A stretch of 64,000 bases of DNA from a virus: IMG/VR virus record IMGVR_UViG_3300013094_000025, positions 1 to 64,000 of that record; one strand, 5' to 3'. How positions within the stretch are numbered: position 1 is the stretch's first letter; every line of letters begins with the position of its first letter. A program made the position numbers and the translations under genes. This document shows positions 1 to 64,000 of this stretch, in pieces. The notes beneath the pieces were generated by a model, which saw only the letters and a program-made list of their open reading frames with translations, did not search any database and was not told the origin of the DNA.

Positions 1-198
1 AATTCTCTTCAGCAGTTAGTTAATGATATGGATAGACCTGGAAGTTTATTTCAAGGTATTTCTAGAGAAACATCTTCTGAAATTATTCGTATTGCTGGTC
101 AAGTTGCCGAATTGTCTGAAATCTTGAAGGGATTTGTTATTAACTCCGCCAAGCGTTCTAGAGATATTGCTGCAGGTGCTGCTGGTAATCAGCGATAA
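1..198 (+). CDS. C-terminal part of an unidentified protein, cut by the left edge
   Basis: Frame 1 is open from the first base to a TAA at 196-198, giving 65 residues with no start codon in the window. The segment is helical-looking and ends in an alanine-rich tail (DIAAGAAGNQR). I do not recognise it. It is co-directional with the primase gene, whose -10 element begins 6 nt after this stop. The gene is real by frame and context; its function is unknown. Confidence 0.6.
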   Translation, partial: NSLQQLVNDMDRPGSLFQGISRETSSEIIRIAGQVAELSEILKGFVINSAKRSRDIAAGAAGNQR

Positions 199-204
199 AG
201 AGTA

Positions 205-210
205 TATAAT
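205..210 (+). promoter_or_regulatory. -10 element (TATAAT) for the primase gene
   Basis: A perfect TATAAT ends 7 nt before the GTG at 217, the same distance seen for other sigma70-like promoters in this window. The upstream TGGTAA at 183-188 is only a weak -35. Transcription would start at or next to the GTG. Confidence 0.5.
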
Positions 211-216
211 AAAGAG

Positions 217-1227
217 GTGGAAGGACTACCTCAAGATTACGTAATTCAAAATCTGTATAGCTTTTGTAAGCGTCCAGTTTACAAAAAGTTTCAAGGTACC
301 TATAATGCTGAATGTTGTATTTGTCATGAAGGTTCGTCAGCAGGTAATAAGAGAAGATTATTTTACTTTCCTTCTGAGCGTTATTTTTATTGCTTTAATT
401 GTTCTCGTTCTTGGTCAGAATTAAATTGGATTCAAGAGGTTACTGGTAAAAGTTATCATGAAGTGTTAAAGGATTCTAAATCATATGACAATGCTGTAAA
501 TTTAGTAACTATGTTATCGGCTGTCGATGATAAAAAAGAATATAACATTCCAAGTATCCCAGAAGATAGTGTAGACTTAACAGATAATAATCAATGTGAT
601 TATTACAAAGGGACAACTCAGTATAAAATACTATCTAAAGCATTAGAATGCTGTAATAAGAGAAAATTATTTACAGCTATTAATCGTCCGTCAAGTCTTT
701 ATATTTCGTTCTCTGATTACGTTCATAAGAATCGTCTTATTATACCATTTTACTCAGATAGTAATAAAATTGAATCTTACCAAAGTAGAAGTTTAAACGG
801 AGATGATTACCCAAAGTATCTTACTAAATTAGGAGATAAGTGTCTGTATGGAGAAAATAATATAGATTTATCTATACCGTACATATTTGTATTTGAAGGA
901 CCAATTGATGCTATGTTTGTAAGGAACGGTGTAGCAATTGGTGGTTCTACATTAACAGAGAAACAAGAAACATTTTTAAATAAATGCTTCGGTCAAGAAA
1001 TTATTTACGTTTACGATAACGATAAAGATAATAAAGAAATGGATAAGAAGATAAAAAGCCTTATCGATAAAAACAAAAAAGTATTTATATGGCCTAAAGA
1101 ATTACAGAAGTTTAAAGATATTAACGAAATATGCTGTCAATTAGACGTTAATGAATTTCCGTATAACTTTATTGTTAATAATTCGTTTTCCGGTATTGAA
1201 GCTAGAATGAAGTTTAAAGCGCTCTAA
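217..1227 (+). CDS. 61: DNA primase, T4 gp61-like
   Basis: Synthesises RNA primers for lagging-strand replication together with the gp41 helicase. The 336-aa protein opens with a CHC2-type zinc finger (CCICH at 33-37, CFNC at 59-62) and has a TOPRIM-like core (VFEGPIDAM around 226-234, then YVYDNDKDN around 266). Length matches T4 gp61 (342 aa). The start is GTG, because the reading frame begins 7 nt after a perfect -10 and no strong Shine-Dalgarno is present. Its 3' end overlaps the convergent minus-strand gene by 14 nt. Assignment rests on zinc finger plus TOPRIM and on the other replisome genes in the window. Confidence 0.88.
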   Translation: MEGLPQDYVIQNLYSFCKRPVYKKFQGTYNAECCICHEGSSAGNKRRLFYFPSERYFYCFNCSRSWSELNWIQEVTGKSYHEVLKDSKSYDNAVNLVTMLSAVDDKKEYNIPSIPEDSVDLTDNNQCDYYKGTTQYKILSKALECCNKRKLFTAINRPSSLYISFSDYVHKNRLIIPFYSDSNKIESYQSRSLNGDDYPKYLTKLGDKCLYGENNIDLSIPYIFVFEGPIDAMFVRNGVAIGGSTLTEKQETFLNKCFGQEIIYVYDNDKDNKEMDKKIKSLIDKNKKVFIWPKELQKFKDINEICCQLDVNEFPYNFIVNNSFSGIEARMKFKAL

Positions 1228-1450
1228 TACAAAAATTAACAGCTTTTAAAAACTTATCTCTATAATTTCTAATAGGTTGAGGAGTTTCAACTTCATTTTC
1301 TTTTAAAGTTTGAAGACGAGAAAATTCTTTTTTTAATGCTGTTTGAAACTCTTCACTAAATTGAATTTGTTTAGGGTAATGAACCCTAGTAACAAACTTC
1401 ATTGTTTGCGGATAAAAACTTTCTACTATTGTATCAAATTTATTATTCAT
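1214..1450 (-). CDS. Small protein of unknown function
   Basis: A 78-aa charged protein with no recognised domain; one motif is PQPIRNYRDKFLKAV near the C-terminus. It lies 4 nt downstream of the 506-aa gene on the same strand, so it is probably co-transcribed from the late promoter in front of that gene. It converges with the primase gene, overlapping its end by 14 nt. No membrane segment or cysteine motif is visible. Confidence 0.55.
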   Translation of the reverse strand: MNNKFDTIVESFYPQTMKFVTRVHYPKQIQFSEEFQTALKKEFSRLQTLKENEVETPQPIRNYRDKFLKAVNFCIRAL

Positions 1451-1454
1451 ATTA

Positions 1455-2975
1455 TTACATTGCTAAACCTGCCTTAACACCTCCTATTGCAGCAATACCA
1501 GCTGCAGCATTAGCTCCAGCAGCAAATCTCTCTGAAGCTCCCATACTAGTGCGCTGATACTGAGCAATACGCGCAAATACATTCATAAGATCTTTTGCAC
1601 TTTGATTTGTTGCAGTCATTGTGTTAATTACACCTAATGTAAAAATTTGCGGCTTTGTACCGCTACTATCTGTTATATATAAATTATTTCCTGCAGCGTC
1701 TGTCATAATAGGATTATCAGGATCTGAACAGTCGTGTAAAAAAACAATACCTCGCTTAACAAAATCCATAAATTCATTATCTTTTCTCATTTGTTTAAGA
1801 TAATTTATAATATTAGTAGGTATATCTTTTATATACGCTGCTATACCTATACCGGGTATACCTCCTACTTCATTAAGTATGCTTTCTATTAAAATACTAA
1901 AATTATTATTTGTATTTAACTTTAAAGAACTTGTAAGTAATTTTTTTGTTTTTCTTGGCGGTTTTTCTGGTCTTACGTTTAATGTCTTAATAAAACTATT
2001 CAATGCGCGCGCGTCAATCTTACCGCTATTAAAAAATACATTTATTACTTTATTACCTCGACCACTTACCTTAGTCATTGTATTAATAGCTCCCTGCTGA
2101 ATCATATCTCCGCCACCTCCGCCACGAGAACCTCTCTTAGTTGTCTTTTTAGGGGGCTTAGGCTCACCTGGAGGTGTAGGTTCTGGTTCAGTCTCAGGTG
2201 TTCCTGATTCTGGAGGTGCTGTGTAACATTTTATAGATTCGTAAAATAATCTAGCGTAAACAGCTATTTTTATTATCTCAGATATATATAAATTACCGTC
2301 TACAATCTTTTCAAAATCACCACTAATACTTTTTATACCCGATACATATGCAGGGGTATCATCAAAAATATCATATAATAAGTTGCCAAATGGCTCTCTA
2401 GGTCCCTTAAAGGCGGTTAATCTACTAACAACAGCTGTACGACGATTTATTATTTCTTGAGTAGCAGGTAATATACAAAATCTGTCAATAGTACCTATAG
2501 CTACATCTCCTAGGTCGTCAATTTCTTTTTTTCTTTTTCTTTCAGCTTCCGATATATCAACATGTAAGAATGGTTGAGATTCTCCGTACTGATCATATGT
2601 TAAATCAGTTCTTTTTAACCAATTTGCAATAACGGTATTAATACCAAAATTTGTTAAATTTGAATTGACATTATCAATAAGCTCTATAGAATTACCTGAT
2701 TTAAAACCTTTTGCTAAAAGTGTTTTAGCAAGCCATCTGCATAAATCTACTATCGGTACATAAGCTTGTTTATAGGATTTAGGAGAAATATTAGAACTTG
2801 AAACTAATATAGGGGTGATAGATGAATCTAAATCACCACTAGGCCAACTATCCGTTAATGATGTAATGGTAGGATTAGCTTTATTATAAGCCTTAATAAC
2901 ATCTTTCCACCATTTTGGAGTCGCCGCCGGAGGCCCCTCTAATAGTATTTTAACAGCATCTTCAAAATCAAACAT
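1455..2975 (-). CDS. Putative capsid-targeted structural protein with Gly/Pro-rich linker
   Basis: A 506-aa protein of unknown function. The N-terminus MFDFEDAVKILLEGPP resembles a T4 capsid-targeting sequence: a short amphipathic helix ending in LLE before G, where a gp21-type protease would cut after (L/I)xE. A low-complexity hinge around residues 255-290 is rich in Pro, Glu, Thr, then Lys/Arg and a run of five Gly. The C-terminus is Ala/Gly-rich. A late-type octamer (ATTAAATA) lies 10 nt upstream of the ATG. Late promoter plus targeting signal suggests a head or internal virion protein; this is inference, not homology. Confidence 0.6.
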   Translation of the reverse strand: MFDFEDAVKILLEGPPAATPKWWKDVIKAYNKANPTITSLTDSWPSGDLDSSITPILVSSSNISPKSYKQAYVPIVDLCRWLAKTLLAKGFKSGNSIELIDNVNSNLTNFGINTVIANWLKRTDLTYDQYGESQPFLHVDISEAERKRKKEIDDLGDVAIGTIDRFCILPATQEIINRRTAVVSRLTAFKGPREPFGNLLYDIFDDTPAYVSGIKSISGDFEKIVDGNLYISEIIKIAVYARLFYESIKCYTAPPESGTPETEPEPTPPGEPKPPKKTTKRGSRGGGGGDMIQQGAINTMTKVSGRGNKVINVFFNSGKIDARALNSFIKTLNVRPEKPPRKTKKLLTSSLKLNTNNNFSILIESILNEVGGIPGIGIAAYIKDIPTNIINYLKQMRKDNEFMDFVKRGIVFLHDCSDPDNPIMTDAAGNNLYITDSSGTKPQIFTLGVINTMTATNQSAKDLMNVFARIAQYQRTSMGASERFAAGANAAAGIAAIGGVKAGLAM

Positions 2976-2985
2976 AACTATATAT

Positions 2986-2993
2986 TATTTAAT
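2986..2993 (-). promoter_or_regulatory. Late-type promoter octamer (ATTAAATA)
   Basis: On the minus strand the octamer reads ATTAAATA, close to the T4 late consensus TATAAATA and to CTTAAATA copies elsewhere in the window. It precedes the 506-aa gene by 10 nt. It shares a 58-bp divergent intergenic region with the late element of the 211-aa gene. Confidence 0.4.
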
Positions 2994-3018
2994 GCAAATT
3001 AAAAAGAAAACATTATAG

Positions 3019-3026
3019 AATAAATA
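3019..3026 (+). promoter_or_regulatory. Late-type promoter octamer (AATAAATA)
   Basis: AATAAATA matches seven of eight bases of the T4 late -10 (TATAAATA) and ends 8 nt before the ATG at 3034. Transcription would begin about at the start codon. Confidence 0.45.
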
Positions 3027-3033
3027 ATATATA

Positions 3034-3669
3034 ATGAATAAAGATGCTCAATTAATAGCTGAAGCTTATGAAAGTATTTATAGAAATCAAGTAGATGAAA
3101 GTTTTAGAGGAGCCTTAGCTGGAGCCGCTATGGGATTAATGAGTTTATTTAGCGGTCAACAAGCTCAGAGTCAAATACAGCAGCCTCCAACAACATCTGA
3201 AGTAGTACCTCAACATCAAATTGATAATAGTACAGCAGCGGGATTAAAAGTACTCGCCGGAGCTGCTAATCAAGCTAATGCTATTCAAGCCCAATATAAT
3301 AAAGATTGGCAGGCGTCAATGGACGCAACTAAAAATGATCCTAATTGGAAAAATTATACTACTGATCAAAAGAAAACAGACGATATAACTCAAAAATATC
3401 ATGCTGATTTAACAGCATTAAGAAATAATTTAAAACAACAGTTTAATTTAGACGATAATAAATTTGAACGTCTTATTAGTTATGCTACAAATTATCAACC
3501 TGATACTTATAAAGGTTTAATGAAATTAAGCTTAGCTACCTCAACCGCTAATTCAAAAGCAGGTCTTAATCAGTGGGTGGATACAGTTGTTAATAATTCT
3601 CGAGAAGATCTTGCTAATGATATTAAACAAATTAATCAAGTAACTAAGGGTATTCAGCCTTCTCGTTAA
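3034..3669 (+). CDS. Putative capsid-targeted internal head protein
   Basis: A 211-aa protein beginning MNKDAQLIAEAYESIY, strikingly like the N-terminus of the T4 scaffold gp22 (LIAEAQ) and internal proteins (FIAEA). A gp21-type protease would cut after LIAE. A second possible site is QVDE at 19-22. The rest is Gln/Asn/Ala-rich with a GALAGAAMGLMSLFSG segment at 27-42 that could be a buried helix. It stands alone on the plus strand behind its own late octamer and converges with the P-loop kinase gene, overlapping by 4 nt. A scaffold or packaged internal protein is likely; the exact role is unknown. Confidence 0.6.
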   Translation: MNKDAQLIAEAYESIYRNQVDESFRGALAGAAMGLMSLFSGQQAQSQIQQPPTTSEVVPQHQIDNSTAAGLKVLAGAANQANAIQAQYNKDWQASMDATKNDPNWKNYTTDQKKTDDITQKYHADLTALRNNLKQQFNLDDNKFERLISYATNYQPDTYKGLMKLSLATSTANSKAGLNQWVDTVVNNSREDLANDIKQINQVTKGIQPSR

Positions 3670-4295
3670 GTATAAATTAATGACGGAGTTTCTTCTCCGT
3701 AAGCTCTACCGTCTTGTTGAACGTATAATTTGACCTGCTCAACTCGTAAATCAGGTGGTCCTTCTAAAGAGATAATAGCCGGACAATCTTCTCTAGGAAA
3801 GAAAACAGCATCTCCTCTTTCATAGGCAGCAACTAAAGCTCCAAAGATATTATCAATTTCCTCACGATAAACTGGATCAATATCTCTACCTTTACGTTTT
3901 TCTAAAGGAATCTCCTGTCTTAACGGTAGATAAAAAATTACATCAAACGATTTTAAAGATTCTTGAACCAAGAATTTTGTATTTACAATAAAGTCATCAG
4001 ATACTTTACCCTTAGCATTAAGCCAAATACTATAAACAATATTATCTAATACGCAACGATCAAAAATAATGTCCTTTCCATCGTTAGCACTAGCATGTTG
4101 TAACTCATCAATTAAAGCATCGAGTATAATTCGTTGACTTTCTTCATTACCTTTTTGATTAAGTTTAAGCTTCTTTTCAGAAATTATATCTCTATAAGTC
4201 TTACTTGGCTGTTTGTACATAGGCCAAGTTTCTAAAAATTTTTTAATAAAGGTACTCTTTCCGTTACACTGAGTACCAACAATAGCTATCTTCAT
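3666..4295 (-). CDS. NadR-like/AAA_28-type P-loop kinase
   Basis: A 209-aa P-loop NTPase. It starts MKIAIVGTQCNGKST, a Walker A motif right at the N-terminus, followed by an FDRCVLDNIVYS segment typical of NadR-ribosylnicotinamide-kinase and thymidylate-kinase-like proteins. I chose the ATG at 4295: an upstream in-frame start would add 25 hydrophobic residues reading back through queE. The ATG lies 1 nt after the queE stop, so the pair is translationally linked. A paralogue lies at 35727-36284 beside dpdA and queF. Substrate unknown: it may be a nucleoside kinase, an NR kinase, or an unrecognised 7-deazaguanine pathway enzyme. Confidence 0.72.
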   Translation of the reverse strand: MKIAIVGTQCNGKSTFIKKFLETWPMYKQPSKTYRDIISEKKLKLNQKGNEESQRIILDALIDELQHASANDGKDIIFDRCVLDNIVYSIWLNAKGKVSDDFIVNTKFLVQESLKSFDVIFYLPLRQEIPLEKRKGRDIDPVYREEIDNIFGALVAAYERGDAVFFPREDCPAIISLEGPPDLRVEQVKLYVQQDGRAYGEETPSLIYT

Positions 4296-4296
4296 A

Positions 4297-5055
4297 TTAT
4301 ACTTTAAGTGCTTTATTCCAAATGAGCAACTGTAAACGAGGACTAAAGTTAACGTGAAGAGCTTTAGCATATTCTGCTACTGCTGGCGCATTCTTAACAT
4401 GTTCTTCCCTAGATCCGCAACAGGGCATAAACCAAATACGACTTAACGGTACATTAATACCCTCTTTATCATTTACATATTTACGCCAGATCTCATCAAT
4501 ATCTTCAGAACAATTAATAACAAACTTAAACCCGGATTTATTCTTTACATGCCACTTTAATACTTCTGGCTTATAAGTCTTTTCTTCTGGATCTCCGTTT
4601 GAAGTAAGTTTAGGTGATGTAGTGAATGTAGCCCTATGAGAGCTAATCCACATGCTATCCGGAATTAATGTAGCATTAGTTTCAAAATCAATACGAGGTA
4701 CAAACTCGTATCTTACACTAAATGCTTCAATAAACTTAAGAAGTTGCTTCTCTTGAATAAGAGGCTCCCCACCTGTAAGCTTTAAGATAGCTTTATTACG
4801 AAGATGTTCAATATAGTTATTATCTTCCATCATCTTAAAGATTTCGTCAAATGTCATCTTATTCTTTACTGACCAAGAAATAAACGAATCACAACCATTA
4901 GGTGAATCCTCAGATGCAAATCCTTTACACGTTAGGTTACACATTGACATACGCATAAAGACAGAAGGTACTCCTACGTACTCTCCTTCACCTTCAATTG
5001 TATAAAATACTTTATCGTCAGATAAAAATAATGTTTCAGTATCAGTTTTAATCAT
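4297..5055 (-). CDS. queE: 7-carboxy-7-deazaguanine synthase (radical SAM)
   Basis: Converts 6-carboxy-5,6,7,8-tetrahydropterin to 7-carboxy-7-deazaguanine. The 252-aa protein has the YTIEGEGEYVGVPSVFMR N-terminal signature of QueE, cysteines at 39, 43 and 55, and LTGGEPL in the SAM-binding core. The cysteine spacing is CX3CX11C instead of the usual CX3CX2C, so the loop to the third cluster ligand is about nine residues longer. Start ATG 5055 lies 1 nt after the queD stop; an upstream in-frame start would run into queD. Order queD-queE-kinase suggests one operon supplying the DNA-modification pathway encoded near 34-37 kb. Confidence 0.88.
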   Translation of the reverse strand: MIKTDTETLFLSDDKVFYTIEGEGEYVGVPSVFMRMSMCNLTCKGFASEDSPNGCDSFISWSVKNKMTFDEIFKMMEDNNYIEHLRNKAILKLTGGEPLIQEKQLLKFIEAFSVRYEFVPRIDFETNATLIPDSMWISSHRATFTTSPKLTSNGDPEEKTYKPEVLKWHVKNKSGFKFVINCSEDIDEIWRKYVNDKEGINVPLSRIWFMPCCGSREEHVKNAPAVAEYAKALHVNFSPRLQLLIWNKALKV

Positions 5056-5056
5056 A

Positions 5057-5509
5057 TTATTCAAAATAAATTGCTGAGTTGTTTTCGTGTTCAAAGACTT
5101 CAACTTTATCTACCCAGCAACGACCGTTAGTTTCAATCTTAATAAAATCATTAGCTATATTATAGCACCATTCAGCAGTTTTTTCAATACCTACTGCTTC
5201 CATAATTCTAAGCTGACATCCTCGTTGATTATTAAGCTCTTGCCAAAAAGGTAACAAAGGATCATCTTGAGCTACACAAAGGGTATGATCGAACTGATCA
5301 GTAAGTTTTTTCTTAAGATCTTTAATACCTCCAAAATCTACAATCCAGTTCTTATCATCAAGCTCCTTACCGGCAAAATAAAACTTAGCCTTAAGCTGAT
5401 AACCGTGAATATACTGACAATGACTATGTACAGCTCTCCACTGACGGAAAGCACATGAACCTAGTTCAATTATTTTAGTACTCTGCCAAGTAGGTTGTAT
5501 AATATGCAT
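5057..5509 (-). CDS. queD: 6-carboxytetrahydropterin synthase (QueD/PTPS family)
   Basis: Converts dihydroneopterin triphosphate to 6-carboxytetrahydropterin. The 150-aa length fits the family. The catalytic cysteine lies in HSHCQYIHGY (C31), and the Asp-His pair in FDHTL (D74, H75) is kept. Aligned by eye to E. coli QueD, two of the three zinc histidines differ: AAHRL becomes CAFRQ and HGH becomes HGY, leaving H35 plus unaligned H28 and H30 as possible replacements. The gene sits directly ahead of queE and behind a 36-aa basic ORF, all minus strand. Placement beside queE makes the assignment firm despite the altered metal site. Confidence 0.85.
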   Translation of the reverse strand: MHIIQPTWQSTKIIELGSCAFRQWRAVHSHCQYIHGYQLKAKFYFAGKELDDKNWIVDFGGIKDLKKKLTDQFDHTLCVAQDDPLLPFWQELNNQRGCQLRIMEAVGIEKTAEWCYNIANDFIKIETNGRCWVDKVEVFEHENNSAIYFE

Positions 5510-5510
5510 A

Positions 5511-5621
5511 CTATCTCTTCTTTTTTGTTTTAATTGTTTTTGTAATAGTAACTGTCTTACGAACGGTTATAGGCCCTTTTGTTATTGATGATACTCTTCT
5601 TTTTGTAGTCTTTGTTGTCAT
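5511..5621 (-). CDS. 36-aa very basic small protein
   Basis: A short ORF (ATG 5619-5621, TAG 5511-5513) rich in Lys, Arg and Thr, beginning MTTKTTKRRVSS and ending TIKTKKKR. Its ATG overlaps the TGA of the 100-aa gene upstream by 4 nt (ATGA), the same coupling used throughout this genome, and it fills the gap before queD exactly. Its charge suggests nucleic-acid binding, but that is speculation. Confidence 0.5.
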   Translation of the reverse strand: MTTKTTKRRVSSITKGPITVRKTVTITKTIKTKKKR

Positions 5622-5920
5622 GCTTTTTCTAAATTTAATGTCTTAATCAATTTATTAAATGTAGCAAGAACTTCTTTTGACCAACTATCTTCATAATTTT
5701 GTTCTTCATAAAAACAAATTTTATCCAATTTAACATTATCATTACAAGCTGATTTTAATTCTTTTGCTAAATTAATCATATCAGTAAAATCCTTCTCTTC
5801 CCACTCCGCACCTATATTTACAGATGAAGAAAAAAGAAGAGCTTCAATTAAATGACCTATCTTCTTTTTATCGAGAGTTAAATTTACTGAGCTATTATTT
5901 TCTTCGTTTGTAGGGCTCAT
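5618..5920 (-). CDS. Conserved-looking protein of unknown function (100 aa)
   Basis: A 100-aa acidic, helical protein with no recognised motif. It is the first gene of a minus-strand run (this gene, 36-aa ORF, queD, queE, P-loop kinase). A sigma70-like promoter, TTGAAC-N16-TATTAT, lies just upstream with its -10 ending 7 nt before the ATG. It may therefore be an early gene tied to queuosine-type precursor synthesis by transcription alone. Confidence 0.6.
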   Translation of the reverse strand: MSPTNEENNSSVNLTLDKKKIGHLIEALLFSSSVNIGAEWEEKDFTDMINLAKELKSACNDNVKLDKICFYEEQNYEDSWSKEVLATFNKLIKTLNLEKA

Positions 5921-5926
5921 ACAAAC

Positions 5927-5954
5927 ATAATACTATAATATAAGATTAGTTCAA
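5927..5954 (-). promoter_or_regulatory. Sigma70-like promoter of the queD-queE operon
   Basis: Read on the minus strand: -35 TTGAAC (5949-5954), 16-nt spacer, -10 TATTAT (5927-5932), then 6 nt to the ATG at 5920. The -35 overlaps the 3' end of the preceding nucleotidyltransferase gene, so this promoter separates early-type genes from the upstream group. Confidence 0.6.
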
Positions 5955-7499
5955 CTGTTTACCGAGCTTATTAACAAATATATTATAGATATTTTGATCA
6001 AAGTGACCGATAGTTTCTATAACCATACGCTTACGTTTCTTTTCATCAGATATTCTAAACATGTCTCTAAATTCTGAAGCACTATTCATCATGTGCCCGT
6101 CTATATCAAAAGTTACATTACCCGGGGCGTAGATATAACCATGACCTCCCTTTTCATTAAAAGGATCCATTTCATTAATATCTTTATACGGTTGAAAGTA
6201 AGATTTATCCCCGCTTCTTGTATTTTTAAAATTAAAACGCGGGTCTGTTTTCATATCCTTCAAGCCAACTAAAAATATAACTCTATCGACATCAGGATTA
6301 TAATGTTCAAGAATTTCTACAGGTTTGTAAGGAATTCGAGTTTCAATAATTTCATTCTCAGGTATTCCACAAGCATGAATAATTTGTTTTTTTTCGTTAA
6401 AATCAAATGGATACTTACTTGGATCTTTTAGAGCATCTTTACTTGTATTACTTGCTGTAGCTATATAAAATTTAGCTGACGGAAATTCATGTTTTGCTCT
6501 TTCGTAGTAGTGGGCGTGACCTTTATGAAAGGGTTGAAAGCGCCCGGCAAATATAACTATTAAATTAAAACCGATACCTTCAGATTCAGTAAAGAATTTT
6601 GAAAATGATTTATTAATATTAAAAAGAGGTTTAACTCTAGATTCAGCTAAACGCTGGGTTACTAATTTAATAGCTCTTTCTTTATTATCACCTTTAGGTG
6701 TTCCTACCTCTCCAGACTTTACACTTACCATACCTTTAAAGATTCCTGCTACACGTTTCTTTGATCTAGGATTTTTTAATTTTGTAGCGATCTCATTTAA
6801 TAGTTCCTCAAAAGAACCATCTATATTAAAATTTTGAAGTAAACGTTCTACTAAGTTCCAGTCAGCAGAGCTCCAAACTATTTCCCTAGATAATTCTTTA
6901 AAGTTTTCTAATTTTACTTTTCGTAAAGATAAGTTAACCGAGCTTAAATTAAATTCATACTCTTCACCTTTCTGTAAAGCCGGTAAATTATTAATACCTA
7001 AACGGCGAAAAACAGCCTTAGACTCTTCTTCAAGTAAAACTGTTTTAACTAATCCTATAAGAAGACCTTGTTTTTCTGCAGGTAGGTCTAAGAAATTATT
7101 TTTAAAATTATGTTCTTCCTCTGATAAAGCTATAATGTTATCAACTTGAATGTACTGACCGGGTTCTCCTGTTATAGGGAATAAAACTGATATAAGCTCT
7201 CCGGAATTATAATATCTTCTACCAGTATATTTCGGACTTTTAAAAGGTACTATAAGACTAGTAGGTAAAGAAGTTACAGAATCAATAATTTGTTGTTTAA
7301 CTTCTTGTTTATTATCACCTTTAAAGGACACAATTATATCTAAATCTCCAAAATCTGCCTTAGCCCCTGTTTTTATACTACCAGATAAAGTAGCGTTAAT
7401 AAAGCCGGGTATTTTTTTAAGTACAAGTTTAACATAATCGTTAAATGTACTTTGTACATCTTCTCTTTTAATGCGATTTCCACCCGCTACGCCACTCAC
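5946..7499 (-). CDS. Nucleotidyltransferase fused to an NMN-adenylyltransferase-like domain
   Basis: A 517-aa two-domain protein. Residues 1-290 carry a polymerase-beta-type nucleotidyltransferase core (LSGS at 38-41, then D52 and D54 in DLDI). Residues 312-517 are a cytidylyltransferase-like domain with GRFQPFHKGH at 319-328, as in NMN adenylyltransferases. Between them, FSKFFTESEG (299-308) resembles the capsid-targeting N-termini of neighbouring genes. The N-terminal half is paralogous to the 8149-9108 product. Start is GTG, overlapping the endonuclease TGA (GTGA), with a strong AAGGAGG 10 nt upstream. The target of the first domain is unknown; the second may make NAD. Confidence 0.72.
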   Translation of the reverse strand: MSGVAGGNRIKREDVQSTFNDYVKLVLKKIPGFINATLSGSIKTGAKADFGDLDIIVSFKGDNKQEVKQQIIDSVTSLPTSLIVPFKSPKYTGRRYYNSGELISVLFPITGEPGQYIQVDNIIALSEEEHNFKNNFLDLPAEKQGLLIGLVKTVLLEEESKAVFRRLGINNLPALQKGEEYEFNLSSVNLSLRKVKLENFKELSREIVWSSADWNLVERLLQNFNIDGSFEELLNEIATKLKNPRSKKRVAGIFKGMVSVKSGEVGTPKGDNKERAIKLVTQRLAESRVKPLFNINKSFSKFFTESEGIGFNLIVIFAGRFQPFHKGHAHYYERAKHEFPSAKFYIATASNTSKDALKDPSKYPFDFNEKKQIIHACGIPENEIIETRIPYKPVEILEHYNPDVDRVIFLVGLKDMKTDPRFNFKNTRSGDKSYFQPYKDINEMDPFNEKGGHGYIYAPGNVTFDIDGHMMNSASEFRDMFRISDEKKRKRMVIETIGHFDQNIYNIFVNKLGKQLN

Positions 7500-8152
7500 G
7501 ATACGCGATCCTCCTTATACTTCCATATAAAACCGTATATAGATTTTCTTTTACCATTGCAGCATTCAGTTATTGATGCCCCGCTCTGTTTACCTAGTGT
7601 AGTCCCAGCGCTTCTAGCGCTTAACCACTCTCTTACTAGACGACCTGCTTTTGTAAATTGTAAAACATTTTTATTAACGGTGCATACTCTTCTACACGTA
7701 ATACTTCTTTTTTTATTTGATTCGGGTGTTTGTATTACTATACCTTTTGTTCCTTTATTCCAAGGGGTGCAACCTTTTTTAAAACTTGTTTTATTAGCTT
7801 TGCGCTGCACTGTAGAGTTTTTTTGAGATATTGATTGTCTTTTTTTTGTGTCTTCAGATAAAAAACCAGATTTATCATTAGTTTTTGTTAATCTGCAATT
7901 TAAGCCTTTATTACCCAAAACATTATAATATTCCTGCCAATACCTTTCTCGTAAATTTAAATTTTTTATATTACATTCTTCAACTATTTCAAATTTATGA
8001 TTTAAATATCCGTGTTTTATTAAAGAATTATATAGTCTACGTTGAGTTTTACATTTTAAAAATCTGTAACTTGTAAATCTTTTTTTAAAGTTTACTGTCT
8101 GTCCTATATAAACTCTACCTTTAGGATTTGTTATTTTGTAAATACCACTCAT
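7496..8152 (-). CDS. GIY-YIG homing endonuclease
   Basis: A 218-aa protein with an N-terminal GIY-YIG nuclease domain (SGIYKITN, then RVYIGQT at 13-19) and a C-terminal NUMOD1/IENR1-like DNA-binding repeat (FTKAGRLVREW ... GKRKSIYGFIWKY). It lies between two nucleotidyltransferase paralogues and is joined to both by 4-nt overlaps (ATGA at its start, GTGA at its end). This is a free-standing mobile gene rather than an intron product; no intron boundaries are seen. A full Shine-Dalgarno sequence in its 3' end serves the next gene. Confidence 0.85.
   Translation of the reverse strand: MSGIYKITNPKGRVYIGQTVNFKKRFTSYRFLKCKTQRRLYNSLIKHGYLNHKFEIVEECNIKNLNLRERYWQEYYNVLGNKGLNCRLTKTNDKSGFLSEDTKKRQSISQKNSTVQRKANKTSFKKGCTPWNKGTKGIVIQTPESNKKRSITCRRVCTVNKNVLQFTKAGRLVREWLSARSAGTTLGKQSGASITECCNGKRKSIYGFIWKYKEDRVS
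7510..7516 (-). promoter_or_regulatory. Strong Shine-Dalgarno (AAGGAGG) inside the endonuclease 3' end
   Basis: On the minus strand AAGGAGG precedes the GTG at 7499 by 10 nt. Most genes in this window lack any comparable sequence. It supports GTG 7499 as the true start of the nucleotidyltransferase fusion gene. Confidence 0.6.
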
Positions 8153-9108
8153 ACTTTATATTTTATAAGATTTGAATTATCAGGTAAGAATTTACCTTTT
8201 AAATTTAACCTTTGCTGATTATCTATCCAGTACTGCTGAAGGTCATCAGGGATATCAGCTCTAGTACTGTCTAAAATTTTAAGATATGTATCAAAAACGG
8301 CGTGAAGATCTTCTTCACTAAGATCACGTTTAAGAACATCAATTAACGTATGATAATCCCCTACAGTTTCTTTGTTAAGATGAATATTATAAAGATTATT
8401 TAAAAGTTCAATTGCTTCTTTAGGATTGTTAGCGGCGATTTCTTGAGTTTCTTTATTTTTAACTCCGTAGTTATGAGAAAATGTGTAACCTTTATGTGAG
8501 AAAAGAGATACTAATAACTGAGTACGATGAAGACCTTTTACATTACCTTGATAAGTAGCAGAATGATAAGCAAATGTTAACCAATCGACATTACCAACAT
8601 TAATATCAATTTGAACTCTCTTATCTAACTGATTACCCTTACTATCAAATTGAGGAAATTGACAAAATAACGCTCCGGCTCCACTACCCTTAACATCAGT
8701 AACAATATCAGTATTTGAAGCTACAATTTTCTCAGCTATAGCAACAATAACAGCTCTCTTCATCAATATTTCCTCTGTAGCAGTTTTTGCTTTCTTTTTA
8801 AAAGTAGTAAATAATTCTTCTACTCTATTCTTATCTAATCCCCAATCATTAATATCTTTGAATGAATCTTCTGATAAAGCTAAATCAATATCTCCGGAAA
8901 TCTCTTTTTTTCCTACAGATCCTAAAGTACGAATTCCTTCAAAATGAAGCCTAGCTTCAGGAAATATTTCACCAAATTGTTTAAAAAATTCTTTTAAAGT
9001 AGGCTGAATATCTTCTTTCTTAATAGGAGAGGAAGCTTCAAAAACATTACCTCCTTCACTAAGAAGACTAACGGTCTTATAGTAATTACTAAAAGAAAAC
9101 TGTAACAT
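8149..9108 (-). CDS. Nucleotidyltransferase-like protein with capsid-targeting-like N-terminus
   Basis: A 319-aa protein. The N-terminus has an amphipathic stretch ending LLSEGGNVF, a candidate targeting peptide with a cut after LSE. It is followed by a polymerase-beta-type nucleotidyltransferase signature (LGS at 62-64, D73 and D75 in DIDLAL). IKKEDIQPTL aligns with IKREDVQSTF of the 5946-7499 product, showing they are paralogues. It follows the 113-aa gene by 6 nt. A packaged enzyme modifying a host RNA or protein on injection is possible by analogy to T4 Alt. The substrate cannot be told. Confidence 0.65.
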   Translation of the reverse strand: MLQFSFSNYYKTVSLLSEGGNVFEASSPIKKEDIQPTLKEFFKQFGEIFPEARLHFEGIRTLGSVGKKEISGDIDLALSEDSFKDINDWGLDKNRVEELFTTFKKKAKTATEEILMKRAVIVAIAEKIVASNTDIVTDVKGSGAGALFCQFPQFDSKGNQLDKRVQIDINVGNVDWLTFAYHSATYQGNVKGLHRTQLLVSLFSHKGYTFSHNYGVKNKETQEIAANNPKEAIELLNNLYNIHLNKETVGDYHTLIDVLKRDLSEEDLHAVFDTYLKILDSTRADIPDDLQQYWIDNQQRLNLKGKFLPDNSNLIKYKV

Positions 9109-9114
9109 ATAATG

Positions 9115-9456
9115 TTACTTATTAACTATAGGTGTAAGTTGTAATCCTTTTTGCTTTAAAGCATCAGCAACTTGCTGAGTAGTCTTAGCATTAACTAAAT
9201 CTTGTCCTACAGGATGTTTTAAAGGATCAATAGGAGGCTGAGCAGGTTGAGATTTATTTTGTTGCTGATTGTTATTGTTAATTGAATTTGGAGTTCCAGG
9301 AGGAGCAGTAGTAGAGGCAGTAGTAGGATTAGCTCCAGTAGGAGAGGGAGAAGGTGCTAAAGTAGTATTACCAGCAGCAGGATTAGTTCCAGCAGGAGGA
9401 GTAGGTTGATTATAATCTTCCCAAAGAGTATTTAAGAGGTTTTCGAACTTAGACAT
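9115..9456 (-). CDS. Pro/Thr/Asn-rich protein with capsid-targeting-like N-terminus
   Basis: A 113-aa protein starting MSKFENLLNTLWEDYNQP. The helix ends in LWE before D, fitting a gp21-type cleavage site. The middle is low-complexity Pro, Thr, Ala, Asn and Gln, and a short ordered region (QQVADALKQKGLQLTP) closes the protein. The late octamer CTTAAATA lies 6 nt before the ATG. Probably a packaged or head-associated protein; no homologous domain is recognised. Confidence 0.6.
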   Translation of the reverse strand: MSKFENLLNTLWEDYNQPTPPAGTNPAAGNTTLAPSPSPTGANPTTASTTAPPGTPNSINNNNQQQNKSQPAQPPIDPLKHPVGQDLVNAKTTQQVADALKQKGLQLTPIVNK

Positions 9457-9462
9457 ATAAAG

Positions 9463-9470
9463 TATTTAAG
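9463..9470 (-). promoter_or_regulatory. Late promoter octamer (CTTAAATA)
   Basis: The minus strand reads CTTAAATA, 6 nt before the ATG at 9456. The identical octamer occurs before the 82-aa gene, gp17, the gp29-like and the gp48-like genes. Confidence 0.6.
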
Positions 9471-9517
9471 CTCTTTTAAAGCACATTTGTAAGGGGCCGT
9501 AAAAGCTTTTAATCAAT

Positions 9518-10000
9518 TTATTCACTATCACTGTCAAAATCCACTGATCCAGCTGAAAAATGTTTCTTTTTCTTAAAATCTTTTAAGAAGCTAAACAGTT
9601 GATTCTTATTAGCAAAACTATTTAACATCTTACTTCTTGTTTTTGACTTGTTTATAGTATTAGAAACAGCAATTTCAACATCAGGAGAAATAAATGAATT
9701 ACACCTACACCAAGGAATAGGTAGTACTTTTAATACTTTATCAAGACTCTTGTCATTAAACGGAATACCCTTAGGTATATCATACACAACTAATGCTTTA
9801 GGATATCTACTCGGACACTTTTGATAAACAGAGCAAAATTTTTCTAAACAATAGTGGTAAAAAAACTTTTTAACATCAATAGATGATAAAGGTATACTAT
9901 ACTTTTTACAAATACTTACAGTTTCTTTAATAGCTTCTATTAGTAATGGTTGAAAATCAATAGCACATACTCTACTACCATTGAATTCCTTATACTTCAT
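9518..10000 (-). CDS. Unknown protein with acidic C-terminal tail
   Basis: A 160-aa protein not recognised. It has several cysteines (CSVYQKC, WCRC), a lysine-rich stretch (KDFKKKKHF) and an acidic end (DFDSDSE). It starts 1 nt after the stop of the zinc-module protein and belongs to a four-gene minus-strand operon read from the late promoter at 11297-11304. No catalytic motif can be assigned. Confidence 0.55.
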   Translation of the reverse strand: MKYKEFNGSRVCAIDFQPLLIEAIKETVSICKKYSIPLSSIDVKKFFYHYCLEKFCSVYQKCPSRYPKALVVYDIPKGIPFNDKSLDKVLKVLPIPWCRCNSFISPDVEIAVSNTINKSKTRSKMLNSFANKNQLFSFLKDFKKKKHFSAGSVDFDSDSE

Positions 10001-10001
10001 A

Positions 10002-10625
10002 TTATTGTATTATTGTTTCTATTTGTTCTAAAGTAAGTCCGTCTTTTAACGCATTATTTGTAGCTTCATGTAATTGTGTAAAAATTTCATTAAACTTTTC
10101 TTCATATATTAAAATTTGTTTATGATTGTCTTTATTGTAATTTAACTTATTACTACTTTCAAGTAAAGCTGTTTGATTAATAAGATCAAGCTTAGGTCCT
10201 AAGTATTTTTTAATTTTTAAAATTGTTTTTGTAGCTGGTGAATAAGATGCTTTTTCCTCTTCAGTTATAGGCTCTTTAATCTTATTACCGTCATTATCTA
10301 TAATACCTAGCTTATAGGCAAGAAAATTTTCTATTTTCTTATTTAGTTCGTTTAATAAAAAGTGATTATACATAGATTTTTGTAGAGTTTCTTTAAACAT
10401 AGCGTTGAATTCAACACCGTGCATATGAATATCATTGAAAGGGTTAAACCTACAACCTTTCCCATAGGCTATAGAACCGCAATAAGAACATTTTTTAGGA
10501 TCTTCAGGATGAAAGTGTATACCTTGAGGTCCAAACCTACATCCTTTTCCATAAGCTGTAGAACCACAATAAATACATCGATTAACTCTAGTTGAAATTA
10601 ATGCTTTTTTTGCTTCTTCTAACAT
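10002..10625 (-). CDS. Protein with duplicated CxYCGS zinc-ribbon-like module
   Basis: A 207-aa protein whose first 75 residues hold two copies of one module: CIYCGSTAYGKGCRF followed by HFH, and CSYCGSIAYGKGCRF followed by HMH. Each offers Cys and His ligands for a zinc ion. The remainder is helical and charged. I recall similar double modules in uncharacterised T4-like marine phage proteins, but no function is known. It lies between a GIY-YIG-like gene and the acidic-tail gene in one operon; an ATTAAATA octamer at 10632-10639 could be an extra late promoter. Confidence 0.6.
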   Translation of the reverse strand: MLEEAKKALISTRVNRCIYCGSTAYGKGCRFGPQGIHFHPEDPKKCSYCGSIAYGKGCRFNPFNDIHMHGVEFNAMFKETLQKSMYNHFLLNELNKKIENFLAYKLGIIDNDGNKIKEPITEEEKASYSPATKTILKIKKYLGPKLDLINQTALLESSNKLNYNKDNHKQILIYEEKFNEIFTQLHEATNNALKDGLTLEQIETIIQ

Positions 10626-10626
10626 A

Positions 10627-11043
10627 TTATTTATTTAATACACTTTTAGGAGGTCTCCCTATACGAAGGTTTAAAATACCGTTATAATAGTCGTCTCTTA
10701 GCAAGACTTCTCTACCTATCTGTTCTTTGGCTTCTTCGTATGCTAGTTCCCACTTCGAACCGCAGGTTCTTAAAATCTCAAATCTAAAATTCTCTTTTCC
10801 TATTTTAACTATATCATTATTTAAATCAACTGAGGAACTTGTATAACTTTTCCAATCTGATTCTTTGTATTCGATTCTTTTGTTCTTCTTACCTTTTAAA
10901 GGTTTACGCTTAAACTTTGATATACATTGCTTCTTACCAATATATTTTTTTCCGTTTGTTAAGTTTGTTATCAAATAAATGAAGCCGAAAATTTCCTCCG
11001 AAATTTCAATTCCTTCGTTTAAAATCCAATGACCAGTATCCAT
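10627..11043 (-). CDS. GIY-YIG domain protein (Seg-like)
   Basis: A 138-aa protein with GFIYLITNLTNGKKYIGKKQ at 19-38, the paired Tyr strands of the GIY-YIG fold, followed by a basic loop and an IGKENFRFEIL helix typical of T4-like single-domain Seg proteins. No DNA-binding repeat is attached. It overlaps the 82-aa gene upstream by 1 nt (TAATG). Nuclease activity is likely but not certain, because the catalytic Arg and Glu cannot be placed with confidence. Confidence 0.65.
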   Translation of the reverse strand: MDTGHWILNEGIEISEEIFGFIYLITNLTNGKKYIGKKQCISKFKRKPLKGKKNKRIEYKESDWKSYTSSSVDLNNDIVKIGKENFRFEILRTCGSKWELAYEEAKEQIGREVLLRDDYYNGILNLRIGRPPKSVLNK

Positions 11044-11291
11044 TAACGCCTTCTTCTATGTTTGCGTTTATGCTTCTTACCTACTCTTCCTGCGTAAAAT
11101 GAATCCTTAGGTAAGTGTCTTCTAGTTACTCCTCCTAAAACTTTAGGTATTCTAGCATCTCCTCGAGCATAATTATCTCCTGAAAAAGCTGTCTCTGTAG
11201 AAGCAACCCCAGTTCCTAGAGCTCCTCCAGGTCCTGCAACATTAGCATTTTCGTACAAAACTTCTTCTACTATGCACTCTAAGTTAATCAC
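11043..11291 (-). CDS. Small capsid-targeted, arginine/lysine-tailed protein
   Basis: An 82-aa protein starting (GTG) MINLECIVEEVLYENANVAG, with IVE and LYE as candidate protease sites, a Gly/Ala middle and a strongly basic C-terminus (GKKHKRKHRRRR). The combination of targeting peptide and basic tail fits a DNA-binding internal head protein co-packaged with the genome. The late octamer CTTAAATA is 5 nt upstream. First gene of the operon running to 9518. Confidence 0.6.
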   Translation of the reverse strand: MINLECIVEEVLYENANVAGPGGALGTGVASTETAFSGDNYARGDARIPKVLGGVTRRHLPKDSFYAGRVGKKHKRKHRRRR

Positions 11292-11296
11292 ATTAT

Positions 11297-11304
11297 TATT
11301 TAAG
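11297..11304 (-). promoter_or_regulatory. Late promoter octamer (CTTAAATA)
   Basis: Minus-strand CTTAAATA, 5 nt from the GTG at 11291. It directly abuts the -35 hexamer of the divergent uvsY promoter. Confidence 0.6.
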
Positions 11305-11332
11305 TTGCTTTATTGCAATAATCTGTTAAAAT
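11305..11332 (+). promoter_or_regulatory. Sigma70-like promoter of uvsY-uvsW
   Basis: -35 TTGCTT (11305-11310), 16-nt spacer, -10 TAAAAT (11327-11332), then 6 nt to the ATG at 11339, placing the start codon at the expected first transcribed base. Confidence 0.6.
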
Positions 11333-11338
11333 GGGCTT

Positions 11339-11761
11339 ATGTCTGTAAGCCCTGAAGAAAATAAAGAATCTCTCTTTGAAAGGTATAACGAAGAGATTAA
11401 AAAGTACGTAGCCGTGGACGAGTTTAACATGAAGCAGATTCAAATGGATTTACCTGGTGCTCGTCATTACTGGGTAGGACGCTTGATGTTTCATAAACAG
11501 GAAATTCATAAACTTAAAAAACTTCGTAAACAAGCTGTAGAAAAAATAGCTGATCGAATTCAAGCAGAATTACCTATAGGAGCTAGCAACCGTACAAGAG
11601 AAATAGCAGCTGATAATCATCCCACAGTTCAAAAGATAGATGATATGATTGCTGAAAATGAAATGTTAGTCGAGTATCTATCTAAAATTGAATCTAACTT
11701 TAGAAGTATGTCATATGACATTCGCAACCTTATTCAAATTGTGCAGTTAGAGACCACTTAA
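11339..11761 (+). CDS. uvsY: UvsY-like recombination mediator
   Basis: Loads the UvsX recombinase onto gp32-covered single strands. The 140-aa size matches T4 UvsY (137 aa). The protein is helical and charged, with MKQIQMDLPGARHYWVGRLM, a KLKKLRKQAVEKIADRI helix and a C-terminal helix beginning YDIRNLIQI, comparable in layout to T4 UvsY. It stands directly before uvsW, as in T4, and its TAA overlaps the uvsW ATG by 1 nt. Family sequence conservation is weak, so synteny carries much of the call. Confidence 0.78.
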   Translation: MSVSPEENKESLFERYNEEIKKYVAVDEFNMKQIQMDLPGARHYWVGRLMFHKQEIHKLKKLRKQAVEKIADRIQAELPIGASNRTREIAADNHPTVQKIDDMIAENEMLVEYLSKIESNFRSMSYDIRNLIQIVQLETT

Positions 11762-13215
11762 TGAAAGTAATTATAGATTATGATTCAGGAAGAAAGAAAG
11801 GTATTCTTATAACAGATTACCTTCCTAATATTCGTGAATATTTTTCTGTAGAGGATAAAAATCAAAACTTTAAAAGAAGATTTACGGTAGGTTACAGACC
11901 TTTATCTAGACAGTACGCTATTACTCCTCAAGGAAGATTTGAACCCAGACTTGCTTCTACAATTCTAGAATATCTAACTACCTTAGAAATACCTTTTAAG
12001 TTAGAAGTAACAGATAAGTTTAAAGAGTTTATAGAGTCTCCTCTATTACGGGATGAAGACAAGGATATAGTTACGTTAGGGATGTCTTTGAGAGACTATC
12101 AATATGAAACTATTAAAGCAGCTTTGAGGCATAGAAGCGGGGTAATAATCTTACCTACATCAGCCGGTAAAACATTTGTTATGGCTACAATAGTTAGATC
12201 TATACAACAACAGCAAAATAATTTAAAAACATTAATTTTAGTTCCCGACATTCAACTTGTCACCCAGTCTTATTCTGATTTTATTGAATATGGAATACCG
12301 GAGAACGAAATAACAAAATGGACAGGTAGTTACGAGCCAGACCCTAACGCTTCTATTGTAATTGCTAATATTCAAATTCTTCAATCTGAAAAACAAGACT
12401 TATCTTTACTCAAAGATATTAAATTACTAATCATTGACGAAGTTCATAAACTTAAACAAGGTAATAAAGTCAATAAGATTGTAGATCAAATAACTGCTAA
12501 GTATCGTTTTGGTCTTACAGGTACAATGCCTGACACAAAAATAGATGAATGGAATATCTTAGGTAAACTAGGTAAAGTTATTTACAAAAAGCAATCAATT
12601 GATCTTAGAGATCAGAATTATATATCTCAAGTTCATGTAGCTATATTAAAAGTTAACTATTGGGATTTGCCTACATTTACTAAGCCGAGTGCTACAAATC
12701 CAACTGCTGGGTACGAAGAAGAAATACAATTTTTACAAAACAGTGAATTTAGAAATAAATTAATAACAAAAATTGTAAACGGTGTAGATAAGAATACGCT
12801 CATTATGGTTGACAGAATCATTCACGGAGAAATACTTTTATTAACACTTACTAAAAATACAAAAAAGAAAGTATATTTTGTACATGGAGATATAGAAATA
12901 GAAGAAAGAGAAAATATCCGCAGATTAATGGAAGAAGAGGACGATATTATTTGTGTAGCTATATCTAAAATTTTTAGTACAGGTATTAATATTAAAAACC
13001 TTCATAATATAGTTTTTGCATCTATTGGTAAAGCTAAAATAAAAATTATTCAATCTATTGGTAGAAGTTTACGAAAGCATGCTAGTAAAAAGCGAGCTAC
13101 TATTTTTGATATTGGTGATAACTTACGTTATGGTAACGCTCATTTAGCTGAACGTATTGAATTGTATAACGAAGAACAAATACCTTACAGTATTACTGAA
13201 ATAACACAGAGTTGA
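11761..13215 (+). CDS. uvsW: Recombination helicase UvsW
   Basis: SF2 helicase that unwinds R-loops and branched DNA, switching replication from origin- to recombination-dependent mode. The 484-aa protein has an N-terminal domain (about 1-100), Walker A LPTSAGKT near 130, Walker B IIDEVHKL near 224, motif III GLTGTMP near 257 and a helicase C domain ending SIGRSLRKH. Length is close to T4 UvsW. It overlaps uvsY by 1 nt and is followed by the late sigma factor gene. Confidence 0.93.
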   Translation: MKVIIDYDSGRKKGILITDYLPNIREYFSVEDKNQNFKRRFTVGYRPLSRQYAITPQGRFEPRLASTILEYLTTLEIPFKLEVTDKFKEFIESPLLRDEDKDIVTLGMSLRDYQYETIKAALRHRSGVIILPTSAGKTFVMATIVRSIQQQQNNLKTLILVPDIQLVTQSYSDFIEYGIPENEITKWTGSYEPDPNASIVIANIQILQSEKQDLSLLKDIKLLIIDEVHKLKQGNKVNKIVDQITAKYRFGLTGTMPDTKIDEWNILGKLGKVIYKKQSIDLRDQNYISQVHVAILKVNYWDLPTFTKPSATNPTAGYEEEIQFLQNSEFRNKLITKIVNGVDKNTLIMVDRIIHGEILLLTLTKNTKKKVYFVHGDIEIEERENIRRLMEEEDDIICVAISKIFSTGINIKNLHNIVFASIGKAKIKIIQSIGRSLRKHASKKRATIFDIGDNLRYGNAHLAERIELYNEEQIPYSITEITQS

Positions 13216-13251
13216 TTTAAAAATAATATACTATATTATATCTAATACTTT

Positions 13252-13818
13252 ATGGCCAACAAAAAAACAAAAAATGAAGAATTTTTTATGGATGATTTAT
13301 CAGCCGTATTAGACGAAGCTTTACCTAAACCGAGATCAACCAAAAGAGTTCGACGAACTAAGGAAGAGTTAAAACCTAACTATGTAGATCCTATTTACAT
13401 GGAAGTATGTATTAAGAAATATTATGAATCCGGAGAACTAAATGATGAGTTAGCTGATATGATTCAAAAGATTGGTACTCGTTTAGGGTACGCCCAAAAC
13501 TTTATTAACTATTCTTATAAGACAGAAATGATTGGTGATGCTGTCATTAAGATGATTACCGCTCTAACAAGAAAGAGGTTTAAGTGTGATAGTGGATATA
13601 ATCCCTTCTCTTATTTTACTAAAGTAGCGTATAGAGCATTTCAAAATAGAATTAAAAAAGAAAAAAAGGAACACGATACCATTCATCGTTATCAAAACGA
13701 AGTATATAGTCTTCTAGAAGAGTCAGGTCAAATACCCTATCAAAAGAACTCTCACTTAGAAGATGATAGCAATAGTTCTTATTATGATGAAAAAAATGTT
13801 GTAGTCAGCGATGATTAA
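13252..13818 (+). CDS. 55: Late sigma factor gp55
   Basis: Directs host RNA polymerase to late promoters (TATAAATA type), with the gp45 clamp as activator. The 188-aa protein (T4 gp55: 185) contains a sigma region 2 core: IGDAVIKMITAL, then YNPFSYFTKVAYRAFQNRIKKE. An N-terminal basic region (KPRSTKRVRRTKEEL) precedes it. It overlaps gp47 by 8 nt. The CTTAAATA/ATAAATA octamers before structural genes are its presumed targets. Confidence 0.9.
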   Translation: MANKKTKNEEFFMDDLSAVLDEALPKPRSTKRVRRTKEELKPNYVDPIYMEVCIKKYYESGELNDELADMIQKIGTRLGYAQNFINYSYKTEMIGDAVIKMITALTRKRFKCDSGYNPFSYFTKVAYRAFQNRIKKEKKEHDTIHRYQNEVYSLLEESGQIPYQKNSHLEDDSNSSYYDEKNVVVSDD

Positions 13819-14875
13819 TTTTAATAGTAACAAGGTAGCATTTATTAGTGATATCCATTTAGGAGTCCATCAGGATTCATCTACATGGCATAAAATAGCT
13901 ATAAAATTTGCTCACTGGTTAGATGATACGTTAAAGGATAGAGGTATAAAAGATATTGTTATTGCTGGAGATATCTTTCACAATAGACATGAAATTGGGG
14001 TTAACACTATTCATGCCGCTCACAAGTTCTTTGATATACTAAAAGATTATAATATTGTAGCAATAACAGGTAACCATGATTGTTATTATAAAGACAAGTC
14101 AGATGTAAATTCTATTTCCATTCTTAATGGTTATAAAAATATAACCGTATTTCAGGAATTAAGAACTTGTATTATTGATGGTAAAACTTGGACGTTTTGT
14201 CCTTGGGGAGTAACAATAGATAAGATTCCTAAGAGTGATATTATTGTCGGTCATTTTGAGATTACACACTTCAGAATGAACCAGCATAAGATTTGTGATC
14301 ATGGAATGAAAACTATTCAGCTTCTTGATAAGAGTAAATTTGTTATCTCAGGTCATTTTCATTATAGAGAGCATAGAACATATCCTGAAGGAGGTAGTAT
14401 TCTTTATCTAGGATCTCCTTATGAATTAGATTTTGGAGATAGAGATCATGCTAAAGGAGTATCAATTTTAAATACGGATACACTAGAAGTAGAGTTAATT
14501 GAAAACACAGTAACACCTAAACACGTTAAAATTAATATTTCCGATTTAACAGAAGGTAGAGTTAAGCTTGAGGAGTTATCTCCTATATTGTCTAATAACT
14601 TTGTCGATTTTAGTATTGATAAGAATGTTAATACACAAGCTGTTGATTTACTCTTAACAAAATTTAATCAATTTAAACCTCTTCACGTTAGAACAAATTA
14701 TAATATATTTGAAAATGTTCAGCTATCAGCAACTGACGTAGATAATTTTAGTATTGATGTCGAAACTGCTCTTCAAGAGTTTGTTGATTTATTAGACACT
14801 CAAGTAAACAAAAAAGAGATCCTAGATAAATGCTTAGATCTCTATAAACTATCCTTAGTAACAAATGAGCAATAA
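13811..14875 (+). CDS. 47: Recombination nuclease subunit gp47 (SbcD/Mre11-like)
   Basis: Mre11-type metallophosphoesterase that processes DNA ends with gp46. The 354-aa protein (T4 gp47: 339) shows the phosphoesterase motifs in order: FISDIHLG (12-19), IAGDIFHNR, ITGNHDCYY, VGHFEITH and ISGHFHYRE, supplying metal-binding Asp, Asn and His residues. In T4 its partner gp46 lies next to it; here gp46 is 12.4 kb away at 27289, beyond the glycan island, whose first gene overlaps this one by 11 nt. Confidence 0.93.
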   Translation: MINFNSNKVAFISDIHLGVHQDSSTWHKIAIKFAHWLDDTLKDRGIKDIVIAGDIFHNRHEIGVNTIHAAHKFFDILKDYNIVAITGNHDCYYKDKSDVNSISILNGYKNITVFQELRTCIIDGKTWTFCPWGVTIDKIPKSDIIVGHFEITHFRMNQHKICDHGMKTIQLLDKSKFVISGHFHYREHRTYPEGGSILYLGSPYELDFGDRDHAKGVSILNTDTLEVELIENTVTPKHVKINISDLTEGRVKLEELSPILSNNFVDFSIDKNVNTQAVDLLLTKFNQFKPLHVRTNYNIFENVQLSATDVDNFSIDVETALQEFVDLLDTQVNKKEILDKCLDLYKLSLVTNEQ

Positions 14876-15674
14876 AATTGGAATAGGTGTTATAACATGT
14901 AATCGCCCAGAGTATCTTCGTCGTTTACTCGTATCTCTTGTACAGTGTGAGAGTATAATTGATGAACTTGTTGTAGTTAATGATGGTAAACCAATTACTG
15001 ATTTTGATTTAAGTCAGGGAGAGTGGATAGATAACAAAGTAAACCTAGGGGTAGGTAAATCTAAAAATTTAGCTCTTAGACATTTACTTGAAAAGAAATG
15101 TGATTCTATCTTCCTACTAGAAGATGATATTGTTATTAAAGATAAAGAGGTTTTTAACAAATATATAGAAGCATCTAATATATCAGGCATTCAGCATTTT
15201 AATTTTGCTTTTCACGGTAGTGATAATTACCTACCTAACGGAACTCCTGCTATAAGATTAAAAGTAGAGTATAGTAAAGATAAAGCTGTTTGTTTTTACC
15301 CTAATGTTTATGGTGCTTTTAGCTTCTATACTAAGGAGTGCTTAGAAGCTGTAGGACTAATGGATGAGGAGTACTATAACGCCATGGAGCACGTTGATCA
15401 TACGTTCTTTATATCTCAGGCAGGTATGACATCTCCCTTTAGATGGTTTGCTGATATTGCCGATAGTAACAAGTATATTGAAGAGTTGGATAAGAATCAT
15501 TCCGGTAGTGAAATTAGACGTGACGGAAAATGGATAGCTAATTTTCAAAAAGCAGTAACAAGATTTGCAGAAAAGTCTAAAATAAATGTTACAGGTCCTA
15601 CAGATGTGTTTTGGACTAAAGAGCAAACTATTGATATTATCAAACAAATTAAAAAGAAATATGGAAAAAAATAA
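14865..15674 (+). CDS. GT-A type glycosyltransferase (GT2-like), copy 1
   Basis: A 269-aa glycosyltransferase with the N-terminal nucleotide-sugar fold (IGIGVITCNRPEYLRRLL) and a metal-binding acidic motif LLEDDIVI near residue 85. A tandem paralogue follows immediately. The first gene of the glycan island; it overlaps gp47 by 11 nt and the next gene by 14 nt, so no promoter lies between. Sugar donor and acceptor unknown. Confidence 0.8.
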   Translation: MSNKIGIGVITCNRPEYLRRLLVSLVQCESIIDELVVVNDGKPITDFDLSQGEWIDNKVNLGVGKSKNLALRHLLEKKCDSIFLLEDDIVIKDKEVFNKYIEASNISGIQHFNFAFHGSDNYLPNGTPAIRLKVEYSKDKAVCFYPNVYGAFSFYTKECLEAVGLMDEEYYNAMEHVDHTFFISQAGMTSPFRWFADIADSNKYIEELDKNHSGSEIRRDGKWIANFQKAVTRFAEKSKINVTGPTDVFWTKEQTIDIIKQIKKKYGKK

Positions 15675-16449
15675 AATAGGTGTAGGTATTGTAACATATA
15701 ATTCAGAAGACTATTTTAAAACTCTTTATGAGTCTCTTCCGTTAGCTAAAATTAACGAACTTGTAGTTGTTAACGGCGGTAATCATTATAGAGAAAATTA
15801 TGCTTGTCATTGGATTCAGCATAATACTAATTGTTATCCAGCTATTTGTAGAAATGATGCTGTTAACTTTTTAATGAACAGAGGATGTGAGCATATCTTT
15901 CTTATTGAAGATGATATGATTATTAAAGACCCGAGTATTTTTGAAAAGTATATTAAAGCATCTGAAGCTTCTGGACTAAAGTATTTTTCTTATGTTAGTA
16001 CCTCCTGGGAGTCAGGAGAACCGGGCAATAGAACTCCTCGTCTAACTGTTGAATATACACCTGAAGTAAGTATTTCATTCTACAAGAATATGTGTAATGA
16101 ATTTACGTATCATCATTACACAGCTTTTGAAGATACTGGATTGTATGATACACAATTTAGAGATCCATTTGATATTGATATGGCTTACCGGGAATCTCTA
16201 CAAGGTCATGCAGCACCTTTTTGGTGGTTTGCCGATGTTACCGGATCAGATGAATTAGTTTGTAATAATCCTGTAGCTGTAAGTCGTTTACAAGCTGATA
16301 GACCAGATGGATCTAGAGAACAAAAAATTCAAGAACAATGGCAACGTTTTGTTGCTAAGCATGGAGTAATGGTAAATCAAATACAAGATATAACTAAAGA
16401 TAAGGCTCTTCAGCGCCTTATTATGAGAGGGAAAAATTACGGTAAATGA
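15661..16449 (+). CDS. GT-A type glycosyltransferase (GT2-like), copy 2
   Basis: A 262-aa paralogue of the preceding gene: KIGVGIVTYNSEDYFKTLYE aligns with its start and FLIEDDMIIKDPSIFEKYI with its EDD region. I chose ATG 15661, because an upstream in-frame start would only read through the preceding gene. Both copies end in a basic helical tail. Tandem duplication followed by divergence suggests two successive, related sugar transfers. Confidence 0.8.
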   Translation: MEKNKIGVGIVTYNSEDYFKTLYESLPLAKINELVVVNGGNHYRENYACHWIQHNTNCYPAICRNDAVNFLMNRGCEHIFLIEDDMIIKDPSIFEKYIKASEASGLKYFSYVSTSWESGEPGNRTPRLTVEYTPEVSISFYKNMCNEFTYHHYTAFEDTGLYDTQFRDPFDIDMAYRESLQGHAAPFWWFADVTGSDELVCNNPVAVSRLQADRPDGSREQKIQEQWQRFVAKHGVMVNQIQDITKDKALQRLIMRGKNYGK

Positions 16450-18107
16450 AAATATCTATAGGTATAAATGGTTTTAAAGATTATATTTCTTTAGAAAAAA
16501 GAGAACGTTTTTGTATTGATAGTCTTTTAAAGATTAAAAATAAAAATCCAAATATTGAATTATATAATATTTGTTTTGATAATGAAAATATACAGTATAG
16601 TAATTTTACAACATTAAACAAATTAACTAAACGTTCAAATAAGTTTATTCATGACTATTTTCAACACGAAGGATTAAAAAACGAATATAATTCTAGAAAA
16701 TTTGAAATTGATAATAATAAAAAAGAATTACCGTCAGTAAAGGAAATATTTGATGTATTAGCAAGTACAGATTGTGATTACTTTTTATTTTTAAACAACG
16801 ATATTATTTTATCTAATCGCTTCTTAAAAGAAGTCGAAGAAGGTATTGAGTGCTATCCTATTAGCAGAATGCATATTTATGATATTGATTCGTTAGATCA
16901 AACACCAAAACTAGAGTCATATTCAGTACACGGGTTTGATGCTTTTTTAGTTAAGAAATCTATTTGGTTAGAAATACGAAATAATTTTGAAGATCTTATA
17001 CTAGGTAGATTTTACTGGGATACATATTTCTTTACAATGTTTAATTTACTTTGTAAATGTAAAAATATTAATAAATTACCTCCAGCATGTTTTCATATAG
17101 AACATGGTAGTACATCAAGTCAAGATAGTATTGAAAATTATTACGCTGAAGATGTATTTAAAAGAAATTTAATACTTGGTCATATGTGGTTTAGTTATGT
17201 GCAAAACGTACTAATGAAGAGACCTACAGTAAATAACTGTAAATGGTATCAACCATTTCCGGACGAAGAAGTCTTAGAGAGACAACACTTTGGTAGTTTT
17301 AAAGCCTTACCTAAAATGTATAATAGAAATTATACAAAAAAAGAAGTAAGTGATAATACTGACTACGATTTGTTTATACCTGTAGCTGAAAAAGATGAAC
17401 TTAAATTAAAGTATGTTATTGAACATGCTAAGACTAACCTTAAGGCTAAAAATATATTCGTATGTTCCCCACACAATATTGTAAATAAAATTACTGACAG
17501 TAGTATATCGTATATAAATGATAAAGATGTTTTAGATATACCTGATAGATCATTTATTTCATTTAGACCTAATTGGACGTATCAACAATTTTTAAAAATG
17601 TTTTTTAGTTTAAGTACTTCTGAATATTATTTTGCTTTAGATAGTGATACCATTATACTTAAAAATTTAAACTTGTTTGAAGACAATAAACCAATCTGGT
17701 ATTACGGTTGGAAGCAAAATCATTTTCCGTATTTTCACTTTAATAAAAATATGTTTAATTTAAACAAATCTTTAGACCATACAGGTATTGGAGATTTAGG
17801 ATTATTTAACAAAACAGTTACAAGAAGCTTCCTAGATCGTACTGGATGTTTAAATGCTAAAAGTTTATTACAAAGAATAGGTTCTAGTTTAAACGTTGTT
17901 TATCATTTTTCAGAATATGAAACATATGCTAATTTTGTAAATGAATTTTACCCAGGGTTATATACCTTTAAACATTTAGAGCAAATTAATGAAGGCAGAG
18001 ATCTTAATCAAGGACAAAATTGGAATAGTAAAGATATAGAGACAACAATTGAAAAAGCCAAGAAAACGGATAAGTCTATATTGTCTATACATTCTTGGAA
18101 AATATGA
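16446..18107 (+). CDS. Large two-domain glycosyltransferase-like protein
   Basis: A 553-aa protein. Residues 1-280 resemble a GT-A fold (CDYFLFLNNDIIL near 113, with an NND metal motif). Residues 300-553 look like a second, DUF6492-like domain with YYFALDSDTIILKNL near 390 (DSD motif) and a histidine-containing end (ILSIHSWKI). It is linked to its neighbours by 4-nt overlaps. Two active sites in one chain could make a disaccharide unit; this is inference. Confidence 0.65.
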   Translation: MKISIGINGFKDYISLEKRERFCIDSLLKIKNKNPNIELYNICFDNENIQYSNFTTLNKLTKRSNKFIHDYFQHEGLKNEYNSRKFEIDNNKKELPSVKEIFDVLASTDCDYFLFLNNDIILSNRFLKEVEEGIECYPISRMHIYDIDSLDQTPKLESYSVHGFDAFLVKKSIWLEIRNNFEDLILGRFYWDTYFFTMFNLLCKCKNINKLPPACFHIEHGSTSSQDSIENYYAEDVFKRNLILGHMWFSYVQNVLMKRPTVNNCKWYQPFPDEEVLERQHFGSFKALPKMYNRNYTKKEVSDNTDYDLFIPVAEKDELKLKYVIEHAKTNLKAKNIFVCSPHNIVNKITDSSISYINDKDVLDIPDRSFISFRPNWTYQQFLKMFFSLSTSEYYFALDSDTIILKNLNLFEDNKPIWYYGWKQNHFPYFHFNKNMFNLNKSLDHTGIGDLGLFNKTVTRSFLDRTGCLNAKSLLQRIGSSLNVVYHFSEYETYANFVNEFYPGLYTFKHLEQINEGRDLNQGQNWNSKDIETTIEKAKKTDKSILSIHSWKI

Positions 18108-18967
18108 AGTCAATATATGTACATTTAAATCCAACAACTTTACCTTTTAGTAAAGAATTAGATTTTAGTAAATATACATTTAATGATATACCGGATTATG
18201 CTCTTGATAGTTTTAATCAATCTAAAAAGTTTTTATTAGAAGACTCAATAATAATAACTAATAATGATTTAAATGATTTTAATGAAGGTATATTAAATTT
18301 CTTCAATATTTGTAAGATTAGTTTTCCGTCTTTTTATAAAGATACGTTTTGGTTACTAACATTACTTCGTTTGTATATTGTTTACCTTTATGCTAAAAAG
18401 TATAATATAAATGAATTTATACATTTAGAGTATGATAATTTAATATACTCTGATTTAAATGAATTAAAAAAGTTACCACCCTCCTTATATTTTACAAGAG
18501 TAGGTCCTTTTTGTAGCTCTGCAGGTTTTGTTTACTGTAATAGTATAGAGCACTTTACTAAGTTTATTAATAAGATTTTACAGTTAATAGGTAAAGGAGA
18601 ACAAACAGTTAGAAAATTTACTCAATATGATCATTTATCAGAAATGATTATGATTGATCTTATTTACGAAAATACAAAAAGTGTTATTGATTATCTTCCT
18701 ATTTTACCAGAAGGTAAAGGTAGTGATAATTTCGATAAGCTAGGAGTGCTGTTTGACGGCGCGTCCTACGGACAATATCTAGGAGGCACTAATAACGGAG
18801 ACGGAAAAGGATGGACGGGTAGACATCACTACGTAGGTGCTGCTATTCAAGATAAAAATATTAATGTATCCTTTGATAAGGTACCGTTTGTTACTTACAA
18901 TAATAAGCAAATACCTATTTTAAATCTTCACATTCATTCTAAAAAATTAAAAGAATTTATATGTTAA
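18104..18967 (+). CDS. Putative glycosyltransferase
   Basis: A 287-aa protein with FIHLEYDNLIY (about 100-110), an acidic motif like those of GT-A enzymes, and FTRVGPFCSSAGFVYC, which looks like an acceptor loop. Start ATG 18104 overlaps the previous TGA (ATGA), preferred over an in-frame ATG three codons earlier. It is part of the glycan polycistron. Family assignment is tentative. Confidence 0.55.
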   Translation: MKSIYVHLNPTTLPFSKELDFSKYTFNDIPDYALDSFNQSKKFLLEDSIIITNNDLNDFNEGILNFFNICKISFPSFYKDTFWLLTLLRLYIVYLYAKKYNINEFIHLEYDNLIYSDLNELKKLPPSLYFTRVGPFCSSAGFVYCNSIEHFTKFINKILQLIGKGEQTVRKFTQYDHLSEMIMIDLIYENTKSVIDYLPILPEGKGSDNFDKLGVLFDGASYGQYLGGTNNGDGKGWTGRHHYVGAAIQDKNINVSFDKVPFVTYNNKQIPILNLHIHSKKLKEFIC

Positions 18968-19734
18968 AAGAAGATATTATAACAGGTAATGCCTTTAAAA
19001 ACATATGTGATGATTTTTTAGATGAAGAAAAAAAATATATAGATATATCTAAAAAACCTAAAATTATTTTTTTAAAAACAGATTGGATAGAATTGTTTAA
19101 ACAAAAAATATTACCTCTTATTGATTATAAATTTAAACTTGTAACCCATAATGCTGATAGACCTGCTATATCAGGTAACTTAGATTTATTAGAAGATGAT
19201 AGACTTATTAAGTGGTTTGGAATGAATGTAGACACAAGTCATTCTAAATTACAAACTATACCTATTGGTATAGCAAATGAAAAATGGGCTCACGGAAATA
19301 AAGACACCTTACTTAAAGTTATAAATGAAAATAATAAAAAAGAAAATTTAGTGTATTGTAATTTTGATATTACAACTAATTACAATAAAAGATATAATAC
19401 ATTAAAAGATTTAAATTGTTATACATATATAGACTTTGATAACACAAAATTACCTTTTGAGGGGTATATAAGAAAACTTAGTACGTACAAATATGTTATT
19501 TCCCCTCCAGGTAATAGTATTGATTGTCATAGAATATGGGAATCAATTTATCTTGGTGTTATACCAATAGTTGAAACAAATATAGCTATGAACTTTTATA
19601 CAGATCTACCAATAATGTTTGTTAAAGATTTTAAAGAAATAAATGAGCAACTATTAAACGATAGTTATGTAACTATAGTAGAAAAAAATAAGAAAAAGTC
19701 TATAATGAGTTATTACAAACAGTTAATATTATGA
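18961..19734 (+). CDS. Exostosin-like (GT47-type) glycosyltransferase
   Basis: A 257-aa protein with the signature YVISPPGNSIDCHRIWE SIYLGVIPIVE split here by a space, near residues 178-202, typical of exostosin-like C-terminal domains that bind the nucleotide sugar. The N-terminal half is short. It overlaps its neighbours by 7 and 4 nt. Confidence 0.72.
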   Translation: MLKEDIITGNAFKNICDDFLDEEKKYIDISKKPKIIFLKTDWIELFKQKILPLIDYKFKLVTHNADRPAISGNLDLLEDDRLIKWFGMNVDTSHSKLQTIPIGIANEKWAHGNKDTLLKVINENNKKENLVYCNFDITTNYNKRYNTLKDLNCYTYIDFDNTKLPFEGYIRKLSTYKYVISPPGNSIDCHRIWESIYLGVIPIVETNIAMNFYTDLPIMFVKDFKEINEQLLNDSYVTIVEKNKKKSIMSYYKQLIL

Positions 19735-20327
19735 AGTATTTTTGCCTCCATCACTTACCTCTACAAGATCGTAGAGATTATTTACAAGAAAGATTTAAAG
19801 TATTAAATCTTGTTGTGGAGTGGGTAACAAATTTTGCACCAGAAGAAATAACTATACCTATCGATGCAACATTTAAGAACCAAGCAGAATTTTCTTTGTA
19901 CTGCAAACATTTATATTGTATTGAACAGCAAATTAAGCATAATATTAATAATATTATTATATTTGAAGATGATGTATTACTTCCAGATGATTTTAATGAA
20001 CATGTTAATCAGTGCTTACAGGAATTTAAAGAAATAAATGGGGATTTATTATTCTTAGGTATTTGTTGCGGTATACAACCCTCTAATATTGTACCTAATA
20101 AGAAAGTTTATTGGGAGCCAGGTTTTTTAACGCGTTGTGCACATTGTTATATAGTAACACTGGAAGCTGCAAAAAAAATATACAAACACTTACAAGTTAA
20201 TCCAGTAGCATACGATTTTAAATTAAACAAAATTATAGAAAGTGAAAATTTAAAATCGTGTTACGGAGAACCTGGTATACATCAGGGTACACAAGGTGGT
20301 AAGTATATCTCGTCATTGAACAATTAA
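19731..20327 (+). CDS. GT25-family (LPS) glycosyltransferase
   Basis: A 198-aa protein starting MKYFCLHHLPLQDRRDYL, as GT25 enzymes do (a conserved Arg after a short strand), with the IIIFEDDVLLPDDF motif near 73-86 and an R-C-A-H-C-Y-I-V segment near 135. GT25 enzymes add galactose or glucose to lipopolysaccharide core. It is shorter than typical bacterial members (about 250 aa), but the motifs are intact. Confidence 0.78.
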   Translation: MKYFCLHHLPLQDRRDYLQERFKVLNLVVEWVTNFAPEEITIPIDATFKNQAEFSLYCKHLYCIEQQIKHNINNIIIFEDDVLLPDDFNEHVNQCLQEFKEINGDLLFLGICCGIQPSNIVPNKKVYWEPGFLTRCAHCYIVTLEAAKKIYKHLQVNPVAYDFKLNKIIESENLKSCYGEPGIHQGTQGGKYISSLNN

Positions 20328-20328
20328 T

Positions 20329-21231
20329 ATGAAGAAAAAGCTTAAAATATATTTTGAAGATTTCTGGGGACATGATGTATATTTGTTTAATCCTAATGAT
20401 AATTACTTTCTTGATCTTCTAAGTCTCGAGTACGATGTAATAATTGATTCTTCTCCTGATATACTGTTTTATTCTGTTTTTGGTGGCAACAATAATAACT
20501 ATAACGGTAAGTGCAAAAAAGTTTTTTTCTTAGGAGAAAATACGGGTTCAAATTTTAAACATCCGGATACACAGGTATGTGATCTCTCAATGTCTCAGTT
20601 TAATACATCTAAAACAAATATGTTTTTTCCATTATGGGCCCTACAGATAAATTGGTTTAATAAAACTCAACCAAGACCATTACCATCGAACCCTTATTAC
20701 CATATTAATACTGAGGTACTTACTACATCTCCGTTTTTTAATAAAACAAAATTTTGTGCTTTTATAAATGGTAACCCTACAAGTAATCGTTTAGAATTTT
20801 TTAATATATTATCAAAATATAAGCAAGTTGATAGCTATGGACCGTTTTTAAATAATGTTGGTGGACTCTTTGTAAGGAATGAACACGATAAAGTAAATCT
20901 ATTAACACATTACAAATTTACAATTGCTTTTGAGAATACACTTCAAGATGGTTATAATACTGAAAAAATAATACAACCATTAGCTGCAAATTGTATGCCT
21001 ATTTACTGGGGAGGTAAAAGGTATAAAGATTATTTTAATACAGATAAGATTATATGTTTAAACGATGAATCAAATAACTATGATGAAGTTATTGAACAAA
21101 TAATTGCTCTTGATAACGATAAGGATCGGTATAGTAGCATTATGCAGCAATCGAGTATAAAATATGATGCTGTTCAAGAATTTGCACCGGTAAATGTTTT
21201 AAACAGATTAAAACAAACACTTAATATATGA
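20329..21231 (+). CDS. GT10-family fucosyltransferase-like protein
   Basis: A 300-aa protein with the alpha-1,3-fucosyltransferase motif FTIAFENTLQDGYNTEKII near 202-220, followed by ANCMPIYWGG. In GT10 enzymes this region binds GDP-fucose. The N-terminal half contains FFLGENTG, also family-typical. It follows the GT25 gene by 1 nt. Confidence 0.8.
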   Translation: MKKKLKIYFEDFWGHDVYLFNPNDNYFLDLLSLEYDVIIDSSPDILFYSVFGGNNNNYNGKCKKVFFLGENTGSNFKHPDTQVCDLSMSQFNTSKTNMFFPLWALQINWFNKTQPRPLPSNPYYHINTEVLTTSPFFNKTKFCAFINGNPTSNRLEFFNILSKYKQVDSYGPFLNNVGGLFVRNEHDKVNLLTHYKFTIAFENTLQDGYNTEKIIQPLAANCMPIYWGGKRYKDYFNTDKIICLNDESNNYDEVIEQIIALDNDKDRYSSIMQQSSIKYDAVQEFAPVNVLNRLKQTLNI

Positions 21232-21893
21232 AAATAGATGTTTTTACAGATCCGAAATATGCTCATCTTTACGGGGAAAATTTTCCGCGTCCTCAGCCAT
21301 CCGATTTTGCTGTTTCTTATTTTAATGAAACAGAGAATCTTATTTTTATAGATATAGGTGCTAACGATGGTATTACATGCAGCAACTCCCTACCCTTTGA
21401 GATTAACTATAATTGGAAAGGTTTATGCATTGAACCTCATCCAGTTGCCTATAGTAAATTAATTACAAACAGAAATTGTACATGTTTAAATTACGCCGTT
21501 TCTGAAAATGAAATGGAGTTAGACTTTCTAGTTATTGAAGGTAAGGCTGAAATGCTTAGTGGTCTTGTCAAGGACTATCACCCCGATCATATACAACGTA
21601 TTAAAAGAGAAACAGAAGCAAACGGCGATAAAGTTTACGTACAAAAAGTAATATCTAAATCCTTACCGCAGCTTTTAAAAGAAAACAATATAGCAAAAGT
21701 TAATTATCTGTCTATTGATACAGAAGGTTCTGAATTTTCTATTATTAAAGGTATTGATTTTAATATTGTAGATATAGACTTAGTAAGTATTGAAGTAAAT
21801 TATGATATAACCCCGTTTAACGAAATTATGAAATATAATGGGTATACCTTTTTAGAAAAAGTATGTACTGATGCTTTTTATTGTAAAAAATGA
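21228..21893 (+). CDS. FkbM-family methyltransferase
   Basis: A 221-aa SAM-dependent methyltransferase: FIDIGANDGITCSNS (38-52) binds SAM, GLCIEPHP follows, and YLSIDTEGSEFSIIKGI (near 155-171) is the FkbM hallmark. In glycan loci these enzymes O-methylate sugars. Translationally coupled to both neighbours by 4-nt overlaps. Confidence 0.85.
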   Translation: MKIDVFTDPKYAHLYGENFPRPQPSDFAVSYFNETENLIFIDIGANDGITCSNSLPFEINYNWKGLCIEPHPVAYSKLITNRNCTCLNYAVSENEMELDFLVIEGKAEMLSGLVKDYHPDHIQRIKRETEANGDKVYVQKVISKSLPQLLKENNIAKVNYLSIDTEGSEFSIIKGIDFNIVDIDLVSIEVNYDITPFNEIMKYNGYTFLEKVCTDAFYCKK

Positions 21894-22843
21894 AAATAGC
21901 ATTTTATCAACCTCATTTAGATATTCAAGGCACAGGGGTAAGCTACTTTGACTATGCCTATCATAATGAAAAGATACTCGGTAATAAATCGTATATGATT
22001 TGTGATAGTGTACATCCTGCTACACATCCTTTAGCTGCTAAAAAGTTTAAAGATAATCTAGAGGTTATAGAGCTAAACGGTACTGAAAATATGTTTGCTT
22101 TAGAACAAGCATGTAAAGATTTAAATGTAGATGCACTTTATATACAAAAGTGTGGTCGTCGCAACGACGGTAGATTTATTGAAAGTGTTCCTACTTTTAT
22201 ACATGTTGTTGGTGTTGTACACGAACCTCACGGTACTGTTTACGCTTATGTAAGTGAATGGTTAAGTAAAACTTTTAATAATATACCATTTGTACCGTAT
22301 ATGGTACACCTACCAGACGCTACAGATAATTTAAGGTTATCGTTAGGTATACCTGATAATGCAATCGTATTTGGTAGAACCGGAGGACCGTATTCATGGA
22401 ATATACCGTTTGTTAACAATGTTATAAGTGATATTCTCTCACAAAGAAATGATATATATTTTCTCTTCGCAAATACAGATAGATTTATAAATCATGATCG
22501 TGTAATCTTTCACGAACCTTTTGCTGATCTAGCATATAAGAAAAAATTTATTAACACGTGCGATGCATTTTTACATGCGCGCGCAGAAGGGGAATCGTTT
22601 GGTGCTTCTGTTGCTGAATTTTCTTTATGTAATAAACCTGTTATAACGTTTGAGCACTCTCCAGAAAGAAATCATATTTTTACACTTAAAGATAAAGGAC
22701 TATACTACAGCAATCCTAGTACGTTATACAGTATATTGTATTCGTTTGTACCTCAGAACGATAAAGACTGGAATGCTTATAGAGATTTTACACCTATTAA
22801 TGTTATGAACAAATTTAAAACAGTTTTTATAGATAAACTATGA
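21890..22843 (+). CDS. GT-B type glycosyltransferase (GT4-like)
   Basis: A 317-aa protein. The N-terminal fold includes GVSYFDYAYHNEKILGN; the C-terminal donor site has FLHARAEGESFGASVAEFSL (about 230-249), the GT4 E-x7-E type motif. It is shorter than usual for GT4 (about 370 aa) but has both halves. Confidence 0.75.
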   Translation: MKIAFYQPHLDIQGTGVSYFDYAYHNEKILGNKSYMICDSVHPATHPLAAKKFKDNLEVIELNGTENMFALEQACKDLNVDALYIQKCGRRNDGRFIESVPTFIHVVGVVHEPHGTVYAYVSEWLSKTFNNIPFVPYMVHLPDATDNLRLSLGIPDNAIVFGRTGGPYSWNIPFVNNVISDILSQRNDIYFLFANTDRFINHDRVIFHEPFADLAYKKKFINTCDAFLHARAEGESFGASVAEFSLCNKPVITFEHSPERNHIFTLKDKGLYYSNPSTLYSILYSFVPQNDKDWNAYRDFTPINVMNKFKTVFIDKL

Positions 22844-24222
22844 AACTAAAATTAGTTATATTTGATCTTGATGGAGTATTAGTAGATACAAAAGATATAC
22901 ATTTTAACACACTTAACGACGCTATTAAAAATGTTGCAGGTGAGCAGTATTGTGTTAATACAGAAGAACATATAAATATATATGATGGTCTTAAAACATT
23001 TCAAAAACTTGATATTTTAACAAAAAATAAAAAACTGGATTTGTCTTTACATAAAAAAATCTGGAATAAAAAACAAGAAGCAACACTACAGCACTTTAAG
23101 CAAATAGTAGAAAATAAAGAAATAAAGAAAATATGTGAATTTTTAAACAAAGAAGGGGTTACTATTGCGTGCTGCTCAAACTCTATTAAGCGTACTGTTT
23201 TGCTTGCGCTTTCAAAGCTTGATATTATTGAGTATTTTAATATTATTATTTCAAACGAAGATGTTAAAAGCTCCAAACCTCACCCAGAAATGTTTTGGAA
23301 AGCTATGTCTCAGGCAGGTGTATTACCGGAGGAAACTCTTATTATTGAAGACTCACCACCAGGTCTATTAGGAGCCTCTAGGGCACATACCAGCATTTTA
23401 AGAGTTAAAAACTCTAAAGATTTAACTTACGAAAAATTTATATTAAAATACAAGGAAAATAAAACTATGAATATACCTAAATGGCAAGATGATAATTTAA
23501 ATGTATTAATACCTATGGCAGGAGCAGGCTCTCGTTTCGAACAAGCAGGTTACACGTTTCCTAAACCTTTAATAGATGTAACAGGTAAGCCAATGATACA
23601 GGTTGTAGTTGAAAATTTAAATATACAAGCAAATTTTATTTTTATAGTACAAAAAACACACCGTACAAAATATAATTTAGACGCTGTATTAAGTATGATT
23701 GCTCCTAAATGTACAATTATTGAAACAAATGGACTAACAGAAGGAGCTGCTTGTACAACACTTTTAGCTAAAGAATTTATTAACAATAAAAAACCTTTAT
23801 TAATGGCTAATTCTGATCAATTTATTATTTGGAATTCGAACGAGTTCCTGTATAAAATGTACGAACAGCATGTCGATGGCGGAATAGTAAGTTTTGAATC
23901 TACTCACCCTAAGTGGTCATTTGCAAAAATTGGACCTGAGGGATATGTTACTGAAGTAGCTGAAAAAAATCCAATCTCAAATATTGCTACTGCTGGTATT
24001 TATTTTTGGAAGCACGGTGAAGATTACGTTAAATTTGCAGAGCAAATGATACAAAAAAATATTCGAGTAAATAACGAATTTTACGTTTGCCCGGTTTTTA
24101 ATCAAGCTATTGAAGCAGGTAAAAAGATAAAAACATATAATGTTGATAGTATGTATGGTATCGGTACACCAGAAGATTTAAATTATTTTTTAGAGAAAAG
24201 TAATGTTATTAATATCCCATAG
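22840..24222 (+). CDS. HAD phosphatase/mutase fused to sugar nucleotidyltransferase
   Basis: A 460-aa fusion. Residues 1-205 are a HAD domain like beta-phosphoglucomutase or sugar phosphatases (IFDLDGVLVDT at 7-17, CCSNS, KPHPEMF, IIEDSPPGL). Residues about 215-460 are a nucleotidyltransferase (LIPMAGAGSRF, YTFPKPLIDVTGKPM, MANSDQFI). Together they could process a sugar phosphate and activate it as an NDP-sugar for the neighbouring transferases. The join occurs in a lysine-rich linker (KYKENKTMNIPK). Overlaps the next gene by 20 nt. Confidence 0.82.
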   Translation: MKLKLVIFDLDGVLVDTKDIHFNTLNDAIKNVAGEQYCVNTEEHINIYDGLKTFQKLDILTKNKKLDLSLHKKIWNKKQEATLQHFKQIVENKEIKKICEFLNKEGVTIACCSNSIKRTVLLALSKLDIIEYFNIIISNEDVKSSKPHPEMFWKAMSQAGVLPEETLIIEDSPPGLLGASRAHTSILRVKNSKDLTYEKFILKYKENKTMNIPKWQDDNLNVLIPMAGAGSRFEQAGYTFPKPLIDVTGKPMIQVVVENLNIQANFIFIVQKTHRTKYNLDAVLSMIAPKCTIIETNGLTEGAACTTLLAKEFINNKKPLLMANSDQFIIWNSNEFLYKMYEQHVDGGIVSFESTHPKWSFAKIGPEGYVTEVAEKNPISNIATAGIYFWKHGEDYVKFAEQMIQKNIRVNNEFYVCPVFNQAIEAGKKIKTYNVDSMYGIGTPEDLNYFLEKSNVINIP

Positions 24223-24643
24223 AGGTAATTTAAAAGGTCCTATACCTGCCAAAGAAAATCACCCGTCTCAAATACTTTATTGCTTTGAGCAAAACTATGA
24301 TGTCGAAATCGATGTATGGTTTAAAGATGGTAATTTTTACTTAGGACATGATACACCGTTATATAATACAGATATACAGTTTTTAAGTAACACGAAATTA
24401 TGGTGTCACGCTAAAAATAATGACGCATTTATAAATTTACAAAAGCATAATATTCATTGTTTTTGGCATCAAACAGATACGTTTACTTTAACATCTAAAA
24501 ACTATATTTGGTGTTATCCGGGTAATTTACTTGAAAACGGTATAATAGTTTTACCTGAAACCTCTTCCTTAACATTACTTGATATTGTTAAGTCAGGTGC
24601 TGCAGGTATATGTTCTGATTATATTTCAGAATATAAGCATTGA
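24203..24643 (+). CDS. Short GDPD-like (glycerophosphodiester phosphodiesterase) protein
   Basis: A 146-aa protein with LISHRGNLKGP (3-13) and EIDVWFKDGNFYLGHD (35-50), the His-Arg and Glu/Asp/His catalytic signatures of GDPD enzymes. The usual TIM barrel is 230-300 aa, so this is a compact or truncated version ending YISEYKH. It overlaps the fusion gene by 20 nt. It might release glycerol phosphate from a glycan or lipid. Confidence 0.65.
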   Translation: MLLISHRGNLKGPIPAKENHPSQILYCFEQNYDVEIDVWFKDGNFYLGHDTPLYNTDIQFLSNTKLWCHAKNNDAFINLQKHNIHCFWHQTDTFTLTSKNYIWCYPGNLLENGIIVLPETSSLTLLDIVKSGAAGICSDYISEYKH

Positions 24644-24678
24644 TATAATCCTATCATTAATATAAATTAGTATATATA

Positions 24679-25380
24679 ATGAAAGTAGCTATATGTATGT
24701 CTGGAGGGTTAAGATGTTTCAAAGAAACATATCAATTTACAGATAAGTTTATTTTTTCAAAATTAGATTATGATCTTTATTTTTACGGTACAGAAAATAA
24801 AGAAGGCAAAGAACAAAATTTAAACGATTTTACAAACTTATATAACCCTAAAAGTGTTATTATTAATGACACTGAATTTTATACTGATATTATAAATTCG
24901 TTTGATATAAACTGGGATAAAAAACAAAATCTTATACCTATGTTTTTTAATATTTATATGTGCAACGAACTTCGTAAAAATAGTAATGTACATTATGATA
25001 TAGTTATCCGCTGCAGACCTGATTGTTTTTTTAAACAAAGTATACCTGAACAAGATTTTATTAATGCTGCAACAAATACTTTATTAGTACCAGGGTGCTG
25101 GTCTTTTGGAGGTGTTTCAGATTTATTTGCTATAGCTAATAGTAACGTTTATAATAGTTATGCTAGTACATATTTAAATTTAAAAGAATATTTTGATGCA
25201 AATATAATTCATCCAGAAATTATTACTCATAAACAATGTGAAAAACATAATTTATCTGTACAAAGTATAGAAAAGTATATGGAGTTTGAATTTCCTGATA
25301 TAGTTGATTCAACTATAGAAAATATTACATTTAATAATGCTGGGCAGAGAAACTTTAAATACAGCTACGATAAGAAATGA
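24679..25380 (+). CDS. Putative glycosyltransferase-like protein
   Basis: A 233-aa protein starting MKVAICMSGGLRCFKETY, similar to the 'SGHLR' opening of uncharacterised polysaccharide-locus proteins, with YDIVIRCRPDCFF (about 111-123) as a likely acceptor or metal motif. A 35-nt gap precedes it, the largest in the island, holding TATAAATT 10 nt before the ATG, which could be a late-type element. Function inferred from context. Confidence 0.55.
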   Translation: MKVAICMSGGLRCFKETYQFTDKFIFSKLDYDLYFYGTENKEGKEQNLNDFTNLYNPKSVIINDTEFYTDIINSFDINWDKKQNLIPMFFNIYMCNELRKNSNVHYDIVIRCRPDCFFKQSIPEQDFINAATNTLLVPGCWSFGGVSDLFAIANSNVYNSYASTYLNLKEYFDANIIHPEIITHKQCEKHNLSVQSIEKYMEFEFPDIVDSTIENITFNNAGQRNFKYSYDKK

Positions 25381-26411
25381 AAAAAATTTTAATTACAGGA
25401 TCAGGAGGTTTAATAGGCTCAGAAGCTGTCGAATATTACTGCAATAAAGGTTATACAGTTATCGGTATAGATAATAACTTTAGAGAGTATTTTTTTGGCA
25501 ATCAAGGTTCTGTATCGTGGAGAATAGAAGAATTATCAAAACATAAAAATTATATCCATTATAATGTAGATATTAGGAATTATAATAGTATTGAAGATAT
25601 TTTTAAAACAAATGGCACTTTTGATCTTATAATACATACAGCAGCTCAACCCTCTCATGATTGGGCATGCAAGGAACCTTTAACTGACTTTAACGTTAAT
25701 GCTGTTGGAACAACTAATATGTTAGAAGCTTATAGGTTATATAGTCCGGAAGCTGTTTTTATATTTACATCAACTAATAAGGTTTATGGAGATACTCCTA
25801 ATAGAATTGCATTACATGAAGATGAAACTAGATTTACACCTCTTCTACCTGACCATAAAAACGGATTTAATGAATGGGTATCAATAGATCATTGTTTACA
25901 TAGCGTATTTGGTGCTAGTAAAGTGGCTGCTGATATAATGGTTCAAGAATACGGAAAATATTTTAACCTAAAAACCGTTGTATTTAGAGGTGGTTGTTTA
26001 ACTGGACAAAAACATTCAGGTGTTGAACTTCATGGATTTCTTTCCTATTTAGTAAAATGCTGCGTAAATGATATTCCATACACAATTTTTGGTTATAAAG
26101 GTAAACAAGTAAGGGATAACATCCATTCATCCGACTTAATATCTGCTTTTGATGCATATTTTGAATCGCCAAAAACAAATGGCGAAGTTTATAACATCGG
26201 TGGCGGAACTTATTCAAATTGTTCGGTATTGGAAGCTATAACTTTAATAGAAACGATGACAAATAAGAAATTAAACTATACTATTAAAGACGAAAATAGA
26301 ATAGGGGATCATCAATGGTGGATTTCTGATACCAGAAAATTTAAAAGACATTTTCCAGAATGGAAACAAGTATATAATATGGAAAGAATAATAGAAACTT
26401 TTATTAGTTAA
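25377..26411 (+). CDS. NAD-dependent sugar epimerase/dehydratase
   Basis: A 344-aa extended short-chain dehydrogenase, similar to CDP-paratose 2-epimerase-type LPS enzymes. Rossmann motif GSGGLIGSEAVEYY at 8-21, FTSTNKVYG near 124, and HSVFGASKVAADIM near 180. The canonical YxxxK tyrosine is Phe here; I recall Phe as normal in this subfamily. Makes an NDP-sugar for the island's transferases. Overlaps the previous gene by 4 nt. Confidence 0.82.
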   Translation: MKKILITGSGGLIGSEAVEYYCNKGYTVIGIDNNFREYFFGNQGSVSWRIEELSKHKNYIHYNVDIRNYNSIEDIFKTNGTFDLIIHTAAQPSHDWACKEPLTDFNVNAVGTTNMLEAYRLYSPEAVFIFTSTNKVYGDTPNRIALHEDETRFTPLLPDHKNGFNEWVSIDHCLHSVFGASKVAADIMVQEYGKYFNLKTVVFRGGCLTGQKHSGVELHGFLSYLVKCCVNDIPYTIFGYKGKQVRDNIHSSDLISAFDAYFESPKTNGEVYNIGGGTYSNCSVLEAITLIETMTNKKLNYTIKDENRIGDHQWWISDTRKFKRHFPEWKQVYNMERIIETFIS

Positions 26412-26412
26412 T

Positions 26413-27267
26413 ATGAGTAAAAACTTTGTAAATGGTTCGTTTTATCTTTATGAGCAATTTAAAAACGACAAACCGTTTGGTTGCGGTAAGATAGGTAATT
26501 GTGAATTAATGTGTATATATAACTATTATATGTACAAACAAAACAAACAATCTATACAGTGGATGCCAAATGTTGTACAGGAAATTTATAATAATGCAGG
26601 AGTATTTCCACAAACAGAAGAAGCACGTATAGATTTTATAAAAGAAATTACAAATAGTCTTCCATATATAGATTCACTTGCTTGGTGGTCAATGTTTAAT
26701 ATGTCATTTGAGGCATCGTATATAAAGAGTTATTCACCTGATTGTGAATTAATTGATTTGCAGAGTATTGAACCGTTTTATTCAGGTTCTCCGTGGTCTG
26801 AACATTTAAAGGATAAAAATGTTTTAGTTATATCACCGTTTACTGATTCAATACGCAAACAGTATGAAAAAAGACACCTTATATGGAAAGACACAAGAAT
26901 TCTTCCAACCTTTAAATCATTACTCACTCTTAAACATCCGCACTCTCCTGGCATAGATAAGCCTAGTGAGTTTAATAGTTGGTTAGATATGATCAGGCAC
27001 TTTAAAACAATAATGGACACTATTGATTATGATGTAATGCTTGTAGGAGCAGGAGCGTCATCTTTACCTTTAGTAGCACATGCAAAAAAAAGTGGTAAAA
27101 AAGCTATTCATCTCGGAGGACCTCTACAATTACTATTTGGTATAAAGGGAGGTAGATGGAGTAACGGTGATATAGGTAAACATTTCTATAACGAACATTG
27201 GATTAACCCGTCTATAGAAGAAACACCTGAAAAATATAAAAATATTGAAGGTGGTTGCTATTGGTAA
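26413..27267 (+). CDS. GT-D-like glycosyltransferase
   Basis: A 284-aa protein with FGCGKIGNCELMCI (22-35) and a C-terminal VGAGASSLPLVAHAKKSGKK ending in an LGGPLQLLFG segment, the layout of DUF1792/GT-D glycosyltransferases. Last gene of the island. The next gene, gp46, has its own promoter beginning inside this gene's 3' end. Confidence 0.62.
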   Translation: MSKNFVNGSFYLYEQFKNDKPFGCGKIGNCELMCIYNYYMYKQNKQSIQWMPNVVQEIYNNAGVFPQTEEARIDFIKEITNSLPYIDSLAWWSMFNMSFEASYIKSYSPDCELIDLQSIEPFYSGSPWSEHLKDKNVLVISPFTDSIRKQYEKRHLIWKDTRILPTFKSLLTLKHPHSPGIDKPSEFNSWLDMIRHFKTIMDTIDYDVMLVGAGASSLPLVAHAKKSGKKAIHLGGPLQLLFGIKGGRWSNGDIGKHFYNEHWINPSIEETPEKYKNIEGGCYW

Positions 27268-27282
27268 AGAGTACAGTATAAT
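27255..27282 (+). promoter_or_regulatory. Sigma70-like promoter of gp46
   Basis: -35 TTGCTA (27255-27260), 16-nt spacer, -10 TATAAT (27277-27282), then 6 nt to the GTG at 27289. The start codon coincides with the expected transcription start. Confidence 0.65.
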
Positions 27283-27288
27283 AGTATC

Positions 27289-29082
27289 GTGCGCTTAGTT
27301 AGCTTTAAATCTTTATCGATACGTAATTTTTTATCTGTTGGAGATACGCCAATTATAATAAATTTTCAAGAAGGTATTAATGTAATTACTGGTATTAATT
27401 ACGATAAAGAAGATTCAAAAAACGGTGTAGGTAAGTCTACTGTTATTGATGCTTTATACTTTGCTCTTTTCGGTACAACTATTAGAGAGATTAATAAAGA
27501 TCTTATTACTAATTCATTTACTAAAAAAGTATGTGAAGTAAAATTAGAGCTACAGATTGATAATAACGGTAATACAAATATTTACAATATAGCTAGGACA
27601 CTTACCCCTACTAAATGCTTTTTATCTAAAGATGGTGTAGATATAACTCATTCTACCTTAGCTAAGACAAATGAGTTTATACAGAAGTTGCTTCGTTCTA
27701 CTGGTAAGGTATTTCAAAATTCTGTTATTATGACTATCAATAATACTGTGCCGTTTATGGCACAAAGTAAAATTGATAAGCGTAAGTTTATTGAAAGTGT
27801 TTTGAATCTTGAAGCGTTTTCAGAAATGCTCTCATTAACTCGAGAAGAATATAATCTTATAAAAAGAGATTATGAAGTACTGTATGCTAAGAATCAAACT
27901 GTTGAAAAGAGTTATAATACAAGTAAGACTCAATTAGAACGTTTTGAAGAAAATAAGCAAAATAGAATTAAAACAATTGCAGATAGAATAGCTGAAAATA
28001 TAGTTAAGATAGATAATTTTACTAAACAAATAGTAACGTTACCTGATAACGTCGATCAACTTATTACTGATAAGCGTACTTTACTTAATAACGAAATAAC
28101 AGACATACAAAAAAAGCGAAGAGATGCTGATAACGAATTAACAGTTATTCGAACAAATATTAGCTTACTTGAAAAACAACTTAAAGAAATAGAAAAAGAC
28201 GGAGCTAGTTGTACAACATGTAAGCGTCCTTTTCCTGAAGATGATTTAAAACATAAAGAACTGAATAAAAATGAAATTAATAATAGTTTGTCGTTACTTT
28301 ATAACGATAGAGAATCTGCAATAACTATTGTTGATAATATAGAAGATAGAGAAGATAATAAGAGAACAGAAATAAGAACTGTTGAAACAAAAAAAGACGG
28401 AATTAGTAAAGTAAAATCTACTAATGATGCTCTACAGACTAAAATTGTTTTTTTGACTGATAATAATAATGATTTACTGCTTGAGCAGCAAGATATAGCT
28501 CACGAAACAAATGCAGAATTAGAACAAACGGTTCAAGAACTTGAAACAGAGTATAACGATAATAAATCTCAAATTGAAAAATTAGACAATAATCTATCTG
28601 TACTTGAGTGCGTTAAGTTTGTAGTATCAGAAGAAGGAGTAAAATCGTATATTGTTAAAAAAATTCTTAAGGTTCTTAATTCAAGACTTGCTTATTATTT
28701 ACAAGTACTTGAAGCTAACTGTCTCTGTCAATTTAACGAATACTTTGATGAAACTATTACTGATGAAAAAGGTGGAGATAAATCCTACTTTAACTTTAGC
28801 GGAGGAGAACGCAAGCGTATTGATTTAGCATGCCTCTTTGCTTTCTTAGATATTCGTAGAATGCAAGGAGATGTACACTTTAGTACAATCTTCTATGATG
28901 AACTTTTAGATTCGTCTCTAGATGATAAAGGTGTTGAATTAGTAGTTAATATTTTAAGGGAACGATCTGAAAAGCATAATGAAAGCAGTTATATTATTAC
29001 TCACCGTGGAGTAGCCTTTACAGGTAAGGTAAATAATACAATTATGCTGGAAAAAAGAAACAACTTTACATATTTATTATAA
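27289..29082 (+). CDS. 46: Recombination nuclease subunit gp46 (SbcC/Rad50-like)
   Basis: SMC-like ATPase that works with gp47 in end resection. The 597-aa protein (T4 gp46: 560) has Walker A GVGKST near 48, a long coiled coil (about 190-480) interrupted by a zinc hook CTTC near 306, the ABC signature FSGGERKRIDLA near 503 and Walker B FYDELLDSSLD near 540. GTG start, positioned at the predicted transcription start. Physically separated from gp47 by the glycan island. Confidence 0.93.
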   Translation: MRLVSFKSLSIRNFLSVGDTPIIINFQEGINVITGINYDKEDSKNGVGKSTVIDALYFALFGTTIREINKDLITNSFTKKVCEVKLELQIDNNGNTNIYNIARTLTPTKCFLSKDGVDITHSTLAKTNEFIQKLLRSTGKVFQNSVIMTINNTVPFMAQSKIDKRKFIESVLNLEAFSEMLSLTREEYNLIKRDYEVLYAKNQTVEKSYNTSKTQLERFEENKQNRIKTIADRIAENIVKIDNFTKQIVTLPDNVDQLITDKRTLLNNEITDIQKKRRDADNELTVIRTNISLLEKQLKEIEKDGASCTTCKRPFPEDDLKHKELNKNEINNSLSLLYNDRESAITIVDNIEDREDNKRTEIRTVETKKDGISKVKSTNDALQTKIVFLTDNNNDLLLEQQDIAHETNAELEQTVQELETEYNDNKSQIEKLDNNLSVLECVKFVVSEEGVKSYIVKKILKVLNSRLAYYLQVLEANCLCQFNEYFDETITDEKGGDKSYFNFSGGERKRIDLACLFAFLDIRRMQGDVHFSTIFYDELLDSSLDDKGVELVVNILRERSEKHNESSYIITHRGVAFTGKVNNTIMLEKRNNFTYLL

Positions 29083-29085
29083 CAC

Positions 29086-30330
29086 ATGAGCAACATACTC
29101 TCCCATCATTCAGGTATTGCACACAATATTGGTGCACCTATTGGTCTACCTCCAGGAATACCTAGCACTTGTCAGGTATTTCCTTTACCTCCTAGTATGG
29201 CTTTACCACCACCAGAGATACCTGGTCAAGGTCTTCCTAGGGCTGTAAACTATTTAGCTGATTATGGTGGTTGTAGCTGGTATCGTTGTATGGCACCAAA
29301 CTTAATGCTCAACCTTTATAATAAGGCTGTAGTAATTGAGTCTACAACAATGGTTCTTGACCCTCGTTATTACCAGGGCTTAGCTGCTGTTAAGATTCAA
29401 CGTCAGGCAACACCTCAACAAAGAGAGTTTGTAACCTTCCTCAAACAAATTCAGAAAGATTGTGGATTTAAATTAATTTACGAAATTGACGATATTGTCT
29501 TTAGAGAAGATATTCCTGACTTTAATCGTAATAAGGATGCATTTACGTCAGATGAAATCCGTAACAGTATTATGGATATTATGAACATGTGTGACGAAAT
29601 TACTGTTACATGCCCGTTCATGAGAGACTACTTTAAAGAAAAGACGGGTAATCAAAATGTAACTGTTATTCCTAACTACCTATTGAAATGGTGGTTTGAT
29701 CGTTACTACAATATTAGTAATCTTGTTAACGCTTACGACAGAAATCAGAAGAAGCCTGTTATTTCAATCTTTGCTTCAGGTACCCATGTTGATGTAACAA
29801 ACAGAACAGGTCAAAATGATGACTTCGCTGCTATTATAAACGCAGTTATTAAGACACGTAAGAATTACAAATGGCAGTTCTATGGTTGCTACCCACTACC
29901 GTTAAAGCCGTTTATTGATTCTGGAGAGATCTTGTTTAGAGATTGGACTCAACTTCCTGACTTCCCAGGAGTTATGGCAAACTCTGGTACTCAGCTTACC
30001 TTTGCTGCTCTTCAGGATAATAATTTCAACAGAGCTAAGAGTAACATTAAGCTTATTGAAGCTGGTGCACTAGGACTACCTTGCGTATGTCCAGATATGG
30101 TTACGTATAAGGATGCTAGCTTAAAGTATAAAACTGGAGATGAGTTTATTGACCAGATCAAATACGCTCTTAAGGATCACGACCGTTATACTCGTATGTG
30201 TAAGGAAGCTCGTAAGTATTCAGAAAAGTTCTGGTTAGAAGATGAAAAGAATCTTAACAAGCACTTAGAAGCTTATACGACACCTTTCGGATCACCAGAT
30301 AGAAAGTATCTTAAAGAGTGTAATTTATAA
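29086..30330 (+). CDS. Glycosyltransferase (GT-B, GT4-like)
   Basis: A 414-aa protein. A Pro-rich N-terminus (about 15-50) precedes YGGCSWYRCMAPNLML and IYEIDDIVF; the C-terminal donor site reads KSNIKLIEAGALGLPCVCPD. It sits between gp46 and gp43, not in the 14.9-27.3 kb island, and uses more G/C-rich codons than that island, as do other core genes. Its place among replication genes leaves open a role in glycosylating DNA or virion proteins; no sequence evidence decides. Confidence 0.75.
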   Translation: MSNILSHHSGIAHNIGAPIGLPPGIPSTCQVFPLPPSMALPPPEIPGQGLPRAVNYLADYGGCSWYRCMAPNLMLNLYNKAVVIESTTMVLDPRYYQGLAAVKIQRQATPQQREFVTFLKQIQKDCGFKLIYEIDDIVFREDIPDFNRNKDAFTSDEIRNSIMDIMNMCDEITVTCPFMRDYFKEKTGNQNVTVIPNYLLKWWFDRYYNISNLVNAYDRNQKKPVISIFASGTHVDVTNRTGQNDDFAAIINAVIKTRKNYKWQFYGCYPLPLKPFIDSGEILFRDWTQLPDFPGVMANSGTQLTFAALQDNNFNRAKSNIKLIEAGALGLPCVCPDMVTYKDASLKYKTGDEFIDQIKYALKDHDRYTRMCKEARKYSEKFWLEDEKNLNKHLEAYTTPFGSPDRKYLKECNL

Positions 30331-30335
30331 TTTGC

Positions 30336-30363
30336 TTGACCGTCTTTAGAAAGCATATAGAAT
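30336..30363 (+). promoter_or_regulatory. Sigma70-like promoter of gp43
   Basis: -35 TTGACC (30336-30341), 16-nt spacer, -10 TAGAAT (30358-30363), then 6 nt to the GTG at 30370. Confidence 0.68.
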
Positions 30364-30369
30364 ATAGGT

Positions 30370-32697
30370 GTGTATAGAAACGCATCTTATAATCCTAAAG
30401 ACGGTACAATATATCTTCGTACTTGGTCAGAAGACGGAGATAGAATAGATACGGAAATTCCGTTCTCCCCTTTCCTTTATACAGAAAAAGATGGTGCCGA
30501 GGACGGAATATCTATTTTTAAGACTCCTTTAAGAAAGCATACTTTTCGTAATTCGTTTGAACGTAATAGATTTGTTGATGATACAAAAAACGGTCGTCTA
30601 TTTGGTAATCTACCAGTAGATCAGCAATTTCTTATTGAGATGTTTAACGCTGAAGTAGATAAAGTTGAGTTTAGTAAGCATCCGCTAAAGGTTTACTTCA
30701 TTGATATTGAGACGTATTCCCCGAATGAATTTCCTATTCCGAAGATCGCCAAAGACCCTGTAACTCTTATTACGATTCTTGATACTATTACGGGTAAGAT
30801 TCATACCTGGGGATTAAAGAACGATTATAAACCTACTTTAGATAATGTTACATATTATAAGTGTAAAGATGAGAGTGATCTATTTGAAAGATTTGTAAAT
30901 TTCTGGAAAAAAGATCCGCCAGATATTCTTACTGGATGGAATACAGAACAGTTTGACGTTCCGTATATTATTAATCGTGCGAAGAACCTTTTAGGTGAAG
31001 AATTCATTAAACAACTATCACCTGTAGGTCAAGTAACATATAGAGAAAGCTTTCAAAAGTTCGGTAAGGATATTGGTCGTTGGTATATTGCCGGGGTTAG
31101 TTGCTTAGATTACATGGAAATTTATAAGACGTATTCAAAAGGAGATAGAGAGTCTTATTCTTTGAATTATATTGCTGAATATGAACTTAACGAAGGTAAA
31201 TTAGCTATCAATGCTACTAATCTTTCTACTCTTGCTGATACTGATTGGAATAACTTTGTTGATTATAATATTCAGGACGTAGATCTCCTTCGTAAGCTTG
31301 AAGATAAACTTAACTATCTAAAGATTATTCGTTTGCTTGCGTACAAAGGATGTACAAACTTCGAAAGAGCTTTAGGAAAGGTATCGATTGTAACTGGTGC
31401 AATGTCGCTACAAGCTCGTAAACAAGGCTTTGTTATTCCTACGTTTAAGAATGAAACTACACGAGAAGCGTTAGAAGGCGGTTACGTGAGAGAGCCCGTT
31501 AGAGGCCTTAAAGACGCTATTGTAAGTTTTGACGTTAACTCCCTATACCCTAATACAATTATTACTCTGAATATCTCTTCAGAAACTAAGCTAGGTAGAA
31601 TTGTTACCGGAGATGTAGAGGTAGATAAAGAGATTGAAATTAAGCTCGTTAACGGAGGTATGTTTAAAATCGCAGTTAGTAAGCTAAAAGATTTCCTTAA
31701 GAAGGAAAACGTAGCTTTATCAAAAGCCGGTGTACTCTATTCTCAGAAGTTTAAAGGGGTTTGTCCTAATTTGATTAATAGTATTTACGACGAGCGTGTT
31801 TATGCTCGTAAGCAGATGATTGATCTTAAGAAGTCTAAAAAGAAAGATAAAGAAACTACAGCTGCTATTCAATACTTCGATACTCTACAATATACCTTAA
31901 AGATTCTTTTGAACTCTATCTACGGAACGTTTGCTAATAAGCATTCAGCGTTTATGGATATTGATAATGCTTCGTCAATTACCTTAACTGGCCAAGCTGT
32001 AGCAAAAGCGGGCGGTAACATTATTAACGAATATGCTAAGAATATCTTTAAAGTAAACGAGTCGTTGATTCTAAGCGGTGATACAGATTCTCTTTATATT
32101 ACCATTCAACCTATTTTAGATAAGCTTAATATACCCTTAACTATTGACGGTATTATTAATCCTAAGGTTCACACTATTGTTGATTCGATTGATAAACATC
32201 TCGGTGAAAAGATTCTTGATTGGGCTCGGGAAGAACTTAATTCGGCTGACCCTCGATTTGTCTTTAAAAGAGAAGCTATTGCTGACGTTGGTACCTTCTT
32301 AATGAAAAAGAGATATATTCTTCATATTTTAGATGATGAAGGTGTAGCAACAAATAAGTTTAAGTATGTAGGAGTAGAATTAGCACGATCAACGACTCCA
32401 AAACAGGTTAAAGCTATTATTCAAAAAACCATTGAGACGGCTTTCCTTACTAAAGATGTTAAAAAAACAAACGAAGTATTTAGAGAAGCTTATGACTTGT
32501 TTAGAAATCTTGATGTATCTGAAGCGTCCTTTAGAAGATCAGTAAAAGAACCAGACAAGTATTCAGCTGGAGCATCCTTAAACAAGTTTAATAAAGGTAC
32601 TCCTTGTCACGTTAAAGCGGCTCTAGCTTATAATATGCTTTTAGAAAAGATGAATTTACAAAACAAGTATGAGCTAATTCGTTCTGGTCAAAAGTAA
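30370..32697 (+). CDS. 43: DNA polymerase gp43 (family B), main frame without clamp-binding tail
   Basis: Replicative polymerase with proofreading exonuclease. The 775-aa product has Exo I YFIDIETYS (D112, E114), Exo II ILTGWNTEQFDVPY, Exo III YNIQDVDLL, motif A SFDVNSLYPNTI near 388, motif B ILLNSIYGTFAN and motif C LSGDTDSLYI near 570. It ends at TAA 32695-32697 inside the thumb domain. T4 gp43 has 898 aa, and the missing C-terminal 72 residues are intact in the -1 frame just downstream, beginning in the codon before the stop. The frame break lies at CAAAAGT. Either a sequencing or assembly loss of one A, a real mutation, or programmed frameshifting. GTG start after its own promoter. Confidence 0.93.
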   Translation: MYRNASYNPKDGTIYLRTWSEDGDRIDTEIPFSPFLYTEKDGAEDGISIFKTPLRKHTFRNSFERNRFVDDTKNGRLFGNLPVDQQFLIEMFNAEVDKVEFSKHPLKVYFIDIETYSPNEFPIPKIAKDPVTLITILDTITGKIHTWGLKNDYKPTLDNVTYYKCKDESDLFERFVNFWKKDPPDILTGWNTEQFDVPYIINRAKNLLGEEFIKQLSPVGQVTYRESFQKFGKDIGRWYIAGVSCLDYMEIYKTYSKGDRESYSLNYIAEYELNEGKLAINATNLSTLADTDWNNFVDYNIQDVDLLRKLEDKLNYLKIIRLLAYKGCTNFERALGKVSIVTGAMSLQARKQGFVIPTFKNETTREALEGGYVREPVRGLKDAIVSFDVNSLYPNTIITLNISSETKLGRIVTGDVEVDKEIEIKLVNGGMFKIAVSKLKDFLKKENVALSKAGVLYSQKFKGVCPNLINSIYDERVYARKQMIDLKKSKKKDKETTAAIQYFDTLQYTLKILLNSIYGTFANKHSAFMDIDNASSITLTGQAVAKAGGNIINEYAKNIFKVNESLILSGDTDSLYITIQPILDKLNIPLTIDGIINPKVHTIVDSIDKHLGEKILDWAREELNSADPRFVFKREAIADVGTFLMKKRYILHILDDEGVATNKFKYVGVELARSTTPKQVKAIIQKTIETAFLTKDVKKTNEVFREAYDLFRNLDVSEASFRRSVKEPDKYSAGASLNKFNKGTPCHVKAALAYNMLLEKMNLQNKYELIRSGQK

Positions 32698-32912
32698 AAT
32701 ATTTTTATGCCTCTAAAAACGTATATGGTTTAGATGCTTTAGCTTTTGTAAGTGAATTTCCAAAAGAGTTTAAAGATATTAAAATTGATTACGATAAGAT
32801 GTTCGGTAAGATTGTAACACCTCCTATTGAAGCTGTTTACGAAGCTATTGGATGGTATTTACCTATTATTGGTAAAGAAGTACAAACAGATTTATTCGAA
32901 CTCTTCTCTTGA
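32694..32912 (+). CDS. 43: C-terminal segment of gp43 in the -1 frame (thumb end and clamp-binding tail)
   Basis: Reading from 32694 in the -1 frame gives 72 codons to TGA 32910-32912. The peptide runs VKYFYASKNVYGLDALAF, then FPKEFKDIKIDYDKMFGKIV, PIEAVYEAIGW and ends QTDLFELFS. This is the expected continuation of a T4-type polymerase, and the last residues resemble the clamp-binding tail of T4 gp43 (LFDMF). The segment has no plausible start of its own and directly abuts the main frame, so it belongs to gp43. Coding is conserved to its end, which speaks against long-standing decay. Confidence 0.85.
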   Translation, partial: VKYFYASKNVYGLDALAFVSEFPKEFKDIKIDYDKMFGKIVTPPIEAVYEAIGWYLPIIGKEVQTDLFELFS

Positions 32913-32936
32913 TTAAGAAAAAATAGTATCGATAAT
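32909..32936 (+). promoter_or_regulatory. Sigma70-like promoter of the bilin cassette
   Basis: -35 TTGATT (32909-32914), overlapping the gp43-tail stop; 16-nt spacer; -10 GATAAT (32931-32936); 6 nt to the ATG at 32943. Confidence 0.62.
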
Positions 32937-32942
32937 TTTTAT

Positions 32943-33509
32943 ATGAGCGAACTACAAACACGTCTAAAAGAGGAAACATCAGATCTTCATAGTAAATCCG
33001 AACAGCATCCATTGATGCAATCATTTGTAGATGGTTCTTTTAAGAAAGAGCATCTTCTAGATCTTTTAATAAATCTTCTTCCTATCTATCAAGTTGTTGA
33101 ACAGCGCCTTCTTTCTAAAGAAATTCTAGATAATCCTGATCTTAAAAGAAGTACACAAATTCAAAAAGATATTGATAAGCTTATTTTAGATACAAGTATT
33201 ACGACACTTAAGGTTAGAGATATAACTGAAAAGTGGGTATCTTCTTCTTGGCAAAAATCCCTTTATGCTTTAAAAGCTGATCTCTACCTTCGTTGGTTAG
33301 CTGATTTTTATGGAGGCAGGATTCTTGCTAAGTCTCAAGCCCCTTATAACGAAACATATAATGCAAAAGATCCTGGAGCTGTAATTACTACAGTTAGGTA
33401 TCTCTTAACTAAAGATACACCAGATTTATATAATGATAGTATTGTACTAGAAACAAAATCTTTCTTTCACTTTCATATAAATCTATTTGAAGAAATATGG
33501 AATCACTAA
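32943..33509 (+). CDS. Heme oxygenase
   Basis: Opens heme to biliverdin IX-alpha, CO and iron using ferredoxin electrons. The 188-aa protein has the proximal-heme-ligand region LKEETSDLHSKSEQHPLM (H16) and the distal-helix motif WLADFYGGRILAKS (near 118-131), matching the GDLSGGQ-type helix of HO-1 proteins. Length is slightly under the usual 210-240 aa. It overlaps the bilin reductase gene by 13 nt and has its own sigma70-like promoter. Phage heme oxygenases are known from cyanophages and uncultured marine viruses. Confidence 0.85.
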   Translation: MSELQTRLKEETSDLHSKSEQHPLMQSFVDGSFKKEHLLDLLINLLPIYQVVEQRLLSKEILDNPDLKRSTQIQKDIDKLILDTSITTLKVRDITEKWVSSSWQKSLYALKADLYLRWLADFYGGRILAKSQAPYNETYNAKDPGAVITTVRYLLTKDTPDLYNDSIVLETKSFFHFHINLFEEIWNH

Positions 33510-34132
33510 GAAGATATTTTGATATTTTAACACAAGAGTTTACTAGTGCATTTGGTTATCCGGATCGTCCAGAATTAGATAACCCAAATGGTGTTTGGTA
33601 TAATAATGTATATAAGAGTCCTATTTTTAGACACATTCATTTACAATATTATAAAACAAATAAAATCGGTATTGTTCATGCTAATGTATTTCCTAGCGCA
33701 ACAGTAGATTTTCCTATATTAGGTGTAGACTTTATTGAAATAGGAAGTAAAGTTACAGGTTTCTTTTTTGATATTACACCGATTAACGCTAATCAAATTG
33801 TTCAAAAGAGTTTAATTAAATTTAAAAATGTAATTACATCTCCAGAAAGAAAACTCCCTGAATGGGCAAATTTCTTTAGTGAAAACTTTATTTGTGTAAC
33901 ACCTAATGAAGAAGAATTACTTTTACTTTTTACACACTCTTTAGCAATTATTAGAGAATATTTAGATTATTCTAAAACTTATAAAGATAGATATACTTTA
34001 AATGTTGAAAAGCAAAATGACTATTGTAAAGGTCAAAAGAAAAACGAAAAAACCTTTAAAGCTTTAGCAATTGATGTAGGGGAAGATAATGCTAAAAAAT
34101 TTATTAACAATTTTATGTTTCCTGAGCTTTAA
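33497..34132 (+). CDS. pcyX: Ferredoxin-dependent bilin reductase (PcyA/PcyX-like)
   Basis: Reduces biliverdin to a phycobilin. The 211-aa protein carries the family core IVHANVFPSATVDFPILGVDF; H61 and D78 are 17 apart, like His88 and Asp105 of PcyA. PebA and PebS usually have Asn at the His position, so this groups with PcyA/PcyX. An ungapped comparison places Leu49 at PcyA Glu76, the residue needed for exovinyl reduction, which would favour phycoerythrobilin rather than phycocyanobilin. The C-terminal YCKGQKKNEKT motif is also family-typical. The symbol is tentative; start overlaps the heme oxygenase by 13 nt. Confidence 0.82.
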   Translation: MESLRRYFDILTQEFTSAFGYPDRPELDNPNGVWYNNVYKSPIFRHIHLQYYKTNKIGIVHANVFPSATVDFPILGVDFIEIGSKVTGFFFDITPINANQIVQKSLIKFKNVITSPERKLPEWANFFSENFICVTPNEEELLLLFTHSLAIIREYLDYSKTYKDRYTLNVEKQNDYCKGQKKNEKTFKALAIDVGEDNAKKFINNFMFPEL

Positions 34133-34334
34133 TCTCTTTAACAAACAATTGAATAATTTCAGCCCCTTTAAATTTTAAAAGACGTTCATTAGTTATATTA
34201 AAATGTTCAAGAGCTTTTTGTATACAGTCACTTTTAGTAGCTGAGGCTGTTTTCCATAGATATACCGGACCCACTTTTATTACATGGACTATTCTTTTAT
34301 GAATAAAATACTTGACATTTGTAGAATTTGACAT
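34113..34334 (-). CDS. Small protein of unknown function
   Basis: A 73-aa basic protein, MSNSTNVKYFIHKRIVHVIK onward, on the strand opposite its neighbours. ATG 34334 is preferred because an ATG 11 codons earlier would overlap dpdA. It converges with the bilin reductase (20-nt overlap) and diverges from dpdA. The frame is open and the composition protein-like (WKTASATKSDCIQKALEHF), but no family is recognised. Confidence 0.45.
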   Translation of the reverse strand: MSNSTNVKYFIHKRIVHVIKVGPVYLWKTASATKSDCIQKALEHFNITNERLLKFKGAEIIQLFVKEIKAQET

Positions 34335-34339
34335 TATTA
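34312..34339 (+). promoter_or_regulatory. Sigma70-like promoter of the dpdA operon
   Basis: -35 TTGACA (34312-34317, consensus), 16-nt spacer, -10 TATTAT (34334-34339). Transcription would start near 34346, giving a leader of about 7 nt before the dpdA ATG. Confidence 0.55.
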
Positions 34340-34352
34340 TTGTACAATATTT

Positions 34353-35204
34353 ATGCTTATTAGCCACGAAACACCTATTAGTCTTCTAGATACCTCTAGA
34401 GGCTACAATGATTATGATTATTGTCTAGTACATTTACTACCTGAACAGTCGGAATATCTTAAATTTTATAAGGATTCCGTCGAAATGGGTAGACACGTAT
34501 TACTTGATAATAGTATTTTTGAACTTGGAGAAGCTTATGATTCAAAAGAATTTGCTTATTGGATTAATGAATTGAAACCTACTGAGTTTATTATACCTGA
34601 CGTTCTTGAAAGCACAGAAGGAACTATTGAAAGCTTTAAGAAGTTTACTAGCGAATATAGAAACCTTCCGAGTAGAAGTATCGGTGTAGTTCAAGGTAAG
34701 ACATATAAAGAAATTGTTGAATGTTATAATTTCTTGTGCAAGTATGTAACTAAGATTGCTATTTCTTTTGATTATTCGTTTTATCTTAATGAATGGCCTA
34801 CTTTAGAATCGTTTGAAAAAGAATTAGGAGTATTACCTGAATGGATAAAGGGACTCGAATTTAATAAGTGGGTAAGATATTCCTTAGGTAGAGTAGCTTT
34901 ACTTCATAGACTTAGTGCTAAGGATAACTATTTTGATTATAGAAAGGGTCATCATCTACTAGGATGTGCTACCCCTTGGGAGTTTAAACTCTATAACAAG
35001 ACGCCGTATAAGATGTGTATTGAATCAATAGATACTTCTAATCCTATTGTAGCAGCTATTCTTCATAAGAAGTATAATCCTGTTTATGGGCTACATGAAA
35101 AGTGGTCAGTAAAACTAGTTGACTATATTGGCGCTAATATAACTCGAGAACAGCTCGAATTAGCTTTTTATAATACGTCCCTATTTAGAAAATTCTGTTC
35201 ATGA
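34353..35204 (+). CDS. dpdA: DpdA-like DNA guanine transglycosylase
   Basis: TGT-superfamily enzyme predicted to swap guanine in DNA for a 7-deazaguanine. The 283-aa protein keeps RHVLLDNSIFELGE (D52, in the position of the TGT general-base Asp), FIIPDVLEST (80-89), SIGVVQGKTY (109-118, substrate-binding Gln-Gly) and HHLLGCATPWEF. It is shorter than tRNA TGTs and lacks their C-terminal zinc Cys cluster, as expected of phage DpdA. Followed with a 4-nt overlap by a formyltransferase, then a P-loop kinase and queF. The DNA role is inferred from that context and family; no tRNA-type TGT is present. Confidence 0.82.
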   Translation: MLISHETPISLLDTSRGYNDYDYCLVHLLPEQSEYLKFYKDSVEMGRHVLLDNSIFELGEAYDSKEFAYWINELKPTEFIIPDVLESTEGTIESFKKFTSEYRNLPSRSIGVVQGKTYKEIVECYNFLCKYVTKIAISFDYSFYLNEWPTLESFEKELGVLPEWIKGLEFNKWVRYSLGRVALLHRLSAKDNYFDYRKGHHLLGCATPWEFKLYNKTPYKMCIESIDTSNPIVAAILHKKYNPVYGLHEKWSVKLVDYIGANITREQLELAFYNTSLFRKFCS

Positions 35205-35722
35205 GAAAATGGGTAACGTTTTTTAGTCAGACAGGTTCTGAAATTTATAAGCTTTCAAATAGACTCGGAAGAAATCCGGATATTATTGTAACAAATAGTA
35301 CAAAGATTAGGCCTGAAGTTGTTGATAAGTTTGGAGATAGTATTGTTTACGTAGGTCCAAAGCCTACAGTAGAAGATTATCTTAGGTTTATACCCGTTAA
35401 TAGTTTAGTTACTCTTCACGGATGGCTTAGAATAGTGCCTGAAGAAGTATGTGATAGGTACGAGATTTATAATCTTCATCCAGCTAACCTGTTTCATAAC
35501 CCTGAATTGAAAGGTAAAGATCCTCAAAAGATGGCCTATAAACAGAAACTAATATTTTCCGGTAATACTATTCATCGCTGTACAGCCGAATTAGATTCCG
35601 GAGAGATACTTGAACATAGTTATACTTCTATTGAAGGCTTAACGTTAGATGAAATTATTGCAACATTACATGAAGATGCTACAAATTTGTGGTATAGATT
35701 TTTAAAAAAGCATTTACAATAA
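35201..35722 (+). CDS. dpdN: Formyltransferase, candidate dPreQ1 formyltransferase (DpdN)
   Basis: A 173-aa 10-formyl-tetrahydrofolate-dependent formyltransferase fold. FFSQTGSEI near the N-terminus corresponds to the SGxGSNL strand of GAR transformylase. The catalytic triad appears complete: N91 and H93 in IYNLHPANL, D132 in ELDSGEIL. It overlaps dpdA by 4 nt. In published work on phage 7-deazaguanines, an enzyme named DpdN was proposed to formylate preQ1 in DNA to the 7-(formylamino)methyl form. Adjacency to dpdA and queF makes that the best hypothesis; purine or sugar formylation are alternatives. Confidence 0.72.
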   Translation: MRKWVTFFSQTGSEIYKLSNRLGRNPDIIVTNSTKIRPEVVDKFGDSIVYVGPKPTVEDYLRFIPVNSLVTLHGWLRIVPEEVCDRYEIYNLHPANLFHNPELKGKDPQKMAYKQKLIFSGNTIHRCTAELDSGEILEHSYTSIEGLTLDEIIATLHEDATNLWYRFLKKHLQ

Positions 35723-35726
35723 ACGA

Positions 35727-36284
35727 ATGAAAATTGCTATTTCAGGTGCTCATAGTCAAGGTAAAACTACTCTTGTAAAGTGGTTGCAGGATATAAATGT
35801 TTTAACTGATTATAAGTTTAGAACTTCTTTAACGAGAGGAATGCAGAAAGCGGGGTATAATATTAATGAAGATGGGGATGAGGTAACTCAATTAGCTATT
35901 ATGGCTAAGCATTTTCAGCGACTTAGTGAAGTAGGGAATATAATTTATGATCGTTGTGCTTTAGATGGTTATGCCTATTCTATGTCTTTAGTAAAAGATC
36001 TTAAAGTTTTAGATATTATTAGAGATATGTTTTTATTAATGGTGGATAGATATGATATTATTTTTTATGTTGAGCCGGAGTTAGATCTTATAGAAGATGG
36101 TCAAAGGACAGTAAATAAAGATTTTTTTGATAGTGTAGTGCAATCTTTTGATTGTATTATTAAATCATATGCAATACCTGTTGTAAGGCTTAGCGGTTCT
36201 GTAGAAGAACGTGCTAGACAATTCTTTGTAGCTTTACAGGATAAAGAGGTAGAAAAACACAACAACGAATTTTACGAATTATGA
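35727..36284 (+). CDS. NadR-like/AAA_28-type P-loop kinase, second copy
   Basis: A 185-aa P-loop NTPase starting MKIAISGAHSQGKTTLVKWL (Walker A at 7-14), with IIYDRCALDGYAYSM corresponding to FDRCVLDNIVYS in the paralogue at 3666-4295. It sits between the formyltransferase and queF (overlaps queF by 4 nt), while the paralogue sits directly behind queE. Both copies therefore accompany 7-deazaguanine genes. Substrate unknown; a nucleoside or nucleobase-derivative kinase, or a DNA-modification accessory ATPase, would fit. Confidence 0.72.
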   Translation: MKIAISGAHSQGKTTLVKWLQDINVLTDYKFRTSLTRGMQKAGYNINEDGDEVTQLAIMAKHFQRLSEVGNIIYDRCALDGYAYSMSLVKDLKVLDIIRDMFLLMVDRYDIIFYVEPELDLIEDGQRTVNKDFFDSVVQSFDCIIKSYAIPVVRLSGSVEERARQFFVALQDKEVEKHNNEFYEL

Positions 36285-37192
36285 GTACAACTAACATGAA
36301 TGACATTGCATCGAAGTCTTTAGGATCTTCGGCTTCGTATGCAGTATATACCGATACGTTTGATCCTACGCTTCTTAACCCGATGCCTCGATCCCTAGCT
36401 CGAGATGATTGGGGTATTAAAGCTGGAAGCTTTGTAGGATTTGATACATGGCATTGTCATGAAGCTACATTCCTTCTTAATAGTGGAGTGCCCGTAGCAG
36501 GTACACTAAAGTATGTTTATTCTTGTGACTCTGAGTTTATGGTAGAGTCAAAGTCTGCTAAGCTTTATTGTAACTCGTTTGATATGTGCAAGATGGGTGA
36601 GAATTATTCTCAGGCAATTGCTAATTATGAGAATCAAATTAAAACAGATCTCGAAAATATTCTTAAGACACCAGTATCAGTTAAGTTTTTCCGTTCAGGA
36701 TCTGATAATAATGCTGTAGACTCTGTTCCTGATTATGTTGATCTTACAGATAAGATTCATTTTAGCACTGAGATTACTGATTATGCTTCTAAGGAGGAGC
36801 ATTTAAAGTTTTATTCACTTGAAGATGGTAACGAAATTGTAGAATGTAAATATTTTACTAATGCGTTGAGGTCTCGTTGCCGTCATACAAAGCAGAAAGA
36901 TACAGGTACGGCTTATATTCATATTATTACAAAGGGATGTGAAGTAAATCCGGTATCACTCTTTAAGCAAATTGTATCGTTACGAGAAGTTAACGAGTTC
37001 CATGAATTCTGTGCTGAAAAGCTTTATACAAGTATTAAGAGTCATCCAGCAGTAATTGATTGTGCTGTAACTCTTCTTTATGCTCGTCGAGGATCGCTTG
37101 ATATTAACCCGACAAGGGCTAGTCGAGCTGATCTTCTTCCATCTGTTCTTATTAATTCAAATGTCTATACAAAAAAGGCAATGGGTCAATAA
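36281..37192 (+). CDS. queF: NADPH-dependent 7-cyano-7-deazaguanine reductase
   Basis: Reduces preQ0 to preQ1. The 303-aa long (bimodular) form: the N-terminal half has VESKSAKLYCNSFD (88-101), the binding signature; the C-terminal half has the catalytic Cys200 in LRSRC and Asp207 in KQKDTG, seven apart like Cys190 and Asp197 in E. coli QueF, and H241-E242 in FHEFC. It completes the preQ1 branch begun by folE2, queD and queE. Because it makes preQ1, the modified base is expected to be preQ1-derived, not preQ0 or archaeosine-like. Confidence 0.92.
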   Translation: MSTTNMNDIASKSLGSSASYAVYTDTFDPTLLNPMPRSLARDDWGIKAGSFVGFDTWHCHEATFLLNSGVPVAGTLKYVYSCDSEFMVESKSAKLYCNSFDMCKMGENYSQAIANYENQIKTDLENILKTPVSVKFFRSGSDNNAVDSVPDYVDLTDKIHFSTEITDYASKEEHLKFYSLEDGNEIVECKYFTNALRSRCRHTKQKDTGTAYIHIITKGCEVNPVSLFKQIVSLREVNEFHEFCAEKLYTSIKSHPAVIDCAVTLLYARRGSLDINPTRASRADLLPSVLINSNVYTKKAMGQ

Positions 37193-37239
37193 GATTCACA
37201 CTAGCACAAAACACAAAACTAATATAATATATTAACGAT

Positions 37240-37623
37240 ATGAGCGAAACAACAAACAAAATCACAATCTTCTTTGACTCTGTAGGACGTACAATCCTCG
37301 GAGAACGAGTTGACGAAGCAACAACAGATACAGTTCTTTCTATTAAGAACCCAGCAGTTGTCCACATTATGCCTAACCAGCAGACAGGACAGCTTACTCT
37401 TCAGATCCTTCCTCTCTTCTTCAGAGAGTTCTTGGCTGATAAGACCGAAGCTACAACTTGGAAGTATAACCGTTCACTCATTACTGAGTGCAATGATATT
37501 GCTTTTGACTTTAAGCTTCAGGCTCAGTACCAGCAGATCTTCAATCCTAGTCCAATTATCACTCCAGGAGGTGTCACACCAGCCGATAAGACTGACGTAG
37601 TCCGTCTTTTTGACGAAGAATAA
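37240..37623 (+). CDS. Conserved-type T4-like phage protein of unknown function
   Basis: A 127-aa protein, beta-rich at the start (ITIFFDSVGRTILGERV) and ending in an acidic tail (VVRLFDEE). It uses clearly more G/C-ending codons than its surroundings, as gp32 and folE2 do, suggesting high expression. TATATT ends 7 nt before the ATG, matching the window's promoter geometry, though no clear -35 is seen. I recall similar small genes beside uvsX in marine T4-like phages, without a known function. Confidence 0.6.
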   Translation: MSETTNKITIFFDSVGRTILGERVDEATTDTVLSIKNPAVVHIMPNQQTGQLTLQILPLFFREFLADKTEATTWKYNRSLITECNDIAFDFKLQAQYQQIFNPSPIITPGGVTPADKTDVVRLFDEE

Positions 37624-37652
37624 TTGGATTTAATAGAAGCAGCATCTAATAT
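37624..37652 (+). promoter_or_regulatory. Sigma70-like promoter of uvsX
   Basis: -35 TTGGAT (37624-37629), 17-nt spacer, -10 TAATAT (37647-37652), 6 nt to the ATG at 37659. Confidence 0.52.
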
Positions 37653-37658
37653 TGTCGT

Positions 37659-38756
37659 ATGGCTAAAAACGAACTCTCTCATTTAAAAGATATTTTTAAA
37701 TCTGTCGATGACTTAAACCCAGACGCTGCAGTATTAGATGCTGCTACTCTATCAACAGCAGATGATTGGATTGATACAGGATCATATGCTTTAAACGCAA
37801 TTATTTCAGGGTCTCTTTATAAGGGAATTCCTGGAGGTCGTATTACAGGTTTTGCCGGTCCTTCTATGGCTGGTAAGACTCTTATTATGAGTAAGATTAT
37901 GGCTAATGCTCAAAAGAAAGGCTATATACCTGTTATTTGGGATTCTGAGGTAGCCGTAGATAAGAAGAGTGCTGAAGGCGCTGGTATGGATTCAGCTCGT
38001 GTTAAGTATTATCCGGTAGAGACAATTGAAGATTGTCGTAATCAAATGTCTGCTTTCCTTGATAATGTTATCAAAGCAGATAATCCTGATCTTAAGTTTA
38101 TTGTTGCTATCGATTCCCTCGGTAATCTAGCAAGTGCTAAAGAGATTAAGGATGCTACAGCAGGTAAAGACTCTGCTGATGTCGGTCAACGCGCTAAGGC
38201 AATTAAGTCTATGATGCGCACACTTACCTATAAGGCTGCTAAGGCTAAGGTACCAATTTTGTTTAGTAACCATATTTATGAAGGAATGGAAATGTTTCCT
38301 ACTCTTGTTAAAACTCAGAGTGGTGGTAAGGGGCCGATTTATCTTGCTTCGGTTCTTGTACAACTTAGCACGAAGAACGAGAAAAGCAGTGACAATCCTA
38401 ATGAACAATCTGTGGCTATTGCTCATAATATTTCAGGTGTTACGTTAGGAGCAATGACAGTAAAGAATCGATTTGTACCTTCTTATCTCAAGACTGAACT
38501 TTATTTAAACTTTAAGTCAGGGCTTGATAAGCATGCAGGTCTTTTTGAAATTGCTGAAGCCTTTAAGGTTATTGAAAAGCCAGGACGTACAGTAATGTAT
38601 AAAGGTGAGAGTCTTGGTTACAGAAAAGATCTTGAAAAAGATCCTAAATTCTGGGAAAAGATTATGCCAGAGCTAGAGAAGGTTCTTCAAGAACAACTTT
38701 GCTATGGTACAGGGGATTCAGTTGATATTGAAGAAGAAGTCGATAATATCGAATAA
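37659..38756 (+). CDS. uvsX: Recombinase UvsX (RecA-like)
   Basis: Forms filaments on single-stranded DNA and drives strand exchange for recombination-dependent replication. The 365-aa protein (T4: 391) has Walker A GPSMAGKT near 67, IDSLGNLAS as Walker B region, LFSNHIYE and the SGGKGPIYLASVLVQL loop. The C-terminus is acidic (DIEEEVDNIE). It overlaps the gp41 gene by 1 nt, so recombinase and helicase are co-translated. Confidence 0.94.
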   Translation: MAKNELSHLKDIFKSVDDLNPDAAVLDAATLSTADDWIDTGSYALNAIISGSLYKGIPGGRITGFAGPSMAGKTLIMSKIMANAQKKGYIPVIWDSEVAVDKKSAEGAGMDSARVKYYPVETIEDCRNQMSAFLDNVIKADNPDLKFIVAIDSLGNLASAKEIKDATAGKDSADVGQRAKAIKSMMRTLTYKAAKAKVPILFSNHIYEGMEMFPTLVKTQSGGKGPIYLASVLVQLSTKNEKSSDNPNEQSVAIAHNISGVTLGAMTVKNRFVPSYLKTELYLNFKSGLDKHAGLFEIAEAFKVIEKPGRTVMYKGESLGYRKDLEKDPKFWEKIMPELEKVLQEQLCYGTGDSVDIEEEVDNIE

Positions 38757-40105
38757 TGTCTGCTCCCACTCCTGGTAAGCTAGATCTCGATTATTACGAG
38801 AACATTATTCTTTTTAATTCTCTTCTTAGTCAAGAATATCTAGCTTCAATTATTGATCATGCTGATCCTACTTACTTTAATGATAAAAGTATTCAAACAG
38901 TTTTTAAGTGCATTATATCGTTCTTTACTGAACGTGGAACAGTGCCTACAGCTACTGAAATTAAATCCAGACTCTCAACAGACGAAGAGAGACGATCATT
39001 TAATGAAGTAGTAACTCGCTTTAAAGAACTAGATACAAAGTTTAATAAAGAGGAGCTTCTTAATAATACAGAGAGGTTTCTAAAAGAAAGATGTTTGTAT
39101 AAAACTATTGTTGATACTGCAGAAAAGTACTCTGAAGGTAAAGCAGATCCTGCTGAGATATTAAAGGAGTTTGAAAAAGCTTATAATATTAATCTTAGTG
39201 AGGATATGGGTCATTGGTACTTTGAAGAAGTAGATGAGCATATTAAAGAACTTACTAAAGTATATAATGCTATTCCTACAGGATGGAAATTCTTAGATGA
39301 GAAAATTGAAGGTGGTTTATTTCCAAAGTCTCTTTATTGCCTAGTAGGTCAAGTTAATATTGGTAAGAGTATTTTCCTTGGTAATATTGCTGCTAATATG
39401 GTAATGAAGAATAGAAATACTCTTCTTATATCTTTGGAAATGTCTGAGTTTATGTACGCTAAACGTATTAGTGCTCAGCTTACCCAGATTCCTCATCATA
39501 GTCTTAAGTTGTATACCGATGAACTTAAAGATCAAGTTAAGCATATTGAACGACAGTTAGAGAGTAAGCTTATTATTAAAGAATACGCTCCAAAGACAGT
39601 AACAGTAAGAAATATCGATGCTTATATAACAAAACTAGCTCACAAAGGGTTTAAACCTGAAGTAGTTGTTATTGATTATATTAATCTTCTAAAGCCAACA
39701 TCTAAGAATCTTAATTCGTACGAGTCTGTAAAAGAAATAGCAGAACAACTAAGAGCAATGTCATTTAAGTATAATATACCTATTGTTACAGCTTCTCAGC
39801 TTAATCGTGGAGCGTTTAATACAGCCAGTCCAGGTATGGAAGGTATTTCAGAATCTATTGGATTAGCAGCAACTTGTGACGTAATTTGTTCTTTGTGGCA
39901 AGAAGATGAAGATAAAGAATTAGGTATTATTAATCTCGGTATGCAAAAGAATAGATTTGGAGCTAACTTTGGTAGCTGCGCTTTTAAGGTTAAGTACGAA
40001 ACTTTAACTCTTAACGAGGTTAGTGCTGATCACTTTACTACTGAAACTCCTCAACAGGCTGTTAGTGATGCTCAAAGTGCCTTACAAAGTTTATCTGAGC
40101 CTTGA
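38756..40105 (+). CDS. 41: Replicative helicase gp41 (DnaB-like)
   Basis: Hexameric 5'-3' helicase. The 449-aa protein (T4: 475) has an N-terminal helical domain (to about 160) and a RecA-like core: Walker A GQVNIGKS near 198, Walker B VVVIDYINLL near 303, and TASQLNRGAF near 342. It works with gp61 (217-1227) and gp59 (40453-41121). Confidence 0.94.
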   Translation: MSAPTPGKLDLDYYENIILFNSLLSQEYLASIIDHADPTYFNDKSIQTVFKCIISFFTERGTVPTATEIKSRLSTDEERRSFNEVVTRFKELDTKFNKEELLNNTERFLKERCLYKTIVDTAEKYSEGKADPAEILKEFEKAYNINLSEDMGHWYFEEVDEHIKELTKVYNAIPTGWKFLDEKIEGGLFPKSLYCLVGQVNIGKSIFLGNIAANMVMKNRNTLLISLEMSEFMYAKRISAQLTQIPHHSLKLYTDELKDQVKHIERQLESKLIIKEYAPKTVTVRNIDAYITKLAHKGFKPEVVVIDYINLLKPTSKNLNSYESVKEIAEQLRAMSFKYNIPIVTASQLNRGAFNTASPGMEGISESIGLAATCDVICSLWQEDEDKELGIINLGMQKNRFGANFGSCAFKVKYETLTLNEVSADHFTTETPQQAVSDAQSALQSLSEP

Positions 40106-40141
40106 TAAATGTAACAATATGTAGTAAATAAAGCTACATAT

Positions 40142-40456
40142 ATGTTTAATGAAAAGGTATTAGACGATTTCTTATCTAAGAATGACCCTTTAAAGCAAAT
40201 TTGTACAAAAGAGTTTATACTCGGTGTATTTAAATTTGGTTCCTTTTTATCTATTTTACATAATAAAAGACTAAATCCTTCAGCAGTATTTGTTCTTATA
40301 TTAGAAAGTAAAGAGATAAGAGATTTATTCGTAGATGTCACTCACTCAGAAAACGCTAAAGAAGCCTTACTTGGCCTCTTGCAACTTTACCCGCCGCTAC
40401 TAAAATCAAAGAATACTAAACGACTATTCAAGAAATCAATATCCGGCAAAAAGTGA
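40142..40456 (+). CDS. Small helical protein of unknown function (possible gp33 position)
   Basis: A 104-aa basic protein, MFNEKVLDDFLSKNDPLKQI onward, ending in a Lys-rich tail (KRLFKKSISGKK). It lies between gp41 and gp59 and overlaps gp59 by 4 nt. T4 places the late co-activator gp33 beside gp59, and the size fits (112 aa), but I see no clear sequence similarity. The gp33 idea is only positional. Confidence 0.55.
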   Translation: MFNEKVLDDFLSKNDPLKQICTKEFILGVFKFGSFLSILHNKRLNPSAVFVLILESKEIRDLFVDVTHSENAKEALLGLLQLYPPLLKSKNTKRLFKKSISGKK

Positions 40457-41121
40457 CTGAACTAGAAAAAAGAATTTACAATAAACATTTAGCGGTGTCT
40501 CGATCTTTACGTAATAAGCCCTTTAAACTTAAAGGTGATTTTACTAATTTTAAAGATAGTACAAAATACCCTTCAATAAAAAGACTTTGTATATTCTTTA
40601 ACAAGTATCCTGATGTTGATATGGATACATATTTTATGGCTCCATATAAGCTATATTCTGATACTGATTATTTTGATTTAGCTTATTTTGCCTCACCTAG
40701 AGCTATCAAAGCATATACAACTTATAAAAATCAGCTTTTACAAATGTCTCCAGACAAGCAACAAAATGAAGTTAAAGAATCATTATTGTTTATATCAAGA
40801 TTTTGTTTAATGAACAAAATTCAACTTCATGAATATCCTACTTTTAGATTTAAAGGTATGGCTCCAGAATGGGTATATCATTTAAAAAGTAATAAAATAA
40901 ATCCGTATTCTTTGATGGAATTTCGAGGCATTTTTAATTATATAAATGAGATGCCCTTTGATGAAAGAGAGTTATTACTTGGTAACTTTGGTAGTAACTA
41001 TGTAGACTATAAATCCCGTTACAATTCATCAACAACATTAAAACCCTTTCTTTCTGTAGCCGCAGAAAAATTAAAACTTTTTATAGATAAGAGCTTGAAC
41101 AGTTCAAAATCTTATGTATAA
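40453..41121 (+). CDS. 59: Helicase loader gp59
   Basis: Loads gp41 onto gp32-coated forks. A 222-aa, basic, all-helical protein (T4 gp59: 217). Features comparable to T4 gp59 include an N-terminal IYNKHLAVSRSLRNKPFKLK region, MSPDKQQNEVKESLLFISRF and a helical C-terminal domain. Position between gp41 and gp32 supports the call. GTG start overlapping the previous gene's TGA (GTGA). Confidence 0.75.
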   Translation: MTELEKRIYNKHLAVSRSLRNKPFKLKGDFTNFKDSTKYPSIKRLCIFFNKYPDVDMDTYFMAPYKLYSDTDYFDLAYFASPRAIKAYTTYKNQLLQMSPDKQQNEVKESLLFISRFCLMNKIQLHEYPTFRFKGMAPEWVYHLKSNKINPYSLMEFRGIFNYINEMPFDERELLLGNFGSNYVDYKSRYNSSTTLKPFLSVAAEKLKLFIDKSLNSSKSYV

Positions 41122-41122
41122 T
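41095..41122 (+). promoter_or_regulatory. Sigma70-like promoter of gp32
   Basis: -35 TTGAAC (41095-41100), 16-nt spacer, -10 TATAAT (41117-41122), lying in the end of gp59. Unlike other promoters here it leaves a leader of about 31 nt before the gp32 ATG. Confidence 0.68.
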
Positions 41123-41159
41123 ACACACAACACAAACAACCCAACAACACAATACTATT
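41123..41159 (+). promoter_or_regulatory. G-free A/C-rich leader of gp32 mRNA
   Basis: All 37 bases lack G and are mainly A and C, so the RNA should be unstructured. T4 gp32 represses its own translation by binding an unstructured leader; this stretch is a candidate operator of that kind. Confidence 0.45.
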
Positions 41160-42050
41160 ATGACATTAACTAAAAACCTATTCGCTGAAATTACAGCATC
41201 CCTATCTAATAAGAACGAAAATATCTATAAGGATATTCTGAAGTTTGAGGCTAACAAGACTTATCTCGTTCGTCTTGTACCTAATATTAACGAGCCAAAG
41301 AAGTCTATTTACAGCTATAAGCACCACAGCTGGAAGAGTCACTCTAACGGTCAGTTTATTACCTCACTCTGTCCTAGCACTTATGGGGAGAGCTGCCCGA
41401 TTGATTCCTACGTTATGAAGACGTACAATACAGGTACTGATGAAGAGAAGAAGAAGCTTGGAGAAATCTCTCGTAAGGAGAGTTGGATGGTTAACGCTTA
41501 CGTTATTTCCGATCCTACTAACCCTGAGAATGAAGGTAAGGTTAAGGTCATTCGTTACGGTAAGGAGCTTGCTAAGATTATTGACAGTGCAATTACTGGC
41601 GATGATGCAGCTGAGTTCGGAGCAGCTAAGGTATTTGACGTTGCTAATGGTAGCACTCTTCGTATTAAGTGCGAACCTCGCACAGGTAATACTGGTAATC
41701 GTATGTCAGTAACTTATTCATCTTCTAAGTTCTTGTCTCCTTCTAAGCTCGATATCCCTGAAGAGAAGGTTGTAAGTGTACATAAGGATATTCATGATCT
41801 TGCGAAGTTTAACAAGACCAAGACTACAACTGAGCTTCAGCAGTCCCTTGATCAGCACTTCCATTGCATTGAAGATGTAAATACAACAGAAGAGGTTGAT
41901 GAAGATACTCTTCCAACACCAGTAGCTAAGATCCCTACTAAGGATGCAGCTCTTGAGTCAATCTTTGAAGGTGTTACTGAGGCTCCTAAGCCTACACCTG
42001 CTGTAGATGATACAGATGCAAAACTTAAAGAACTACTTGCTGGACTCTAA
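41160..42050 (+). CDS. 32: Single-stranded DNA-binding protein gp32
   Basis: Coats single-stranded DNA and organises the replisome. The 296-aa protein (T4: 301) has a basic N-terminus (MTLTKNLFAEI), the OB-fold core with YSYKHHSWKSHSNGQFITS and CPSTYGESCPI (probable metal site with the nearby His), and a Pro/acidic C-terminal tail ending DDTDAKLKELLAGL for partner binding. Codon use is richer in G/C than neighbours, fitting high expression. Confidence 0.93.
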   Translation: MTLTKNLFAEITASLSNKNENIYKDILKFEANKTYLVRLVPNINEPKKSIYSYKHHSWKSHSNGQFITSLCPSTYGESCPIDSYVMKTYNTGTDEEKKKLGEISRKESWMVNAYVISDPTNPENEGKVKVIRYGKELAKIIDSAITGDDAAEFGAAKVFDVANGSTLRIKCEPRTGNTGNRMSVTYSSSKFLSPSKLDIPEEKVVSVHKDIHDLAKFNKTKTTTELQQSLDQHFHCIEDVNTTEEVDEDTLPTPVAKIPTKDAALESIFEGVTEAPKPTPAVDDTDAKLKELLAGL

Positions 42051-42075
42051 AATATTAGCCACTATACTCAAATTT

Positions 42076-42909
42076 ATGCCTAGAATCAAAACTAACGCCG
42101 ATATCCCCGATATTCAGAATACTGTTGACGGGTTCCCTAAGAAGTACATCCCTAAGGTTGGTACCCGTGATGCAACGCTTCCCGTTAAGATCATCCGTAA
42201 GGATGGCACTGTTAACGAAGGCTCAGGAAAGTTTAGTATGTATACTGACCTTACATCTGAAAATAAAGGTACGAACATGAGCCGTTATCGTATCCTTATT
42301 GAAGAGGTCGTAGCAAAGGATGGTTACTTTGTTCACGAAGTTATTAAGGATCTTCTTCATGAGTGTAAGTCACGACTTAAGTCAGATAATGCTTATGTTA
42401 AGATTAAGTTTGACTACTTCCTTAAACGTCAAGCTCCTGTATCAAAGATTGAGTCTCATATGGATTACCGAGCTAATATGGAAGGTAAGCTTGTTGATGG
42501 TAAGGAGCGTTTGTACCTAACTGTACACGTCATGTATGCTTCACTCTGTCCTTGCTCTAAGGAGATCAGTGATTACGGAGCTCATAATCAACGATCAGTA
42601 GCTGACGTTACCGTTGAGCTTGATGAGTCAAAGGGTATTATGTGGATTGAAGAGATTATTGATATTGTAGAGAAGTGCTCTTCAGCTCCGATTATTAACG
42701 CTCTTAAGCGTGTTGACGAAGCTTATCAAACTGAGCTTATGTACGAGAATCCAGTCTTTGTTGAGGATATGGTTCGTAAGGTAGCTGTTGAACTTGATAA
42801 GGAGCTTGATAACCGTATTAAGGACTATTCAGTTGTCGTTAATCACTTTGAGTCAATTCATACAGCAGTAGCCGTTGCGGTTATTAATGCTGGTAGGGAG
42901 CTAAAGTAA
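42076..42909 (+). CDS. folE2: GTP cyclohydrolase I type B
   Basis: Converts GTP to 7,8-dihydroneopterin triphosphate, the entry point to 7-deazaguanines. The 277-aa protein has DIPDIQNTVDGFP at the start and the catalytic signature LCPCSKEISDYGAHNQR (C160, H170) of FolE2. ATG 42076 is chosen; in-frame codons upstream lie inside gp32. It follows gp32 by 25 nt and shares its high-expression codon use, so it is probably read from the gp32 promoter. Supplies QueD encoded at 5057-5509. Confidence 0.92.
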   Translation: MPRIKTNADIPDIQNTVDGFPKKYIPKVGTRDATLPVKIIRKDGTVNEGSGKFSMYTDLTSENKGTNMSRYRILIEEVVAKDGYFVHEVIKDLLHECKSRLKSDNAYVKIKFDYFLKRQAPVSKIESHMDYRANMEGKLVDGKERLYLTVHVMYASLCPCSKEISDYGAHNQRSVADVTVELDESKGIMWIEEIIDIVEKCSSAPIINALKRVDEAYQTELMYENPVFVEDMVRKVAVELDKELDNRIKDYSVVVNHFESIHTAVAVAVINAGRELK

Positions 42910-42913
42910 TATT

Positions 42914-43402
42914 ATGGCCGTTTCTGAAGAACAATTAGCAGCGGCTATTATGGCCAAAATTACCGGTAACAATCTTAAAAAGATTGATGAGAGTTCTCTT
43001 ACACCAGTAACCCCAGGTATGAACGCTAATAGACTCGACCCTATGAGTTTTATTAGTCGTAATGTACCTACAGGCCCTACACCTCTTGAGATTCAAGCAA
43101 TGCAGCAGGCTAATAGAGAAGCTGAAAGGTTGTACCCACTACCTCAAGCAGACCTAGCACCTATCCCTCAAATGCCTCCAACAGCACCGCCACCGAATAC
43201 TACATATAGTATACCTGCACCAGTGCCTGTATCTCAACCAGCACCTGTTACGTTGTCTGAGTCAATTCTTACTCGAGAAGATATAGTTTCTATTAGAGCT
43301 CAGCTAGAAAAAACAAATGCTACGTTAACAAAAATGTCTGGTATGTTAGGAAAAGTATTTGCATCTTTTACAGAAAAGAATAAACTCAATAATAGTGACT
43401 AG
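42914..43402 (+). CDS. Pro-rich protein of unknown function
   Basis: A 162-aa protein: helical start (EEQLAAAIMAKITGNNL), a long Pro/Ala/Thr-rich middle (about 70-118) and a helical end with ILTREDIVSIRAQLEKTNAT that may form a coiled coil. It lies 4 nt after folE2 and overlaps the gp45 start by 8 nt. Possibly a structural or adaptor protein; no family recognised. Confidence 0.55.
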   Translation: MAVSEEQLAAAIMAKITGNNLKKIDESSLTPVTPGMNANRLDPMSFISRNVPTGPTPLEIQAMQQANREAERLYPLPQADLAPIPQMPPTAPPPNTTYSIPAPVPVSQPAPVTLSESILTREDIVSIRAQLEKTNATLTKMSGMLGKVFASFTEKNKLNNSD

Positions 43403-44132
43403 TACTATTACAGTTAATAAAGAACTTTTTGTACAAAAGTTTTTACTCCCTATTAGTAAATTAGCAGATAATATATCTCTAATTCCTGAAGGTAAAGAAC
43501 TATACGCCGTTTGTTCCTCCCAGGACGGTAGTATAGTTCTACTTGCCTCTTTAACTCTAGATTTACCAATTGAGGGTATTGTCAAAATTAATTTACCTGA
43601 TGTTAAAAAATTTGTACGATTACTTGAGTGTATTGAAGATAGCTATATTGAATTAACTATTGAAGACAATCATATAAAGTATCATACACCTAGTTTTAAG
43701 TTTAACTATTATTTACTTGAAGATAGTTACATGCAGAGATGCCCAGTTAATCCTACTAAGATTAAAACTCTAAAATACGATTCAGGTTTTATATTACAAA
43801 ATATTAAATTTAATGAAATTCTTAAAGGCAGTTCTATAGCTACAGATTCAGATAAGCTTTATTTCTATACAAAAAATGATGAAGTATATGCTGAGTTAAA
43901 TGATTACGAAAGACAGAATATTAATAATCTCACTTATCTTGTAACTGATAAGTTTGTAGGTGAACCTATTAAGAATGCTCTTCCGTTAAATCTTGAAAAT
44001 GTTCGTATGCTTGCCGGTCTTAAGGCAGCTAGTATATCTGTAAAAATTAATAATACATTAAAGGTAACTCTTTTTGAGGTAACAGATCAAAATGTTAATA
44101 TAAAGTTTGTTATATCTGCACTTGTAAAATAA
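43395..44132 (+). CDS. 45: Sliding clamp gp45
   Basis: Trimeric processivity clamp for gp43 and co-activator of late transcription with gp55. The 245-aa protein (T4: 228) shows the clamp pattern: KINLPDVKKFVRLLECI, FKFNYYLLEDSYM, and LPLNLENVRMLAGLKAASIS in the C-terminal half. GTG 43395 is preferred; an upstream in-frame start would overlap the Pro-rich gene by 44 nt rather than 8. In T4 gp45, gp44 and gp62 are adjacent; here gp44 is at 58.4 kb and no gp62 was found. Confidence 0.85.
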   Translation: MTSTITVNKELFVQKFLLPISKLADNISLIPEGKELYAVCSSQDGSIVLLASLTLDLPIEGIVKINLPDVKKFVRLLECIEDSYIELTIEDNHIKYHTPSFKFNYYLLEDSYMQRCPVNPTKIKTLKYDSGFILQNIKFNEILKGSSIATDSDKLYFYTKNDEVYAELNDYERQNINNLTYLVTDKFVGEPIKNALPLNLENVRMLAGLKAASISVKINNTLKVTLFEVTDQNVNIKFVISALVK

Positions 44133-44157
44133 AGAGTATACGTATAAATTACTCTAT

Positions 44158-44508
44158 ATGTCAAACAAACTAACTACCCTAGGTTATACTCTTAAAAGAC
44201 TACGTGATAGCGGATACTACGCTCATAGACTCTTTACTGAGTATAGTGAAATAGATCCTCGAGCCTGGACAATAGTTATTGACCCAGGTGTAGCTTCTAT
44301 CTTTTGTACTTGTTATATTAATGATCCGTATATTGGAGAATCATATTTTGAATTGTTTGACGGAGGTCAGTTTATACCAGGTAGATTGAAGCTTAAGACT
44401 AGCTCTCATGAAGTGTTAGTAGAGCATCTAGTTAAGTTTGGTATTAATAATAAGGCACCAGGATACAATGAAAAAGGACAGACAGTTTCCTTACAAGGAA
44501 AAGAATAA
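44158..44508 (+). CDS. Conserved-type phage protein of unknown function
   Basis: A 116-aa protein: MSNKLTTLGYTLKRLRDSGY at the start, AWTIVIDPGVASIFCTC in the middle, then a beta-rich region. I recall similar short proteins ahead of terminase genes in marine T4-like phages but no function. TATAAATT at 44143-44150, 7 nt before the ATG, is a late-type element. Confidence 0.6.
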   Translation: MSNKLTTLGYTLKRLRDSGYYAHRLFTEYSEIDPRAWTIVIDPGVASIFCTCYINDPYIGESYFELFDGGQFIPGRLKLKTSSHEVLVEHLVKFGINNKAPGYNEKGQTVSLQGKE

Positions 44509-44518
44509 GTATCTATGT

Positions 44519-44893
44519 ATGTCTACAGACGAGCCAAATAAAAAGAAGATCTCTAAAAAAAGAACTTCTAAAAAATCTATATCTCCAAAGCTTAGTGCTA
44601 CAGATATAGAACAAGGTGTACCTATAGAGAAAAACCTACATGTTGAGGACGTAATTAAGCAAGCGTTTTTACGCTTCTACGATAATGCCTCTATTAAAGG
44701 TTCTAAGGTAAAAGATTTAGAGCATCTTGATGCTATAACTCAAGAGTATTTAGATTCATATATGATCTTAGGTTATGATATAAACGGTGAAAAGGTGTCT
44801 ATCATGCATGCTGAAAACCCACATGATAGAGATGCTTTAGTTGAACATCTTCGTACTACTCTTCTTAACTTTCTTAATCCTAACGAACGTTAA
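44519..44893 (+). CDS. Basic-headed protein of unknown function ahead of gp17
   Basis: A 124-aa protein: a Lys/Ser-rich N-terminus (NKKKISKKRTSKKSISPK), then a helical body with DVIKQAFLRFYDNASIKGSK and a C-terminal REHLRTTLLNFL-like helix (EHLRTTLLNFLNP). ATG 44519 is used; the in-frame region upstream overlaps the previous gene. Its place before gp17 recalls gp16, but the better small-terminase match is at 60877-61365. Confidence 0.55.
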   Translation: MSTDEPNKKKISKKRTSKKSISPKLSATDIEQGVPIEKNLHVEDVIKQAFLRFYDNASIKGSKVKDLEHLDAITQEYLDSYMILGYDINGEKVSIMHAENPHDRDALVEHLRTTLLNFLNPNER

Positions 44894-44915
44894 TTGGTTT
44901 AAGTACTTACCATGC

Positions 44916-44923
44916 CTTAAATA
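44916..44923 (+). promoter_or_regulatory. Late promoter octamer (CTTAAATA) of gp17
   Basis: CTTAAATA ends 7 nt before the gp17 ATG. Expected transcription start is at the start codon. Confidence 0.62.
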
Positions 44924-44929
44924 AAACGC

Positions 44930-46687
44930 ATGGAAGATGATATCATTGAAAATCCTATAGATGATAAACAGTATTATCGAGGAGATAAAAATGTACCAAA
45001 GGAAGACGCTCAATTTGAGTGGACCCCTAAGATGGTTAAGGAGATAAAAAAGTGTAAAGAGGATATTGTACATTTTGCTGAAAGTCATTTCTATATTGTA
45101 AACCTTGATAGAGGTAAAGAAAAAATTGATTTATATAAAGCTCAAAAGAGAGCTCTTAAGAGCCTAGCTGATAATAGGTTTGTTAGTGTACTAGCCTCCC
45201 GTCAGTGCGGTAAAACAACTATTACCACTATCTATGCTCTTTGGAATACTTGTTTCTATGACGATCAGAGAGTTATTATTGTAGCTAACAAAGAGAGTAC
45301 TGCTATCAATATTTTTAAACGTATTCGCATGGCCTATGAAATGCTTCCTAACTATTTAAAACCTGGTGTTAAAGAATACGGTAAAACAGGTGTAACCTTT
45401 GCGAACGGTTCTAGTATTGGTATTAGTACAACAACAAGTACAGCGGCAAGAGGTGATTCTGCTTCCATTCTTTGTATTGACGAGGCTGCCTTTATCGATC
45501 AGAACTTTATGGAGGAATTCTGGAAATCAGTTATTCCTATTATCTCTTCTGGTAAGAAAACAAAAATCTTTATGGTTAGTACTCCAAATGGCACTGGTAA
45601 TAAGTTCTATGAAATTTATTCAGGAGCTGAAAAAGGAACTAATGGATGGAAGGCTGAACGTATCGACTGGTGGGATGTTCCAGGGAGAGGAGAAAAATGG
45701 CGTAAGCAAATGGCCAATACCTTAGGTTCTGATGAAGCCTTTCAACAAGAATTCGGTAACACGTTTTTAGATCCGTATAATTCAGCTGTTGGTGCTTCTG
45801 TTATTGAGCGATTTAAAGAAAAGAAAAAGAAACCTATTTGGGATGCTGAAGAAGGTCATTATAAAGTTTATGAAGCTCCTGACCCTAATAAGCTATATGT
45901 AATCGGGGTGGACGTAGGAGAGGGTATTGGAAGAGCTGCAACAGTAGCACAAGTTTTAGATATAACTGATTTAAAAGAAATTAAACAAGTAGCTGTTTTT
46001 GGTACAAATATTATTGAACCCTATCATTACTCTAATAAACTTGTTATATTAGCTAATCAATGGGGTAACCCCCCACTGTTAGTTGAGAGAAATAATTGTG
46101 GCGGTCAAATTATAGATAATCTCTTTCATAAACATTTCTATGAAAAAATAGTTAGTTGTTCAAAACTAGCTAATACAGGCTCATTTTCTAATACTAGACA
46201 CTTAGGTATATTAAGTCATAATAATCTTAGGTTTGCTGGTGTAGCTAACATGCGTTATTGGGTTAACTTTCTTCAAGTAGTTCATATTAATGATACAGAT
46301 ACTATTCAGGAACTTGAAACGTTTATTAGGTATCCGAACGGTACATATAGAAAGAAAAATGATAATTTTTATGACGATCGAGTGATGGCTTTAGTCTGGG
46401 GGTTATTTGCCTTAGAACCTGATATATGTCAGCAATATTTTCAAGTAGATGAATTTGATGAACAAAATAAACCTTTAAAGTTATCTAAAATGTACTATGA
46501 TGAGGTAAACCCGAGCCAATTTGTTTTAGGAGAGCTATCTACAACAGGTAATGTAACTAATATAGGAGGTGAAACAACAGAAAAATATCAATCATTAATG
46601 TCCGATGTTGATATGAACAGGGCTTTAGACAAAGAAGATTATTGGGATCTATTAAATAATGGATGGACTACACTCCATAATTCATGA
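44930..46687 (+). CDS. 17: Terminase large subunit gp17
   Basis: ATP-driven packaging motor and headful nuclease. The 585-aa protein (T4: 610) has an ATPase domain with Walker A-like SRQCGKTT near 90 and Walker B ILCIDEAAFID near 180, then a RuvC/RNase H-like nuclease domain with VIGVDVGEGIGRAA near 323 (metal Asp). The N-terminus is acidic. Overlaps the next gene by 4 nt. Confidence 0.94.
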   Translation: MEDDIIENPIDDKQYYRGDKNVPKEDAQFEWTPKMVKEIKKCKEDIVHFAESHFYIVNLDRGKEKIDLYKAQKRALKSLADNRFVSVLASRQCGKTTITTIYALWNTCFYDDQRVIIVANKESTAINIFKRIRMAYEMLPNYLKPGVKEYGKTGVTFANGSSIGISTTTSTAARGDSASILCIDEAAFIDQNFMEEFWKSVIPIISSGKKTKIFMVSTPNGTGNKFYEIYSGAEKGTNGWKAERIDWWDVPGRGEKWRKQMANTLGSDEAFQQEFGNTFLDPYNSAVGASVIERFKEKKKKPIWDAEEGHYKVYEAPDPNKLYVIGVDVGEGIGRAATVAQVLDITDLKEIKQVAVFGTNIIEPYHYSNKLVILANQWGNPPLLVERNNCGGQIIDNLFHKHFYEKIVSCSKLANTGSFSNTRHLGILSHNNLRFAGVANMRYWVNFLQVVHINDTDTIQELETFIRYPNGTYRKKNDNFYDDRVMALVWGLFALEPDICQQYFQVDEFDEQNKPLKLSKMYYDEVNPSQFVLGELSTTGNVTNIGGETTEKYQSLMSDVDMNRALDKEDYWDLLNNGWTTLHNS

Positions 46688-47277
46688 CAACTTCTATTAA
46701 CCCGACTCAGCAATCTGTTTTAAACGTACCAAGTAAGGATAAGTTTTTACTTGTACTCAACCTTCCCTCTATTTTAAAACAGCAAGCACAAACTGATAGT
46801 ACTATTAGTTTAGAACCTTTAGAAATAAAAGTGTACGGGACCGTAGTACCAACTATACAAGTACCTTCTAATGAAGTTCGTTTTGGAGGACAATCTCACC
46901 ATGTATCTAGTTATAGTCGCCCAGCTTACGAGCCTTTAAATGTTAACTTTACTGTTGATAATGGATTTAAAAATTATTGGCTACTTTGGAAATGGTTAGC
47001 TCTTTTAAATGACCCTCTAGGTAGCTATTACAACGGTACACCTCTTCAAAATTTACCAAATAATACAAATATACAATCAGGCTCCATAGCAGAATATTGT
47101 ACTACGTTCTCTATTTTCGGCTTAGATGAATATAATAATCAGGTTATTGAATTTATTTATTATAATGCGTTTATAACTAATTTAGGATCTATAGAATATA
47201 GTTATAGAACACCTGAATATATTGAATCTACTGTGCAATTTCAATTCAGTCAATTGAATATCAACCTTCTAAGTTAA
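46684..47277 (+). CDS. Tail tube-fold (gp19-like) virion protein
   Basis: A 197-aa protein with VYGTVVPTIQVPSNEVRFGG, HHVSSYSRPAYEPLNVNFTV and FKNYWLLWKWLALLNDPLG, a pattern of T4 gp19-type tube proteins. It is coupled to gp17 (ATGA) and precedes the sheath. One of three tube-like proteins in the tail region besides the gp48-like one; it may be a tail terminator or minor tube protein. Confidence 0.65.
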   Translation: MTTSINPTQQSVLNVPSKDKFLLVLNLPSILKQQAQTDSTISLEPLEIKVYGTVVPTIQVPSNEVRFGGQSHHVSSYSRPAYEPLNVNFTVDNGFKNYWLLWKWLALLNDPLGSYYNGTPLQNLPNNTNIQSGSIAEYCTTFSIFGLDEYNNQVIEFIYYNAFITNLGSIEYSYRTPEYIESTVQFQFSQLNINLLS

Positions 47278-47295
47278 AAAAATAATCTGTTAGAG

Positions 47296-47303
47296 CATAA
47301 ATA
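47296..47303 (+). promoter_or_regulatory. Late promoter octamer (CATAAATA) of gp18
   Basis: Matches T4 TATAAATA at seven of eight positions; ends 12 nt before the sheath ATG. Confidence 0.6.
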
Positions 47304-47314
47304 ATAATAACAAT

Positions 47315-49453
47315 ATGGCACTTTCAATTCAATCACCCGGCGTTCAAATTATTGAAACCGACTTATCGCAGACAGTTACTCTACCAGTAGGTACTAGCGT
47401 ATATGTTGCAGGTTTCGCTTCTCAAGGTCCTACTGACGAAGTAATACAGATTACTTCGATTTCCGAATTTGAATCAATTTTCGGTACACCGACAAACGCT
47501 GCTGAGAGTTATTTTTATTATAATTGCCAAGCTGTTCTTAATTCAAGCGGGAATCTTCTAACTACACGTCTTCCATACGGTTCTGGTAACGGTTTAGGAT
47601 TTGCTGCTACATATAGTGCCCTTGTTTACCCAGTTGTTTCTGCTTCAACAGGATTTACTATTGGTTCTCCAGTTCACCAGACACTCACTCAGAGCCAGTA
47701 CTTAGCAATTCAGCAGAGTAACTTTACATGGGGTGTTACCAATCCTGCTACTGTAGGTATCGGTACTCAGAATAATGCAGTACAGATCAACGGTGGTCTT
47801 ATTGTTCTTAACGACGCTCAAACAGCTGTTGATGAATACAATCAAGGCTATTACGTAAACATTGCAGACAATACAAATTGGGGGCCAACCTCTCCTTACA
47901 CTGAAGTTATTAACGTCGTTGGTCTTTCTGCTCAAGACACTTTCCAGACAGTACCTCCTTCAAGCTTAGCTTTCACCTTAACAGCCGCTTATGGAACACA
48001 AGGTAGTTCAATATCTCAGGTTATTGAATCAGTACCAACATACAACTTTGGTAATGCTAGCTATAATGATTCTCTTGTATTAACACTCTTCAAGATTCGT
48101 AAGTCAACTTATCAACCTAACGTTCTCACATATTCGTTAGTAGAGTCTTATATCGGTTCGTTAAATTCTAATCGTACAATTAACGCTCCTACAGGAGGTG
48201 CACCTCAGTCCTTCTACTTACAGAATCTTGTTAACAATAATTCTAATAATATAGGTCTTTTTGTTAACCCAACTATTTCAACCTTTACTAATTGGACATC
48301 TCTTTCTGGTAGCATTCCAGGACAAACAGTAAGAGTTGCTACTTCAGCAGCAAATCTTTATGCTGAAGGTGTATATAATCCAACATATACAACTAACTCT
48401 GAAGTAATCGGTAGTGTCGATCAGAAGATCAGTCGTGCTCTTTCACTTGTTAGTGCACCTGAAACAACAACAGTTGATCTCGTAGTTGACGCTGGTTTAT
48501 CAACAATATTTGCAAATACCTCTGGTGCCGGTTTAGGTACAAATGGTATACAAAATAATTACTACGACGACACAATTTACGCCGATGTTGCTTCTTTAAG
48601 CTCCTACGGTACATCAACTACATTACAGAATTGGAATACAATCTTTAATATATTCAACAACTTCTGTCAAAACACTCGTAAGGATTGTATGTTTATCGCC
48701 GATCCTTTAAGGCAGATATTCGTTAACGGTGCTAATACAAAAACATTAGATAACCCTAGCAATAACTTTACATTAAACATCTATAACCCATTACAGAATT
48801 CATTAGCTAATGTTGATACAAACTACGCTGCAATTTACGGTAATTGGTTAAAAGTTTATAATGCTTTCTCAAATAACTATATTTGGGTACCAGCTTCAGG
48901 ATACGCTGCTGCTACATATGCTAATTCCGATGCTGCTTCTCAGCCCTGGTACGCTCCAGCTGGTTTAAATCGCGGACAGTTACAGAACGTAACTGACATT
49001 GCTTTTAATCCTAATCAGAAGCAACGTGATTACCTCTATACAATTAGTGTTAACCCGATTGCACTCTTCAACGGTGAAGGTTACGTATTATTTGGTCAAA
49101 AGACATTACAGGCTTTACCATCTGCTTTTGATCGTATTAACGTTCGTCGTTTATTCTTAGTACTTGAAAGAGCTACTAATAAGGCTTTAAAATACTTTGT
49201 ATTTGAGCCTAATACAGTCTTTACACGTACACGTCTCGTAAATACAATTAATCCGTTGTTTGACCTCGCTAAAAATACACAAGGCTTATACGACTACTTG
49301 GTTGTTTGCGACACTAGAAACAATCCTCCAGCTGTAATTGATAACAATCAATTAAACGTTGATATCTATATCAAACCAGTTCGTGCTGCAGAGTTTATTT
49401 TGGTAAACTTTATAGCTACAACAACAGGTCAAAACTTTAGCGAATTAATCTAA
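47315..49453 (+). CDS. 18: Tail sheath protein gp18
   Basis: Contractile sheath subunit. The 712-aa protein (T4: 659) opens IQSPGVQIIETDLSQTV and LPVGTSVYVAGFASQGP, the sheath N-terminus, and ends with the conserved domain: FDRINVRRLFLVLERATNKA, FVFEPN, then AEFILVNFIATTTGQNF. Domain III near 480-580 contains the phage-specific insertion. It is followed by the tube gene as in T4. Confidence 0.94.
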   Translation: MALSIQSPGVQIIETDLSQTVTLPVGTSVYVAGFASQGPTDEVIQITSISEFESIFGTPTNAAESYFYYNCQAVLNSSGNLLTTRLPYGSGNGLGFAATYSALVYPVVSASTGFTIGSPVHQTLTQSQYLAIQQSNFTWGVTNPATVGIGTQNNAVQINGGLIVLNDAQTAVDEYNQGYYVNIADNTNWGPTSPYTEVINVVGLSAQDTFQTVPPSSLAFTLTAAYGTQGSSISQVIESVPTYNFGNASYNDSLVLTLFKIRKSTYQPNVLTYSLVESYIGSLNSNRTINAPTGGAPQSFYLQNLVNNNSNNIGLFVNPTISTFTNWTSLSGSIPGQTVRVATSAANLYAEGVYNPTYTTNSEVIGSVDQKISRALSLVSAPETTTVDLVVDAGLSTIFANTSGAGLGTNGIQNNYYDDTIYADVASLSSYGTSTTLQNWNTIFNIFNNFCQNTRKDCMFIADPLRQIFVNGANTKTLDNPSNNFTLNIYNPLQNSLANVDTNYAAIYGNWLKVYNAFSNNYIWVPASGYAAATYANSDAASQPWYAPAGLNRGQLQNVTDIAFNPNQKQRDYLYTISVNPIALFNGEGYVLFGQKTLQALPSAFDRINVRRLFLVLERATNKALKYFVFEPNTVFTRTRLVNTINPLFDLAKNTQGLYDYLVVCDTRNNPPAVIDNNQLNVDIYIKPVRAAEFILVNFIATTTGQNFSELI

Positions 49454-49459
49454 TAAATA
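49452..49459 (+). promoter_or_regulatory. Late promoter octamer (AATAAATA) of gp19
   Basis: AATAAATA overlaps the sheath stop and ends 10 nt before the tube ATG. Confidence 0.5.
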
Positions 49460-49468
49460 TATAAAATT

Positions 49469-50065
49469 ATGTCACAAACCATCTCCGACTTCTACACATC
49501 AGTACAAGCTAACGATTTTGCAAGACAGTTTCAGTTCCGTGTAAACGGTACTTTTGCAAATATCGATTTTGCAGAATCTCAGCTTGTATACATCGAATCT
49601 GCAGCTCTTCCAGGAAGAGCTATTAACAACGTTGCAGTTCCTTTTATGGGATTAAACTTCAACGTTCCAGGTACAGCTAGTTACCCAGGTTCAGAAGGCT
49701 GGCAGGTTACTTTCCGTTGCGATCAAAATTATAATATTCGTACAGCCTTAGAAAATGCTACTATCGGTACATTCGATGATAGTTCTTCTACAGGTTCATA
49801 TAATATTGCTGGTCCTGGTAGTACTATCTCACTTGACTTACTCGGTAAATCTCTTGGTGGTCCTGATGGCCCTGTTGTTGTTCGTAGATATAATCTTATA
49901 GGTGCTTATATTGTTTCATTAGGAGATATTACATATAATCTCGGAGATAATGGAACAATTGTTACATTCCCTGCAACAATTGCTTATCAATACTGGAGAG
50001 TTAGCGCTGGTGGCGGAGCTTTAAACCCTAATACTAACTTTGCAGTAGGTAACGTTTTACCATAG
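49469..50065 (+). CDS. 19: Tail tube protein gp19
   Basis: Main tube subunit. The 198-aa protein (T4: 163) has FYTSVQANDFARQFQFRV, ESAALPGRAINNVAVPFMGL and the conserved late strand region RRYNLIGAYIVSLGDI, followed by TFPATIAYQYWRV. Directly behind the sheath, as in T4. Confidence 0.9.
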   Translation: MSQTISDFYTSVQANDFARQFQFRVNGTFANIDFAESQLVYIESAALPGRAINNVAVPFMGLNFNVPGTASYPGSEGWQVTFRCDQNYNIRTALENATIGTFDDSSSTGSYNIAGPGSTISLDLLGKSLGGPDGPVVVRRYNLIGAYIVSLGDITYNLGDNGTIVTFPATIAYQYWRVSAGGGALNPNTNFAVGNVLP

Positions 50066-50096
50066 TCTAGATTTTAGCAATAAGTAATATTGCTAT

Positions 50097-51482
50097 ATGT
50101 CAACTCCAACAGGTGACTCAAGTCTAGGTGGTCAGATACCATACTTTTTAAGTAATTTTTTAAGTAAGCCTGCTAGTGCTTTACCTAAAGGAGCTCAATG
50201 GGTATTACATTTTTTAGGTAATGGTTATACAGGTAGTAATAATACGCCTCAGTTAATACCTACAGATGCTATTAAACTTGGTATAAGCTATGAACCTAAT
50301 GTAGCTAACTCTTGGAAAATACAACAAGCATTAGATTTAGTTACAACAAATGAGTACATAGAAACAAAAGGTTGTTTATTCGTACAAGCTGTACAAATAC
50401 CAGGTGAGGGCAATCAAGTTAATCCGGAAGGTTTAATGTTTAATGGGTATATTAGAGGTACAATAGGTGCTGGTAGAGAACCTTATAATGGTATGCAGAT
50501 AGTGTTTCTTGAAACAAATGTTAGTTTTGTTGATAATGTTATTAGACCCTGGACAATTGCTACATCTCATTTAGGTATGATTGCTAGACCTGGAGGAAGT
50601 AATTATCGTTGTAATATAGCTGTTTATAAACTCGGTGTTACCGATCAACAGTCCCCGCCAGTTATTTTACAAAAATATACTTTTTACGGAGCTTGTCCTA
50701 CAACTATTGACGGAGAAGAATATAACTACGCTGTTTCTAATACGCCTACTAATCGTAACACTACATTTACATATTATTATTATACGTTAGACACTATTTA
50801 CGATGGAGCTGAGTTTTTTATTAATAATAAAAATCCTAATGCTGATAGCAGTAGTAGCACAAGCCCTGATTACGGTAAGATAAAAGCTACTGAATCTATG
50901 GTTACACATGTACAGCCACATATACAAGCTACTGAATCTATGGTTACACATGTACAGCCACATATACAAGCTAGTACTCCTTCCTCTGATATAAAACACG
51001 GTTCATTAGAAATTCAACCTATAGCTCCTCAAGGAAGTCTTGTAGGAGAAATTTTACAAACAATATCTAATCTTATTATACCATTTAATTTCTTTACTCC
51101 TCCTTTAGAAACTTTTATAGTAGCACCAGAAATAATAACACCTAATCCGCCTCCTGTTATAGTACCACCTACAAGTACGGTCTCGAACACATCAAATACT
51201 ATAATAGCTGATACTGCTGTTACTTCAACAACGACTCCAACAATACAAGCTGATACTGTTGTACAGCCTTCTACAATATCTTCAATACAAGCTAATAACA
51301 AATCTGAGACAACAGTAACACCCACTATAATAGCACAAAATGAAACTGCTAATTTAGATAAATTAGCTAAACAAAATATTTTAAATATCGGAGTAACTTC
51401 TTCTCCACCAGTAGTAAAACCTATAGTTTTACAAACTATTTCTAGAGCTCAAGCTGAATCCCAAGTAGCTGTAAAAGTATAG
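50097..51482 (+). CDS. Tube-like virion protein with long Thr/Pro-rich C-terminal extension
   Basis: A 461-aa protein. Residues 1-245 look like a tube fold (ETKGCLFVQAVQIPGEG, ETNVSFVDNVIRPWTIATS, LQKYTFYGACPTTIDG). Residues 250-461 are low-complexity Thr/Ser/Pro/Gln with an exact 14-residue duplication encoded by a 42-bp tandem repeat (50886-50969) and further IQAD-type repeats. The N-terminal half may cap or line the tube; the tail may be flexible or surface-exposed. No homologue of the extension is known to me. Confidence 0.68.
   Translation: MSTPTGDSSLGGQIPYFLSNFLSKPASALPKGAQWVLHFLGNGYTGSNNTPQLIPTDAIKLGISYEPNVANSWKIQQALDLVTTNEYIETKGCLFVQAVQIPGEGNQVNPEGLMFNGYIRGTIGAGREPYNGMQIVFLETNVSFVDNVIRPWTIATSHLGMIARPGGSNYRCNIAVYKLGVTDQQSPPVILQKYTFYGACPTTIDGEEYNYAVSNTPTNRNTTFTYYYYTLDTIYDGAEFFINNKNPNADSSSSTSPDYGKIKATESMVTHVQPHIQATESMVTHVQPHIQASTPSSDIKHGSLEIQPIAPQGSLVGEILQTISNLIIPFNFFTPPLETFIVAPEIITPNPPPVIVPPTSTVSNTSNTIIADTAVTSTTTPTIQADTVVQPSTISSIQANNKSETTVTPTIIAQNETANLDKLAKQNILNIGVTSSPPVVKPIVLQTISRAQAESQVAVKV
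50886..50969 (+). repeat. Perfect 42-bp tandem repeat, two copies
   Basis: Units 50886-50927 and 50928-50969 are identical and in frame, encoding ATESMVTHVQPHIQ twice, followed by the first bases of a third copy. Typical of recent slippage or unequal recombination inside a virion gene. Confidence 0.95.
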
Positions 51483-51513
51483 AATTTTTAACATACATTA
51501 TATAAGTTAATAG

Positions 51514-52455
51514 GTGAGTAGTTTTTTAAGCAAGATTAAAGTAAGTAATAGAATTCTTTATTGTAAAGAGTTAAAAGTAAAACATCATAAGCTTATTTTA
51601 AAAAGCCTTTTTGGAGATACTCCTGATTATGAATCAGTTTTTTACAATATAAATAATGTACTTGCTGAACTATCTAATTTAACTTTTGAAGAAATAAACA
51701 AGTTTAATATTATTGATTATTTTTTATTATTGTTTGAAATAAGAAGTTTGAGTATAGGTAGTAAAATTGCTGCTGAAACAACTGGAGAAAAAGTTATTAA
51801 GTTAACTTTAGATATTAATAAATTCTGTGATTGTTTAAAAAATATTAATATATTAGATTTATTATTACCTGAAACGATTGATGATTATACTTTTAGTTAC
51901 AAACTACCAACAATATTCGATATAGTTAATATAGATATTTCTTCTCAAGAAACAATATACAATTTATTTGTAAAGTCTTTAGCAGTAAAAGATACTTATA
52001 TTGATTTTACGCAATGCGATAGTGCTACGTCTATTAAAATTTTAGAATCATTACCAGCTAGAATTACATTCAATCTTAATAAACGATCTCAAAGTATAAT
52101 AACAAAATTCAATGATATTAATCTTCTTTCTTACTTACCCGGATTAAAAGATAAACAATTAATGTTTAATTTTAACATTGATAATTTAGGTACTATACTC
52201 AAATTGCTATTTGGTGAACAATTATTAACACTATATGTCAATATTTTTAATTTATGTAGAATAGGTAATCTAACACCTGAGTATATTGAAAACTGTACAC
52301 CTGGGGAATATATACTTTTTACAAAAAAAATAGAAGAATTACAACAAATTAATAAAGCATCTCAACTTGAAAATGTGAATATACCTACAAACTCGTTTGG
52401 TTACCCTGATATACCTCCTCAAGTATCAAGATCAGAATCTCCTTCTAAAGGTTGA
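51514..52455 (+). CDS. 26: Baseplate hub gp26-like protein, copy 1
   Basis: A 313-aa protein with FEEINKFNIIDYFLLLFEIR and LSIGSKI (about 68-95), the conserved centre of gp26-type hub proteins in which the IDY...IR...SIGS pattern recurs. GTG start. The C-terminal region ends PPQVSRSESPSKG. A related gene follows. The order gp26-like, gp26-like, gp29-like, gp48-like parallels T4 (26, 51, 27-29, 48). Confidence 0.65.
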   Translation: MSSFLSKIKVSNRILYCKELKVKHHKLILKSLFGDTPDYESVFYNINNVLAELSNLTFEEINKFNIIDYFLLLFEIRSLSIGSKIAAETTGEKVIKLTLDINKFCDCLKNINILDLLLPETIDDYTFSYKLPTIFDIVNIDISSQETIYNLFVKSLAVKDTYIDFTQCDSATSIKILESLPARITFNLNKRSQSIITKFNDINLLSYLPGLKDKQLMFNFNIDNLGTILKLLFGEQLLTLYVNIFNLCRIGNLTPEYIENCTPGEYILFTKKIEELQQINKASQLENVNIPTNSFGYPDIPPQVSRSESPSKG

Positions 52456-52485
52456 TAAGAGCAAGTTCTATTGTTAAATATAGCT

Positions 52486-53304
52486 ATGAATGAGGCTAGT
52501 AAAGTTATTGAACTGTTAAAAGAATTAGAATTAAAAACATCATTTACTGTATATATTCCTTCTTTACAAAGAGAGGTACCATTTAAGCAATTAACAACAG
52601 AGCAGCTTAAAAGAATACTTAAAACCGCTCTTGTAGCTCCTATCTATAATACAGATTTTATCTTAACGTTTAATAATATTATTCGAGAAAATTGTCTAGA
52701 TAAATCTATTAACGTAAACACTTTAACCATTTATGATAAAGTTCTTATTACTTATAAAACAAAAATAGTAAGCATATCCCCTGAGTATACATTTAATTTT
52801 ACTGAAAACGAAATAGGCACATATCTTTTACAAGAAACAAATAAGACAATCGACCTTACTGATATTTTTAATAATTTTATAGATAAAAAAATAGTATTTG
52901 AACCTAAAACTATTAGTGATGATAACTGTACGGTTATTTGTAATATCCCGACACTTTTAACAGAAGATAAGTTAGAAAAAGAAATACATAAAGATATCGT
53001 ATTAGATTTTGATTACGAAAAAGAAATAAACAAAATAATAGGAGAAGCATTTGTTAGTGAAATAACAAAATACGTTATCTCTATTAGTATAGGAGACACT
53101 AGTGTCGATTTATTACAAATACCTTTTAAAGATAGAATAAGCATTATTGAAAGCTTACCAATTAATGTCACAGGTGAGATATTAAAATATATAGAAAACT
53201 ATAAAGAAGCTATTGAACCGCTTCAGTCTTATTTGTTTGTAACAGATAAAGGTTTAACGTTTAAAAAAGATATTCTTTTAGATCCTACGTTCTTTAATAT
53301 TTAA
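52486..53304 (+). CDS. Baseplate hub gp26-like protein, copy 2
   Basis: A 272-aa protein: FTVYIPSLQREVPFKQLTTE near the start, then VNTLTIYDKVLITYKTKIVS, equivalent to the IDY...IR segment of the preceding protein. ATG 52486 is preferred over an in-frame TTG five codons earlier. Paralogous to or sharing a fold with copy 1; could serve as gp26 or gp51 in hub assembly. Confidence 0.62.
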   Translation: MNEASKVIELLKELELKTSFTVYIPSLQREVPFKQLTTEQLKRILKTALVAPIYNTDFILTFNNIIRENCLDKSINVNTLTIYDKVLITYKTKIVSISPEYTFNFTENEIGTYLLQETNKTIDLTDIFNNFIDKKIVFEPKTISDDNCTVICNIPTLLTEDKLEKEIHKDIVLDFDYEKEINKIIGEAFVSEITKYVISISIGDTSVDLLQIPFKDRISIIESLPINVTGEILKYIENYKEAIEPLQSYLFVTDKGLTFKKDILLDPTFFNI

Positions 53305-53320
53305 AACCTAAAACTATCTT

Positions 53321-53328
53321 CTTAAATA
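53321..53328 (+). promoter_or_regulatory. Late promoter octamer (CTTAAATA) with Shine-Dalgarno downstream
   Basis: CTTAAATA 10 nt before the ATG at 53339, with AGGAG immediately before the start codon. Confidence 0.55.
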
Positions 53329-53338
53329 ATATAAGGAG

Positions 53339-55117
53339 ATGGACACAAATAAATTATCACCTAAAGTAGAAGCTTTTCTAGAAAAATATCTAGAGGAGTC
53401 CTTATTACCTATATTTGTTAAGCATTTTACTAAATCAGTAGAAAGTAGTCTCGCTACAACAAAAAAAGCTTCTCTAGCTGAGCGCTTCAATGAACAAGGA
53501 GGTTTATTTGGCATAGCTGGAAACTTGTTAAAAAATTCGTATAACAAGTATAAAGATAAAAAAGCAAATAAAGATATTAATGCTTCAACTGCTACAGAGC
53601 AACCTAAAGATGATAACACTTTAAAAACAGTTGATAATACTAATATTAATACTGCTGTTCCTGAGCAAGTAAAAGCAGTTGCAGAACCAGTAGCTACTAC
53701 TGATGCTCCAAAAGGTAAAAAGCATCTTATTAAAGATGATAATATATCCGTTATGATTGGCGGTATCTCTGTAAAAGGAGTTCAAAATTTAAGAAGATCT
53801 TTACCATTAGTTTTTAAACCTATTTTAGATGATTTTTTCAAACGCTTAGGTAGTACAGAATTAAAAACAAATATTAAACAAACAGCTGCAGCTCCCGCTA
53901 AAGATGATAGCGGTCAAGATAATGGACTTTTAGGCGCTGCTTGGGACTTTTTCAAAAAGAAAAAAGGTACTGTAGCAGGAGATTTTGCAAGAAATCGTAA
54001 AGCAGCTCAATTACGTAAAGCTCGCGCTCTACGTACAACAGAAAATACATTAAAGACAACAGCTACTACAACAAGTAAAGAGGCAGTAGAAGTAGGAGCT
54101 AAAACTGTAGGAAAAGAAGCTGTAGAATCAGGAATTAAATCTGTTGGTACTGAAGCTGTAGAATCAGGAATTAAATCTGTTGGTACTGAAGCTGTAGAAT
54201 CAGGAGCTAAAGTAGCTGCTGAATCTGGAGGTAAAAATGTTTTAAAGCAAGCAACAGGTAAGATAGGTAAAGTAGCTTCTTTAGCTGCTGCAGCTGGAGG
54301 CTCAGTAAAAAGTAAAATTGCTGAATCTATAGCTAAAAGAATACCAAAAGCAATGGCAGGGGCTATAGGTAAATCGATACCGTTTTTAGGAGAATTAGTA
54401 GGAGCTGGGTTTGCCGTTAGTCGTTTACTAAAAGGGGATTATGTAGGAGCAGGATTAGAGGCAGTCTCAGGTTTAGGTTCAGCTGCTACAGCTATTCCTG
54501 CTACTGCACTTTTAACTGCAAAAGATGTTTACGAAGATGCTTATGGTGTTAAACCTGAATCTGATCCTAAGGTAGGAGAAAGATTTACTGAAATAAAAGA
54601 TGCTACAACCAAAGCTGCAACAGATTTTGTTAAAGGGGTTGGAGAAAAAAATAAACCAAAAGAGGAACCTAAGAAAGATAATAATACAGCAGCTACTGTT
54701 ACACCAACTACCGGTTCAACACCTACAGAGACTGATGTAACTGCTGCCCCTGTCTCTACCACAAATACACCTCCTGCTTCTACTCCAGACATAGCCGCTA
54801 CAACTTCTCCTGCTGTACAGCCCTCAGTACCTAGCGTACAGCCAGTTCCTACCCCTACCCCTACTTCACCTACATCAACAGGTACAGATAACGGACATGT
54901 GCTTAACGATATATCTGACCATACTAGTAAAACAAACGATCTTTTGGGTGCGTTAACTCAAGCAATAATGAAGCTAGCTCAAAAACCTATGGGAGCAGTT
55001 GCTAATAATAGTAGTGTATCTGTAGGAGGACAATCTTCACCTCAACCTTCAGCTTCAGAAATTATGGCTAATAATAGTGACCCTATTAGATCAGTAAGAT
55101 CAAAATACGGATCTTAA
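53339..55117 (+). CDS. 29: Tail length/hub protein gp29-like
   Basis: A 592-aa protein, nearly the length of T4 gp29 (590), which acts as tape measure and hub component. It has a charged helical N-terminus, Ala/Thr/Lys-rich helices (about 210-300), a hydrophobic stretch (AMAGAIGKSIPFLGELVGAG near 335-355) and a Thr/Pro-rich linker (430-520). A 36-bp tandem repeat encodes GIKSVGTEAVES twice (54131-54202). Assigned from size, composition and position before the gp48-like gene rather than clear sequence identity. Confidence 0.62.
   Translation: MDTNKLSPKVEAFLEKYLEESLLPIFVKHFTKSVESSLATTKKASLAERFNEQGGLFGIAGNLLKNSYNKYKDKKANKDINASTATEQPKDDNTLKTVDNTNINTAVPEQVKAVAEPVATTDAPKGKKHLIKDDNISVMIGGISVKGVQNLRRSLPLVFKPILDDFFKRLGSTELKTNIKQTAAAPAKDDSGQDNGLLGAAWDFFKKKKGTVAGDFARNRKAAQLRKARALRTTENTLKTTATTTSKEAVEVGAKTVGKEAVESGIKSVGTEAVESGIKSVGTEAVESGAKVAAESGGKNVLKQATGKIGKVASLAAAAGGSVKSKIAESIAKRIPKAMAGAIGKSIPFLGELVGAGFAVSRLLKGDYVGAGLEAVSGLGSAATAIPATALLTAKDVYEDAYGVKPESDPKVGERFTEIKDATTKAATDFVKGVGEKNKPKEEPKKDNNTAATVTPTTGSTPTETDVTAAPVSTTNTPPASTPDIAATTSPAVQPSVPSVQPVPTPTPTSPTSTGTDNGHVLNDISDHTSKTNDLLGALTQAIMKLAQKPMGAVANNSSVSVGGQSSPQPSASEIMANNSDPIRSVRSKYGS
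54131..54202 (+). repeat. Perfect 36-bp tandem repeat, two copies
   Basis: Units 54131-54166 and 54167-54202 are identical, in frame, encoding GIKSVGTEAVES. A partial unit (54116-54130) precedes. If the protein is the tape measure, copy number could change tail length. Confidence 0.95.
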
Positions 55118-55120
55118 ATA
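55113..55120 (+). promoter_or_regulatory. Late promoter octamer (CTTAAATA) of the gp48-like gene
   Basis: CTTAAATA overlaps the preceding stop codon and ends 10 nt before the ATG at 55130. Confidence 0.58.
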
Positions 55121-55129
55121 TTATAGTAT

Positions 55130-56176
55130 ATGGCTCAAAGTACATCTCCTTCAGCAATGTTTAATAATGCAAATAGTAACGCAGTTACATCTACTATTGG
55201 ACCAGCTAAAGATAATGCTAATAATGTTGTTATTAACAATTCAGATCAACCATGGGATGTTGTTAGTAAATATACCTGGACATTAACTCCTCCTTCTTCC
55301 CCCGCTATAGCTGAAACTCCTTATATACTTTTAACTGAATATAAAGTAGATGAAGCTTTTATTAAACAACAAATTTCTAATTTTTTAAATAATTCTAAAG
55401 ATATTATAGGCGATACATATCAAGGAATTAAAAATGTTTTTACATATAAAACAACATATAAAAAAGATCCCGATCCGTTAGCCCCTTATAAATCTTTATA
55501 TAAAAAAGATCAGTCAACAAAAACTAATAATATATACAAATTTCCTTATTTTGATGATATTAATTTTGAAATTAATACATCTCCTTGGGAATCAATAGAT
55601 GCTTTAGGATCTGCAGGGAGTATAGGAGGTGAGCTTTCTAAAGTTGCTTTTGGTAAAAATGCAGACAAAGTTAATAATTTTGCAAGCGGTGTTACAAAAC
55701 TTGGTTCTGCTGCGTTAGCTTTTTCTTCTCCTAAGGTAGGTGTAGCTGATCGTCCTAAACTATGGTCTTCCCATTCTCCAAGAACAATTAATATTAAATT
55801 TCCATTGTTTAATACGCAAAGTCCTGATGATTGGGAAAAAAATAGAAACTTATGTAAATTATTAATCAATCAAAATTTATTTCAAAAAATTGATACGGTA
55901 AGTAATATACCCCCTGTATTTTACGAATTAGTTATTCCAGGACAACATTACAGTTATGCTTCTGCTGTAAGTAAATTAACTATTAATAATAGAGGAAATA
56001 TGCGCTCTTTAGTAGATAGTAAAGGACAAGTTTGTGTAGTACCAGACGCTTATGAAGTAAATATGACATTAGAAGATCTTGTTATGCCTAGTCAAAATTT
56101 ATTCGGAGCAATTGATAGTGTATCTAAACAAGTAACAACATCTATACGAACAGCTCAACAAGCTATAAAAAAATAA
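55130..56176 (+). CDS. 48: Baseplate tube initiator gp48/gp54-like
   Basis: A 348-aa protein (T4 gp48: 364; gp54: 320). The C-terminal half has RTINIKFPLFNTQSPDDWEK, VFYELVIPGQHYSYASAVSK and VCVVPDAYEVNMTLEDLVMP, the tube-like domain of the baseplate-tail tube proteins. The N-terminal half is Ser/Asn-rich. It follows gp29, as gp48 does in T4; only one such gene is present, so whether it covers gp48, gp54 or both is open. Confidence 0.72.
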   Translation: MAQSTSPSAMFNNANSNAVTSTIGPAKDNANNVVINNSDQPWDVVSKYTWTLTPPSSPAIAETPYILLTEYKVDEAFIKQQISNFLNNSKDIIGDTYQGIKNVFTYKTTYKKDPDPLAPYKSLYKKDQSTKTNNIYKFPYFDDINFEINTSPWESIDALGSAGSIGGELSKVAFGKNADKVNNFASGVTKLGSAALAFSSPKVGVADRPKLWSSHSPRTINIKFPLFNTQSPDDWEKNRNLCKLLINQNLFQKIDTVSNIPPVFYELVIPGQHYSYASAVSKLTINNRGNMRSLVDSKGQVCVVPDAYEVNMTLEDLVMPSQNLFGAIDSVSKQVTTSIRTAQQAIKK

Positions 56177-56179
56177 TAT

Positions 56180-56536
56180 ATGAATCAAAATAGTATTCAG
56201 ACTTTACCTTCTCTAACAGACGAAAATTACGAACAAATTTTTAATGTCTACCAAGATAATAATGGGTATTATTACTATAATTTACTTCAATCGGTAATTA
56301 TACCAGCTAATTTACCTCCAGGTTTTTATACAAAATATAACGTTGTAAACGGAGATACTTGGCCTTATATATCTTATAAGAATTATAATACTCCTAATCT
56401 TTGGTGGGTTATATTAAATTCTAATAATATTATTGATCCTACCTCCATACCTACCCCAGGTACTTCTCTTTATATTTTAGATTCTAATATAGTTTCTCAA
56501 ATATTAAACAAGATTGCTAATTCTATTAATCAATAA
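56180..56536 (+). CDS. 53: LysM-like baseplate wedge protein (gp53-like)
   Basis: A 118-aa protein with YNVVNGDTWPYISYKNYNTP followed by NLWWVILNSNNI, the pattern of the LysM-like domain in T4 gp53, where 'PNLWWVIL' is typical. Shorter than T4 gp53 (196 aa), essentially the domain alone. Lies 3 nt after the gp48-like gene and 1 nt before the next. Confidence 0.68.
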   Translation: MNQNSIQTLPSLTDENYEQIFNVYQDNNGYYYYNLLQSVIIPANLPPGFYTKYNVVNGDTWPYISYKNYNTPNLWWVILNSNNIIDPTSIPTPGTSLYILDSNIVSQILNKIANSINQ

Positions 56537-56537
56537 G

Positions 56538-58250
56538 ATGAATGTAGTACAATCAGCTGTTTTTCAGTCAAAATTTAATCAATTAGATTATGAAGTTGAA
56601 ATTTATTTAGATAACGGTGTTGATCAGTTTCCAATTAACTCTAATGCTATTATCTCTTTAGATATTGAAGAGTCTTTATCAAATTGGCTTGTAGGAGGTA
56701 CTTTATCTTTTTTATACGACCCAGAAGCAGGTGCAAATGCTTTTAGCAAAGTTACTGGTCAAGTAGCTAACGCTACAACAAACGTTAACGAAAATTCTCT
56801 TAAACCTTTTTATGTTTTTAGAAACGATGGAAGTGATTTATTACGTGTTAGGCTAATACCTAAAATACAAAATAAAAATAATGCAGCAGCTAATAGTGAT
56901 CTACCCGATAATATTGATAAGGTAATGTGGACACTCTCTTATCTTTTCTCTGTTTATGATGCTGAAGATGTAGATAAGCTTCCAGGTATAACAGGCTCAG
57001 CGTCGGCAACAATGAAAGGGCTAAAATTATATTTTTGGGATTTTTGGTATCAAAAAATGTCTACAAATACATTAGAGTATTCTACTGGTCTCTCTCCTCT
57101 TGCTACTACTGATCAAAATACCCCAGGTACAAATTTCTATAATTCAGCTACCATACCTACTGGTATGGCTATTAAAGAAATTATTGAGCAATCTTTAAGT
57201 GATATTAAACAAACAAATAACGCTCAAAATTCATCTACTAATTGGACCACACCATATATTAATTACGACCCTGTAGGAAGTGGTAAAGACTGGGATCAAG
57301 GTGGTGGAGAAATATTTTTTACAGCACCTGCAGAGTCAACAGCTGCTGAATGTTTGGATTACGTTTATAGTTATCACGTAAGTGGAGATTTAGACGCTGG
57401 AGGTACAACAAATATACCTAGAGATTTTTGTATATTAACTAAAGAAAGAGGTCCTACAGAATTAGATATTGGTTATTTTTCTTTAAAGCCCTTAGCTTCT
57501 TATTATGAAAAAGCGGGTAAAACAGAAACTGCTCCAGGTGAATACCAATACGAACATTTTTACTTACAGACATACTCTGATCCAAATAAAAGACCAGGTG
57601 CTAAAAAACAGAGAGGTCCTACTGCTATAGGTAATAGTAATAAAGTAGATATGAAATTAATGAAATATAATATGATAACGAATTATCGTTTCGTAGATAT
57701 ATCTGCTCTTACTAACAGTCAACAATTTTGTACAACCCCTGTTTACTCATTTAATTTTAAAAATCGACAATATAAAGTTGAATTTGAAACAAATTCAGTA
57801 ACAACAGCTAGAACGTTTATAGATAATAATTACATAAACAACTTATACACATCAGGGGGTCAAGGTAGAGCAGCTGAAGGATTATTTTTAGTAACATTAA
57901 ATCAAGATAAACAGAGTAAAGATATTAAACCGGTTTATTCACTTTATGGAGATAATTCTGTCTTAAGACAAGCAAGCGGTTTACAAAAACTTCTCCGCAC
58001 AGGTATCTATCAAAACGCCTGTGTACATTTTCGTACCTTAGGGTTACCCTTTAGACGTGTAGGTAGATTTATATCTATTGATAAAACTGAAGGAGTTGAA
58101 TCTAGCGCATATGCTGATAAATTTTATGGTCAGTGGTTTGTTATTGATATTAAACATATCTTTGAACCAGGTGTTTATTATAATGATATTACCGCTGTAA
58201 AGATAAACCGCTTTAAACCTCTTGATCCAATATTTCCTAATACTATATAA
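56538..58250 (+). CDS. Putative baseplate hub protein (gp27-like position)
   Basis: A 570-aa protein. It begins with a beta-rich domain (DYEVEIYLDNGVDQFPINSN), has a Gly/Asn-rich middle, and ends with HFRTLGLPFRRVGRFISIDK and GQWFVIDIKHIFEPGVYYND, like the closing domain of gp27-type hub proteins. ATG 56538 is chosen since earlier in-frame codons overlap the gp53-like gene. Its last base is the first of the next gene's ATG. Hub identity is inferred from position and that domain. Confidence 0.6.
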   Translation: MNVVQSAVFQSKFNQLDYEVEIYLDNGVDQFPINSNAIISLDIEESLSNWLVGGTLSFLYDPEAGANAFSKVTGQVANATTNVNENSLKPFYVFRNDGSDLLRVRLIPKIQNKNNAAANSDLPDNIDKVMWTLSYLFSVYDAEDVDKLPGITGSASATMKGLKLYFWDFWYQKMSTNTLEYSTGLSPLATTDQNTPGTNFYNSATIPTGMAIKEIIEQSLSDIKQTNNAQNSSTNWTTPYINYDPVGSGKDWDQGGGEIFFTAPAESTAAECLDYVYSYHVSGDLDAGGTTNIPRDFCILTKERGPTELDIGYFSLKPLASYYEKAGKTETAPGEYQYEHFYLQTYSDPNKRPGAKKQRGPTAIGNSNKVDMKLMKYNMITNYRFVDISALTNSQQFCTTPVYSFNFKNRQYKVEFETNSVTTARTFIDNNYINNLYTSGGQGRAAEGLFLVTLNQDKQSKDIKPVYSLYGDNSVLRQASGLQKLLRTGIYQNACVHFRTLGLPFRRVGRFISIDKTEGVESSAYADKFYGQWFVIDIKHIFEPGVYYNDITAVKINRFKPLDPIFPNTI

Positions 58251-58486
58251 TGAAAAATTATTTTACTAATATTGATTTAGTTAATGGTGCTTTTGTAGGT
58301 ATTGTTTATGATGCTAACAGTAACGCTGAAGTTTACAAGACTTCTTCATACGGAGATCATACTCATGCTCTTCAAGATATAAACAACTTTTTACAATCAT
58401 CTAATACCCCTTTAGATGAGCTTACACCTACTACAAACACTATTCAGTACGTTACTGTCCCAACCCGCAAATGTTGCGGAGGTTAA
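58250..58486 (+). CDS. Small protein with CC-containing C-terminus
   Basis: A 78-aa protein, MKNYFTNIDLVNGAFVGIVY onward, ending TVPTRKCCGG. Not recognised. Starts at the last base of the hub gene and runs 35 nt into the convergent gp44 gene. Perhaps a small virion protein. Confidence 0.55.
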   Translation: MKNYFTNIDLVNGAFVGIVYDANSNAEVYKTSSYGDHTHALQDINNFLQSSNTPLDELTPTTNTIQYVTVPTRKCCGG

Positions 58487-59375
58487 TACAACAACTAAAC
58501 CAATTAATCTCTTTGTCAACGACGATAGCGTCTTTGTACATATATTCTGATATAACTAAAAGAGTATTACTATTGTCACCAGCACTAAACAATACTTCAA
58601 ACATTTCCTTTAAAAGCTGTAAGTAATCACCAGAAAACTCTTGCTCTCGTTCAATAACAAACTTACGTAGTTCGGTTAAGTCAACGTTACCTTTAATCTT
58701 TTGAACTACCTTTTCAGCAATACCCTTTACCTGATTATCCTTGATAATCAAAGTACCAGTATAAGAGAACTTTTGAATATCATTTATTACACGTCGAAGA
58801 TCGGGATACCCGCTTCTAACTAGTTCTACCAGTCTATTCTTCTCTTCTTCAGGAACCACGATGTTCTGTTGTTTAAGGACATAGACAACCCTATTTAAAA
58901 CGCCGTTCAGAGGAGGAGTTAGATTAAAGATCTGACATCTAGATTGAAGAGCAGGTATTACTTTAAATAGATAGTTACAAGTAAAGATAAAACGTGTATT
59001 AGTAGAATACTCTTCAATAACATTACGAAGAGCTTTTTGAGAGTCTAATGACAATGCATCACACTCGTCAAAGAGAACTACCTTTAATCTACCATCTAAA
59101 GACTTCGTAGAAGAGAAACCAATAACTTTACTTCTAATAGTATCAATACCATTTTCGTCAGAAGCGTTAATATAAAGATACTGACAATCTAAAATATCAT
59201 TAACAATAATCTTAGCTAAAGAAGTTTTACCTGTTCCAGGACTACCTGCAAAAAGAAGATTAGGAATTTCTTCCTTCTCTTTTAAAGAAGCAAAATAATC
59301 CTTCTCTTCTTTATTTAGAACAATATCATCCAGTGTCTTAGGACGATATTTTTCTACCAGTAGCTCTTGGAACAT
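58452..59375 (-). CDS. 44: Clamp loader large subunit gp44
   Basis: AAA+ ATPase that opens and loads gp45. The 307-aa protein (T4: 319) begins MFQELLVEKYRPKTLDDIVL, as clamp loaders do, with Walker A GSPGTGKTSLA near 44-54, Walker B VVLFDECDAL near 101, and the LQSRCQIF (SRC) arginine-finger motif. ATG 59375 fits the family start; a GTG at 59390, directly after the dUTPase stop, would add five residues. Partner gp62 is not seen. Confidence 0.9.
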   Translation of the reverse strand: MFQELLVEKYRPKTLDDIVLNKEEKDYFASLKEKEEIPNLLFAGSPGTGKTSLAKIIVNDILDCQYLYINASDENGIDTIRSKVIGFSSTKSLDGRLKVVLFDECDALSLDSQKALRNVIEEYSTNTRFIFTCNYLFKVIPALQSRCQIFNLTPPLNGVLNRVVYVLKQQNIVVPEEEKNRLVELVRSGYPDLRRVINDIQKFSYTGTLIIKDNQVKGIAEKVVQKIKGNVDLTELRKFVIEREQEFSGDYLQLLKEMFEVLFSAGDNSNTLLVISEYMYKDAIVVDKEINWFSCCINLRNICGLGQ

Positions 59376-59390
59376 GAAGCTATTATACAC

Positions 59391-59873
59391 TTACTTGCCG
59401 CTACTGCCAGTACCCTTATTACCTCGATCTGTAACAGTCACTTCATCTGCAAAAGATGTTTCCATATTAACAAGCGGGTAAAAAGCTATTTGTGCAACCC
59501 GATCCCCTTTTTTAAAAGTATAATCTTTATCACTGAAATTATAAATTTGTACGTCTAACGAACCTCTATAACCTGAATCTATTACACCTAAATGAGGTTG
59601 TAATTGATGTTTAAATCCTAAGCCGCTTCTAGGTAAAATAAGATACCAATAACCCGGGGTAATATCAGCAACTTGTAATCCTACAGGTACAATACCATGA
59701 AGTCGAGAGTAAATAACTGTATCTTCAACACAATATAAATCATACCCGGTATCAGTTTTATGCGCTTTTGTAGGTAGTTGTGCATCATTATGCGTTTTTA
59801 CAAATTTAATAAAAGGTTTATTATTGTTAACAATGCCTACCGAGGTAGAATAAGTATTATAAGATGAAAGCAT
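59391..59873 (-). CDS. dut: dUTPase
   Basis: Hydrolyses dUTP to dUMP. The 160-aa trimeric-type protein shows all five motifs in order: TDTGYDL, PRSGLGFK, GVIDSGYRGSLDV, GDRVAQIAF and the C-terminal RGNKGTGSSG. It overlaps the divergent GIY-YIG gene start by 10 nt. TATAAT on the minus strand (59882-59887) and a weak CTGGCA -35 precede it. Co-oriented with gp44. Confidence 0.93.
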   Translation of the reverse strand: MLSSYNTYSTSVGIVNNNKPFIKFVKTHNDAQLPTKAHKTDTGYDLYCVEDTVIYSRLHGIVPVGLQVADITPGYWYLILPRSGLGFKHQLQPHLGVIDSGYRGSLDVQIYNFSDKDYTFKKGDRVAQIAFYPLVNMETSFADEVTVTDRGNKGTGSSGK

Positions 59874-60667
59874 ATACGTACATTATAGTTAGAATTAATA
59901 AATTGCCAGGTCCAAAATTTTATTTCGGTTATAAAACAATTAAAAAAGATAACGGGCACTACTACGGTAGTAGTAAATACCTTAAAGAAGATATACAAAA
60001 ATACGGTATACAATGTTTTAAAAAACCTGTTGTTCACTATTATGAAACAGAAAAAGAAGCTCTCGAGGCTGAAGAAAAATATCTATACAAAGTTAATGCG
60101 TCTAAGAATCCTAATTTTTATAACCGTATTAATGGCAACGCTAAATGGACAACAGTAAATACGGTATATTCACCTGAACAATATAAAAAATCTCACTACA
60201 AAATTTTTTTAAAAGGCGATCAACGAACAGAAGCTCAAAAAAAAGGTGCAAAAACAAAATACAAAAAAGGAAGATCTGCTGAAAGGATCAACGCCGATAA
60301 AGAGCATAGTGAAAGAATGAAAGGTAGAAGATTGCCTGAAATAGCTCTTATACGCTCTAGAGAGACACAATTAAAAAATCGCGATCTAATTAATGAAAAA
60401 TTAAGAAAACAGTGTTTAGGTAAAACAAAAGAAAACAATGAAGGTCGAAAAATTACTTCTGAAAAATTAAAAGGTAATCAAAATGGTCGCAAAGGAGATC
60501 TAAAACTTGCAAATATGACTGAGCAAGAATTTACAAACTTTCTAGCAACGAAGAGTCAACATCCAAACGTACAACAAATGCTTAAAACAAGAAGAAACAA
60601 CGCTTTAACTTTTTTACAAACAGGTGTATGGGGTACATACAAGAGACGTAAAGTTTCTATTCGTTGA
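59864..60667 (+). CDS. GIY-YIG-type putative homing endonuclease
   Basis: A 267-aa basic protein. The N-terminal part has YTYIIVRINKLPGPKFYFGY and HYYGSSKYLKEDIQKYG, followed by a Glu-rich helix (EKEALEAEEKYL), as in Seg-like GIY-YIG proteins with variant motif residues. The long Lys/Arg/Asn-rich C-terminus (about 130-267) likely binds DNA (NUMOD3-like repeats with GKTKENNEGRK). It overlaps both neighbours on the opposite strand, as an inserted mobile gene might. Confidence 0.7.
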   Translation: MKAYTYIIVRINKLPGPKFYFGYKTIKKDNGHYYGSSKYLKEDIQKYGIQCFKKPVVHYYETEKEALEAEEKYLYKVNASKNPNFYNRINGNAKWTTVNTVYSPEQYKKSHYKIFLKGDQRTEAQKKGAKTKYKKGRSAERINADKEHSERMKGRRLPEIALIRSRETQLKNRDLINEKLRKQCLGKTKENNEGRKITSEKLKGNQNGRKGDLKLANMTEQEFTNFLATKSQHPNVQQMLKTRRNNALTFLQTGVWGTYKRRKVSIR

Positions 60668-60821
60668 TAAGCTGACGACCAGTATACTCTCCCTGCTTTA
60701 CTTCTCCAATAGGAGTCTGTCCAGGCTTAACGGCGTTAGCTTGAAGCCAGGCAATGAGTGCGTCAGTCTTTTCCCTAGGAACAATAAAAGTTCCGTACAT
60801 AGTATTTACAGTAATTTCCAT
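60657..60821 (-). CDS. 54-aa protein of unknown function
   Basis: ATG 60819-60821 to TAG 60657-60659. The peptide begins MEITVNTMYGTFIVP and ends EYTGRQLINE; it reads as a compact folded protein with G/C-rich codons unlike random sequence. I recall similar short ORFs in marine T4-like phages. It fills the apparent gap between the GIY-YIG gene (11-nt overlap) and the small terminase gene and has its own sigma70-like promoter. Confidence 0.68.
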   Translation of the reverse strand: MEITVNTMYGTFIVPREKTDALIAWLQANAVKPGQTPIGEVKQGEYTGRQLINE

Positions 60822-60828
60822 ATACTAT

Positions 60829-60856
60829 ATATTATCTTATAGTTTAAGATTTTCAA
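60829..60856 (-). promoter_or_regulatory. Sigma70-like promoter of the 54-aa gene
   Basis: Minus strand: -35 TTGAAA (60851-60856), 16-nt spacer, -10 TAATAT (60829-60834), 7 nt to the ATG at 60821. Confidence 0.55.
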
Positions 60857-60863
60857 CTACCAG

Positions 60864-60871
60864 CTTAAGTA
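60864..60871 (+). promoter_or_regulatory. Late-type octamer (CTTAAGTA) of the small terminase gene
   Basis: Differs from CTTAAATA at one base and ends 6 nt before the ATG at 60877. Confidence 0.4.
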
Positions 60872-60876
60872 TTGTA

Positions 60877-61365
60877 ATGTCAGACAACTTAGATACATTG
60901 TTAAATGAATTATCTTCATTTGAACTTCCTGTAAGTACCCCAAAACCAGAAGTACCCGCTATGGAAGTTAATGATGAAAACATTAACGATTACATTCTTA
61001 AAAGAACTACTCAATTAATTGATACAAGTATTACCGCTGTTGATGATATTAAGGATTATATTATCCAAGGTCAGAACCCCGATGAAATAGCTGCTTTATC
61101 CGAACTCATTAATGCTGCTACTAAAAGTATAGAAGCCTTAAACAGAATTAACCTCCTTAATAAGAAAGGTAAAATTGATAAAGAATTAAAAGAAATGGAT
61201 CTAAAAAATAGAAAAGAAGTAGCAGGTATGCTTCCAGGTAATAATGTTGTTAACAACAATTTAATAGTAGCGTCGAGAGAAGAGATATTTAAACAACTTC
61301 TAAATGAACCAGAACCTATAGAAATACTTGATTCTGTTGTTATAGAAGAAAAAGAAGATAAATAA
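60877..61365 (+). CDS. 16: Small terminase subunit, T4 gp16-like
   Basis: Recognises DNA and stimulates gp17 during packaging. A 162-aa protein (T4: 164) with the family layout: acidic N-terminus, NINDYILKRTTQLID and a central helical pair (QNPDEIAALSELINAATKSI, then EALNRINLLNKKGK), a linker, and NNNLIVASREEIFKQLL, equivalent to the 'NAVFVGST-EL' segment of gp16. ATG 60877 is used; an upstream in-frame start would add a hydrophobic, non-family extension. It is 16 kb from gp17, whereas T4 has the two adjacent. Confidence 0.72.
   Translation: MSDNLDTLLNELSSFELPVSTPKPEVPAMEVNDENINDYILKRTTQLIDTSITAVDDIKDYIIQGQNPDEIAALSELINAATKSIEALNRINLLNKKGKIDKELKEMDLKNRKEVAGMLPGNNVVNNNLIVASREEIFKQLLNEPEPIEILDSVVIEEKEDK
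61357..61364 (+). promoter_or_regulatory. Late-type octamer (GATAAATA)
   Basis: Matches seven of eight bases of TATAAATA; ends 7 nt before the ATG at 61371, overlapping the terminase 3' end. Confidence 0.5.
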
Positions 61366-61370
61366 TTTAT

Positions 61371-61835
61371 ATGGCGCAACAAATTACAAATGCCGGATTA
61401 ACTTTCAATTATTTACAACCTAACGATTGTATAGGAGATTCCTTAGGTTTTTTTAATGCCAATTTAACTAATTTAATAACATTAGTTAATAATTTATCAT
61501 CTAATTTATATACTGTTACTAGTAATATTTCTGCAGCAGTACCTGCTTCAACCACTGTTGCTAAAGCTTGGGGTGTATTTAACGGTACAATTGCAAGTGG
61601 TTTAATAAATGGTTATCAAGTTACAAGTGTTACAAAAACAGCTACAGGGGTATACAATGTATTATTAAGTGTTACATTACCAAATACTAATTATGCAGTC
61701 GTAGGTACAGGTTCACCAAACTGTATTTTAACAGTATCAAATCAAGGAACAAATTCATTTCAGATTAATACTGTAAATACAGCAGGTACCGCTACTAATT
61801 ACAATCCTGCTAGTTTTGTTGTTTATAGCTCTTAA
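61371..61835 (+). CDS. Putative virion/fibre-like beta protein
   Basis: A 154-aa protein beginning MAQQITNAGLTFNYLQPNDC with FFNANLTNLITLVNNLSSNL, a helix seen near the start of phage fibre and appendage proteins, followed by a Thr/Asn/Val-rich beta domain (KAWGVFNGTI ... FVVYSS). It has its own late-type octamer. A small appendage or adhesin is likely; no exact family. Confidence 0.55.
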   Translation: MAQQITNAGLTFNYLQPNDCIGDSLGFFNANLTNLITLVNNLSSNLYTVTSNISAAVPASTTVAKAWGVFNGTIASGLINGYQVTSVTKTATGVYNVLLSVTLPNTNYAVVGTGSPNCILTVSNQGTNSFQINTVNTAGTATNYNPASFVVYSS

Positions 61836-63481
61836 GCTTCACAGCTCTTACAATCGTTAATTGATCGAGCAAGCATCTGACTTGGATTAGCTGAACGCTG
61901 ATAGTAGAGAGCTTTAATTCCTTGTTCCCAAGCAAAGATATAAAGTTCATTAGCTTCCTTAGGCTTAGTATCAGGAGGAATCATTACATTTAATGACTGA
62001 CCTTGATCGATAAACTTCTGACGTTGAGCTGCCTGAATGATAATCTCCTTCTGAGAAATCTCACCAAACGTTTTAAAGACATCTTTTTCGTCTTGAGTTA
62101 AGAAATCTAAGTGCTGAACAGAACCTCCTTTCATAAGGATACTCTTCCAAGTTTCATCATCATGCTTACCTTTATCTTTTAGTAATTGTTTGAGATAAGG
62201 ATTACGATACGTAAACTTACCCTTAGCTAAATCCTTAACATAGTAGTTAGAGTTCTGAGGCTCGATAGAAGGACTAACTTGACCAAGAATAAACGAACTA
62301 GATGTGGTTGGAGCTACAGCTAAGGTAGTTGTATTACGACGACCATAACCTTTCAGTAAAGGTGGTTCTCCTAGCATATCAGCTAATGTTGCTGAAGCCT
62401 TATCAGCATGTTCACGAATAAACTTCCAAACTTGTGTGTTAAGAAGTTTAGCTTCCATTGATTCAAAGCCAATCATCTTTGATTGAAGTAATGAATGCCA
62501 TCCAAGAACACCAACACCAAGAGCTCGTTGATTAATGGCAAACTTCCGAGGTGCATCCATAAACTTCATACCTTCAGTCTTATCGATAAACTCAGTCATG
62601 ACTGCATCTAAGAAAAATACTAAGAACTCAACAGCGTCAGTATTCTTCCACTCTTCCCATCGTTCAAGATTCATAGAAGATAAATCACAAACAAATGACT
62701 CATCTGGTCCATTAGAGAGCATAATCTCTGAACATAGATTAGAATGATTAATCTTAAGACCTTTATCCTTATAAACTTGAGGAGCCTGATTATTAGCATT
62801 ATCAGAAAAAAAGATATAGGGATAACCTGATTCAAAACGCTTCTTAATAATTAACCCCCAAGTCTTACGCTTATCTTTATCTCCTTCAGTCATAGACTTC
62901 ATCCATTCATCTGACACACAGACTCCGATTGAAAGGTCCTGAATAGAATCTCCTTCACCTTTTATCTTTAAGAACTCTTCAATGTCAGGATGATCAATAG
63001 GAAGGTAGGCAGCAAATGAACCTCGACGAACATTGCCTTGAGAAATATAATTCGTAAGAGAATCAAATACTGTTAACTGATGATGAACCCCTGTTGCTTC
63101 ACCTCCTGAAGAGATAGGTGTACCTCTAGGACGAATAGCTCCAAAGTAACCAGATGTACCTCCACCAACTTTTGACATAACCCCTACCTCAGCAATTTTA
63201 TAGAGAATATCATCCATGTTATCAGGAACATATGAACCGAAGCAAGAAATAGGTAGACCACGTTTACGTCCGAAGTTTGACCAAATAGGAGAGCTAAGAG
63301 AATAGTACCCCTTATGCATATACTCTTCAAACTTTACTGCAAAGCCTTTAAGCTTAAGAAGCTTTTCAGCAGCCTTTGCAATATCAGTTATTCTTTGTTC
63401 GGCAGTTTCTCCTTCTAAAAGGTAACCACGTTCTAAAAATTTCCTAGAATCCTTATTAAGCCAATAGATGTGTTCTGTCAT
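61832..63481 (-). CDS. nrdA: Class I ribonucleotide reductase alpha subunit (NrdA)
   Basis: Makes dNDPs for phage DNA. The 549-aa protein has the active-site residues: C80 in LPISCFGS, N248-C250-E252 in NLCSEI, C265 in FVCDLSS, the radical-transfer pair Y526-Y527 in LYYQRS and the C-terminal CKSC dithiol. At 549 aa against about 760 in E. coli, it lacks the N-terminal ATP-cone, so dATP feedback inhibition is likely lost. nrdB lies 6 nt upstream on the same strand. Confidence 0.95.
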   Translation of the reverse strand: MTEHIYWLNKDSRKFLERGYLLEGETAEQRITDIAKAAEKLLKLKGFAVKFEEYMHKGYYSLSSPIWSNFGRKRGLPISCFGSYVPDNMDDILYKIAEVGVMSKVGGGTSGYFGAIRPRGTPISSGGEATGVHHQLTVFDSLTNYISQGNVRRGSFAAYLPIDHPDIEEFLKIKGEGDSIQDLSIGVCVSDEWMKSMTEGDKDKRKTWGLIIKKRFESGYPYIFFSDNANNQAPQVYKDKGLKINHSNLCSEIMLSNGPDESFVCDLSSMNLERWEEWKNTDAVEFLVFFLDAVMTEFIDKTEGMKFMDAPRKFAINQRALGVGVLGWHSLLQSKMIGFESMEAKLLNTQVWKFIREHADKASATLADMLGEPPLLKGYGRRNTTTLAVAPTTSSSFILGQVSPSIEPQNSNYYVKDLAKGKFTYRNPYLKQLLKDKGKHDDETWKSILMKGGSVQHLDFLTQDEKDVFKTFGEISQKEIIIQAAQRQKFIDQGQSLNVMIPPDTKPKEANELYIFAWEQGIKALYYQRSANPSQMLARSINDCKSCEA

Positions 63482-63487
63482 ATAAAA

Positions 63488-64000
63488 TTAAAATAAATCG
63501 TCTTCAGAGAATGATTGATTCTTCTTAGCGTACTCGACCGGACGAGCATAAAAAAAGTCGGTCATATTGTTACCGTGTAATTCCTCTGTAAACCACATTG
63601 TAGCTTTAAGAATTTCTTTATCAACGTCAAAAGCTTTTTTAAACCCGATACCTGCTAAAGATTCATTAATTCGATCTTTGATAAACTCTTTAAGGATAGG
63701 AGCTGATAGTCCTTCTTCCTTAATACCGTTTACCATCCAATCAACAATCTTAGCTTCAGACTCAAAGGCCATTTGAGCTTCATGAAGAATACGCTCTTCA
63801 AGCTCTGCATCAAAGAGCTCAGGATATTCATCTCTAATTGTATTAATAATCTTCGTACCAACAATACCGTGAATGTTCTCTTCGTTACGAGTGTACTTGA
63901 CCTGCTGATCGGTATCCTTAAGAACATTCTTAAAACGTGCAAACCAATTGATAACATAGAACTGACTAAAGAGAGATACGTTTTCAACAAAGAGAGTAAA
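63488..64000 (-). CDS. nrdB: Class I ribonucleotide reductase beta subunit (NrdB), C-terminal part, cut by the right edge
   Basis: The frame is open from 64000 to its stop, 170 residues. It contains FVENVSLFSQFYVINWF (a metal-ligand Glu), RNEENIHGIVGTKI with an ExxH metal motif, and a C-terminal tail SFSEDDLF for docking to NrdA. The N-terminal two-thirds, including the radical tyrosine, lie outside the window. An internal ATG at 63772 is not the start. Confidence 0.92.
   Translation of the reverse strand, partial: FTLFVENVSLFSQFYVINWFARFKNVLKDTDQQVKYTRNEENIHGIVGTKIINTIRDEYPELFDAELEERILHEAQMAFESEAKIVDWMVNGIKEEGLSAPILKEFIKDRINESLAGIGFKKAFDVDKEILKATMWFTEELHGNNMTDFFYARPVEYAKKNQSFSEDDLF

Follow-up and report, generated by a model that had tools for sequence, protein, structure and literature searches.

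The gp43-like polymerase gene and its surroundings

The window analysed here, a 64,000-nucleotide stretch of DNA taken from a 97.9-kb virus record, carries on its plus strand a gene for a gp43-like family B DNA polymerase, identified from Pfam and from the match with its relatives. The main frame (30370..32697) starts with a GTG at 30370 and ends at a premature TAA (32695-32697) after 775 amino acids, the final codons being GGT CAA AAG TAA. The last part of the thumb and a C-terminal TDLFELFS end, which resembles a clamp-binding peptide, are encoded on the same strand in the -1 frame (32694..32912). This tail begins with VKYFYASKNVYGL and ends in QTDLFELFS; its full translation, VKYFYASKNVYGLDALAFVSEFPKEFKDIKIDYDKMFGKIVTPPIEAVYEAIGWYLPIIGKEVQTDLFELFS, corresponds to 72 codons and is followed by a TGA at 32910-32912. 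The break point itself, CAAAAGTAA (32688..32697, plus strand), has four A's, compared to five in the near-identical relative L002/L082. The frame break is confirmed as a feature of the sequence: the main-frame stop, the 72-residue tail and the A4 run at the junction are as the first-pass annotation had described them, in their coordinates and in translation.

The body of the polymerase matches PF00136 (1.5e-26) and PF03104 (2.5e-22), i.e. a family B polymerase and its exonuclease domain, and the best solved-structure match for a full-length relative is RB69 gp43 (5e-69). Both domains are therefore present and the best solved relatives are the RB69 and T4 enzymes, as is expected of a T4-type gp43. 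The nearest matches in annotated phages are also T4-type polymerases, mostly from cyanophages (32-34% identity).

By alignment, residue 775 corresponds approximately to residue 829 of 903 in RB69 gp43, which places the break inside the thumb, as had been noted before, and well upstream of the clamp-binding peptide (residues 883-903 in RB69 gp43, PMC3012046). The clamp-interacting peptide of T4 is 892-SLDFLF-897, and clamp binding is abolished without the last six residues (PMC12746103); the earlier likening of LFELFS to this peptide is reasonable. A putative clamp-interacting peptide is thus encoded and conserved; the window has it out of frame, L002 and the other tail-covering relatives in frame. 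Since the stop lies near RB69 residue 829, a short product would be missing both the clamp peptide and part of the thumb. The thumb lysines 840, 870 and 874 of the T4 enzyme touch DNA (PMC12746103). Judging from the alignment, stopping here would not simply free an otherwise complete polymerase from the clamp.

Regarding the neighbouring genes, a glycosyltransferase-like gene whose family matches are weak (29086-30330, plus strand) lies between a gp46-like gene and the polymerase. Directly 3' of the polymerase, the region 32943-34132 (plus strand) codes for a heme oxygenase (PF01126) and then a ferredoxin-dependent bilin reductase (PF05996), whose nearest solved structures are PcyA (2g18) and, more weakly, a PcyX entry (5owg), and whose best match in an annotated phage is from Pelagibacter phage Mosig (28%). 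The relatives L002, L004 and L009 carry the same pair, L003 carries the oxygenase as far as its contig extends, and the remaining loci that were retrieved yielded neither gene. Cassettes of the heme oxygenase/bilin reductase type have been described in aquatic phages (PMC11480375). Further downstream, a QueF-like protein is encoded at 36281-37192 (plus strand; NCBIfam TIGR03138, 4.8e-50, below the family cut-off), which suggests that the phage may carry a deazaguanine pathway gene. The window's record yielded no aminotransferase-like alaS candidate (PF00155).

The break site in relatives and selection on the tail

A scan of IMG/VR with the polymerase body protein gave 80 relatives (49-100% amino-acid identity); uninterrupted polymerases from relatives match the body protein end to end. 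The contigs of 73 of them reach the site of the break, and all 73 are open through it: in 72 the frame continues to the stop of the tail, and in L077 it is still open where the contig ends, 20 bases past the site. The relatives' single polymerases match frame 1 of the window to about 32694-32718 and continue in frame 3 from 32688-32691 to 32909 (73-99% identity, E 1e-29 or better). Because these uninterrupted proteins align across both frames, the frame relation between body and tail is not due to chance.

The protein of L002 is identical to the window polymerase over all 775 residues. Its full contig, L082 (IMGVR_UViG_3300022602_003536, 13,095 bases), aligns to positions 27547-40640 of the window and differs from it, over 13,095 positions, by two substitutions and one single-base indel (99.98% identity). 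This sole indel is at the break site, where L082 has the fifth A and its gene is unbroken. L082 was also the only contig of the same population recovered across the junction by an exact-pattern scan that tolerated up to two additional bases and from which the window's own record was possibly excluded. As for the two substitutions, that at 28128 is synonymous, and that at 28076 places an Arg at residue 263 of the gp46-like protein; L082 has a Leu there, which is common in the relatives, and Arg is found in none of them. This window-specific Arg263 fits a slightly noisy consensus, and comparison with the relatives suggests that the substitution at 28076 is possibly another consensus error. Of the three differences from L082, two are therefore specific to the window, a pattern that a small number of consensus errors or of recent mutations could explain.

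The open frames of the relatives were also compared with all six frames of the record. In the 45.3 kb of the window that can be aligned and in 10.7 kb of the remaining record, the matches switch frame in the polymerase gene alone, and the break is therefore an isolated event. A generally poor, indel-rich contig is ruled out by the finding of one frame break only in the alignable 45.3 kb.

The substitution rates of the tail resemble those of the body. Compared to L003, dN and dS are 0.012 and 0.47 in the tail and 0.013 and 0.53 in the body, so that dN/dS is about 0.025 in both; compared to L004, they are 0.045 and 0.90 in the tail and 0.020 and 1.06 in the body. Against L003-L006, the dN/dS of the tail is 0.025-0.09. 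Such values show a tail that is normally translated in this lineage, under purifying selection like that on the body. Old decay, against which the first-pass annotation had argued from the intact coding of the tail, is indeed ruled out: the dN/dS of the tail is close to that of the body and a second lesion is absent. The selection on the tail is silent on whether the allele seen in the window is real, since this allele is younger than the divergences that were compared.

Recoding, a split gene or a missing base

Two mechanisms would give the break a function. In a first mechanism, ribosomes shifting by -1 at the A-AAG that precedes the UAA would make a full-length, clamp-bound polymerase besides a shorter, clamp-free one. 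A tRNA-Lys that slips back by one base from AAG can pair with AAA while a stop codon occupies the A site, and the frame required is the one in which the tail is conserved as coding sequence. On the contrary, the closest relative needs no shift, and the site-covering relatives have one open frame (73 of 73) in place of a conserved overlap with a slippery site; uninterrupted relatives are among the results that the first-pass annotation itself had named as refuting frameshifting. The 96 bases 3' of the site (32695-32790) are only as structured as their shuffles (z -0.19, in a model of folds free of pseudoknots) and the region has no Rfam match, so that no stimulatory structure was found downstream; inspection of the sequence upstream of the site gave no evident Shine-Dalgarno-like stimulator either. 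The CAA AAG pair is ordinary: 59 long ORFs contain 17 in-frame copies, the polymerase body contains two (counting the break site), and several intact relatives have it at the break position. Last, the short form would be deprived of the counterparts of the DNA-contacting Lys-840, -870 and -874 in addition to the clamp peptide. We consider this mechanism very unlikely. More doubtful still is a variant in which a new A4 site would be tolerated in this one lineage thanks to low-level slippage at A-AAG-UAA, as an incipient two-form polymerase that is absent in relatives. In a second mechanism, the polymerase would consist of two polypeptides like 43A/43B of Aeromonas phages, the tail being a protein of its own. 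A split gene 43 has precedents in T4-type phages (PMC2988022), but here the tail frame has no ATG, GTG, TTG or CTG before 32799, which is half-way through the tail, no sequence is inserted at the break, and none of the 73 relatives is split there into a second piece with its own start; a split polymerase is hardly credible. An independent tail protein is ruled out, since the tail has no start codon until half-way and none of the 73 relatives shows a split. Even taken together, programmed frameshifting and a split gene are quite unlikely to explain the break.

We propose instead that the one-base shortfall is a consensus error, made in sequencing or assembly, to which we give a probability of about 0.7. 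The polymerase of this phage population would be an ordinary, single, uninterrupted gp43-type gene, of which the window contig is one A short, and the 72-residue tail would simply be the end of the polymerase. An error is favoured because a 99.98% identical contig is intact and differs at precisely this base, and because all the site-covering relatives are uninterrupted. Against it, short runs of four or five A's are rarely miscalled by short-read sequencing, and the contig has no other frame break, hence it is not generally bad. The alternative is a very recent, real deletion of a single base by which part of the population would have lost a working polymerase; such a genome would be a dead end, or would be maintained only where a mixed infection provides complementation. 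A runs commonly lose bases by mutation, both flanks are intact, and, apart from two substitutions, the indel is all that separates the window from the near-identical contig, which makes the change a recent one. However, the polymerase is essential in T4-type phages and its gene is under strong purifying selection here; the 97.9-kb record yielded no other family B polymerase, so that, on the evidence of this record, the allele would leave a phage without a complete replicative polymerase; and one would expect a lethal allele to be too infrequent to make the consensus of a contig. A recent deletion is the next most likely account, if a doubtful one, and we infer that the cause is an error rather than a rare real variant. 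Among the three options of the first-pass annotation, the loss of an A in sequencing or assembly and a real mutation are thus supported by L082 and the 73 relatives, whereas frameshifting to two functional forms is disfavoured by the unbroken relatives, the lack of structure, the commonness of CAA AAG and the loss of part of the thumb.

Were the break functional, one gene would give both a clamp-bound and a clamp-free replicative phage polymerase; the comparison argues against this, and the break is most likely not a new way to make two forms of polymerase. In practice, caution is called for: a metagenome contig that lacks a single base of an A run can look like a case of recoding, and one near-identical contig suffices to expose the shortfall.

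Comparison with known systems

Like T4 and RB69 gp43, the window polymerase has exonuclease and polymerase domains, which match those of RB69 gp43, and the encoded tail ends in a short hydrophobic/aromatic motif comparable to that of T4. Unlike these enzymes, its frame is broken after residue 775, while it is unbroken in the window's relatives. The window shares with programmed frameshifting of the dnaX tau/gamma type an A run with a stop directly after it, but it has neither a conserved slippery site nor a detected stimulator, and its close relatives read through. In the Aeromonas phages 25 and 44RR, an inserted sequence splits gene 43 into 43A and 43B, each half being a gene of its own, and the two halves from phage 25 co-purify with activity (PMC2988022). 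The coding of the window polymerase likewise falls into two frames or pieces; it differs from 43A/43B in that there is no insertion and no early start for the tail, and the 73 relatives that cover the site keep the gene in one piece.
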